Positions 1 to 38,822 of a stretch of 38,822 bases of DNA are shown piece after piece. Under the pieces are notes generated by a model. It did no database searches. It had not been told where the DNA came from and worked only from the letters and a program-made list of their open reading frames with translations. Source of the stretch: Eggerthellaceae bacterium. Its GTDB lineage: Bacteria; Actinomycetota; Coriobacteriia; Coriobacteriales; Eggerthellaceae. The stretch is taken from contig JAFUCE010000138.1 in assembly GCA_017459805.1 (NCBI GenBank), positions 1-38,822 on the forward strand, read 5' to 3'. A program made the translations under genes and the position numbers. Position 1 is the first letter of the stretch; each line of letters opens with the position of its first letter.

Positions 1-42
1 GTGCGTCAAGTGTTCAGGCAAAGCATGCCTTCACACTTGCCG

Positions 43-58
43 GGGCGCTTGCGCGCCC
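43..58. other. GC-rich hairpin in left-edge intergenic DNA
   Basis: The first 254 bases hold no convincing gene. A 70-codon frame opens with GTG at base 1 but has no visible ribosome site, an odd Cys-rich composition and no recognisable domain. A short perfect hairpin (GGGCGC, loop TTGC, GCGCCC) lies here without a following T-run, so it is not an obvious terminator. A TATAAT at 209-214 could be the -10 box for the rubrerythrin gene, but no good -35 box is seen at the usual distance. Confidence 0.4.
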
Positions 59-254
59 AGCCTACTTGCAAACTTAACGCAACAGTTGCGCTTAGTTCGA
101 AAGTTTGCAGTTGTTGTTGCGATAGAGATGGAAAGTTAGGTATGGCTGCTTTTTGCCTTCAATTTGTGTCTTATTTTGTTTTAGCAAAAATCATATTAAT
201 AAAGAGCCTATAATGAATTCAGGGTAAATGCAGACGCATGAGAAAGGAGCTTCC

Positions 255-794
255 ATGGAACTTGCAGGAAGCAAAACTGAGCAGAATTTACAAACTGCTT
301 TTGCGGGTGAGTCACAGGCTCATACCAAGTATTTGTATTACGCGAGCCAAGCCAAAAAGGAAGGCTACGTACAAATCCAAACGATTTTTGAAGAAACCGC
401 TAAGAACGAAAAAGAACATGCCAAACTCTGGTTTAAGCAACTTCATGGTGGCGCCGTGCCTGAAACGCTCGAAAACCTCGCCGATGCTGCTAGTGGCGAA
501 AACTATGAGTGGACCGATATGTATGCTGAGTTTGCAGCAACCGCTCGCGAAGAAGGCTTTGACACCATCGCACAACTTTTTGATGGTGTAGCTGCCGTGG
601 AAAAAGAACACGAAGAACGCTATCGCAAACTCATTGAACGTATTAACGCGGGCGAAGTCTTTAAGCGTGACGGCATCGTTGCCTGGAAGTGCAACAACTG
701 TGGCCATATCCATATTGCCGCAGAAGCCCCCATTGTGTGCCCAGTGTGCGCACACCCGCAAGCCTACTTCGAAGTTCGCAGCGAAAACTATTAA
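255..794 (+). CDS. Rubrerythrin
   Basis: Rubrerythrin is a cytoplasmic non-haem diiron peroxidase that reduces hydrogen peroxide in anaerobes using electrons from rubredoxin or NAD(P)H systems. The 179-residue product has the classic order: a ferritin-like four-helix domain (residues about 1-135) with diiron carboxylate/His motifs (GES at 18-20, EKEH at 52-55, EKEH at 116-119), then a C-terminal rubredoxin-like knuckle with Cys146/Cys149 and Cys162/Cys165. The length is typical. The ATG at 255 is chosen because AGAAAGGAG lies a few bases before it; an in-frame ATG at 228 would add nine residues ahead of that site. A strong terminator follows at once, so the gene is probably monocistronic. No clear PerR-type operator is visible upstream. 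Placement before an oxygen-sensitive hydrogenase fits oxidative-stress protection, but that link is inference. Confidence 0.95.
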
Positions 795-811
795 TTCGCT
801 TCCAAGGTTTC

Positions 812-843
812 AAAAGCCCCTTTTTCAGAAAAGGGGCTTTTTA
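812..843 (+). terminator. Rho-independent terminator of rubrerythrin gene
   Basis: An inverted repeat (AAAAGCCCC ... GGGGCTTTT) is followed by T residues, 17 bases after the rubrerythrin stop codon. It separates that gene from the hydrogenase operon. Confidence 0.9.
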
Positions 844-883
844 CCGTTTACGCCAAATACAAGGCGTTAATCATTTTTAAGCG

Positions 884-899
884 TTTAAATATATCTAAA
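884..899. promoter_or_regulatory. Imperfect palindrome upstream of hydrogenase operon
   Basis: TTTAAATATATCTAAA is a 16-bp near-palindrome with one unmatched pair of positions. It shares the octamer ATATCTAA with the perfect palindrome centred about 38 bases downstream. The two may be a pair of sites for one dimeric regulator of the hydrogenase genes; the regulator is unknown. Confidence 0.35.
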
Positions 900-922
900 T
901 GTATGACAATACAAACAACAAT

Positions 923-936
923 CTTAGATATCTAAG
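923..936. promoter_or_regulatory. Perfect 14-bp palindrome, candidate operator of the hydrogenase operon
   Basis: CTTAGATATCTAAG is a perfect dyad just upstream of the Shine-Dalgarno (AAGGAGGT, 943-950) of the hydrogenase small-subunit gene. A weak promoter can be drawn with ATGACA (903-908) as -35 and TAGATA (925-930) as -10, which would put the dyad over the -10 region where a repressor would block transcription. The promoter assignment is uncertain; the palindrome itself is directly visible. Confidence 0.5.
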
Positions 937-956
937 CTATATAAGGAGGTGCATAG

Positions 957-2429
957 ATGGACGAAAAAGTCCTCACGTCCCAGTTTGAAGACTTACTTGC
1001 ATCGCGCGGGGTAACGCGCCGCGGTTTTCTTCAACTTTGTGGGACCATTGCGGCAGCTACGGGTTTGGCGCATGTCACCGTGCCCGATGTTGCGCACGCG
1101 CTCGAAGAGTCCGTCATCGGTGCAGCAGAAGGTAATTTGTTCCCTGTTATTTGGATAGAGGGCGCTTCCTGCACGGGTTGTACAGAGGCTTTTGCGCAGA
1201 TTGACCAGCCCGATCCTGCAACCGTTGTTTTGGAAATGATTTCGTGCAACTACAACGAAACCCTTTCCTTTGCTGCGGGGCATTCGATGGAAGAAGCAAA
1301 GGCTCAAACCATTAAGCAATGTGCTGGCAAGTATGTATTGGTGTACGAAGGTGCCTTGCTTGAAGGTTGGGATGGCTGGGCCTTACGTGTTGCTGAAGAA
1401 ACGGGCGTTAATGCCTTCCTTGAAGCAGCAGAAAGCGCCTTTGGCGTCGTTGCCTTGGGCAGTTGCGCTGTCAACGGTGGTTGGATGGGCTCGAAAAAGA
1501 CACCCGCCGGCGCCATCGGCTGCCAGGCTCTTATGGCAAAACATGGTATAGAAACTCCTGTCACTAATATCCCTGGTTGCCCCGCCAACCCTGAATGGCT
1601 TGTTGCTGTTTTGGTTGACGTAGTTATGATGGGCATCCTCCCAGAACTTAATATCGACAATAAGCCTTCTCTCATTTTCGAACAGGCCGTGCATGAAAAC
1701 TGCCAGCGCCGTGGTCACTTTGAAAACGGCGAGTTCGTTTATAAGTTCGGTTCAGAAGAAGAAAAGAAAGGCTTCTGCCTTTACGCGATGGGTTGTCGCG
1801 GTCCGCAGACCAAAGCAAACTGCGGTATCGTGCGTTATAACCACCGTCGTAGTTGGTGTATTGAGGCAGGTTCCCCTTGCATTGGCTGCTGTGAAGCTAA
1901 CCCGCTCGATGCTTCCCACAACTGGGTTGACGTGAATGCGCCCTTCCACGAGCGTCATCGCGACCTACGAATCGGCAATTGGGTTGTTCAACCTCGCACC
2001 ATCGGTTTGGCTGCGGTTGCCTTAACTGCCATTGGTGTTATTATTCATGGCTTTGGCATGAAAGCTTCTGGTCGTTTGGAAGACATTAGGTTTGAAAAGC
2101 AGCGTGAATGGGACGCCAAGCATCCCGATAGCGCCATTGGCGACTACACGGCAGATCGCATCATCATCCATGCGGATGGTACTGAAGAAGTAGTACCGGC
2201 TGATGTGTTTGAGAAGATGCAAGATGCTGAATACGAACAGTCTATGAAGAAGATTGGTGCGGCAGCTGCAAGTGCTGTTGCCACAGGTAGTGCCACCGCA
2301 CAGGACGCTGTTGAAACAGCTGAAGAAACAGCTCGCACCTCTATTGATGATGCTGAAGCCAAAACGGCTGAAGATGTCGAAAACGCTATTGAAGAAGAAA
2401 TCGACGAAACGAAGGGAGGCCAGGAATAA
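957..2429 (+). CDS. [NiFe] uptake hydrogenase small subunit, Tat-exported, with long C-terminal tail
   Basis: This is the electron-transfer subunit of a membrane-bound [NiFe] hydrogenase that carries electrons from the active site in the large subunit through Fe-S clusters to cytochrome b. The 490-residue product starts with a twin-arginine signal (TRRGFLQ, Arg21-Arg22, then an Ala-rich stretch). The proximal cluster region has Cys72 and Cys75 in the CTGC form typical of standard oxygen-sensitive enzymes, without the extra cysteines of oxygen-tolerant ones. The medial-cluster run is Cys289-x11-Cys301-x6-Cys308-x2-Cys311; classical enzymes have Pro at the 301 position. One membrane anchor lies at about 345-368. 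Unusually, about 120 residues follow it, acidic and Ala/Glu-rich, against a short tail in well-known homologues. AAGGAGGT precedes the ATG. The stop codon overlaps the next ATG (TAATG). Confidence 0.96.
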   Translation: MDEKVLTSQFEDLLASRGVTRRGFLQLCGTIAAATGLAHVTVPDVAHALEESVIGAAEGNLFPVIWIEGASCTGCTEAFAQIDQPDPATVVLEMISCNYNETLSFAAGHSMEEAKAQTIKQCAGKYVLVYEGALLEGWDGWALRVAEETGVNAFLEAAESAFGVVALGSCAVNGGWMGSKKTPAGAIGCQALMAKHGIETPVTNIPGCPANPEWLVAVLVDVVMMGILPELNIDNKPSLIFEQAVHENCQRRGHFENGEFVYKFGSEEEKKGFCLYAMGCRGPQTKANCGIVRYNHRRSWCIEAGSPCIGCCEANPLDASHNWVDVNAPFHERHRDLRIGNWVVQPRTIGLAAVALTAIGVIIHGFGMKASGRLEDIRFEKQREWDAKHPDSAIGDYTADRIIIHADGTEEVVPADVFEKMQDAEYEQSMKKIGAAAASAVATGSATAQDAVETAEETARTSIDDAEAKTAEDVENAIEEEIDETKGGQE

Positions 2430-4084
2430 TGACACGTTCAACGATTGACCCGGTAACTCGTATCGAAGGCCACCTTCGTATTGAAATGGAAGTTGAAAAC
2501 GGCGTCGTTGCAGACGCTTGGGTTTCTGGCGGTTGTTTCCGCGGCATGGAACTTGTGCTTGAAGACCGCACCCCTGAAGATGCGGCCATGATTGCGCAGC
2601 GTATCTGCGGCGTTTGCCCCGTTTCTCATGCTCAATCTTCTTCTATTGCTGGTGAAAAGGCCTTAGGGATTACCATTTCGAACAATGCACGCATTATTCG
2701 AAACCTGCTTGAAGGCGCCCAGTTCTTACATAGCCATATTTTATGGTTCTACAATCTTGCCGCACCTGACTATGTCAATCCCATCAATGCGCTTAAGGCG
2801 AGTGCAGCTGATGCGCACGACCTCGCTGTTGCTGCTGGCACCTCTACCAATACTGACTTGAAGGCCCTGCAAGAGCGCCTTACGAAGTTTGCCAACAATG
2901 GCCAGCTCTCTATTTTTAGCGGCAACTGGTTTGATTCTGAAGGTGGTGAAGGTTATCAACTTCCACCCGAGCTTGACCTTGTCTGCACGGCTCATTACCT
3001 CGAAGCTCTGACCATGCAGGCTAAGGCGTCGGAGATTGCTGGTCTTCTTGGTGGCAAGATGCCCCATATTATGACGGTAGTTCCTGGCGGCACTATGTTT
3101 GTTCCCACAGAAGAAAAGCTTGATGATTTGTGGGCACTTGTCAACGAATTGTATGACTGGGTGGCTTCCACCATGGTCCAGGATACTGTTGCGTTGGTAC
3201 CCTTCTACAAGGATGCTCTTGAATGGGGCGGTGGCTGCAAACGCTACGTCGCCTGGGGCGTATTCGAAGATGCAAGCTTCGAAATGAATAATCGCTACTT
3301 GCCTGCTGGCGTCTTGAAGGACGGCTTAGTACTTGAAGACGTTAACGAAGACCTCATCAAGGAATACACGGGCCATTCTTGGTACGAGCCAGATGACATG
3401 GAACTCCGTAATCCACGCGACGAAGGTATTACTAAACCGCTCTACACCGAATACGACGTTAATGATCGCTATAGCTGGTGCAAATCTCCTTCTTATGACG
3501 GTCAGTGTATGGAAGCTGGCGGTTTATCTCGCTTGCTCGTTGCCTACAAGCGCGGCGTTCCTTTTGTAGTCGAACAAATTGATGGCTTACTCGATACCCT
3601 GGGTGTTCCGGGTCGCATTGACGTGCTACAGTCGACGCTTGGTCGTACCGGTGCCCGCCAGATCGAGACCCTCTACGTTGCTAGCCTTATGAAAGAATGG
3701 GTGGCTGAGCTTATTGAAGCCCTTAAGGGTGGCGACACCGAATACTTCCGTGAGCCTGCTCGCGATTCTGGTGACGGCACGGGCTTCTGGGAGGCGCCGC
3801 GTGGCGCACTGTATCATACTGAACACGTAAGCGGTGGCCGTATCACGGGGTACCAGATTATTATTCCTACTACATGGAATATTGCACCGCGCGGTCACAA
3901 TGGCGAACCTGGTCCAATGGAGCAGTCGCTTATTGGCGTTCCTGTGGGCGACGTTGAAAAGCCCATTAACGCCTTGCGTACCGTTCATAGTTTTGACCCC
4001 TGTACGGCGTGCGCAGTGCATATTAGCGAACCATCAACAGGCAAGCACTTTGAAACGGTCACTAACCCTTGGGGGGTGAAGTAA
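2429..4084 (+). CDS. [NiFe] uptake hydrogenase large (catalytic) subunit
   Basis: This subunit carries the Ni-Fe(CN)2CO active site that splits H2. The 551-residue product shows both nickel motifs. L1 is RICGVCPVSH with Arg58, Cys60, Cys63 and His67; L2 is DPCTACAVH with Cys525 and Cys528. The length is usual for the family. A 20-residue tail (532-551) follows the L2 His; this is the peptide normally removed by a dedicated endopeptidase after nickel insertion, and such an enzyme is encoded at 4883. There is no signal peptide, as expected: the large subunit is exported by hitch-hiking on the Tat signal of the small subunit. The start overlaps the small-subunit stop by one base, so translation is probably coupled. 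Group 1 membership (H2 uptake, membrane-bound) is inferred from the operon. Confidence 0.97.
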   Translation: MTRSTIDPVTRIEGHLRIEMEVENGVVADAWVSGGCFRGMELVLEDRTPEDAAMIAQRICGVCPVSHAQSSSIAGEKALGITISNNARIIRNLLEGAQFLHSHILWFYNLAAPDYVNPINALKASAADAHDLAVAAGTSTNTDLKALQERLTKFANNGQLSIFSGNWFDSEGGEGYQLPPELDLVCTAHYLEALTMQAKASEIAGLLGGKMPHIMTVVPGGTMFVPTEEKLDDLWALVNELYDWVASTMVQDTVALVPFYKDALEWGGGCKRYVAWGVFEDASFEMNNRYLPAGVLKDGLVLEDVNEDLIKEYTGHSWYEPDDMELRNPRDEGITKPLYTEYDVNDRYSWCKSPSYDGQCMEAGGLSRLLVAYKRGVPFVVEQIDGLLDTLGVPGRIDVLQSTLGRTGARQIETLYVASLMKEWVAELIEALKGGDTEYFREPARDSGDGTGFWEAPRGALYHTEHVSGGRITGYQIIIPTTWNIAPRGHNGEPGPMEQSLIGVPVGDVEKPINALRTVHSFDPCTACAVHISEPSTGKHFETVTNPWGVK

Positions 4085-4085
4085 G

Positions 4086-4790
4086 ATGGCTCATTTTGCA
4101 CACTATCGTGAAGCGCATCCTCTGCCATTTATTATTTTCCACTACATTAATTTGGGGGCGTTTCTCACACTCGTTATTTCCGGTATTTTTATTCACTTCC
4201 CCTATTTGCCGAACGTGATGGGTATGGCTCGTGGCGCCCATATTACGGCAGGCATTGTGCTTATCATAAACTTAATCATACGTATTTTCCTTGCTCTCTT
4301 TGTTGACACTGCCACATCGCCCGGTACGCGTCAGAAAGAAAAGGAAATTAAAGCTTGGTTGCCTCAGTTAGAAAACAGGCACCAGTTTATTCCCTGGATT
4401 AAGTACTACCTGTTTATTAAGAAAGACCATCCTCTGACGGCAAAATTCAATCCGCTTCAAAAGTTTGCCTATATGTTCTTGCCCTTCTCTTTCATCTTTA
4501 TGGCCATCACTGGTTTTGCCATGTGGGGGCCCACCATGAACTGGATTGTTTGCGAGACATTTACCAACTTGGTAGGCGGTTTGATGAATGTTCGCATCAT
4601 TCATTACTTCATGATGTTTGTGAACGTTATTTTCCTCATCATTCATCTTTATATGGTTATCACTGAAGGTGGCATACCGCTTATTAAGCTTATGTTCCTC
4701 CAGCGTGAACATGGTGGTTACACCTACGACACGACGACACATTCGATTTCTGGTAAAGACGAAAAGGAATACCCCAAGTTATTGTCATAG
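4086..4790 (+). CDS. Ni,Fe-hydrogenase b-type cytochrome subunit
   Basis: This integral membrane haem protein takes electrons from the hydrogenase small subunit and hands them to the quinone pool. The 234-residue product has about four hydrophobic helices (around residues 15-38, 54-77, 130-150 and 172-198). Histidines in or beside them are candidate haem ligands, including those in FHYIN, RGAHIT, IIHYFM and IIHLYM. Length and layout match the cytochrome subunits of HydC/HyaC type. It starts one base after the large-subunit stop with a G-rich ribosome site (GGGGGG about 10 bases ahead), so the three structural genes form one operon. A terminator follows immediately. The exact haem ligands were not aligned, so they remain provisional. 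Confidence 0.92.
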   Translation: MAHFAHYREAHPLPFIIFHYINLGAFLTLVISGIFIHFPYLPNVMGMARGAHITAGIVLIINLIIRIFLALFVDTATSPGTRQKEKEIKAWLPQLENRHQFIPWIKYYLFIKKDHPLTAKFNPLQKFAYMFLPFSFIFMAITGFAMWGPTMNWIVCETFTNLVGGLMNVRIIHYFMMFVNVIFLIIHLYMVITEGGIPLIKLMFLQREHGGYTYDTTTHSISGKDEKEYPKLLS

Positions 4791-4798
4791 GAGCTCTG

Positions 4799-4831
4799 AA
4801 AAGGCCTGCGAGAGCAGGCCTTTTCTCTTTT
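4799..4831 (+). terminator. Terminator of the hydrogenase structural operon
   Basis: AAAAGGCCTGC and GCAGGCCTTTT form a strong stem closed by a short loop, followed by a T-rich run, nine bases after the cytochrome stop codon. It separates the structural genes from the maturation protease, which has its own promoter-like sequence. Confidence 0.9.
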
Positions 4832-4867
4832 GGCACACTCGCATAATAATCTCGATTTCGACAAGTC

Positions 4868-4876
4868 TGCTACTAT
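4868..4876 (+). promoter_or_regulatory. Extended -10 promoter placing transcription start at the protease ATG
   Basis: TGCTACTAT matches the extended -10 pattern TGnTAnnnT. Six bases separate the hexamer from the ATG at 4883, so the predicted start of transcription falls on or beside the A of the start codon. There is no Shine-Dalgarno sequence. A leaderless mRNA is the simplest reading. Confidence 0.55.
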
Positions 4877-4882
4877 TAAGCT

Positions 4883-5437
4883 ATGAAAAAACAAGAGCGC
4901 ATAGCCATCTTTTGTGTGGGCAATAAGCTTATGTATGACGATGGCCTTGGTCCTGTAGTTTTCGAGCAGCTGCAATCATACGAATTTCCAAAGCACGTTG
5001 AGATATTTGACCTCGGCTGTCTTACCATGGACCGCATCAACGATGTGCGCGACTTCGACCTTATTGTGACCGTAGATGCCATCGATGGCACAGAAGAGCT
5101 GCCTGGGACCCTCTTCCGATTTTCACCTGAAGACATGGCCCTCCGAAGCTTTGGGACGCAGTCCTTGCACGACCTGAAATTATCCGACCTCTTTCATTCT
5201 GCCGCACTCCTTGGTTATGAGTGCGAAGGTGTGTGTCTCGGTATGCAAGTAGAAAATCCTTTTCCTGAAGAGGTACGTGTGGGATTGAGTAAAACTGTTG
5301 CCGCAGCTCTTCCAAACTTAGTTGACCTCGTATTAGCTGAATTAGTTAAGCGAGGCATAGATATTATTGAGCGAAGCTCAGGAAAGCCCGTTACGCCGGG
5401 GTTTCACCATCAAATGACGGACACAAGTCCCCTATAA
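4883..5437 (+). CDS. Hydrogenase maturation endopeptidase (peptidase M52, HyaD/HycI type)
   Basis: This protease checks nickel insertion and then cuts the C-terminal tail off the hydrogenase large subunit. The 184-residue product opens with the family signature GNKLMYDDGLGP (13-24). Expected nickel-sensing residues are present: an acidic residue at Asp19, Asp65 in VTVDAID, and His96 in the SLHDLKL segment. Length is slightly above the usual 150-165 residues, with a C-terminal extension. The substrate is most likely the large subunit encoded at 2429, which keeps a 20-residue tail after its last nickel motif. The gene lies beyond the operon terminator and lacks a ribosome site; an extended -10 just upstream suggests leaderless expression. 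Its 3' end overlaps the convergent nth gene by 47 bases. Confidence 0.93.
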   Translation: MKKQERIAIFCVGNKLMYDDGLGPVVFEQLQSYEFPKHVEIFDLGCLTMDRINDVRDFDLIVTVDAIDGTEELPGTLFRFSPEDMALRSFGTQSLHDLKLSDLFHSAALLGYECEGVCLGMQVENPFPEEVRVGLSKTVAAALPNLVDLVLAELVKRGIDIIERSSGKPVTPGFHHQMTDTSPL

Positions 5438-6062
5438 TGCAGTCTGCGCAACGTGGCCGTTGAGCGCGACAAAACTCTCGACCAAAATGAACCCACTGAT
5501 GGTTGATAAATAACCAATCTTTTTGCGGGTATATGTTAAGCAGGGCTTTTTCAGTTTTATCGGGTGTATCTGCTGACGGCCCGGCAAATTTAAGCCGGTG
5601 GGCAATACGAAACACATGAGTATCAACAGCAATTCCTTGGGGGTTTCGGAAAGCCTCGCACATAACCACATTTGCTGTTTTTCGCCCCACACCAGGAAGC
5701 TTCTGGAGGAGATTGATGTCGTTTGGTACCTCGCCCGCAAAATCACTGACAAGCATCTGGGAAAGCTTTATTAAATTTGCTGCTTTAGCGCGAAAAAAGC
5801 CAAGCGAATGAATAATCTTTTCGACATCGGTAACTTTTGCCTGAGCCAATTGAGAGCAGGTGGGATATTTCTTGAAAAGCGAAGGTGTGACCTTGTTGAC
5901 AGCTGCATCGGTGCACTGAGCAGAAAGTACGACAGCGCAAACGAGTCGGAAAGGATCGCTTTCGTAGTCAAGGGAGCATTCGCCCTCACCGTAATGAGCA
6001 AGCATGCGTTCTTCAACTTTCTGGGCACGTGCCTGCTTCGCAGCTTTTGATTCACGGGGCAT
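5391..6062 (-). CDS. nth: Endonuclease III (DNA glycosylase/AP lyase)
   Basis: This base-excision repair enzyme removes oxidised pyrimidines and nicks abasic sites. The 223-residue product contains the helix-hairpin-helix LPGVGRKTANVV with the catalytic Lys at 128, the catalytic Asp147 in VDTH, and a C-terminal [4Fe-4S] loop with Cys198, Cys205, Cys208 and Cys214 in the canonical C-x6-C-x2-C-x5-C spacing. The ATG at 6062 is chosen because AAGGAG lies seven bases upstream; a start six codons earlier would have no such site. The last 47 coding bases overlap those of the hydrogenase protease on the other strand, an unusual tail-to-tail overlap. The enzyme is cytoplasmic and fits an anaerobe coping with oxidative damage. 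Confidence 0.97.
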   Translation of the reverse strand: MPRESKAAKQARAQKVEERMLAHYGEGECSLDYESDPFRLVCAVVLSAQCTDAAVNKVTPSLFKKYPTCSQLAQAKVTDVEKIIHSLGFFRAKAANLIKLSQMLVSDFAGEVPNDINLLQKLPGVGRKTANVVMCEAFRNPQGIAVDTHVFRIAHRLKFAGPSADTPDKTEKALLNIYPQKDWLFINHQWVHFGREFCRAQRPRCADCIIGDLCPSFDGETPA

Positions 6063-6211
6063 AATGCTTCTCCTTAGCATACAGAATAGTTTTCTTCGCT
6101 AGTGCTAGTGTACTAAAATATGGCATAGATGAGGCGCACAAGAGCGCTTCTGGATGTCGTGTGCCGCATTTTGCGGCTCTTTGTGCTGTGTAGATTAGGA
6201 TATGCCACACC

Positions 6212-9200
6212 ATGCTTATAGAGGCGCTTACATATCCGCTTCAAGACTGTGAAGCTCTTCAGCCCTTTTGGGCACTGCTTGATGCTGGCGAAGATGCAAG
6301 CCTAGGCATTGCGCAGTCGGCGCGTCCTTTTATGGTGGCAGCGCGATTTGCGCGTACTCCGCAACCTACTCTCGTTGTTGTCCCGGCCGAACTCGGAGCC
6401 CAGGATTTCGTTAGGCAGCTTCGTTCCTATTTAGGCGAAGATAAGGTACTTCATTTTCCTGCTAAAGCGAAAACGCCTTGGGACGATGGCGCAGAAAAAG
6501 CGAACCTTGTAGCAGCACGTTTTGAAGCGCTGTATGCCTTGGCTCACTCTGAAGATAAAATCGTTGTGGCTTCGGCTCGGTCTCTCCTCCATAAGTTGCC
6601 TCCAAGGAGTGCAGACTCTTATATTCCTCTTACGCTTTATAGGGGAGAAGAGCTTGCTTCGGACTTAGAAGGTTATGAAGACCTCCGTTTCACACTTGAG
6701 GAAATGGGCTATGTTAATACTGGCGAACTTGAGGGTCCGGGCAGCTTTACATCACGGGCAGGTACTATTGACATATTCCCGGGTAACATGCCATACCCCA
6801 TACGAATTGATTTTTTCGGTGATGAAATCGAGGACATACGCCGTTTGGTGCCAGTTACGGGCCAGACTATACAGCAGCTTGATACGGTTCGCGTTTTCCC
6901 TGTTCGCGAGCTTCGTCCTTCGAAACGCGCGCTTGCTCGTGCGAGGGATGCGCTCTACAACCCCGCCAAAACCAACCCCGTTTTGCGTGAGATGTTTGAA
7001 AAATTGGAACAGGGTAGCCCAGGCACAATCGACGACGCCCTTCTTCCATACCTTTATAAAAGCCTTGAAGGGGTGGGGGACTATCTGGGCGAAGATGCGC
7101 TCAGCGTTTTAATAGAGCCACGTTCGCTTATTGACGACGCCCTTCATGCTCGTGATGAATTGCAAGCTAAGGCAGAAGGATCGAGCATTCCTGCCGATGG
7201 TATGTATCATGAAGCTTCGAAGCTTGACTTTGGCAATAATCAGCGAGTTCTGTACCAATCAATAATGAGCATAGGCACAAAGCTTGACGCCGAAATGCCC
7301 GTAAAGCGCACTGATGTAGCAGGCGACCCTGAAAAAATATTTGGTAAGCTTCGCAATTTAGTCGATGCAGCCTACACCGTTATACTCTGTGCTCCTCATT
7401 TTCGGGCGCGTGAAGAAATGAAGCTCGAACTTGTTGACCGCGGTATTCCAATTGTTGAATACATCGAAAAACGCGAAAGCAATCCTGCGGTCCTCAAGCA
7501 GGGCGTCGTACATATAAGCGATGTCGATATTCCTCTTGGCTTTATTCTTCCTAAGGCAAAACTTGCCATAGTCAGCCTCTCTGACACACAAGCTACGGGT
7601 AAGCTTGGATTACATAAACAAGTAGATATAACAGAGATAACCTTTCCTTATTCACCGGGCGACTACGTGGTACATGCTTCCCATGGCATTGCCTTTTTCC
7701 GCGAACTGACAAGAAGAATGATTGACGGAGTCGAACGTGATTATTTACTGCTTGAATACGCCGAAGACGACAAACTCTATGTTCCCGTTGAACAATTTGA
7801 CCGCGTGACACGCTATGTGGGCCCAGAAGGCGCCTCACCACGCTTGACACGTCTTAATACAAGCGACTGGTCACGAGCAATCAATAAGGCCCGCAAAGCA
7901 ACACGCAAACTCGCCTTTGACCTTGTTGATGTATATGCGCGCCGTGCTGCAGCGCAAGGCTTTGCCTTTTCGCCCGATACCCCGTGGCAAAAAGAAATGG
8001 AAGAGGACTTCCCCTATAGTGAAACACCTGACCAGCTTGCCGCTATTGCCGATGTTAAGGCCGATATGCAAGCAGTGCGTCCTATGGATAGACTCATATG
8101 TGGCGATGTCGGTTTTGGCAAGACCGAGGTGGCGCTGAGGGCTGCGTTTAAGGCCACGCAGGACGCCAAGCAGGTCATGGTTTTGTGTCCAACCACTATT
8201 TTGGCGCAGCAACACTACACTACTTTTACCGAACGTTTTGAACCATACGGTATTGAGGTTGAAGTACTTTCGCGTTTTCGTACTCCAGCGCAACAGAGCG
8301 CGGCGCTTGATGGGTTTTCGCAAGGGAAGGTTGATGTGCTCATTGGGACCCATCGCTTGCTTTCCCGCGATGTAAACCCGCATGACCTCGGACTTGTTAT
8401 TATCGATGAAGAACAGCGTTTTGGTGTTGGGCATAAGGAACAGCTCAAAAACCTTCGCGAGTATATTGATGTGCTTACGCTTTCGGCAACGCCCATTCCT
8501 CGTACTATGCAAATGGGTTTGTCGGGGGTGCGTGACATGAGCCTTATCCTTACCCCGCCCGATGATCGTTTACCAGTTGAAGTGCATGTCGGGGAATGGG
8601 ACATCGACGTTATCAGCGGTGCTATCAATCGAGAACTACAACGTGGTGGGCAGGTCTACTACGTCAGCAATCGCGTTCGCAGCATGCAGGATGCGCAGAA
8701 ACGAGTTCTTTCCGCGGCTCCTTCGGCGCGTGTTGCCGTGGCCCATGGCCAAATGAGCAAAGATGAACTCGAAAGTGTTATGGAAGAATTTGCAGCGGGC
8801 ACCATTGACGTTTTGGTTGCTACAACCATTATTGAAAGCGGTATCGACAATCCCCATACCAATACCTTGATTATCGAAGATTCCCAGCGCCTTGGGCTTG
8901 CGCAAATGTATCAGCTCAAAGGGCGGGTTGGGCGAAGCAACCGGCAAGCCTATGCCTACTTTTTGTTCCCTGAGCAGGTAAATCTTACCGAAGAAGCCAT
9001 GGCACGTCTTCTTGCCATAGACGAACATCAAGATCTGGGAAGCGGCATGCGTATATCTATGCGTGATTTAGAGATTCGTGGAGCAGGCTCTCTTTTGGGT
9101 GCCGAGCAAAGCGGCAATATGAGCGCGGTTGGTTTTGACTTGTTTGCAAGTATGCTTGCTGGGGCAGTGCAGGCAACACGCGAAGGAAGAAAAGATTCCG

Positions 9201-9655
9201 CAGAAGTATTGCCACCAGCACTTTCTGATATCACGGTAAATGTTAACGAGCATGCTTATATTCCAGAAGATTACATCCGCGATACGGACGAGCGCGTGCT
9301 CCTGTATCGCAGGATAGCGCATGCTTTATCTATTGCCGAAGTGAAGCGCGTTCAAAATGAGGCGCTTGCCCGCTACGGCGCTATGCCGCAGGCCTGCCTC
9401 AATTACTTTACGAAAGCCGAAACAAAGGCTTTAGCACATGAACTGGGCATTAAGGTCATAAGCACCGTCGCGGGAAAAGTAAATATTGAGCCCTGCGCTC
9501 AACCAAAGGGTGATTTGTGGTCTGGACTGCAAGGCATGAAAGCGCGTTATATTCCAAGTAAGAAAAAACTGCAAATACCCCTGAAGTATTTTGCCTTAGA
9601 GGAAGATGGCACTCTGCTCGAAGCTATTCGAGATTTTCTTCTTGCTCTGACCTAA
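6212..9655 (+). CDS. mfd: Transcription-repair coupling factor Mfd
   Basis: Mfd pushes stalled RNA polymerase off damaged DNA and recruits UvrA for nucleotide excision repair. The 1147-residue product has the full family layout: an N-terminal UvrB-like module, an RNA-polymerase interaction module around residues 480-560 (the YVVHASHGIA region), a superfamily 2 motor with Walker A GDVGFGKT (631-638) and Walker B DEEQ (732-735), a helicase C domain with the SRQR-like GRVGRSN segment, and the C-terminal TRCF domain. Length equals the family norm. Only a weak AGGA lies 11 bases before the ATG, and TAGGAT-like -10 sequence is close by, so the leader must be very short. The 3' end overlaps the convergent Fe-S protein gene by 32 bases. 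Confidence 0.97.
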   Translation: MLIEALTYPLQDCEALQPFWALLDAGEDASLGIAQSARPFMVAARFARTPQPTLVVVPAELGAQDFVRQLRSYLGEDKVLHFPAKAKTPWDDGAEKANLVAARFEALYALAHSEDKIVVASARSLLHKLPPRSADSYIPLTLYRGEELASDLEGYEDLRFTLEEMGYVNTGELEGPGSFTSRAGTIDIFPGNMPYPIRIDFFGDEIEDIRRLVPVTGQTIQQLDTVRVFPVRELRPSKRALARARDALYNPAKTNPVLREMFEKLEQGSPGTIDDALLPYLYKSLEGVGDYLGEDALSVLIEPRSLIDDALHARDELQAKAEGSSIPADGMYHEASKLDFGNNQRVLYQSIMSIGTKLDAEMPVKRTDVAGDPEKIFGKLRNLVDAAYTVILCAPHFRAREEMKLELVDRGIPIVEYIEKRESNPAVLKQGVVHISDVDIPLGFILPKAKLAIVSLSDTQATGKLGLHKQVDITEITFPYSPGDYVVHASHGIAFFRELTRRMIDGVERDYLLLEYAEDDKLYVPVEQFDRVTRYVGPEGASPRLTRLNTSDWSRAINKARKATRKLAFDLVDVYARRAAAQGFAFSPDTPWQKEMEEDFPYSETPDQLAAIADVKADMQAVRPMDRLICGDVGFGKTEVALRAAFKATQDAKQVMVLCPTTILAQQHYTTFTERFEPYGIEVEVLSRFRTPAQQSAALDGFSQGKVDVLIGTHRLLSRDVNPHDLGLVIIDEEQRFGVGHKEQLKNLREYIDVLTLSATPIPRTMQMGLSGVRDMSLILTPPDDRLPVEVHVGEWDIDVISGAINRELQRGGQVYYVSNRVRSMQDAQKRVLSAAPSARVAVAHGQMSKDELESVMEEFAAGTIDVLVATTIIESGIDNPHTNTLIIEDSQRLGLAQMYQLKGRVGRSNRQAYAYFLFPEQVNLTEEAMARLLAIDEHQDLGSGMRISMRDLEIRGAGSLLGAEQSGNMSAVGFDLFASMLAGAVQATREGRKDSAEVLPPALSDITVNVNEHAYIPEDYIRDTDERVLLYRRIAHALSIAEVKRVQNEALARYGAMPQACLNYFTKAETKALAHELGIKVISTVAGKVNIEPCAQPKGDLWSGLQGMKARYIPSKKKLQIPLKYFALEEDGTLLEAIRDFLLALT

Positions 9656-10712
9656 GGTAAATTTCTGCGCTCGCTTCTTCAATACTGCAGGCACCTGTTT
9701 CACATACATCAACGCAGATACCGCAGCCCACGCAAAGGCGAGGGTCAATTTCAAGTTTGTTATCTTTGACATAACGTGCCCCGCTTGGGCATGAACGAGC
9801 ACAGTCGTGCGCATTTACGCATAGTGCGGAATCAGTTTTTGAAACAGCAACTTCAATTACTGGAGCAAGATCGGGGCGTGCTTCTATGGTTTCAAGGACC
9901 AGCTGCTGTTTCGGGAACATAAGACGTTTGCCACTTTCAGGTGCAAAATCTTTGTAGGGGTTTTCACTTGCCAGATGAAGGCGCATGGCCGCACGCTGAC
10001 GTTCCTTGCGTTCGTAGTAGTCTTTGAGGACGCTTGAATTACGCAGGCGGCGTTTACCTGAAGCGATGTTTGCAGCGTCAACGGCAAATCCTTCGAACAT
10101 GGCGCGTCGTTCGCTTGTCTCGTTTTCAGCATATTTATCGAGAAGCTTTTGCTTGTCCGGTATTCTGAAAGTGAAGAGAACCTTTTCACCCGTGCGTTCC
10201 TCGGCTATTTCTATAGCTCGTCCGAAAAGCGTTCCCCCCAGTTCGCCGCCACGTTCACAGTCTTCGCAGTACTTGAGGTCGCAGGCTATAGTGACGCGAA
10301 TTCCTTCTGCCAATATGAGCGTCCACATCTCTGGCGAAAGCATAGAAAGGCAGGGGAGTACGACGACGTTGTTGTCGACTTCAAAACTGGGAAAAACGTT
10401 TTCTTTGCAGGTAAGATAGGCTCGCTGGCCACCTTCGGCAATACGACGAATGCGCGCGTGCAGGTCAAACATGGTCATGCGTGTTGAAGCGAAGGCGTCG
10501 CATATGCCAAAGCAGATACCACATCCATTGCACAGGTCATGGTCTACGCTTGGTTCGCCTGCTTCTTCTGGCACAGAAATAGCGTCCTTGGGGCAGCAGT
10601 AGGCGCAGCGTCTGCAGTCAGAGCCAACTGCATGCGTACAAAACTCACGCGCCACTACCAGCTTTTGCTTGGGGCGTTCAGGGGCAGAAGTATGGGAAGC
10701 TACGCTAGACAC
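9624..10712 (-). CDS. Multi-cluster 4Fe-4S ferredoxin-domain protein of unknown role
   Basis: This 362-residue cytoplasmic protein carries paired ferredoxin-like motifs at both ends. At the N terminus Cys25, Cys33, Cys36 and Cys40 (or Cys39) precede Pro, and Cys61/64/67/71 form a standard CxxCxxCxxxC set. Near the C terminus there is a second Cys-x-Cys-Pro region (starting CVNAHDC) and a standard CVGCGICVDVC. The middle third has a further Cys group (PCLSML ... ACDLKYCEDC), loosely recalling hydrogenase Fe-S subunits, then a charged Lys/Arg-rich helix. Electron transfer is likely, but partner and pathway are unknown. The start is GTG at 10712, with GAGGT five bases ahead, overlapping the gltX stop by eight bases, so it is probably translated by coupling to gltX. 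The overlap with mfd is tail-to-tail. Confidence 0.75.
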   Translation of the reverse strand: MSSVASHTSAPERPKQKLVVAREFCTHAVGSDCRRCAYCCPKDAISVPEEAGEPSVDHDLCNGCGICFGICDAFASTRMTMFDLHARIRRIAEGGQRAYLTCKENVFPSFEVDNNVVVLPCLSMLSPEMWTLILAEGIRVTIACDLKYCEDCERGGELGGTLFGRAIEIAEERTGEKVLFTFRIPDKQKLLDKYAENETSERRAMFEGFAVDAANIASGKRRLRNSSVLKDYYERKERQRAAMRLHLASENPYKDFAPESGKRLMFPKQQLVLETIEARPDLAPVIEVAVSKTDSALCVNAHDCARSCPSGARYVKDNKLEIDPRLCVGCGICVDVCETGACSIEEASAEIYLRSEQEENLE

Positions 10713-12285
10713 CGAATACCTCGGATAGGGTGAAATCTATGCGCGCAAGTACATCTTCGCGCTTCATGAGTTCAATACTTTCAAATAATGGCGGCGAAAC
10801 CATGTCCCCGCACACAGCGACACGCAAGGGTTGGAAAAGATTTTTAGGCTTAATATCGAGGGGTTCGCAGAGCGCCTTACACGCATCTTGCAAAGGATCG
10901 CAGAGCCAGGCAATGCTTTCATCTGCAAGAACACCACGGCACGCACGCAATGCCTCGTCAGCACGGGCTCCATCCTTGCGCAGGACTTTGTTTACACTTG
11001 TTTCATCGAGCACAACACTGGGCCCCCAAAACATATAGGCAAGCTTACTTTGAGCTTCGGAAAGAGTTGTTTCACGTTCAGAAACAAGAGGATAGAGGGC
11101 TTCGTAGAATGAAGGACGTGTATTCGAGTCTTCATTGAAAGCTGCCTGCTGTTCGTCGCTCATTGTGTAATTCTGCAAGCCGTCAGCATCTTGGTCGTTC
11201 GAAGTATTAACGACAACGCTTTCAACATGGGGGTAGCCCTGCGCATGCGCACGCGCAAGCCATGGTGTGGACAGGTCTACCCATGCTTTAGGACCTAAGG
11301 CTTGAATGTATTGACCGTTCATCCAATCGAGCTTTTGGTCATCGAAGACAGCATCTTTTTTGGTTACGCGCTCAAGACTAAATTCGCGGCACAGGGTTTC
11401 GCGGTCGATGATAGTGCTTTCGCCGTCAAGACTCCAACCCAGCAAAGCCAAGAAGTTCACCATGCAGTCACTTAAATAACCGGCTTCTTTATATTCCTCA
11501 ACACTTGTTGCTCCATGGCGCTTGGAAAGCTTTTTACCATCTGAACCCAAAATCATAGAGAGGTGAGCAAAGCGTGGAATGGCTGCACCCAATGCCTCGT
11601 AAATGAGAATTTGTCGTGGCGTGTTAGAGAGGTGGTCATCACCGCGAATAACATGCGTTATAGCCATGTTAACGTCGTCGCAGACCACCGCAAAGTTATA
11701 AGTTGGGCTGCCGTCGCTGCGCACCAGAATCATGTCGTCCATTACTTCAATGGGGAAACTCATTGGACCATAGACTTCATCGTTAAATTCAACAGGACCA
11801 TGGTCTTCAGGAACCTTCAAGCGCCAGACATGGGCTTCACCTGCATCTATACGTGCCTGGGCTTCTTCTTTGCTCAGATGTCGGCACGTGCGGTCATAAC
11901 CTGAATAGGCTTCGCCCGCTGCTTCACGTTTGGTATCAAGTTCTTCCTTGCTGCAAAAACAGGGGTAGACCGCATCGCGTTCTTTCAGGGTTTCAAGGGC
12001 CAACATATAAGTATCCATGCGCTGCATTTGGAAGTAAGGGCCATATTCGCCGCCCACTTCAGGACCTTCGTCCCAATCAAGGCCCAGCCAACGCAGAGCA
12101 CGCAAAATTATTTGAGTGTTTTCTTCCGTTGATCGCTCAGGGTCGGTATCTTCAATGCGTAAGACAAAGCTACCGCCCGTAGCGCGTGCATAAGCCCAGT
12201 TGTATATGGCGGTTCGAGCGCCACCCACATGCAGCATTCCTGTTGGGGAGGGCGCAAAACGCACCCGTACTTCTCCGTTTGGCAT
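10705..12285 (-). CDS. gltX: Glutamyl-tRNA synthetase
   Basis: This class I synthetase charges tRNA with glutamate (or also tRNA-Gln if the GatCAB route is used; that cannot be told here). The 526-residue product has the HIGH-type motif in APSPTGMLHVGG (His19), a zinc-type Cys region (CFCSKEE ... TCRH), and KLSKR (252-256). ATG at 12285 is preferred because GGAG sits six bases upstream and VRVRFAPSPTG then falls at the usual N terminus. A second candidate ATG at 12327 overlaps the stop of the upstream membrane-protein gene as TAATG and would add 14 residues. Downstream it overlaps the Fe-S protein gene. The three genes appear to form one minus-strand operon. Confidence 0.96.
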   Translation of the reverse strand: MPNGEVRVRFAPSPTGMLHVGGARTAIYNWAYARATGGSFVLRIEDTDPERSTEENTQIILRALRWLGLDWDEGPEVGGEYGPYFQMQRMDTYMLALETLKERDAVYPCFCSKEELDTKREAAGEAYSGYDRTCRHLSKEEAQARIDAGEAHVWRLKVPEDHGPVEFNDEVYGPMSFPIEVMDDMILVRSDGSPTYNFAVVCDDVNMAITHVIRGDDHLSNTPRQILIYEALGAAIPRFAHLSMILGSDGKKLSKRHGATSVEEYKEAGYLSDCMVNFLALLGWSLDGESTIIDRETLCREFSLERVTKKDAVFDDQKLDWMNGQYIQALGPKAWVDLSTPWLARAHAQGYPHVESVVVNTSNDQDADGLQNYTMSDEQQAAFNEDSNTRPSFYEALYPLVSERETTLSEAQSKLAYMFWGPSVVLDETSVNKVLRKDGARADEALRACRGVLADESIAWLCDPLQDACKALCEPLDIKPKNLFQPLRVAVCGDMVSPPLFESIELMKREDVLARIDFTLSEVFGV

Positions 12286-12326
12286 AGTGTTCTCCGTATC
12301 CGCGTTCTTATTCAAGAATTCTAGCA

Positions 12327-13166
12327 TTACCGCCTGAGCAAATGCCGACCAAATAGGATACAAACAAGCGAGAGAGCAATAGTTACGATAATCCAGATGG
12401 CTGCCATGGCAATCCAAAATCCTGTAGGCAACATGCAAATGAGCAAACTATCAGCAGGGAAGGTCCAATTTCCCTGCGGGAAGAAAAGGCCATGGAAGGC
12501 GGAAAAGAAGGCATTAAAGTCTACGATTGCCCAAACACCTATAGAAATCATAGCCAGCAAAAGTAGTGCTGGGGCAGCAATAAGGGCCCGTCCAAGGGCA
12601 CGTTTTTTGCTCGTGACTCCCAAGATTACGCCTGATATCAAGGTAATGACGGCAATAACGATTAAGACGGGAACAGCTACGCGTATGATTTTGTTGCAAT
12701 CGATAAGATGCTTTATTTCGTTTTCGCCGAGCGAATATTGATTTCCTTGTGCTGCTAGCTCATACATTTGCACCGTCGCCGTGCCCGTTGTTGGGATGCT
12801 TACTTTCTTCCACTTTTCAGCTTTTATTGATTCTTTTGCAGAAGAATTCTTAGCCGCATCCATGATGCGCATCGCAAGGACATTAGTTGCCGAAGAATCA
12901 CTGGTGCCATGAAAACCGACCGTAAAATCACGAGTTGCGCTTGCGAGTTCGATGGTGTCGTCGGGAAGATAAACGCTCGTTTCAAAATCGCTAAACAGGC
13001 GCGATAGGGCCGGTGTCGTTGTTGGTAGGGTACAAACGGCAAACCCAGCGGCAAATAGGCTGATGGCAAGCGTGATGGAAAACAGAATTCCTAAAAGAAT
13101 GGAACGCAGTGTGGGATGCGATGTACTCTTTTCGTTATAGTCGGACAATATCCTTTTGTCTTTCAT
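12327..13166 (-). CDS. DUF1461 (TIGR01906-type) integral membrane protein
   Basis: The 279-residue product matches the layout of the DUF1461 family, whose function is not established. A hydrophobic helix at about 23-47 is followed by a polar, probably extracytoplasmic, segment of about 100 residues. Helices follow at about 160-182, 190-212 and 245-272. The conserved-looking FHGLFFPQGNWTFPADSLLICMLP region (in parts: FHGLFF, GNWTF, LICMLP) between the last helices is the feature that led to the family call. There is no Shine-Dalgarno before the ATG at 13166. An extended -10 (TGCTAAACT) ends five bases before it, suggesting a leaderless message. A TTG 15 bases upstream is possible but also lacks a ribosome site. 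Its stop overlaps an alternative gltX ATG. Confidence 0.75.
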   Translation of the reverse strand: MKDKRILSDYNEKSTSHPTLRSILLGILFSITLAISLFAAGFAVCTLPTTTPALSRLFSDFETSVYLPDDTIELASATRDFTVGFHGTSDSSATNVLAMRIMDAAKNSSAKESIKAEKWKKVSIPTTGTATVQMYELAAQGNQYSLGENEIKHLIDCNKIIRVAVPVLIVIAVITLISGVILGVTSKKRALGRALIAAPALLLLAMISIGVWAIVDFNAFFSAFHGLFFPQGNWTFPADSLLICMLPTGFWIAMAAIWIIVTIALSLVCILFGRHLLRR

Positions 13167-13171
13167 GTGTG

Positions 13172-13180
13172 AGTTTAGCA
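13172..13180 (-). promoter_or_regulatory. Extended -10 promoter at the DUF1461 gene start
   Basis: On the minus strand TGCTAAACT (TGnTAnnnT) is followed by five bases and then ATG. With the usual 6-7 base distance, transcription would begin at the start codon. No ribosome site is present, consistent with leaderless expression. Confidence 0.45.
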
Positions 13181-13294
13181 ACTAGCAGGCTCAAAGGCCT
13201 AATTACAAAGCCCCTTTGCCTGCATTGAGTGTATCATGTTAGTCCGCTAAAAGTTGCTTACAGATTATTCTTACGGTTAAAAGGAGTATGTGAT

Positions 13295-14572
13295 ATGGGT
13301 GAACTAAGTGCAGACAAGCGTGTATATACCTTTACGAGCGAATCGGTTACCGAAGGGCACCCCGACAAAATGTGCGATCAGATTTCTGATGCCATTCTGG
13401 ACGCCATTATTGTGCGTGAGGCTGAGCTTGAAAAAGAGGGTTACGTTTCTCCTAATAGTAAACGTGCAGCGAGCGTAGCTGATCTTCGTTGCGCTATCGA
13501 AACCTTTACTACAACAGGCATTATCACGGTTATGGGCGAAGTGCGCACTCAGGCTTATGTTGATGTTGACAAAATCGTACGTGAAGTGGTTGAAGACATC
13601 GGCTATACCGGATCTGACATGGGCTTTGATGCGGCAACTTGCGCGGTAGCTAATTACATACACCCACAATCGGCTGACATAGCTCTTGGCGTCGACGAAA
13701 GCTACGAAATGCAACATGGCACCGTTGATGGAAGCGACCCCTACGATACCATCGGCGCGGGTGACCAAGGCGTCATGTTTGGCTATGCTTGCAATGAAAC
13801 CAGTGCTCTTATGCCTATGCCCATCTATTTAGCTCATCGCTTGTCAGAGCGTCTGACCGAAGTGCGTAAAAACAATACGCTGCCTTATTTGCGCCCTGAC
13901 GGAAAGACTCAGGTGAGCGTGCGCTACGAAGACGACAAACCCGTCTCGGTTGAAACCATCCTTATTTCGACCCAGCATGCACCCGATGTTGAAACTGACC
14001 AAATACGTCAAGATATGATCGAGCACCTTATTAAGCCAGTGTTCGCCCTCGAAGGCGTTTCGGCAGATGATGCTGAAATATACGTTAATCCTACCGGACG
14101 TTTTGTCGTTGGCGGCCCTATGGGGGATACCGGCCTTACGGGGCGCAAGGTTATTGTTGACACCTATGGTGGCATGGGGCGCCATGGTGGTGGTGCCTTT
14201 AGTGGAAAGGACTGGACGAAAGTCGATCGCTCTGCTGCTTATGCTGCCCGCTGGGTTGCTAAAAACATTGTGGCGGCAGGCCTAGCGGACCGTTGCGAAG
14301 TTCAATTTGCCTACGCTATTGGTGTTGCACATCCACTTTCCTTGCTGGTGGAAACCTTCGGGACAAACACCGTTCCTGTTAATAGCATTGAAGCGGCGGT
14401 AAAAGAAGTTTTTGACCTGCGCCCAGCGGCTATTATCGATGCCCTTGACCTGCGCAGACCTATATATCGTCTTACTTCAGCCTACGGCCATTTTGGTCGT
14501 GAATTACCAGAGTTTACTTGGGAACAAACCAACCGCATCGACGCCCTGCGTGCTGCTGCAGGAATTGCATAG
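13295..14572 (+). CDS. metK: S-adenosylmethionine synthetase
   Basis: MetK makes S-adenosylmethionine from methionine and ATP in the cytoplasm. The 425-residue product has the family signatures [17 protein letters not shown] near the N terminus, [12 protein letters not shown], and the glycine-rich phosphate loop [19 protein letters not shown]. It is a little longer than the usual 380-400 residues because of extra residues around 38-60 (after [12 protein letters not shown]). The ATG at 13295 is supported by AAGGAG eight bases upstream; an upstream in-frame start at 13229 has no such site. The gene diverges from DUF1461 and stands alone. No SAM riboswitch fold is recognised in the 128-base gap. 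It converges on priA with 51 bases between stops. Confidence 0.97.
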
Positions 14573-14623
14573 CCTATTTGTAGTATTGAACCACTAAACC
14601 CTCACGTGAGAGGCATGACGCAT

Positions 14624-16942
14624 TTATAAAAGCGATGTCGGATCTATATCGACGGCGAAATTGACTGTTTTATGACTCTTTCGTCCCCTGAATAGCTCTT
14701 CGAGTTCAAGCCCCGGTTCGCTGTCCATGGGCGCCTTTATGACTATGTGGTAGTGGAAGGCGTTATTAAGTTTTGCAAGCACACAGGGGTTGGGTGGAAG
14801 CATAATCCATGAACTAATCTTCTTTTTATGCAGGTAGTCTTGCAAACTCGTATAGAGCGACTCGATTTCCTGTTTCACTTCACTTTCATTTTTGCCCCAT
14901 GCGCGTACGTTGACTAAGCGAACATAGGGTGGGTACTTAAGCGCTTTTCGTTTTGGAATTTCATCGAGCAGGAATGCTTTTCTATCGTATCGGGATGCAG
15001 CCTGAATGGGGATGGACTGAGCCATGTAGCTTTGTACGATGACCTTTCCTTCAAGTTCGGCACGTCCTGCGCGTCCGGCCACCTGTTCGATAAGGTCAAA
15101 GGTGCGTTCTGCTGCGCGAAAATCTGGCAGACGCAATTGTGTATCTGCATCTATGACCCCCACGAGGGTCACGTCATTGAAATCAAGCCCTTTAGCAATC
15201 ATCTGGGTGCCAAGCAGGACAGCAGCATCTTCGCGCCCAAATGATTCAAGCAGTTTTTGATGGGCACCTTTTGTTCTGGTGGTATCTGCATCCATGCGAA
15301 TAATGGGTGCTTGTATCCCAGCTTGTTCCAGGAGGGCAAACAGCTCAGCTTCGACTCGTTGCGTTCCTGCGCCAAATTTTTTTAAGTAGGGGCTTGAACA
15401 TGATGGACATTGCACGGGAGCAAACTCCATATGTCCGCAATGATGACAAATAAGTTTGTTGCCCTGTTCGTGGTAGGTTAGGGACGTAGAGCAGTTTGGG
15501 CATTCTGGTACGTAGCCGCATTCTCGGCACAGTAAAAACTTTGCAAAACCGCGCTGGTTTAACAACAGAACTACCTTATGCTTTGCCCGTAAGCTCGCTT
15601 CGATTTCACTCATAAGCTTTCGTGAAAACAGTCGCTCGCCACCCGCGAATTCAGCCGCCATGTCAACAACTTCAATCTGTGGCATGGCTTTACCATTAGC
15701 ACGCTCAGGAAGGCTCACTTGGGTCCAGTATTCATTTTTAGCGGCTTGGTATAACGCTTCTATGGACGGCGTTGCAGAACCAAGAACGAGCGTTGCGCCG
15801 CTGTTGCGTACCATCCATGCAGCGACGTCACGAGACACATAGCGAGGTGCACTGTCCTGCTTATAAGATGTTTCATGTTCTTCATCGATTACGACAAGAC
15901 CAAGATCTTTAACCGGCGAAAATAGGGCCGACCGAGCACCAATTACAACACGCGCTTGCCCGCTGCGTATATAGTCCCACTGATCGTATCGCTCACCAAG
16001 GCTCATAGCGGAATGTAGAACAGCAATCATATCGCCAAATCGTCCGCGGAAACGAGCAACGGTCTGTGGCGTAAGCGATATTTCAGGAACAAGAACGATA
16101 GCTGTTTTCCCTGCTTGCAGCACTTTTTCTATCGCGCGCAAATATACTTCGGTTTTTCCTGAGCCCGTTACGCCGTCAACAAGCACAACGCGTCCATCAC
16201 CCTGTTCAAGAGCAGCATTAATAACGTCGAGTGCTTCCTGCTGCCCGTTCGTAAGCTTCGGTTTGGGGGGCGCCTGTACAGCAAAGCTTGCATAGTCAGC
16301 CTGTCCAGAGTTGTAGCCTTCTTGCATGCCACGCATGCGCCGCCTGCGTTCAATCCTGATAGCCCCCTGCGCCTCAAGACTTTTGAGCGCAGCAGAAACA
16401 GCGCCATATTCTGTCGATAGCTCAGCTACCCGTAAATCACCATTTTCAAGAGCCGACAAAATCGCTCTTTGCTTAAAAGCGTTCTGCTTCGGGCGAAAGT
16501 CTGATTCAGGCACGCGGATAACCCAACGATCATCAATTTCGCCAACGCTCGCTTCTTCAATATGGTAGGCATAGCCATTGCGCTTTATACGAGGGACGCC
16601 ACCCGGGGGAACAAAGAGGCGTACACAACGCGAAAGGGGAGCAAGATAGCGTTTGCTCAAGAATTCAACGCATGCAGCGGCATCTTCGTTAAAGTAAGCT
16701 TTGCTTAAAACGTCTTTTATATCTTTAAGTTTGGATGCGTCAAAACCAGTGTTTCTTTTGAAGTCGGTCTTATCATCGTAATCTCTAATTTCGACAACAA
16801 ATCCAATATCAACTTTTCGACCAAAAGGCACAAGCACCGCACAGCCTACGGCAAGTCCGTCAAGCGTTTCGGGAGCAGAATAGAAGTATGCACTATCAAG
16901 TGCGTTCGTATCTATATCTAAAATGACGCGAGCAATGCGCAT
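14624..16942 (-). CDS. priA: Primosomal protein N' (replication restart helicase PriA)
   Basis: PriA recognises stalled forks and reloads the replicative helicase. The 772-residue product begins with the PriA DNA-binding domain and has Walker A GVTGSGKTEV (from 257), a DEEH box (from Asp353) and VLGSATPS. A zinc-binding insert at roughly 470-520 has paired CxxC motifs (CRECG, CPNC, CHHC, CPSC), and helicase domain 2 ends with QVAGRAGRAE. Length fits the family. The ATG at 16942 follows the stop codon of the Ldh_2 gene by one base and has no separate ribosome site, so translation is probably coupled to that gene. A 14-codon longer start would lie inside the dehydrogenase gene. Confidence 0.97.
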   Translation of the reverse strand: MRIARVILDIDTNALDSAYFYSAPETLDGLAVGCAVLVPFGRKVDIGFVVEIRDYDDKTDFKRNTGFDASKLKDIKDVLSKAYFNEDAAACVEFLSKRYLAPLSRCVRLFVPPGGVPRIKRNGYAYHIEEASVGEIDDRWVIRVPESDFRPKQNAFKQRAILSALENGDLRVAELSTEYGAVSAALKSLEAQGAIRIERRRRMRGMQEGYNSGQADYASFAVQAPPKPKLTNGQQEALDVINAALEQGDGRVVLVDGVTGSGKTEVYLRAIEKVLQAGKTAIVLVPEISLTPQTVARFRGRFGDMIAVLHSAMSLGERYDQWDYIRSGQARVVIGARSALFSPVKDLGLVVIDEEHETSYKQDSAPRYVSRDVAAWMVRNSGATLVLGSATPSIEALYQAAKNEYWTQVSLPERANGKAMPQIEVVDMAAEFAGGERLFSRKLMSEIEASLRAKHKVVLLLNQRGFAKFLLCRECGYVPECPNCSTSLTYHEQGNKLICHHCGHMEFAPVQCPSCSSPYLKKFGAGTQRVEAELFALLEQAGIQAPIIRMDADTTRTKGAHQKLLESFGREDAAVLLGTQMIAKGLDFNDVTLVGVIDADTQLRLPDFRAAERTFDLIEQVAGRAGRAELEGKVIVQSYMAQSIPIQAASRYDRKAFLLDEIPKRKALKYPPYVRLVNVRAWGKNESEVKQEIESLYTSLQDYLHKKKISSWIMLPPNPCVLAKLNNAFHYHIVIKAPMDSEPGLELEELFRGRKSHKTVNFAVDIDPTSLL

Positions 16943-16943
16943 G

Positions 16944-18068
16944 CTAGTCTTCAAAGGGGAAGTGGTAGTCGAGCCCAAGCGCATCGCGAACTTCTATGAG
17001 TTCTTTTTGTACCGCTTCGCCCACGGGAACACCCTTGTCTTTGCGGTCTTGCCAGGCAAGGTATTCCTTTTCGCCCGCAGTATAAATATGGTCGTAACCC
17101 GGCGCTTTTTCAGAAGCACGCAGGGCGCGGCAAATGTCGCCAGCAACTTTGCGGAACTCTTCCTGACCAATGAAAGCGTCCGGATCAACCACAAAGAAGA
17201 AATGGCCAAGATGATACATCTGTGGCGATCCATCTTCGGCTACACCAGTGAGCGCCTTCATAAATTCACCGCCGGCAAGTGCAGCAGAAAGTATTTCAAC
17301 CACAGCAGCATAACCGTAGCCCTTGTATCCGCCCATTTCGTCGCCGGGACCGCCACCCAAGGGTGCAAGCGCTGCTTCCTTGTTGACCAGCATTTCAAGA
17401 ATCTTAGGGCTGTCGGTTAAAACGGAGCCGTCGCGGGCTACCACCATGCCGGCTGGAGTGTCCTTGCCCTCGCGCGCATAGTATTCAATTTTGCCACGCT
17501 GAATCGTTGAGGTTGCACAGTCCAGACAGAAGGGGAATTCTTCATCAGTGGGAATCGAGAAGGTGAGGGGGTTGGTGCCCATCATGTTTTCAACGCCAAA
17601 GGTCGGTGCAATAGAGGGGCGCGCATTTGTGCCCGAAATACCAATCATTCCCTGGTCGGCGGCCATACCCGTCCAATAGCCTGCAATGCCGTAATGGGTT
17701 GAGTTTCGGATTGCCCCGCCAGCCATGCCGTAAGTTTTTGCCTTTTCGAGCAGCTTCTTCATCACATGATAGCTGGCAACCATCCCCATGCCGTCGTGTG
17801 CGTCGGCGACAACAGTGGTCGGGGTTTCTTTTATGATTTCCAGGTCGGTAACTGGAAGAAGCGTACCGCGTACGATGCGGTCAATATAAATGGGCTTGAA
17901 ACGGTTGCAGCCATGGCTTTCAATGCCGCGACGGTCGGACTCCATAAGCACATCGGCGCATATTTCTGCATCCTCGCGGGGAACACCATAGCCTACAAAG
18001 GCATCAACCATAAAGTTTCCTATAAGGTCCCAGGGCACGTATGGCCTTGTTTCAATTTGCTGTTCCAT
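16944..18068 (-). CDS. Malate/L-lactate dehydrogenase family protein (Ldh_2 fold)
   Basis: This 374-residue enzyme belongs to the NAD(P)-dependent Ldh_2 family (malate, lactate, ureidoglycolate, sulfolactate and related 2-hydroxy-acid dehydrogenases), which is unrelated to the classical LDH fold. Family features visible are SDRRGIESHG near residue 50, the catalytic-His segment NSTHYGIAGYW, NARPSIAPTFG, GTNPLTFSIPT, and the GGYKGYGYA loop. The physiological substrate cannot be fixed from sequence. The ATG at 18068 is preceded by AAGGGG six bases away. The longer frame upstream runs into the terminator and tRNA-Thr and is not real. It sits just upstream of priA with a one-base gap, an odd pairing of metabolism and replication restart. 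Confidence 0.93.
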   Translation of the reverse strand: MEQQIETRPYVPWDLIGNFMVDAFVGYGVPREDAEICADVLMESDRRGIESHGCNRFKPIYIDRIVRGTLLPVTDLEIIKETPTTVVADAHDGMGMVASYHVMKKLLEKAKTYGMAGGAIRNSTHYGIAGYWTGMAADQGMIGISGTNARPSIAPTFGVENMMGTNPLTFSIPTDEEFPFCLDCATSTIQRGKIEYYAREGKDTPAGMVVARDGSVLTDSPKILEMLVNKEAALAPLGGGPGDEMGGYKGYGYAAVVEILSAALAGGEFMKALTGVAEDGSPQMYHLGHFFFVVDPDAFIGQEEFRKVAGDICRALRASEKAPGYDHIYTAGEKEYLAWQDRKDKGVPVGEAVQKELIEVRDALGLDYHFPFED

Positions 18069-18089
18069 GGATATCCCCTTTGCTCGCTT

Positions 18090-18104
18090 GCGACGCAGCG
18101 TCGC
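18090..18104. promoter_or_regulatory. Perfect 6-bp-arm hairpin ahead of the Ldh_2 gene
   Basis: GCGACG, spacer CAG, CGTCGC lies between the tRNA-Thr terminator and the ribosome site of the dehydrogenase gene. On the plus strand it is followed by TTTT, but no plus-strand gene ends here. It could be a leader hairpin or an operator; function unknown. Confidence 0.35.
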
Positions 18105-18111
18105 TTTTAGT

Positions 18112-18140
18112 AAAAAGGGCCGCTGCAAATGCAGCAGCCC
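18112..18140 (-). terminator. Terminator of tRNA-Thr
   Basis: On the minus strand GGGCTGCTGCA pairs with TGCAGCGGCCC (one G-U) and is followed by TTTTT. It begins eight bases after the CCA end of tRNA-Thr and ends about 40 bases before the dehydrogenase gene. Confidence 0.85.
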
Positions 18141-18147
18141 GAATGTG

Positions 18148-18223
18148 TGGTGCCGCCAGCAGGACTTGAACCCGCAACCCACTGATTACAAATCAGTTGC
18201 GCTACCAATTGCGCCATGGCGGC
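18148..18223 (-). tRNA. tRNA-Thr (anticodon TGT)
   Basis: The minus strand folds as a full cloverleaf. The acceptor is GCCGCCA/TGGCGGC, the anticodon arm is ACTGA-TTTGTAA-TCAGT giving TGT, the T arm is GCGGG-TTCAAGT-CCTGC, and CCA is encoded. TATAAT lies upstream at 18233-18238 and a terminator lies downstream. Confidence 0.97.
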
Positions 18224-18232
18224 ATGAAAATC

Positions 18233-18238
18233 ATTATA
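18233..18238 (-). promoter_or_regulatory. -10 box of tRNA-Thr promoter
   Basis: A consensus TATAAT lies on the minus strand ten bases upstream of the tRNA-Thr 5' end. The -35 region at the expected distance is poor (around CTGTAT). Confidence 0.6.
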
Positions 18239-18309
18239 GAAGATGTGCGTAAAAATACAGGTGGAAACTTTATGGAGTGCAAGCAATACGTTAAAAGGAA
18301 TACAGAGCC

Positions 18310-19269
18310 TTATCGAGCGTATCGCTGGTATGCCTCTATCACATCAAGTTCGTATTCTTTCCTATAGCCTTTGACCGTCGTGTCGAGTACCAGGCCGCTG
18401 GCAAAGCTCAGCACACCGCATCCTACGAGCGATACCGCCAAAATGGCGGTCGGAATACGGGGGACAAGCCCTGTTTGTCCATATTCAACAATAATGGGTA
18501 TGCCCGCAATAAGGCCAAGCACAAAGAAAAGGAAGCCAATCCAAGTAAAAAGCGCCATAGGGCGATAGTCTTTAAAAAGACTTGCGATGCAAAGCAGCAC
18601 TTTCCATCCATCCCTAAAAGTTGAAAGCTTGCTTTCAGAACCCTCTGGCCTGTCGCGGTATTCGATGGGTACTTCTTTGATACGCCAGCGCTTGTCAACA
18701 GCATGAATAGAAAGCTCCGTTTCAATTTCAAAACCGTCGGTAAGCACCGGGATAGTCTTAGCAAAGATTTTATTAAAAGCACGATAGCCGGTCATAACAT
18801 CGTGGAATTCGAAACCATAAATCACTTTGATAAGCCATCGAACTAAGTTATTTCCAAAGCCGTGAAAAGCGCGATCGTTTTCGTCCTCGTAGCTGCCGTT
18901 TGAAAGGCGATCGCCAACAACCATGTCGGCTTCGTCGTTATAGAGGGGTTCGAGAAGCGCTTGCGCAGCTTCAGCGGGGTAGGTGTCATCGCCGTCAACA
19001 ATAATGTAATAGTCGGCGTCAATGTCGCGTATCATTTGGCGAAAGACATTGCCTTTGCCCTGACGAGGCTCTTTGCGCACTATTGCTCCATGTTCCTGGG
19101 CTATTTGTGCGGTGTCGTCTGACGAATTGTTGTCATACACATAGATTTTCGCTTGAGGAAGTGAAGCAGCAAAGTCATCGATGACCTTAGCAATAGTAAC
19201 TTCTTCGTTATAGCAGGGGATGAGCACCGCTATATCGTGTGAAGCATTATGTTCGTCGTAACCAGGCAT
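18310..19269 (-). CDS. Glycosyltransferase family 2, DPM/GtrB-like, membrane-anchored
   Basis: The 319-residue protein is a GT-A fold glycosyltransferase likely to move a sugar from a nucleotide donor to a polyprenyl phosphate. The N-terminal catalytic domain shows VLIPCYNEE (15-23), YDNNSSDDT, and the metal-binding DGDDT at 92-96. Two C-terminal membrane helices (about 238-262 and 274-296) match the GtrB/DpmA-type arrangement rather than soluble GT2 enzymes. Sugar and acceptor are not knowable here. AAGGGA precedes the ATG at 19269. A good promoter (TTGAAC, 18 bp, TATAAC) lies upstream on the minus strand, overlapping the promoter of the divergent ABC gene. The gene is alone, 86 bases upstream of tRNA-Thr. 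Confidence 0.88.
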   Translation of the reverse strand: MPGYDEHNASHDIAVLIPCYNEEVTIAKVIDDFAASLPQAKIYVYDNNSSDDTAQIAQEHGAIVRKEPRQGKGNVFRQMIRDIDADYYIIVDGDDTYPAEAAQALLEPLYNDEADMVVGDRLSNGSYEDENDRAFHGFGNNLVRWLIKVIYGFEFHDVMTGYRAFNKIFAKTIPVLTDGFEIETELSIHAVDKRWRIKEVPIEYRDRPEGSESKLSTFRDGWKVLLCIASLFKDYRPMALFTWIGFLFFVLGLIAGIPIIVEYGQTGLVPRIPTAILAVSLVGCGVLSFASGLVLDTTVKGYRKEYELDVIEAYQRYAR

Positions 19270-19312
19270 AGTTTCCCTTCAAAGCTCTCTTCAACATTGT
19301 AACAAAGAAAAT

Positions 19313-19342
19313 GTTATACCTGGTAAAATTGCATTTGTTCAA
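19313..19342 (-). promoter_or_regulatory. Promoter of the glycosyltransferase gene
   Basis: On the minus strand TTGAAC (19342-19337) and TATAAC (19318-19313) are 18 bp apart, a near-consensus sigma-70-type promoter. It points toward the glycosyltransferase ATG about 44 bases beyond the -10 box. Confidence 0.7.
19321..19329 (+). promoter_or_regulatory. Extended -10 promoter of the ABC exporter operon
   Basis: TGGTAAAAT fits TGnTAnnnT and would give a short leader carrying the ribosome site AAAGGAGG (19341-19348). It overlaps the divergent glycosyltransferase promoter, so the two may interfere or share control. Confidence 0.5.
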
Positions 19343-19352
19343 AGGAGGACTT

Positions 19353-20054
19353 ATGTCTTTTGTTGAATTTAAAGACGTGAGAAAAGTGTATACGATGGGC
19401 GAAGTCGAGGTTGCCGCTGTTGATGGCATGAACTTTTCGCTTGAACAAGGTGAATTCGTCGTAGTTGTTGGTCCTTCTGGAGCAGGAAAAACAACGGTTC
19501 TTAATATCCTTGGTGGTATCGACACAGCTACTTCGGGCACTATCTTGCTCGATGGTAGTGAAATCAGTTCCTATTCAGAACAGGAGTTAACTCAGTACCG
19601 GCGCGCTGACATTGGTTTCGTCTTTCAGTTTTATAACCTTGTGCAAAACCTTACCGCCCTCGAAAATGTCGAACTTGCAAGCCAAATTTGCGAAAACCCC
19701 ATGGATCCACTTGATGCATTAGAGGCTGTAGGGTTGGGTGAGCGTTCCAACAATTTCCCTGGTCAGCTTTCCGGTGGCGAACAACAGCGCGTGGCTATTG
19801 CGCGTGCGCTTGCCAAAAACCCTAAGCTTTTACTGTGCGACGAGCCCACGGGCGCTCTGGACTACCAAACAGGAAAGGCAATCTTGCGACTTTTGCAAAA
19901 TAGCTGCAAGGAAACTGGACGCACCGTGGTACTGATTACCCATAATCAGGCTTTTACGTCAATCGCTGATCGTGTGATACACATTCGTGAAGGTCGGGCA
20001 AGCTCAGTCGAGACGAACGCCCATCCCGTGTCTGCCGAAACTATTGAATGGTAG
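19353..20054 (+). CDS. ABC transporter ATP-binding protein (MacB/LolD type)
   Basis: This cytoplasmic ATPase powers the large permease encoded next to it. The 233-residue product has Walker [10 protein letters not shown] (40-48), a Q-loop in VFQFYN, the ABC signature [15 protein letters not shown], Walker [13 protein letters not shown] and a switch His in ITHN. The sequence type matches the MacB/LolD/BceA group, which pairs with FtsX-like permeases that act by mechanotransmission instead of classical transport. The ATG at 19353 is fixed by AAAGGAGG five bases upstream. The permease starts 12 bases after the stop, so they form one operon. Confidence 0.95.
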
Positions 20055-20066
20055 GCGTGTATTTCC

Positions 20067-23000
20067 TTGGATGCTTTTCGCACATCGCTCGTTCGCTCTA
20101 TACGTGAATCTCTCGGCCGCTTTATAGCCATTGCTGCCATTGTTGCCCTTGGTTGCGGTTTTTATGGTGGGCTGCGTATGACGGGACCCGATATGCGTAT
20201 TGCGGCAGACCGTTTCTATGACGGGACTCATTTATACGATATACGCCTCCTTTCAACGATGGGCTATTCAGACTCGCAAATCCCTGAAGTAGCTGCTGTT
20301 GAGGGTGTCAAAGCAGTTATGCCAGCCAAATCAACGGATGTTATGGGGGACATCAATGGTGAACAATACGCTCTGCGCATAAGCTCTATTCCCATTGATG
20401 CCTTAGATAAAAGCAGCTGCGAAGATGGCTGCAATGTGTATTCAGATGACGACTCGTACTTAAATCGACTTATATTAGAAGAAGGGCGCTGGCCAAATGC
20501 AAAGGGCGAATGCGTCATTTCGGCCGACCGTGTTGCTGGAGTACCCTTCGAAATGGGCGACACCCTCGAAGTGCTCTATGGCTCCCAAGATTTAGACGGC
20601 GTTCTTGACGTTGAAGAATTCACCATCGTTGGCACAGCGCACTCTTCATCCTTTGTTTCGGCTGTTACGATGGGTGCTACTTCCTTAGGAAGCGGCTCCA
20701 TACAACAATTCGCTTTTGTCTCCGAGAATAATTTTTCGAACGATTACCCCTACACTGAACTTTTTATTTCCGTAGAAGGAGCGGCGGACCTCTTTTCTGG
20801 AAGTGATGAATACAAAGAGCATGTGGGGCAGGTTCGAAACCGCTTCGAAAGCATGGCCGATAGTTTGGCTGAAAGCCGTCTTGCCAGCCTAAAGCAAGAA
20901 GCGCAGGATGAGCTTGATGATGCTAAGGAAGAATACGAGACCGAAAAGGCCGACGCGCTTCAAAAGCTTGATGATGCCAAAAAAGAACTTGATGATGCAG
21001 CAGCAGAAATTGATGATGGTGTTGCAAAAATTGAAGATGGCCAAGCGCAGATTAATTCAGGGTATAGTCAACTCTACGATGGACAAAGCGAGCTCAACAC
21101 CCAAAAGGAGCGCGTCTATAATGAACTGTCTGCCGCGCGCGCTACCCTAGAAGAAAAGGAACGAGAGCTCAATGACGCTCAAGCGCAACTTGATGCAAAC
21201 CGCTCTCAGGTTGATTCATGGCCTGATACCCGAGCAGGGCTCGTCGAACAGCTCAATCAAACACAGGCTGGCCTTGAAGAGGCACAGCAAGGCATGGCAG
21301 ACATCGATGCTGGCATTGCACAAACCGAAGCCGCCCTTGCCCAAGTTCCTGAAGACGACCCTAAGCGCGCGCAATTAGAGGCAGAATTAGCGGGCTTACA
21401 ACAACGAAAGATGGCTGTTCAAGCACAAATTGGTGACGCAACACAGGGGATTGCCCAGCTTGAAGCTGTAATTGCAACAGGGGATGAAAGCCTTGCTCAA
21501 TTTCAGGCATCACAAGCACAAGTGGACGAAGGTCGTGCTCAACTCCAGGCTGGATGGGACGAATACAATAGGCAGGCGGCTGCTGCGTACACGCAGATTG
21601 CAAATGCAGAAAACGAGCTGTCGTCCAATCAGCAGAAACTGATAGATTCTCAAGCTGAAATTAATGAATCACAAGCTGACATTGATAAAGGGCGCGAAGA
21701 ACTTGCCAGCGGCAGGGAAGAATACGATGAAGAATACGCCAAAGCAATGAAGGAGATTGACGATGCCGAGCAAGAGCTTGCTGATGCGCAACAAGAAATT
21801 GACGACATCGAACTTCCTGAAATATATGTGCTTGATCGTACTAAGAACTACGGCGTTGAAAGCCAGGTGGCAGATTCTGAGCGCATCGACAATATTGCCC
21901 GTGTTTTTCCCTTCATCTTTTTCCTCGTTGCTGCTTTAGTTGCTCTTACAACCATGACGCGCATGGTTGATGAGGAACGCAACGTGATTGGTACTTACAA
22001 GGCGCTCGGCTACAGTAAAGCACGTATTACTGGACGGTATTTGATTTATGCTGGCATTGCAAGTGTGGTGGGGGCAGTAATTGGGCTTGCCTTGCTGTCG
22101 CAAATTCTTCCATTCACTATTTCCAAGGCCTATGCCATTATCTACAACATTCCCGATTATCCACTCCCTATGCCTTTCGATTGGAAACTCGGGCTTCTTT
22201 CGGGCGGTCTTGGTGTTGGCATTACCTTGCTTGCAACCCTCGCAGCGGCAATGGCAACCCTGCGCGAAACACCGGCTGCACTCATGCTGCCACGTGCTCC
22301 AAAAGCTGGGAAGCGCATTTTGCTTGAACGAATTGGGCCACTTTGGAAACATGTCAGCTTTTCTTGGAAGGTCACGTTCCGTAATTTATTCCGGTATAAA
22401 AAGCGTTTGCTTATGACAGTCATCGGTATCGCAGGATGCACCGCTTTACTACTTACTGGCTGGGGTCTGCATGATTCCATCTGGGATATTATCGACAAGC
22501 AATACGGACCCGTAGTGAACTACAACGTCATTACTAAACTTGATGATGAAGCAAGCGAAGAAGAGATTACAGCGGCTGAGGCTTATATGGCATCGCACGC
22601 AGACACGGAAGATTTGACGCGCGTGCATAGTGCTAACATGCAAGTTTCAAGCGTGGGACACAATGAACTTGGCGTTGAACTGGTTGTTCCCAGTAACACG
22701 GACGAATTCGCAAAACTTCTTACGATAAAGAATCGCCTGACTCAGAAACTTCTTGATTTTGACGATTCGTCGGTAGTCCTTACTGAAAAACTTGCTACCA
22801 CGCTCGACCTAAAAGTTGGTGATAGCTTTACCTTATATGAGCAAGATGAAATTGGTAACGCCCTCGGGAAGGGCTATGAATTAACGCTGACGGGCATCAT
22901 GGAAAACTACATAGGGAACTGGGCCTATATTGGCAAAGATGCCTTTACATCTTCGACCAATCTTCCGCTCAATTTTGCGACCCTCTATGGCCGCTGCACG

Positions 23001-23516
23001 GAAGACTTGGATGAACGGGCGGTGCTCACCGACACCCTCCACGACATGGAAGGCGTGCGCACGGTTACCTATAACGATGAAACAATCGACAGCTACCGCA
23101 AGATGCTTTCGAGTGTCGACATGATTGTCGTGGTTCTTGTTGTTTCTGCGGCAGCACTTGCTTTCATTGTTTTGTACAACCTTACCAATATCAATATTAC
23201 GGAGCGGCGCCGCGAGATTGCAAGCCTTAAGGTTTTAGGCTTTACCAAGCGCGAAGTATATGCCTATATCTTCCGCGAAATCACGCTTTTGACTTTAATA
23301 GGCGCTGCATTCGGTCTGGTGCTGGGTGTTTTTCTTGAATCGTTTGTCTGCGTCACGGCTGAGGTTGACTACGTCATGTTTGGGCGCGATATTCATACGA
23401 CAAGCTTTGTGATTTCGTTTGTCATGACACTTTTGTTCACGGCATTTGTTATGTTGTTTATGCGCCACAAGCTTAATTCGATTGATATGGTAGAAAGTCT
23501 GAAGAGCGTTGAATAG
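20067..23516 (+). CDS. Giant FtsX-type ABC permease with extracellular coiled coil
   Basis: The 1149-residue membrane protein pairs with the preceding ATPase. An N-terminal helix (about 17-35) leads to a MacB-like extracytoplasmic domain (to about 265). A very long helical coiled-coil region follows (about 268-581), rich in Asp/Glu/Ala/Gln with recurring A-x-x-E/L-D-D-A patterns. The first FtsX domain (about 605-730, from IARVFPFIFFLVAALV, with the TYKALGYSKARI loop), a second extracytoplasmic segment and a C-terminal FtsX domain (about 1015-1149, with SLKVLGFTKREVYAY) complete it. Similar coiled-coil permeases occur in Firmicutes and Actinobacteria; their substrates are mostly unknown. The only usable start is TTG at 20067, since an in-frame stop lies just upstream. 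The 3' end overlaps rnhA by eight bases. Confidence 0.9.
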   Translation: MDAFRTSLVRSIRESLGRFIAIAAIVALGCGFYGGLRMTGPDMRIAADRFYDGTHLYDIRLLSTMGYSDSQIPEVAAVEGVKAVMPAKSTDVMGDINGEQYALRISSIPIDALDKSSCEDGCNVYSDDDSYLNRLILEEGRWPNAKGECVISADRVAGVPFEMGDTLEVLYGSQDLDGVLDVEEFTIVGTAHSSSFVSAVTMGATSLGSGSIQQFAFVSENNFSNDYPYTELFISVEGAADLFSGSDEYKEHVGQVRNRFESMADSLAESRLASLKQEAQDELDDAKEEYETEKADALQKLDDAKKELDDAAAEIDDGVAKIEDGQAQINSGYSQLYDGQSELNTQKERVYNELSAARATLEEKERELNDAQAQLDANRSQVDSWPDTRAGLVEQLNQTQAGLEEAQQGMADIDAGIAQTEAALAQVPEDDPKRAQLEAELAGLQQRKMAVQAQIGDATQGIAQLEAVIATGDESLAQFQASQAQVDEGRAQLQAGWDEYNRQAAAAYTQIANAENELSSNQQKLIDSQAEINESQADIDKGREELASGREEYDEEYAKAMKEIDDAEQELADAQQEIDDIELPEIYVLDRTKNYGVESQVADSERIDNIARVFPFIFFLVAALVALTTMTRMVDEERNVIGTYKALGYSKARITGRYLIYAGIASVVGAVIGLALLSQILPFTISKAYAIIYNIPDYPLPMPFDWKLGLLSGGLGVGITLLATLAAAMATLRETPAALMLPRAPKAGKRILLERIGPLWKHVSFSWKVTFRNLFRYKKRLLMTVIGIAGCTALLLTGWGLHDSIWDIIDKQYGPVVNYNVITKLDDEASEEEITAAEAYMASHADTEDLTRVHSANMQVSSVGHNELGVELVVPSNTDEFAKLLTIKNRLTQKLLDFDDSSVVLTEKLATTLDLKVGDSFTLYEQDEIGNALGKGYELTLTGIMENYIGNWAYIGKDAFTSSTNLPLNFATLYGRCTEDLDERAVLTDTLHDMEGVRTVTYNDETIDSYRKMLSSVDMIVVVLVVSAAALAFIVLYNLTNINITERRREIASLKVLGFTKREVYAYIFREITLLTLIGAAFGLVLGVFLESFVCVTAEVDYVMFGRDIHTTSFVISFVMTLLFTAFVMLFMRHKLNSIDMVESLKSVE

Positions 23517-24009
23517 ATTAGAAATATATTGCGATGGTGGATGCCGCGGTAACCAGAATGATGAAAACCTTGGTGGCTGGGGCGCCTATCTTGTTTGGGG
23601 CGAACACACAAAACGTATCTATGGTGGGGAAGTAAACACCACCAACAACAAGATGGAGCTTACCGCCGCCATCGAAGGGCTTCGCGCCGTAACGGACAAA
23701 ACGGTTCCCTGCGATGTATATGTCGATTCTGCCTATGTGTTAAATGGTATTACCGAATGGATTCAATCCTGGATTGCTAAAGGCTGGAAAAATGCGAAAA
23801 AAGAGCCCGTAGCTAACAAGGATCTGTGGCTTGAACTATTAGCTGAAAAGGAGCAATTCGCAGACATTAGTTTTCACAAGGTAAAGGGTCATGCCGACAA
23901 TGAGGGCAATAATATAGCTGACGAACTCGCAAACCTAGGCATGGATGAAGCTGAACGACGAATCTCATCGTCGTGGTTTGTATTCCCGTGCACTCAATCT
24001 GTCTTTTAG
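23509..24009 (+). CDS. rnhA: Ribonuclease HI
   Basis: RNase HI degrades the RNA strand of RNA-DNA hybrids. The 166-residue product shows the catalytic set: Asp9 in YCDGG, Glu50 in NNKMELTA, Asp73 in VDSAYV, His128 in KGHADNEGNN and Asp138. Length is slightly above the usual 150 because of a short tail (SSSWFVFPCTQSVF). The start is TTG at 23509, overlapping the permease stop by eight bases, with GAAGAG a few bases before it; translation is probably coupled to the permease. Both this gene and the permease use TTG, which suggests deliberately weak initiation. A 7-bp hairpin (ACGACGA/TCGTCGT, 23955-23974) lies within the last codons. Confidence 0.93.
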   Translation: MNRLEIYCDGGCRGNQNDENLGGWGAYLVWGEHTKRIYGGEVNTTNNKMELTAAIEGLRAVTDKTVPCDVYVDSAYVLNGITEWIQSWIAKGWKNAKKEPVANKDLWLELLAEKEQFADISFHKVKGHADNEGNNIADELANLGMDEAERRISSSWFVFPCTQSVF

Positions 24010-24026
24010 TTACTCCGTGCGCACGC

Positions 24027-24056
24027 GAGACAAAAAAAGCTTTGATATGCGATAAT
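24027..24056 (+). promoter_or_regulatory. Candidate promoter of tRNA-Arg
   Basis: GAGACA (24027-24032) and GATAAT (24051-24056) are 18 bp apart, the latter preceded by TGC as an extended -10. Transcription would begin a few bases before the tRNA 5' end at 24067. Confidence 0.5.
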
Positions 24057-24066
24057 GCATAGCTGT

Positions 24067-24142
24067 GCGCCCGTGGCTCAACGGATAGAGCATCGGACTT
24101 CTAATCCGACGGTTGCAGGTTCGATTCCTGCCGGGCGCGCCA
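24067..24142 (+). tRNA. tRNA-Arg (anticodon TCT)
   Basis: A complete cloverleaf is visible. The acceptor is GCGCCCG/CGGGCGC, the anticodon arm is TCGGA-CTTCTAA-TCCGA giving TCT, the T arm is GCAGG-TTCGATT-CCTGC, the discriminator is G and CCA is encoded. It lies 116 bases upstream of ornithine carbamoyltransferase and upstream of argS. Confidence 0.97.
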
Positions 24143-24258
24143 GTTTGCTTTTACGGGATTTGCATCAGGTTTCACAATGTCCCTATGCAGGATTCTACCG
24201 AGCATACTTATATGCTTTAAAGCTTGACTTTCGTGTAAGTCTTAAAGAAAGGACTACC

Positions 24259-25260
24259 ATGAATGCACCGCTGTCAGGACGCGATTTTTTGAAACTTCTG
24301 GATTTCACGCCAGAAGAAATTACCTATCTCATTGACCTTTCAGCTGAATTGAAGGCCAAGAAAAAGGCAGGGGAGCCCCATCGTTATCACGAAGGGAAGA
24401 ACATTGTCTTACTGTTCGAAAAAACGTCGACGCGCACCCGTTGCTCCTTTGAAGTTGGAGGAATGGATCTGGGCATGGGAGTAACTTATCTTGAACCTTC
24501 AAGTTCGCAGATGGGTAAAAAGGAGTCTATCGAAGACACCGCGCGCGTTCTTTCGCGCATGTATGACGGAATTGAATATCGCGGTTTTGAGCAAGAAAAG
24601 GTTGAGATTCTCGCTCGGTATTCAAGCGTGCCGGTATGGAACGGGCTTACAACCGAAGCTCATCCAACTCAGATGATTGCTGACATGCTTACCATCCGCG
24701 AACACCTAGGCAGACTAAGTGGGCTGAATGTTACCTTTTTTGGCGACGCTCAAAACAATGTTGCCAATTCATTGATGGTTGCCTGTGCAAAACTGGGGAT
24801 TAACTTCAACGCATGCGGCCCGGAAGAGCAAATGCCGTCGCCGGAACTGGTAAGCACTTGCCAAAGCATTGCTGCAGAAAATGGTGCAAGCATCCGTCTA
24901 TGTAGCAACGCAGAGGAAGGTGCGCGTGGAGCAAACGTGCTCTATACCGACATCTGGGTTTCAATGGGTGAACCTGACGACATCTGGGCAGAACGGATTC
25001 GCTTACTTGAGCCCTACCGGATAACCGATGAACTTATGGCACTGGCCGACCCCGATGCCATCTTTATGCATTGCTTACCCAGCTTTCATGACACAAAAAC
25101 GACGGTTGGTGCCGAAATTGCTGATAAGTTCGGTATTACAGAAATGGAAGTTTCGGACAGCGTCTTTGAAGGGCCACAGTCAGTGGTCTTTGATGAAGCA
25201 GAAAACCGCATGCATACTATCAAAGCTGTTATGCATGCAACTCTTATGGATAAGGAATAA
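24259..25260 (+). CDS. Ornithine carbamoyltransferase, probably catabolic (ArcB-like)
   Basis: This enzyme interconverts ornithine plus carbamoyl phosphate and citrulline. The 333-residue product has the carbamoyl-phosphate site STRTR (57-61), MGKKESIEDTARVLSRMYDG, and the ornithine-site HCLP (271-274) followed by SFHDT. The MGKKES...MYDGIEYRGF wording is closest to catabolic ArcB enzymes of the arginine deiminase pathway as I recall them, but no arcA or arcC is in the window, so an anabolic ArgF role is not excluded. The ATG at 24259 has AAAGAAAGGA upstream; the frame extending back through tRNA-Arg is spurious. argS starts three bases after the stop, so the two genes are one operon. A short hairpin (AGCATA/TATGCT) lies in the leader. 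Confidence 0.95.
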   Translation: MNAPLSGRDFLKLLDFTPEEITYLIDLSAELKAKKKAGEPHRYHEGKNIVLLFEKTSTRTRCSFEVGGMDLGMGVTYLEPSSSQMGKKESIEDTARVLSRMYDGIEYRGFEQEKVEILARYSSVPVWNGLTTEAHPTQMIADMLTIREHLGRLSGLNVTFFGDAQNNVANSLMVACAKLGINFNACGPEEQMPSPELVSTCQSIAAENGASIRLCSNAEEGARGANVLYTDIWVSMGEPDDIWAERIRLLEPYRITDELMALADPDAIFMHCLPSFHDTKTTVGAEIADKFGITEMEVSDSVFEGPQSVVFDEAENRMHTIKAVMHATLMDKE

Positions 25261-25263
25261 ACG

Positions 25264-26985
25264 GTGCTTATACGTGAAGAACTAGAACGGATTGTTGGAA
25301 AAGCTCTACAGAGCGCTTTAGATGATAGCAGTCTCGCACTTGACGAAGTGCCCGATTGTGGGCTTGAACGCCCGCGCGACGAAGGTCATGGAGACTGGGC
25401 TTCGACGCTTGCTATGCGTGCGGCAAAATCTGCTGGTATGAACCCGCGCGAAATAGCGCAAATTATCATTGACCACCTACCCAAAGACAGCATTATTGCT
25501 TCCTGCGAGATTGCAGGCCCTGGTTTTATTAACTTTAGCCTCACTAATGAAGCTTTGCAGGGGGTTATTAGCGAGATTCGCAGGTCTGGAGGCGACTTTG
25601 GCAAAGGTACTATTCCTGAAGGAATGCGTAAGGTAAATATCGAATACATCAGCGCTAACCCAACGGGTCCTTTTCATGTGGGGCATGGTCGTTGGGCCGC
25701 ATTGGGCGATGCCACTGCGCGCGTTATGCGCCACGCAGGCTACGATGTCTTCGAAGAGTTCTATATTAACGACAACGGCAACCAGATGGATGTATTTGCA
25801 GAATCGGTTGTGGTTCGCTATCTTCAGCTTCTTGGACAAGACATTGAACTGCCTGAACAATGCTATGCTGGCGCCTACGTGATAGATATTGCCCAAACCA
25901 TTATTGATGAAGACGGCGACAAATGGCTTCATGCCGATGAGCAAGAACGCCTTATGAACTTCCGTGAACGGGCCTATTCGTTTGAGCTCGCTGAGCAACA
26001 CCGTATATGTGACGAATTTGGCACGACCTTCGATGAATGGTTTTCAGAAAGAACGCTCTACGAGGTTGATTACACCGGTAAAAGTGCCATTGATAAAGCA
26101 CTCGATGCCATGGATGCGTCGGGTTATCTGTACGAAAAGGACGGTGCACTTTGGTTTAGAAGCACTGACTTTAAGGATGACAAAGACCGTGTTCTGCGCA
26201 AGTCGGATGGTAGCTATACGTATTTTATGTCGGATGTGGCCTATCACTATAACAAGATGCAGCGCGGTTTCGACCATTTAATTGACATTTGGGGTGCCGA
26301 CCACCATGGCTATATTGCCCGCTGCCAGGCCATGCTTTCTGCCTGGGGTTATGATGGAGCCCTTGAAATCATGCTTGGCCAGCTTGTCAATTTGTTCCGC
26401 GATGGCAAACCGGTTCGTATGAGCAAGCGAACGGGGGAGATGGTTACCTTCGAAGAGCTTATGGATGAAGTTGGCGTTGATGCTACGCGCTGGATCATGC
26501 TTTCACGTAGCGCCGACCAAATGGTTGACTTTGATATTGAACTGGCTAAAAAACAGGACGCGACCAACCCGGTCTATTACGTGCAGTATGCACACGCTCG
26601 AATTTGTTCCATTTTGCGCAAAGCGGCGGAAGAACAGGGCTTGGGAAGTTTAGAATCCGGCGACTTTAATGACTTGGTCGATAAGATTATTGGCGAAGAC
26701 CCTGATTTAAGTCTCTTGACGCATGAAAGCGAGTTTGCTCTTATGCGTAAGATGGACGTGTTCCCTGAACTTGTCGAACAAGCTGCTCGCGACCGTGTCG
26801 CCTATCGCTTTACTCACTACACTCAAGAGCTCGCTAGCCTCTTCCACGGCTTTTATACGAACTGCCATGTTATTACCGACGATTCCGCACTTACCCAGGC
26901 GCGCCTTGCCCTTTGCGATGCCACACGTCGTGTACTTGCATTATCATTATCTTTGTTAGGTATATCTGCTCCCGAACGGATGTAA
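25264..26985 (+). CDS. argS: Arginyl-tRNA synthetase
   Basis: This class I synthetase charges tRNA-Arg. The 573-residue product has the additional N-terminal domain typical of ArgRS, the HIGH-type motif HVGH (138-141) in NPTGPFHVGHGR, the ArgRS-specific INDNGNQM segment, VRMSKRTGE in the KMSKS position, and the anticodon-binding DALR domain at the C terminus (ARICSILRKA to the end). Length is normal. The start is GTG at 25264, three bases after the ornithine carbamoyltransferase stop, with AAGGAA about seven bases ahead. It is followed 15 bases later by a DUF1232 gene with a good ribosome site, so the operon may include three genes. Confidence 0.97.
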   Translation: MLIREELERIVGKALQSALDDSSLALDEVPDCGLERPRDEGHGDWASTLAMRAAKSAGMNPREIAQIIIDHLPKDSIIASCEIAGPGFINFSLTNEALQGVISEIRRSGGDFGKGTIPEGMRKVNIEYISANPTGPFHVGHGRWAALGDATARVMRHAGYDVFEEFYINDNGNQMDVFAESVVVRYLQLLGQDIELPEQCYAGAYVIDIAQTIIDEDGDKWLHADEQERLMNFRERAYSFELAEQHRICDEFGTTFDEWFSERTLYEVDYTGKSAIDKALDAMDASGYLYEKDGALWFRSTDFKDDKDRVLRKSDGSYTYFMSDVAYHYNKMQRGFDHLIDIWGADHHGYIARCQAMLSAWGYDGALEIMLGQLVNLFRDGKPVRMSKRTGEMVTFEELMDEVGVDATRWIMLSRSADQMVDFDIELAKKQDATNPVYYVQYAHARICSILRKAAEEQGLGSLESGDFNDLVDKIIGEDPDLSLLTHESEFALMRKMDVFPELVEQAARDRVAYRFTHYTQELASLFHGFYTNCHVITDDSALTQARLALCDATRRVLALSLSLLGISAPERM

Positions 26986-27000
26986 GAGAAAGGACTGTTC

Positions 27001-27435
27001 ATGGCCGACTATACAGAAAACGATGTAAAAACCATTCTGAGCGAATCTGCCCGCAAGGCCGAAAATCTCTTGGGCGATACGGCGAAAGTTGATGCCATAC
27101 TTGACCAGGTGAAAGCCCAGGTTGTCGACCTTCCTGCGACGGCTGCTGGCGCCTTGCAAAATATTCCACTTATGGCATCTATGATTAAGGGCTATATTAC
27201 TCAGGAATACACCAATGTTTCCCCCAAGGTTGTAGCGAGTGTCCTCGGTGCGCTTTTGTATGTAGTAAAGGGCAAGGACCTTATCCCCGACAGCATTCCT
27301 TTGCTTGGCTTGGTTGACGATGTGGCTGTCGTTGCTCTTGCTATGAAACTTAATGAAAAGGAAATCGACGACTTCAAGGATTGGCAAAAGGACCAACCCC
27401 AAGTTATTTCCGAAACTGGTTCTGCTCAAGCTTAG
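27001..27435 (+). CDS. DUF1232 (YkvA-like) protein
   Basis: The 144-residue product contains the DUF1232 core: a helical lead-in, then LLYVVKGKDLIPDSIPLLGLVDDVAVVALA (in short: DLIPDSIP, GLVDDV), the signature of the YkvA family. Members are small, probably membrane-associated proteins with no settled function. The N-terminal 60 residues are amphipathic helices. GAGAAAGGA precedes the ATG. It follows argS by 15 bases and is probably co-transcribed with it. A weak terminator-like stem follows the gene. Confidence 0.85.
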   Translation: MADYTENDVKTILSESARKAENLLGDTAKVDAILDQVKAQVVDLPATAAGALQNIPLMASMIKGYITQEYTNVSPKVVASVLGALLYVVKGKDLIPDSIPLLGLVDDVAVVALAMKLNEKEIDDFKDWQKDQPQVISETGSAQA

Positions 27436-27447
27436 TTCTTGGAGCTT

Positions 27448-27472
27448 AAAGCATTAAACATGCTAATGTTTT
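27448..27472 (+). terminator. Weak terminator-like stem after DUF1232 gene
   Basis: AAAGCATTA and TAATGTTTT can form a nine-pair AT-rich stem (one G-U) ending in a T-run. Stability is low, so termination here is uncertain. Confidence 0.35.
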
Positions 27473-27517
27473 GGGTTAGAGTCGATACCTTATTATTCAA
27501 ATTATTTTGAGGAGTTC

Positions 27518-27546
27518 TTGCGCACTGTAGGGATAGCACCTATACT
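27518..27546 (+). promoter_or_regulatory. Promoter of tRNA-His
   Basis: TTGCGC (27518-27523) and TATACT (27541-27546) are separated by exactly 17 bp. The predicted start is about 12 bases before the tRNA. Confidence 0.8.
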
Positions 27547-27563
27547 TACTCCTTGCGCTTAAC

Positions 27564-27641
27564 GGTGGATGTGGCCTAGTTGGCTAAGGCGCCAGATTGT
27601 GGCTCTGGAGATCGAGGGTTCAAGTCCCTTCATCCACCCCA
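27564..27641 (+). tRNA. tRNA-His (anticodon GTG)
   Basis: A full cloverleaf has acceptor GTGGATG/CATCCAC, the encoded extra 5' G (position -1, base 27564) opposite discriminator C as in bacterial tRNA-His, anticodon arm CCAGA-TTGTGGC-TCTGG giving GTG, and encoded CCA. Confidence 0.97.
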
Positions 27642-27663
27642 GTGCGCATTTTGAAAATGTATC

Positions 27664-27692
27664 TTGCGATGAATGCAGCGCTCGGATAGAAT
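27664..27692 (+). promoter_or_regulatory. Promoter of tRNA-Lys
   Basis: TTGCGA (27664-27669) and TAGAAT (27687-27692) are exactly 17 bp apart. It lies between tRNA-His and tRNA-Lys and would give tRNA-Lys its own transcript. Confidence 0.75.
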
Positions 27693-27725
27693 AACCGAAC
27701 GCAGTTTTTGCGAGATGATTACCAT

Positions 27726-27801
27726 GGACCGGTAGCTTAGTTGGTAGAGCAGGGGACTCTTAATCCCAAGGTCCGGGGTTCGAGTCCCCGCCGGTCCACC
27801 A
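27726..27801 (+). tRNA. tRNA-Lys (anticodon CTT)
   Basis: Acceptor GGACCGG/CCGGTCC, D arm with TTGGTAGAGC, anticodon loop CTCTTAA giving CTT, T arm CGGGG-TTCGAGT-CCCCG, discriminator A and encoded CCA. The outermost anticodon-stem pair looks like a G-A mismatch. Confidence 0.95.
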
Positions 27802-27815
27802 GGTTGATTTAAAGC

Positions 27816-27834
27816 TCCAGCAATGGATTTTTTT
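27816..27834 (+). terminator. Short terminator after tRNA-Lys
   Basis: A small stem (TCCA, loop GCAA, TGGA) is followed by seven T residues. The stem is short, but the T-run and the position 14 bases after the tRNA support a terminator. Confidence 0.45.
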
Positions 27835-27863
27835 CTATTTTGTGAACCGTGCAATAACAAAGA

Positions 27864-27880
27864 GGCGGGGACTCGAACCC
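27864..27880 (-). repeat. Inverted tRNA T-arm fragment (tRNA remnant)
   Basis: Seventeen bases here are the exact reverse complement of the T-arm region of tRNA-Lys at 27776-27792. On the minus strand it reads as a T arm, without an acceptor end or the rest of a tRNA. It may be a relic of a lost tRNA gene or an old integration end. Confidence 0.7.
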
Positions 27881-27892
27881 GAGAGGGCCAAA

Positions 27893-27907
27893 CGTGCCAG
27901 TGGCACG
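27893..27907 (-). terminator. Hairpin after lipoprotein gene, weak terminator
   Basis: CGTGCC-AGT-GGCACG is a perfect stem six bases beyond the lipoprotein stop on the minus strand, followed by only TTT. It may end that transcript weakly. Confidence 0.35.
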
Positions 27908-27912
27908 ATTAC

Positions 27913-28359
27913 CTACCTGACAAGGCCATCCTTATCCACAACGAACTCAAAGACCTTTTCTCCGTCGTATACGAAGTTATATACAATCTGGATACCTGTC
28001 AGACCCGTTTCACTTTCAAGCTGCTGAAGAGCCGCCTGGAGTTCACCCACTTGCCCTTCAACAGCTTCGGTGCCAGCTGATTCAAAGGTCATCTTTGCTA
28101 ATTCCGAATTAGTTATACCAACAGATTTATATATATCGCTTATATCGAGAGCAATGTTTATATCGTTACCAGTGACAGTGACATCTGTTTGGATACCTTC
28201 ATAGGAAGCAGCACTTTCATCGACTCCTTTCATAAAGTCATTGTAGGCATCTTGATGAGATGTAAAGTACTCTTCGATATTGGAAGCGGTATTCCCGCCA
28301 CATGAAGCCAGCGCGAAAGCGAGAAGCAGCATCGAACAAATCGTGATTACATTTTTCAT
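27913..28359 (-). CDS. Small lipoprotein, possible DUF4854-like domain
   Basis: The 148-residue product has a short Lys N terminus, a hydrophobic segment and a lipobox LASC with the acyl-acceptor Cys20, so it should be anchored outside the membrane. The mature part begins with an acidic SNIEEYFTSH segment and continues with a mixed alpha/beta sequence ending in VYNFVYDGEKVFEFVVDKDG. The layout recalls small DUF4854-type lipoproteins of Gram-positive gut bacteria, but this was not confirmed. No function can be given. AGGAGG lies close before the ATG. The gene stands alone on the minus strand between tRNA-Lys and the MBL hydrolase, and its 3' end abuts the tRNA fragment at 27864. Confidence 0.8.
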   Translation of the reverse strand: MKNVITICSMLLLAFALASCGGNTASNIEEYFTSHQDAYNDFMKGVDESAASYEGIQTDVTVTGNDINIALDISDIYKSVGITNSELAKMTFESAGTEAVEGQVGELQAALQQLESETGLTGIQIVYNFVYDGEKVFEFVVDKDGLVR

Positions 28360-28504
28360 GACTTTTCCTCCTGAATACGTAAATCAAAACGTGTGGGAAC
28401 ATTTTACTAAAGCTTTGTATCCCACGCTCCATTCAATTCAAATAAGCTGATTGGTACTGGTATTATTGATGAGGTTTGTTTACTGATTAGAAGGGAAATG
28501 CACG

Positions 28505-29131
28505 ATGGCAACAATGCTGTATCAAGGTCATGGCTCGTATCGTTTTGTACTTGATGATGCTACGGTAATATACGTTGACCCATTCGCAGGAGAGGGCTAC
28601 AACCTTCCCGCAGACCTTATCTTGTCAACCCACGAACATTTCGACCATACGGCATTCGATAAAATGCCCCATGCGCCAAACTGCAGTATTATTCGCGCCG
28701 CCGATTTACACCCTAGTCCAAGCGTTTATGACACGCGTGAAGACCATGGAGTGGTCATAACTGCAGTTCAGGCCTATAACGATAACCATTCCGTCGATGA
28801 GTGCGTCGGATATCTTCTCTACTTTGACGGCATTACCTTTTATGCCTCGGGCGACACCAGTTGCACTGACGATATGGAAAGCGGTCGCCTAAAAATGCTT
28901 GACATAGACTACGCTGTGTTTCCTTGCGACGGCTTTTACAACATGGACCGCGTCGAAGCAAGCCGCTGCGCAGAACTAGTAGGGGCCAAGCATAGCATCC
29001 CCATACATATGGTTCCCATGGACAATCCGTCAAACCCATCGCAATTATTCGACGCCCGTCGGGCTGAAGAATTCCATGCTGAGGGGCGTATTATTCTTGC
29101 AGCAGGGGAGAGCATAGTTCTTGTGAAGTAA
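28505..29131 (+). CDS. MBL-fold metallo-hydrolase
   Basis: The 208-residue protein belongs to the metallo-beta-lactamase superfamily, nearest in style to the UlaG/UPF0173 branch. It shows the metal motif HEHFDH (43-48), later metal-site candidates in YNDNHSVDECVGY and SGDTSCTDDM, and IPIHMVPMDNPS near the C terminus. Such proteins hydrolyse diverse esters, lactones or phosphodiesters; the substrate is unknown. There is no signal peptide, so it is cytoplasmic. AGAAGGGAA lies just upstream of the ATG. It is 45 bases from the antiporter gene that follows, but that gene has its own promoter-like element. Confidence 0.88.
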   Translation: MATMLYQGHGSYRFVLDDATVIYVDPFAGEGYNLPADLILSTHEHFDHTAFDKMPHAPNCSIIRAADLHPSPSVYDTREDHGVVITAVQAYNDNHSVDECVGYLLYFDGITFYASGDTSCTDDMESGRLKMLDIDYAVFPCDGFYNMDRVEASRCAELVGAKHSIPIHMVPMDNPSNPSQLFDARRAEEFHAEGRIILAAGESIVLVK

Positions 29132-29161
29132 TCAAACTTCCACATCAACACTATTATTACC

Positions 29162-29170
29162 TGTTAATTT
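29162..29170 (+). promoter_or_regulatory. Extended -10 promoter at the antiporter start
   Basis: TGTTAATTT fits TGnTAnnnT. Six bases separate the hexamer from the ATG at 29177 and no ribosome site is present, the same geometry as at the hydrogenase protease gene. Confidence 0.5.
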
Positions 29171-29176
29171 AAATGT

Positions 29177-31216
29177 ATGGCCACATTCGAGCTCATATTA
29201 CTACTGTTTGCTGCCGTACTTCTTTCAGCGGTACTTGAACAGCTTATTCCGCGCGTGTCGCTGCCGCTTATTCAGGCGGGCTTAGGCATTGTTCTTGCGT
29301 TTTTCTCAACGCAAGCTATTCATGTTTCATTTAACCCAGAATTCTTTCTCCTGGTGTTTATCGCACCCATTCTTTTCCACGATGCTAAAAATGCCGACAA
29401 GTTGGGCCTATGGAATAATCGCAGCTATATTCTATGGCTCGCAATTGGCCTCGTGGTAGCCATCATGCTCATTGTTGGTTTTTCCCTTCATTTGATCGTT
29501 CCCTCAATTCCCCTTGCAGCCGCATTCGCTCTCGGCGCTGCACTCGGGCCTACCGATGCCGTAGCCGTACTTTCGCTCAAAAAAACTGCCGTCATACGCA
29601 GACGTGAAAGCGCCCTCTTGGCAGGTGAGTGCCTCATCAACGATGCTTCAGGTGTTGTATCGTTTCAGTTTGCAATTGCATCTGTGGTAACGGGCTCGTT
29701 CGCTGTGCTTAGTTCGACCACCTATTTCCTTATTGCGTTCTTCGGTGGCATTATCTTGGGACTCGCGCTTGCATGGCTTGCTCACTTTATCCAGGACCGC
29801 GTGGATGCGCTTGGTCTTGATACGAACACCTTTCATGTCTTATTTGACCTAACGTTGCCCTTTATTATCTATCTGGTAGCTGAGCTCGTTCACGTAAGTG
29901 GCATTTTGGCTGTTGTTGCTGCAGGGCTCTTGCTCAGCACATGGGAAGAACGTGCCCTGGGTCCTTCGAAGGCGCGCCTTAGCATTGTGTTATCAAACGT
30001 GTGGGGTGTTGTTGAGTTTGCGCTCAACGGTATCGTGTTTGTACTTTTGGGTCTTATGTTGCCAAGGGGCATGCAGTCTATTATCGAATCTGAAGCAATC
30101 AGCAACTGGATCTTGCTTGCCCTCGTATTGGGCATAACGGCCGTTATTGTGCTCGTACGTTTTATATGGGTACTTGTTTCAGACCGACTATCACGTGACC
30201 CTGAAACAGGGCAGCATGACACACCTTCGGACCGTATACGTTCGGCGCTCATTACAACCATTGGCGGCCCTAAAGGCGCCGTAACCTTATCAATTATTAT
30301 GTCTACGCCCTTTCTTACCAATGCGGGCGACCCATTTCCGCAGCGTTCCCTTCTTATTTTCCTTGCGTCAGGCGTTATTATCTGTACCCTTTTGCTGGCA
30401 AATTTCCTTCTTCCAATTCTTGCTCCTTCTAACCAAAACGATGCAGAAGATCCCGAAAAAGATGCTCTTGCGCGCCGGGAAATACTCCGACGTGTTATTG
30501 AGCGACTTGCAGAATCACATAACAAAGAACAAAGGCGTGCTATTCGTACGGTTATTACTTCTTACAATGAACGCATCGAACGCCTTGAAGATGAAGCGAA
30601 TATCGACACTTCAAACGATGAATTGCGTCTTAGCGTTATTGCGGCGCAGGAAAATAAGCTTTTTAAACTGCTTGAAGCAGGAGAGATTGACGACATTGAA
30701 GGCTATAACTATCTTCGCCGCCTCGCAAAAACAGCAAGCTATTTAAAGCACCGAAGCAATAAGGGCGGGTTTGGCATTTCAGCACTTCATTATTCTTCGA
30801 CAGCTTGGCGCGCACTCCGTCGCATGGTCCGAAAACTAATGGGGAAGATTCCGCTTTACGACGACGCCTTAGAACGTATTAAAGTGCAAGAAGCAGCAGA
30901 CTTAGCCGCCATCGAGTATCTTGAAAGCCTTATGCAAGACCCAGACTCGCCATTCCCGTCCGATAAGGTAACCAAGCTTCTCTTTTCTTTCCAGCGTGCC
31001 TATCGGCGTTCACAAGGCAGACGGCCTTCAATTACCAGCTACACCCGTACTGTTGACGAACTTGAAGACATAAGACGCATGGCTTATAACTTCGAATTGG
31101 ACGAAATACGCGAAGCTTACAGTGCAGGCGAAATAAGTCGTCAAATGGCAAATCGTATGCGCGATAACGTCTATCTTATGCTGGTTGACCTTGATGCGGA
31201 TCTTGAACTGGCCTAA
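29177..31216 (+). CDS. CPA1-family Na+/H+ (cation/proton) antiporter with long C-terminal domain
   Basis: The 679-residue product has about 12 membrane helices in the first 415 residues. CPA1 motifs are visible: GPTDAVAVLSL with Asp127, and GECLINDASGVV with Asp156, equivalent to the ion-binding Asp of NhaP-type exchangers. About 260 cytoplasmic residues follow (from APSNQNDAEDPEKD), strongly helical and charged, with several Arg-rich stretches; their function is unknown but such tails often regulate transport. The likely role is pH and Na+ homeostasis. No Shine-Dalgarno precedes the ATG, and an extended -10 six bases ahead suggests a leaderless mRNA. The gene converges with a small membrane-protein gene, 31 bases between stops. 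Confidence 0.92.
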   Translation: MATFELILLLFAAVLLSAVLEQLIPRVSLPLIQAGLGIVLAFFSTQAIHVSFNPEFFLLVFIAPILFHDAKNADKLGLWNNRSYILWLAIGLVVAIMLIVGFSLHLIVPSIPLAAAFALGAALGPTDAVAVLSLKKTAVIRRRESALLAGECLINDASGVVSFQFAIASVVTGSFAVLSSTTYFLIAFFGGIILGLALAWLAHFIQDRVDALGLDTNTFHVLFDLTLPFIIYLVAELVHVSGILAVVAAGLLLSTWEERALGPSKARLSIVLSNVWGVVEFALNGIVFVLLGLMLPRGMQSIIESEAISNWILLALVLGITAVIVLVRFIWVLVSDRLSRDPETGQHDTPSDRIRSALITTIGGPKGAVTLSIIMSTPFLTNAGDPFPQRSLLIFLASGVIICTLLLANFLLPILAPSNQNDAEDPEKDALARREILRRVIERLAESHNKEQRRAIRTVITSYNERIERLEDEANIDTSNDELRLSVIAAQENKLFKLLEAGEIDDIEGYNYLRRLAKTASYLKHRSNKGGFGISALHYSSTAWRALRRMVRKLMGKIPLYDDALERIKVQEAADLAAIEYLESLMQDPDSPFPSDKVTKLLFSFQRAYRRSQGRRPSITSYTRTVDELEDIRRMAYNFELDEIREAYSAGEISRQMANRMRDNVYLMLVDLDADLELA

Positions 31217-31247
31217 GCATCCTTGAGCAAATCAAGTGCTCTAGGCC

Positions 31248-31655
31248 TTACTTCAAAGAAATAAGGAATGCTATTAGGAGCAGGACGAGCCCTATGGCGT
31301 CAAAGATGATGAAGCGCGTAATTGATGCGGCAAGAATAGCTTGCGAAGCGCCAAGGGTGGAAAGAATCCAGCTTTCACCTGCAAGCCCGATTACTTGTTG
31401 AGCTAAAACAACAGCAAATACTGCTCTAAAACGGTGGGGTAGTACCAAAATGGGGATATAGGTTGCATTCCACATGGCAAAGGTGACGCCCAATCCTGAA
31501 AGAGCTGCTTGCGCACCTTCACCATCCAACTGATACGCCCCTACATACGCAGCAGGGTTGAAAAAGAAGGAAACAGCGCAATACATATTAATAGCAAACA
31601 CAATCGCAATAAGAACGCGCGCAATCCAGTGTTTTGTTGTAGTTGAAGTTGCCAT
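31248..31655 (-). CDS. Small four-helix membrane protein, function unknown
   Basis: The 135-residue product has about four hydrophobic helices (around 10-30, 45-72, 75-100 and 108-132). It recalls small DUF4345-type or DoxX-sized membrane proteins, but no family could be assigned with confidence. The ATG at 31655 (MATSTTTKHW) is preferred over an ATG 33 bases upstream because the latter adds a basic stretch with no ribosome site; neither start has a good one. tRNA-Ile2/Met lies about 50 bases upstream on the same strand without a visible terminator between, so co-transcription is possible. Confidence 0.7.
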   Translation of the reverse strand: MATSTTTKHWIARVLIAIVFAINMYCAVSFFFNPAAYVGAYQLDGEGAQAALSGLGVTFAMWNATYIPILVLPHRFRAVFAVVLAQQVIGLAGESWILSTLGASQAILAASITRFIIFDAIGLVLLLIAFLISLK

Positions 31656-31680
31656 ATGCTGCGTTTTAACTTTCTTCAAA

Positions 31681-31690
31681 GTGCACATGC
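31681..31690. repeat. 10-bp direct repeat flanking a tRNA gene (copy 1)
   Basis: GTGCACATGC occurs here and again at 31784-31793, one copy on each side of the tRNA at 31705-31779. It contains the palindrome GTGCAC. The meaning is unclear; chance cannot be excluded. Confidence 0.6.
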
Positions 31691-31704
31691 AAATAAAAAG
31701 GAGG

Positions 31705-31779
31705 TGGTGGGCCCTGCAGGATTCGAACCTGCAACCAAAGGATTATGAGTCCTCTGCTCCACCATTGAGCTAAGGGCCC
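31705..31779 (-). tRNA. tRNA with CAT anticodon, probably tRNA-Ile2 (lysidine type), else tRNA-Met
   Basis: The minus strand gives acceptor GGGCCCT/AGGGCCC, anticodon arm AGGA-CTCATAA-TCCT, T arm GCAGG-TTCGAAT-CCTGC, discriminator A and encoded CCA. The CCCTTAGCTCA start and CTCATAA loop resemble the minor isoleucine tRNA whose C34 is changed to lysidine by TilS. Elongator Met is the alternative. It is not an initiator, since the first pair is G-C. Confidence 0.93.
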
Positions 31780-31783
31780 ATAG

Positions 31784-31793
31784 GTGCACATGC
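31784..31793. repeat. 10-bp direct repeat flanking a tRNA gene (copy 2)
   Basis: This is the second copy of GTGCACATGC, four bases upstream of the tRNA 5' end on the minus strand and next to its -10 box. Confidence 0.6.
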
Positions 31794-31796
31794 TTT

Positions 31797-31802
31797 AGTA
31801 TA
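31797..31802 (-). promoter_or_regulatory. -10 box of the CAT-anticodon tRNA
   Basis: TATACT lies on the minus strand 17 bases upstream of the tRNA. The -35 region is poor. Confidence 0.5.
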
Positions 31803-31808
31803 ACGCAA

Positions 31809-32825
31809 CTATTTTACTTCGTATGCACCTTCAAGTCTGGTTTCGCGATAGTTTTCCATGTCCGCATTATTGACTTGAACATGCGTATGATTGCCATGAC
31901 CAGCATGAGAATAGAAAGCGAGTTGAATATCGGTTATGTCTTCAGCCGCTAAATCGCGCACGAGGGCAATAGGCGTTACACCGCCTTCCACCTTATCGCC
32001 AGCCTTAACCATAACATCAGTAACGTGTATTTCAACCACATCAAGGTCAGGGCGTCCATGGGGCTGAATGTGAACTTCGTAGTCATCAACAACATCGTAG
32101 AGTCGGTATGTTTTAACCAGCACGACAGTGCCAGAAACGGGTGCATACACGGTCGTGCCAGCTTCGGCGCCAACATCAATAGAGGTGTCCATGTTGGTGT
32201 CGGTGTCTTCTCGCCACAGATGGAGGGCAAGAGCATCAAGCCATTCATCACCCGTGGGTTGTTCATCTGCAATTTGGTAGTCCGGGTTTTCTAGCATGGT
32301 ATCTGGATCAGCTTCGGGCAACTGTGTATTGAGCACGAGCCCAAATTCAGTAGCTGCCTGATGGAATAAGATGCCTTCCAGTTCTTTTGGATGTATAGGA
32401 CTATGTATGAGCACGCCGTCATATTCGGCTAGAAGGGGTGTTGGTAAGCCGTCTTGGACTGCAGCGTCTGCCGCAGCGGCAGCTTCGGCGGCGGCTTGGG
32501 CATCTTTGTCTATGTTTGACTGCTCGGGCGTGATATTCCGATTGCTTAATTGGTCTCCAACTGCTTCGCTAGACGCAGCACTATTATCATCGTCTGGTGC
32601 AGCTTCGCTGGTGTTAATAGAGCTTGGTTGATCTGAAGCACTCTGGGTGTTTTCATTTGAACTACCTAAAAGACCCTGGTTTACTACAAGGTACGCAGCG
32701 TATGCGAGAGCGGCTAAGATTAAGATAAGTCCAGCAATCGTCAGGAACGTAGCCAGCCCACTTTTGCTCTTTTTCGCATGTTTTGCATGCTTTGGTGCTG
32801 AATTATGTTGAAAATCATTTGTCAT
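31809..32825 (-). CDS. Membrane-anchored M23-like (LytM fold) protein with altered zinc site
   Basis: The 338-residue product has a basic N terminus (HAKHAKKSK), one membrane helix (24-48), a Ser/Asp/Ala-rich linker to about 125, and a C-terminal LytM/M23-like domain (about 205-320). The lipoyl-like beta core is visible (GAEAGTTVYAPVSGTVVLVK; later VKAGDKVEGG). The second zinc motif HTH is present (313-315), but the first motif, normally HxxxD, reads DxxxD (213-217). The protein may therefore be a non-catalytic cell-wall or scaffold relative. Topology places the domain outside. AGGA lies about 10 bases before the ATG at 32825, within TAGTAT ... ATACTA. It diverges from tRNA-Asn. Confidence 0.75.
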   Translation of the reverse strand: MTNDFQHNSAPKHAKHAKKSKSGLATFLTIAGLILILAALAYAAYLVVNQGLLGSSNENTQSASDQPSSINTSEAAPDDDNSAASSEAVGDQLSNRNITPEQSNIDKDAQAAAEAAAAADAAVQDGLPTPLLAEYDGVLIHSPIHPKELEGILFHQAATEFGLVLNTQLPEADPDTMLENPDYQIADEQPTGDEWLDALALHLWREDTDTNMDTSIDVGAEAGTTVYAPVSGTVVLVKTYRLYDVVDDYEVHIQPHGRPDLDVVEIHVTDVMVKAGDKVEGGVTPIALVRDLAAEDITDIQLAFYSHAGHGNHTHVQVNNADMENYRETRLEGAYEVK

Positions 32826-32850
32826 TTAGTATGTATCCTATACTAAAACC

Positions 32851-32879
32851 TTGCCAAGGTGTTGTGATTCAGATACTAT
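32851..32879 (+). promoter_or_regulatory. Promoter of tRNA-Asn
   Basis: TTGCCA (32851-32856) and TACTAT (32874-32879) are exactly 17 bp apart, about 30 bases before the tRNA. The -35 box also reads TTGGCA on the other strand, facing the M23-like gene. Confidence 0.75.
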
Positions 32880-32908
32880 TCTTTTTCGCTGCATTTTGTG
32901 CGCACTAT

Positions 32909-32983
32909 TCCTCGGTAGCTCAACGGCAGAGCATCCGGCTGTTAACCGGAGGGTTGTAGGTTCGAATCCTACCCGGGGAGCCA
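32909..32983 (+). tRNA. tRNA-Asn (anticodon GTT)
   Basis: Acceptor TCCTCGG/CCGGGGA (one G-U), anticodon arm CCGG-CTGTTAA-CCGG giving GTT, T arm GTAGG-TTCGAAT-CCTAC, discriminator G and encoded CCA. The last 20 bases are repeated exactly at 33162. Confidence 0.97.
32964..32983 (+). repeat. 20-bp direct repeat, copy 1 (3' end of tRNA-Asn)
   Basis: The sequence from GAATCCTACC to the encoded CCA is repeated without a mismatch at 33162-33181. Duplication of a tRNA 3' end is the usual footprint of a tRNA-targeting integrative element or of a partly lost tandem tRNA. Confidence 0.9.
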
Positions 32984-32992
32984 TAAATATTT

Positions 32993-33022
32993 CGAGCCAG
33001 GTAAACTTACTTGGCTCGTTTT
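32993..33022 (+). terminator. Terminator of tRNA-Asn
   Basis: CGAGCCA pairs with TGGCTCG, an inner GTAA/TTAC stem extends it, and TTTT follows. It begins 10 bases after the tRNA. Confidence 0.85.
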
Positions 33023-33029
33023 GTTTAAG

Positions 33030-33070
33030 CAAAGGGGATTCGAACCAACAACCATTTAAAAGCAGGTTCG
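33030..33070 (-). pseudogene. Degenerate tRNA-like fragment (tRNA-Lys-like 3' half)
   Basis: On the minus strand the order CTTTTAA (anticodon-loop-like), ATGGTTGTT and GGTTCGAATCCCC (T arm) resembles the 3' half of a tRNA-Lys with TTT anticodon. The 5' half and acceptor are absent or scrambled. It lies between the two copies of the tRNA-Asn end and is most likely debris. Confidence 0.5.
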
Positions 33071-33073
33071 ACC

Positions 33074-33101
33074 CCCGCGATACGCTTTAGCGTATTGCGG
33101 G
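33074..33101. repeat. 12-bp-stem hairpin
   Basis: CCCGCGATACGC, loop TTTA, GCGTATTGCGGG forms a 12-pair stem with one G-U. There is no T-run after it on either strand. It is the first of several hairpins in the gene-free stretch 32984-33412. Confidence 0.75.
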
Positions 33102-33109
33102 TGCCCCGA

Positions 33110-33157
33110 GTGTCAAGGCTCGCGCAGCGACCGCTGAAAGCGGCCTGGCCTTGACAC
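33110..33157. repeat. Nested hairpin (10-bp outer stem, 5-bp inner stem)
   Basis: GTGTCAAGGC (33110-33119) pairs with GCCTTGACAC (33148-33157). Inside, CCGCT-GAA-AGCGG (33131-33143) forms its own stem. The structure ends four bases before the repeated tRNA-Asn end. Confidence 0.75.
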
Positions 33158-33161
33158 GAGT

Positions 33162-33181
33162 GAATCCTACCCGGGGAGCCA
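33162..33181 (+). repeat. 20-bp direct repeat, copy 2 (duplicated tRNA-Asn 3' end)
   Basis: This is an exact copy of the last 20 bases of tRNA-Asn including CCA. No tRNA body precedes it. A strong terminator follows nine bases later, as expected at the end of a transcription unit. Confidence 0.9.
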
Positions 33182-33189
33182 AACTTTTT

Positions 33190-33216
33190 AGCCTGTTCTA
33201 ACGAACAGGCTTTTTT
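33190..33216 (+). terminator. Strong terminator downstream of the duplicated tRNA-Asn end
   Basis: AGCCTGTTC, loop TAAC, GAACAGGCT is a perfect nine-pair stem followed by six T residues. No intact gene on this strand ends here now, so it probably served a tRNA copy that has decayed. Confidence 0.9.
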
Positions 33217-33370
33217 CGTATGAGACGTCCTGACACTGCGCGCACACGACATACCTCATCTTTACCCTTATGCGCTTACCTTCACGTACGAAGTACGCTC
33301 AGCCGCGCAGCGGGCAAATCTAAGGCATGTCGAGCGCGCTCGTTGTTCTTTTTGGTCTGCCCTGATTTGA
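33217..33370. other. Gene-free stretch with small palindromes
   Basis: This segment holds no gene I can support. It contains a hairpin CGTAC-GAA-GTACG (33285-33297) and the 12-bp palindrome CGAGCGCGCTCG (33331-33342). Together with the upstream hairpins it makes up most of the 429-base gap between tRNA-Asn and tRNA-Val. Confidence 0.6.
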
Positions 33371-33404
33371 AAAAATAAAAAAAACCGGCACGGAGGTGCC
33401 GGTT
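33371..33404 (-). terminator. Terminator of tRNA-Val
   Basis: On the minus strand AACCGGCAC, loop CTCC, GTGCCGGTT is followed by a long T-run broken by one A. It begins nine bases after the CCA of tRNA-Val. Confidence 0.92.
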
Positions 33405-33412
33405 GTGTTTTG

Positions 33413-33487
33413 TGGTGGGCGTTACTGGGATTGAACCAGTGACCTCTTCCGTGTGAAGGAAGCGCGCTCCCCCTGCGCCAAACGCCC
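33413..33487 (-). tRNA. tRNA-Val (anticodon CAC)
   Basis: The minus strand has acceptor GGGCGTT/AACGCCC, anticodon arm CTTCC-TTCACAC-GGAAG giving CAC, T arm ACTGG-TTCAATC-CCAGT, discriminator A and encoded CCA. Confidence 0.97.
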
Positions 33488-33503
33488 AAATTAAGCAGTG
33501 CCC

Positions 33504-33512
33504 AGTATAGCA
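33504..33512 (-). promoter_or_regulatory. Extended -10 promoter of tRNA-Val
   Basis: TGCTATACT on the minus strand is a strong extended -10 element about 17 bases upstream of the tRNA 5' end. No good -35 is present at 17 bp. Confidence 0.65.
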
Positions 33513-33523
33513 GATATAAAAGC

Positions 33524-34261
33524 TTACAAGCGCTCCTTAATAATTGAACCAGCTTCAGCATCTACGATAACTGTCACGCGTGGGTGCAGTTGCAAAACGC
33601 TCGCAGGTACTTGCGGCACCACCGGACCCGTGAAAGCGTCGGCCACAATCTGGGCTTTGTCGGTGCCGTTGGCAACAACAAGAATCTGGTTGGCCTTCAT
33701 AATAGTACCTATACCCATGGTGTAAGCCTGGCGTGGCACTTCATCAATGGAATTAAAGAGGCGACTATTTGCTTGGATGGTGCTTTCAGTAAGGTCGACG
33801 ATGTGTGTATCGACGGGGAAGTAGTCGGCTGGTTCATTAAAACCAACATGACCATTATGCCCAAGCCCCAGCAGTTGCAAATCAATGCCGCCAGCGTGGG
33901 CAATGCCAATTTCGTACGCCTTACAAGCGGCATCGGCATCTGGGTTAGCTCCGTCAGGCACATGCGTCTGTTCTTTATCGATGTCGACATGATTGAACAG
34001 GTTTTCGTTCATGAAATAGCGGTAGCTCTGTTCATGGCTCGCTTCAAGCCCGCGATATTCGTCAAGGTTATAGCTTTGAATCTGGCTAAACGAAATTAAA
34101 CCAGCTTCATAGTCCTTAACCAGTTCAGCATAAAGACCGATCGGAGTTGAACCCGTGGCAAGGCCTAAAATAGAACTTGGCTTATTCTTAATCTGTGCAG
34201 CTATAACATCTGCTGCTTTTCGACTCATGTCCGCATAATCTGAAGCAATAATAATCTGCAT
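33524..34261 (-). CDS. nagB: Glucosamine-6-phosphate deaminase
   Basis: NagB converts glucosamine 6-phosphate to fructose 6-phosphate and ammonia, linking amino-sugar use to glycolysis. The 245-residue product has the phosphate loop LATGSTPIGLY, the catalytic LDEYRG (Asp67), and GLGHNGHVGFNEP (132-144) with the catalytic His. It is shorter than the 266-residue E. coli enzyme and lacks the C-terminal allosteric extension, like Bacillus-type forms. AAGGAG lies six bases before the ATG. It is a lone gene, upstream of tRNA-Val on the minus strand and divergent from the ABC-F gene. No NagR-type operator was recognised. Confidence 0.96.
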   Translation of the reverse strand: MQIIIASDYADMSRKAADVIAAQIKNKPSSILGLATGSTPIGLYAELVKDYEAGLISFSQIQSYNLDEYRGLEASHEQSYRYFMNENLFNHVDIDKEQTHVPDGANPDADAACKAYEIGIAHAGGIDLQLLGLGHNGHVGFNEPADYFPVDTHIVDLTESTIQANSRLFNSIDEVPRQAYTMGIGTIMKANQILVVANGTDKAQIVADAFTGPVVPQVPASVLQLHPRVTVIVDAEAGSIIKERL

Positions 34262-34294
34262 AGTTCGCTCCTTAGTCTTTGCTTACTTATGTGA

Positions 34295-34300
34295 TACTCT
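34295..34300 (+). promoter_or_regulatory. Candidate extended -10 upstream of ABC-F gene
   Basis: TGATACTCT (TG from 34292) fits TGnTAnnnT and could drive the ABC-F gene, with a leader of roughly 50 bases to the preferred GTG start or about 20 to the ATG at 34329. Confidence 0.35.
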
Positions 34301-34355
34301 AGCACTCGCGCGTACATGGCACAAATGAATGATGCTCGCGAAACATGGATGTAAC

Positions 34356-36356
34356 GTGATAGTACAGCTTGAACATATATCAAAATCCTTTTCTTCAAGA
34401 ACGCTTTTTTCTGATGTCAATTTCAAATTAGAAGCGGGGCAGCGCCTTGCCCTCGTTGGCCCCAATGGTGCCGGTAAAACCACCTTGCTTAATATCATCG
34501 CTGGCCGCGAAGACGCTGACGAAGGGCGAGTGGTTTTTGCAAAAGGAGTTAGCATTGGCTACCTTGAACAGGAAGCCATAGAAATGGCCGAACGCTCTAT
34601 TTTTGACGAAGTGCTTTCAGCGCAGAGAAATGTACTTGACGCCGAACAGCGGCTTCGTTCTATTGAAGCTTCGCTTGGCACTCATCCTACTCAAGCCCAG
34701 CTGACGGCAGCGGGGCGTGCGCGCGATGCATACGAAGCTATGGGTGGCTATACGCTCGAATCGCGCGTTCGCAGCGTTCTTTTTGGCCTCGGTTTTGGCG
34801 AAAAGGACATGACAGCACTCACCAGTTCGTATTCTGGTGGCTGGCAGATGCGAATTGCTCTTGCGAAACTCCTCGTAAGAGAACCTGACCTTTTGATGCT
34901 TGACGAACCAACTAATCACCTCGACCTTGAAAGTGTTAAATGGCTCGAAAGCTTCTTGCAATCCTATGCGGGAACCGTTGTTGTTGTAAGCCACGATCGT
35001 ACCTTTATGGACAATATGGTAGACACGGTCGCTGAAATCGACCTTGAACGAGTCACGCTTTATAAAGGTAACTATTCGGCCTATTTAAAACAACGCGAAG
35101 AACGCCTTGCCCTTTTGCGCGAACAAGCTGCGAAACAGCAGGATGAAATTGAGCATATGGAAGCTTTTATTGAACGTTTTCGCTATAAAGCAACTAAGGC
35201 TAAGCAGGTTCAAGACCGAGTGCGCAAACTCGAAAAAATGGAGCGTATTGTTGTTCCTGAAGAAAAGAAAACCGTGCATTTTAACTTTAAGCAACCTCCC
35301 AGAACGGGGGAGATGGTTGTTCGAGTCGAAGGGGTTAAGAAGGCATTTGACGAAAATATCGTCTATGAAGACCTGAATGTGACCCTGTACCGTGGTGACA
35401 AGGTGGCTTTGGTTGGCCCTAACGGATCGGGAAAGTCAACTTTGTTAAAAATGATTGCTGGTGTGTTAAGTCCAGACGCAGGAAGTATTGAATATGGTGT
35501 GCATGTAGAAAAGAGCTACTTTGCGCAACATCAGCTTGATGAGCTTCATCCCGGTAATACCGTTTTCGAAGAGCTTGATCGCGTTGCGCCTGGCTGGACT
35601 ATTTCGCAGGTTCGCAGTCTTCTCGGCGCGTTTCTTTTTACGGGCGACGATGTTGAAAAGCGTGTGTCTGTTCTGTCGGGTGGAGAAAAATGTCGCTTAG
35701 CCCTTGCGAAAATGCTTGTTGCTCCAACACCTTTGCTTTGTCTTGACGAACCTACCAACCACCTCGATATTGCGAGTGCCGACATACTTGAACAAGCGCT
35801 TAAGGTGTTCGAAGGCACCATCCTTCTCATTACCCATGACCGGCATCTCATTTCTGCGGTTGCAAACCGCATTATCGAAGTAAAGGATGGACAGGCGAAG
35901 TCCTATGACGGCGACTATGACTATTACCTTTTTAAAAGTGGGCAAATTGCTGAAGCGGATGCAGACCAATTAACACAAGATAAGCCCACCTCACCAGCAC
36001 CTGCGCCAGGACCTGAAAGTGCTTTAAAACTCACTACACCCCGTGGGTCTGCCCCGAAAACAAAAGAGCAAAAACGAGCCGAAGCCCAAGCACGCAATCG
36101 TGCCTACACCGCTTTGAAAGTTCACCGAAAACGTATTGCCCAGCTCGACGAACAAATGCAGCGCGACAACACTCGCATGGCAGCGATACTTGAATTGCTT
36201 GCCGACCCTGATTTCTATACCCAGGAAGATTCCAATAGCGACATTATTTCTGAATATGCCACTCTTAAAGCCCGTCTCGATAAGGCCGAAGAAGAGTGGT
36301 TGCGATTAAACGAAGAAGTTGAAGCCGAGCTTGCCCGTCAGCAGGAGCAAAGTTAG
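34356..36356 (+). CDS. ABC-F family ATPase (ribosome-associated type)
   Basis: ABC-F proteins have two fused ATPase domains and no membrane part; they act on the ribosome (translation factors or antibiotic protection) rather than in transport. The 666-residue product has Walker A GPNGAGKT (35-42) and GPNGSGKS (354-361), signatures YSGGWQMR and LSGGEKCR, Walker [10 protein letters not shown] twice, and the interdomain arm rich in Arg/Lys (about 240-310). A Pro/Ala-rich linker and a C-terminal coiled coil (about 575-666) resemble the Uup/YheS-type subfamilies; which one cannot be decided. GTG at 34356 is preferred because [12 protein letters not shown] then matches the usual N terminus; ATG at 34329 would add nine residues. 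Neither has a strong ribosome site. Confidence 0.9.
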
Positions 36357-36357
36357 T

Positions 36358-36363
36358 TATACT
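36358..36363 (+). promoter_or_regulatory. -10 box just upstream of the M50 protease ATG
   Basis: TATACT ends eight bases before the ATG at 36372, and there is no ribosome site. A leaderless or near-leaderless mRNA is possible. The -35 region is poor, so this is tentative. Confidence 0.35.
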
Positions 36364-36371
36364 TACTGATT

Positions 36372-37055
36372 ATGGATTTAAGTGAACTCGCATATTATGC
36401 CTGCATTATTCTTGCCTTTGTGCCCGCCATAGTCCTGCACGAAGTTTCGCATGGATATGCTGCTTACAAACTGGGTGACCCGACGGCCAAGAGGGCGGGG
36501 CGCCTGACGCTTAATCCTGCTGCTCATGTTGATATGTTTGGCACTATTATTTTGCCTATTATGCTCATGCTTGCGCACGCACCAGTTTTCGGCTATGCAA
36601 AACCAGTGCCATACAACCCAAGCTATTTTGAAGACAGACGCAAGGGCGACGTAATAGTTGGGCTTGCTGGACCTGCGGCGAATTTTGTTATGGCGCTCAT
36701 CGGCTCTGCTGTAGCTTGGCTTCTCGTAGGCGCGGCACCAGAACTTATGCAAACAAGTGAGGTCTTTTCGTATTTCTATGGTTTGTTTTTACCTTACTTT
36801 GTATTAATTAATTTGTTCTTGATGTTCTTTAATCTTCTGCCCATTCCACCACTCGACGGTTCTTGCATTTATGTGTATCTCGTTCCAAAAAACCGCATGG
36901 ACATCTATTACAACATCGAACGTTACGGTATGCCGGTTCTGCTTATACTTCTTTTTGCGCTTCCCTACATTTTCCCGGTAAGCCCCATTTCAATGTATAT
37001 GGGTGCTACGGCAGGTAATTTAGCGAACTTTTTGTACCCCTTCAAAATCTACTAA
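36372..37055 (+). CDS. Site-2 protease family (M50) membrane metalloprotease
   Basis: The 227-residue protein is an intramembrane zinc protease of the short, PDZ-less S2P type. The zinc motif HEVSH (23-27) lies in the first helix, and the third ligand is in the NLLPIPPLDG segment near residue 155-165. Five or so hydrophobic helices cover most of the rest. Members of this compact branch are common in bacteria; substrates are mostly unknown. It follows the ABC-F gene by 15 bases and precedes trpS by 12, so it may be part of one transcript, yet it lacks a Shine-Dalgarno and has its own -10-like box. Confidence 0.9.
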   Translation: MDLSELAYYACIILAFVPAIVLHEVSHGYAAYKLGDPTAKRAGRLTLNPAAHVDMFGTIILPIMLMLAHAPVFGYAKPVPYNPSYFEDRRKGDVIVGLAGPAANFVMALIGSAVAWLLVGAAPELMQTSEVFSYFYGLFLPYFVLINLFLMFFNLLPIPPLDGSCIYVYLVPKNRMDIYYNIERYGMPVLLILLFALPYIFPVSPISMYMGATAGNLANFLYPFKIY

Positions 37056-37067
37056 AAGGTGAGTTGT

Positions 37068-38228
37068 ATGACTGAAGAAATGAAACATGATGTATCAAAT
37101 GAAGATGCCTCCCAAGTCCCCAAAGTTGAGGCTCCGCCCACCATCCTGACAGGCGACAGGCCAACGGGCAAGCTCCATCTTGGGCACTATGTTGGTAGTT
37201 TGCGCGAGAGGGTCCGTCTACAAAACTCGGGTGAATACGAAAAAATTTTTATCATGATTGCTGACGCGCAGGCACTTACCGACAATGCTGACAACCCTGA
37301 AAAAGTTCGCCAAAACATTATTGAAGTCGCACTCGACTATTTTTCCTGCGGCATCGATCCAGAAAAGACAACGGTGCTCATCCAGTCGCAAGTTCCGCAG
37401 CTTTATGAATTGACTGCCTACTACATGAACCTCGTTACCGTAGCTCGCGTTCAGCGTAATCCAACGGTAAAGTCCGAAATACAGATGCGCGGTTTTAATG
37501 CCGATGTTCCGGTGGGATTTTTTACCTATCCCATAAGTCAGGCATCGGATATTACCGCCTTTAAAGCAACTACGGTTCCGGTTGGCGAAGATCAACTGCC
37601 CATGCTCGAACAAACGCGAGAAATCGTACGCAGTTTTAATCGTACTTATGGCCCCGTACTTGTAGAACCCGAAGCCCTTATTCCGTCAGGGGAAGCTGCC
37701 AAGCGTCTGCCGGGTTTGGACGGCAAATCGAAGATGAGTAAAAGCCTCAACAATGGCATCTATCTTTCCGATAGCCCTGACACCATAGCTGACAAAATAA
37801 AGCAAATGTATACTGACGAAGGCCACTTGCGCATTGACGACCCAGGCAAAGTCGAGGGAAATGCCGTGTTCACCTACCTTGACGCCTTCTGTGAAGACCG
37901 TCATTTTGAAGCTTATCTCCCTGAATATGCGAATCTTTCCGAAATGAAGGAGCACTATCGTCGCGGCGGCCTTGGTGATGTGAAATGCAAGAAACTTTTG
38001 CAGGCGGTACTCGAAGAAACACTCGAACCCATTCGCGCCCGCAGACATGAATTTGAGGCCGACATTCCTGGTGTCTATCAGCTTCTTGAGCAAGGTTGCG
38101 AAACGGCTCGAGCTGTAGCCGCTGAAACCCTTGATCAGGTCAAAGATGCTATGAAGATAAACTATTTTAGCGACGCATCTTTGATTGAAGAACAGGTAGC
38201 TGCCTATGCGAAGGGCGGGGAACGCTAA
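37068..38228 (+). CDS. trpS: Tryptophanyl-tRNA synthetase
   Basis: TrpRS charges tRNA-Trp. The 386-residue product has HLGH (37-40) in [18 protein letters not shown], the family's GEDQ signature, and KMSKS (222-226). It is longer than the common 330 residues because of an N-terminal lead of about 25 residues and a longer C terminus. ATG at 37068 is preferred because AAGGTGAG lies directly upstream; the GTG at 37059 falls inside that ribosome site. It is in an apparent run with the M50 protease and scpA (3-base gap). No T-box or trp attenuator is visible in the tiny upstream gap. Confidence 0.96.
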
Positions 38229-38231
38229 GCT

Positions 38232-38822
38232 ATGTCTTATAAGGTGCGCATAGATTCCTTTGAAGGCCCATTTGATTTGCTTCTTTATTTAGTAAGCCGC
38301 CAAAAGGTTGACATCGGTGTTGTTTCCATTGCTGAAATTACCGACCAATATTTGGAAGAAATATCCAAAATGGAGATTCTTGATCTTGATGTGGCAAGCG
38401 ATTTTTTGCTGGTGGCTTCAACGCTGCTTGAGATTAAGGCTGCAAGCCTCATTCCTTCGCCTAAGGAAGAACTCGATGTTGAATTCGAAGACATATCGCC
38501 AAGCCAGGCTCGCGATATCCTCGTTGATCGGCTGATTGTATACAAGCAATTCAAAAATGCTGCTGCTGCCCTCAGCGCGCGATATATTTCCGAGGGTCGC
38601 AAACACAACCGCCACTTTGGTCCAGACCCAAGTTTGCTCACCCTCGTTCCTGACTATCTGGAGGGCATTAGCCTTGATGCCTTGGCATATCTGTGTGCGC
38701 AGGCGGCCGGGCATAAGGACCCATTCCTTTTGGATAGCGACCACATTGCCAGCAAGCCAATACCCGTTGAAATGCACGTACGCTCCATCCATTCGCGTAT
38801 CAAGAACTCAAAGAAACTTACA
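38232..38822 (+). CDS. scpA: Segregation and condensation protein A, 3' end beyond window
   Basis: ScpA is the kleisin subunit that joins SMC heads in the bacterial condensin complex and acts with ScpB in chromosome segregation. The first 197 residues are present, with the family's N-terminal signature (FEGPFDLLLYLVSRQKVDI) and the helical segment LLVASTLLEIKAASLIP. The frame is open at the right edge. The ATG is three bases after the trpS stop. In many Gram-positive genomes M50 protease, trpS, scpA and scpB are neighbours, which agrees with this order; scpB would be expected next. Confidence 0.96.
   Translation, partial: MSYKVRIDSFEGPFDLLLYLVSRQKVDIGVVSIAEITDQYLEEISKMEILDLDVASDFLLVASTLLEIKAASLIPSPKEELDVEFEDISPSQARDILVDRLIVYKQFKNAAAALSARYISEGRKHNRHFGPDPSLLTLVPDYLEGISLDALAYLCAQAAGHKDPFLLDSDHIASKPIPVEMHVRSIHSRIKNSKKLT

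Follow-up and report, generated by a model that had tools for sequence, protein, structure and literature searches.

Mobile DNA docks most commonly at the 3' ends of tRNA genes, and the usual rule is that one integrase serves one tRNA. Tyrosine integrases of the T-loop crossover class leave att pairs in tRNA genes, one integrase usually using one attP, and casposon-type insertion gives rise to a target duplication at the tRNA 3' end. REP/RAYT elements, Rickettsia palindromic elements and bacterial MITEs are small non-autonomous mobile repeats (PMC2229807; REP transposases, PMC2817692). Here we describe a structure behind a tRNA-Asn gene that on balance we take to be one copy of a non-autonomous family of small mobile hairpin cassettes targeting the T-loop.

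The gene lies in a 38.8-kb stretch of DNA that was analysed as a whole (the window), and it is followed by a unit of about 200 bases that includes a copy of the 3' end of this tRNA. The cassette itself comprises two hairpins, HP2 and HP3, measures ~75-110 nt in its various copies and has the right end GAGCGAA. The features of the locus are:

32851-32879, plus strand: sigma-70-like promoter of tRNA-Asn, TTGCCA-17-TACTAT (consensus scan only)
32909-32983, plus strand: intact tRNA-Asn(GTT) with encoded CCA (ARAGORN; Rfam RF00005)
32993-33018, plus strand: predicted terminator of tRNA-Asn, at the midpoint of a long foldback
33036-33066, minus strand: tRNA-Asn in inverted copy, spanning the anticodon arm through the T-arm (about nt 27-62; alignment)
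33065-33071, plus strand: left flank GGTTCGA, one half of a T-loop
33074-33101, plus strand: hairpin HP2, apical GATACGC-ttta-GC, with variable arm sequence and conserved pairing
33107-33160, plus strand: conserved hairpin HP3, CGAGTGTCAAGGC...GCCTTGACACGAG, with inner mini-hairpins, also present in small Rep/Mob plasmids
33158-33164, plus strand: GAGTGAA at the cassette's right end, where the family has the consensus GAGCGAA (alignment)
33162-33181, plus strand: exact duplicate of the last 20 nt of tRNA-Asn, from T-loop to CCA
33190-33211, plus strand: second predicted terminator, AGCCTGTTC-TAAC-GAACAGGCT, then a T run

A sequence-only reading of the window had reported an exact second copy, at 33162, of the final 20 bases of tRNA-Asn. 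Indeed, the window contains GAATCCTACCCGGGGAGCCA at two positions only, 32964 and 33162 (198 bases from start to start), the copies enclosing the 178 bases that had been counted between them (32984-33161). The terminators that it had placed in the spacer and behind the duplicate were both recovered among five terminator-like sites in the region, compared to 1.0 in shuffles, and the loop type of the second also occurs behind tRNA-Gln in the same genome (L005). The two strong hairpins that it had seen are HP2 and HP3, the cassette being predicted to fold with z = -5.9 as single-stranded DNA and z = -4.8 as RNA relative to shuffles; the 178 bp hold hairpins and no convincing gene. What it had taken for a tRNA-Lys-like fragment on the other strand turned out to be an inverted piece of tRNA-Asn: the stretch scores 17 against tRNA-Asn versus 11 against the window's tRNA-Lys, its apparent Lys anticodon TTT occupies the position of GTT in tRNA-Asn, 17/18 positions match when it is treated as an inverted repeat (I2), and the score of 16 for the inverted fragment was equalled in 0/300 spacer shuffles. 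The cassette interrupts the T-loop of the partial second tRNA copy (GGTTC/HP2-HP3-GAGCGAA/TCC...CCA), and base 57 of the left flank (A or G) tracks the local tRNA in most cassette copies. Beyond the unit, tRNA-Val(CAC) (33413-33487) lies on the minus strand here and on the same strand directly behind tRNA-Asn in four relatives (G001, G003, G005 and G006), an orientation that is probably a local rearrangement adjoining the tRNA-Asn unit.

A search of the genome of this window (G000) with the insert, which the sequence-only reading had proposed as a check, revealed the same layout behind tRNA-Leu(CAG) and tRNA-Thr(CGT), where duplicates of each tRNA's own 3' end are spaced 188 and 198, respectively, and a covariance model of HP3 (R1) found eight copies in this genome. 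Matches to R1 occurred in 17/138 genomes of the family (a few were weak and, by eye, coding) and matches to a model of HP2 plus HP3 (R2) in 18/395 genomes of the order, nearly all from one family; in total, the HP2/HP3 covariance model gave ~30 copies in 16-17 of the 395. Another family of the order has one clear copy, at tRNA-Pro TGG (L097), whose repeat extends beyond CCA, and across a 396-genome sample of the phylum R1 and R2 matched the own genome only. Six weak matches (L062, L064, L065, L082, L096 and L098) resemble coding or unrelated sequence and were set aside as chance matches. The relatives with named records are Coriobacteriaceae MAGs from rumen or gut. On the basis that the cassette is found again at some ten tRNA identities (Asn, Leu, Thr, Pro, Arg, Met, fMet, Ser, Val and Glu) in several genera, the short insert is the element itself, and since the same arrangement is found at other tRNAs, each matching its own gene, the tRNA-Asn duplicate is not due to chance. 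The open-access literature that we searched nowhere describes tRNA-loop palindromes or the HP3 sequence.

All 30 tabulated copies lie within tRNA sequence. The bases following the cassette equal the last 17 of the adjacent intact tRNA (17/17) at Leu (G000, G001), Asn (G000, G126), Thr (G000, G127), Arg, Met, Ser-GCT and Val; Leu of G002 matches at 16/17, the first Pro unit of G001 is truncated by a second tandem unit, and the match to the tRNA end is poorer in the Pro-TGG copy of L097 and in G016, whose Ser copy is degenerate. The repeat starts sharply in the T-loop and, at six loci (Arg, Leu of G001, Met, Thr of G127, Val and Pro of G364), runs ~20-100 nt past CCA into the terminator, the duplicate varying from 17 nt to over 100 nt with no fixed target-duplication length. 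At Leu and Thr the copies and their tRNA disagree at position 59, which puts the start of the true duplicate at about nt 60. Most copies have the right end GAGCGAA, and between the ends (GGTTCRA/HP2 and GAGCGAA) there are two internal hairpins and no shared TIR. Tandem units are present at Pro (G001), Leu (G002) and Ser (G000), and apparently at Val (G060). The tRNA-Ser copies L077 and L079 occupy the D-loop, at GGTCGA. Roughly one third of the copies, or more, reside in tRNA 3' halves that start at the anticodon loop and were displaced by a larger element, in some of them (L053, L059, L073, L076 and L093) directly within the T-loop. AbiEi/AbiEii-like gene pairs (by eye) are located near such cassette-bearing displaced halves in two genera (L124 4154-5502 and L127 6954-8458). 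At the tRNA-Thr locus, an exact 55-bp direct repeat (L003 1371-1425 and 1719-1773, 348 bp apart) consists of the spacer between terminator and HP2 and a second copy downstream.

How does this family compare with the described systems? With REP/RAYT, Rickettsia elements and MITEs the cassettes share that they are short, non-coding, hairpin-forming, multicopy and geneless. However, those repeats number hundreds per genome versus about eight here, and the cassettes are confined to tRNA loops, each with a piece of the neighbouring tRNA, with no TIRs recognised. Eight copies, all in tRNA sequence, are not the high-copy intergenic palindromes of REP/RAYT, and MITEs of DDE transposons do not fit a cassette with neither TIRs nor a target duplication of fixed length. 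Tyrosine-integrase attL/attR pairs resemble the unit in the direct repeat from T-loop to CCA and in the intact tRNA at one end, whereas the cassette has no integrase and no gene cargo, and one cassette type serves many tRNA identities; the repeat overlapping a tRNA 3' end that marks an integrative element is present, and integrase or element genes between the repeats are not. Casposon-type insertion shares the target duplication at the tRNA 3' end, but here the cassette is under 120 nt and the duplicate ranges from 17 to over 100 nt. Group II introns and retrons do not apply either, as RVT_1 reverse transcriptase was found in none of G000-G005, some of which are incomplete MAGs. Judged by its duplicate, the cassette works partly like an integrative element, and membership of any of the named families fails on the features tested.

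Comparison of orthologous loci revealed both inheritance and gaps. Within one genus, the unit at tRNA-Leu(CAG) is present in G000, G001 and G002, represented by its left part alone in G004 and absent in G003, and tRNA-Asn lacks the unit in G001, G003 and G005. Cassettes at different tRNAs can be each other's closest relatives (Asn of G131 versus Glu of G137, 90% identity; Arg of G137 versus Asn of G126, 86%). Those at the Leu locus diverge by 16-26%, yet the duplicate is identical to its tRNA; tRNA-Leu of G002 and its two duplicates all read CCTTTC, against CCCTTC in G000 and G001. In G000 a prophage occupies the anticodon loop of tRNA-Pro(GGG) (G000:C145, L126, 1-16200) and the displaced tRNA-Pro 3' half retains its cassette, the orthologue of which lies behind an intact tRNA-Pro in G001; both cassettes have the same downstream gene alongside. 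This conservation at the Leu and Pro loci shows many copies to be old and inherited, as a functional element would be. Y1 transposases are encoded by about two thirds of the carriers versus half of all genomes of the family, and one is present in G000 and none in the five-copy carrier G001; an association of the cassettes with Y1 is not convincing. The cassette copies have neither a transposase nor an integrase linked to them, and no gene lies within a unit.

The pattern of copies is consistent with hairpin cassettes inserting at T-loops while the 3' end of the tRNA is renewed. In such a scheme, a cassette of ~75-110 nt would enter the T-loop of a tRNA sequence (GGTTCRA) or, in tRNA-Ser, the D-loop (GGTCGA), and the insertion would be tolerated only where an intact 3' end of the tRNA is retained or restored. 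This requirement would leave survivors in two places: behind an intact tRNA, within its duplicated 3' portion and often with a duplicated terminator too, or within a tRNA 3' half that a larger element had previously displaced. The cassette would move as a folded single-stranded intermediate, with a recombinase supplied in trans. Against a mobile cassette speak the lack of a linked transposase or integrase, the patchy occurrence of Y1, and the absence of a fixed-length duplication and of classical TIRs.

A further comparison concerns HP3, whose sequence has ~90% identity over ~44 nt with unannotated hairpins in small plasmids (best E 8e-8), including pBBR1 (L115 1279-1323, upstream of rep), pZMO1A (L113 1441-1483), pAK51, and MobV and RepL plasmids. 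We take the pBBR1 hairpin stretch to be its oriV. In E. coli, HP3 occurs in 33 plasmids and 0 chromosomes, and partial matches in rhizobial and other plasmids are often near IS110 or transfer genes. The plasmid hairpins have the same mini-hairpins as the HP3 of the cassettes, but they lack tRNA flanks and an HP2 adjacent in the same order. An HP3-like hairpin is common to unrelated small plasmids of several bacterial groups, where it is unannotated, and the open-access papers searched do not describe the pBBR1/pZMO1A hairpin. Exact HP3 patterns are absent from IMG/VR, a shorter pattern hits a single contig there (with rep-, relaxase- and integrase-like ORFs by eye), and phage records yield HP3 matches at chance level only. 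Given the plasmid matches, HP3 suggests a signal that may be read in single-stranded DNA. The stem of HP3 includes a TTGACA-like box and, as folded single-stranded DNA with such a box, resembles the Frpo/ssi single-stranded promoters (PMC11541004), from which it differs in having no suitably spaced -10-like element (by eye); a Frpo-like promoter was rejected for this reason.

A second, unrelated-looking palindrome (core AAAACAGYCCAGTGGRCTGTTTT) is present in 18/137 genomes of the family. Its place at several genes for tRNA-Gln, -Ser, -Arg and -Asn is that of the first cassette type, with an inverted T-arm on one side and a duplicated tRNA 3' end with terminator on the other, and in G131 and G000:C10 it stands in tandem with the first type. 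Elsewhere, it stands alone as the tip of long intergenic hairpins whose arms are variable but complementary (L128, L135, L140, L142, L145, L147, L149, L155 and others). Another palindromic repeat, on TGGCAAGAAATGACGGAGTTGTACG, lies behind two cassette loci (L002 429-545 and L003 1811-1927). Conceivably, these loci are integron-like arrays in which the tRNA is the first site and unrelated hairpin cassettes are stacked behind it by recombination at GGTTC/RA, each step regenerating the tRNA's own 3' end and terminator, via folded single-stranded DNA related to the plasmid hairpins; we entertain this possibility tentatively.

The main rival reading, which we consider unlikely, is a host-functional structured element: the downstream unit would affect the tRNA transcript or serve as a decoy, perhaps through pairing with the T-arm or through presenting a second 3' end to processing enzymes or the integrases of incoming elements. 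Such a function would agree with HP2, in which both sides have changed at 7/7 pairs with pairing kept (22 copies), the covariation score being 0.400 compared to 0.123 in shuffles and <=0.133 when partners are slid; the stem of HP3 is almost invariant across copies, and between the Pro orthologues of G000 and G001 stem substitutions are compensated (by eye). However, template-switch repair of imperfect palindromes also yields compensatory change and could mimic covariation, so that covariation alone is no proof of RNA function. The whole tRNA-Asn region folds as RNA with z = -7.4 relative to shuffles, and the predicted fold, in which the T-arm would pair with the inverted copy and the 5' strand of the acceptor with the second 3' end, favours a host function, as does a duplicate that stays identical to the tRNA despite the divergence of the Leu cassettes, with the CCTTTC variant of G002 shared. 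Yet a strong predicted terminator separates tRNA and unit, a third or more of the copies lie at displaced, non-functional tRNA halves, and the unit is absent from most tRNAs, most genomes and orthologous loci of congeners. Rfam 15 gave no match above the gathering score outside tRNAs. The sequence-only reading had held that a structure conserved in relatives without any insertion would point to a functional RNA: conservation was found at the Pro and Leu orthologues, but one congener lacks the unit at Leu and three lack it at Asn.

That reading itself had proposed an attL/attR pair around a collapsed integrative element, a larger element shrunk to a few hundred bases. The classical att block of tRNA integrases is just such a direct repeat, extending from T-loop to CCA; empty sites occur, and larger elements do use tRNA genes here, as the prophage in tRNA-Pro of this genome illustrates. 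The repeat behaves like a target or att duplication, and, as had been anticipated, the 3' ends of the tRNAs in question are hotspots. The collapse, however, is improbable: integrase and element genes are lacking, and several genera carry the same cassette of 75-110 nt at many tRNA identities, making independent collapses to one core implausible.

Less probable still is an RNA-templated origin, in which reverse transcription of tRNA and terminator would stop at modified A58 and switch template to a hairpin RNA, the cDNA being inserted beside the tRNA gene. The true duplicate at Leu and Thr begins just beyond A58, and the inverted copies resemble snap-back products, whereas RVT_1 is missing from G000-G005, and the similar motif GGTCGAA of one target, a D-loop, points to a sequence motif. 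Finally, the decayed tandem tRNA copy broken by an unrelated palindrome, also envisaged by the sequence-only reading, accounts for a partial second tRNA with a cassette in its T-loop, but as a single invasion it is scarcely credible with the same cassette and layout at ~10 tRNA identities.

A mobile cassette family that acts on the universal T-loop of ~10 tRNA identities, with a copy of the local 3' end left behind in every case, would break the one-integrase-one-tRNA rule and would imply a novel duplication mechanism. The cassettes also constitute a natural set of palindromes for separating selection from palindrome repair, and HP3 connects chromosomal tRNA sites with a hairpin of broad-host-range plasmids such as pBBR1.
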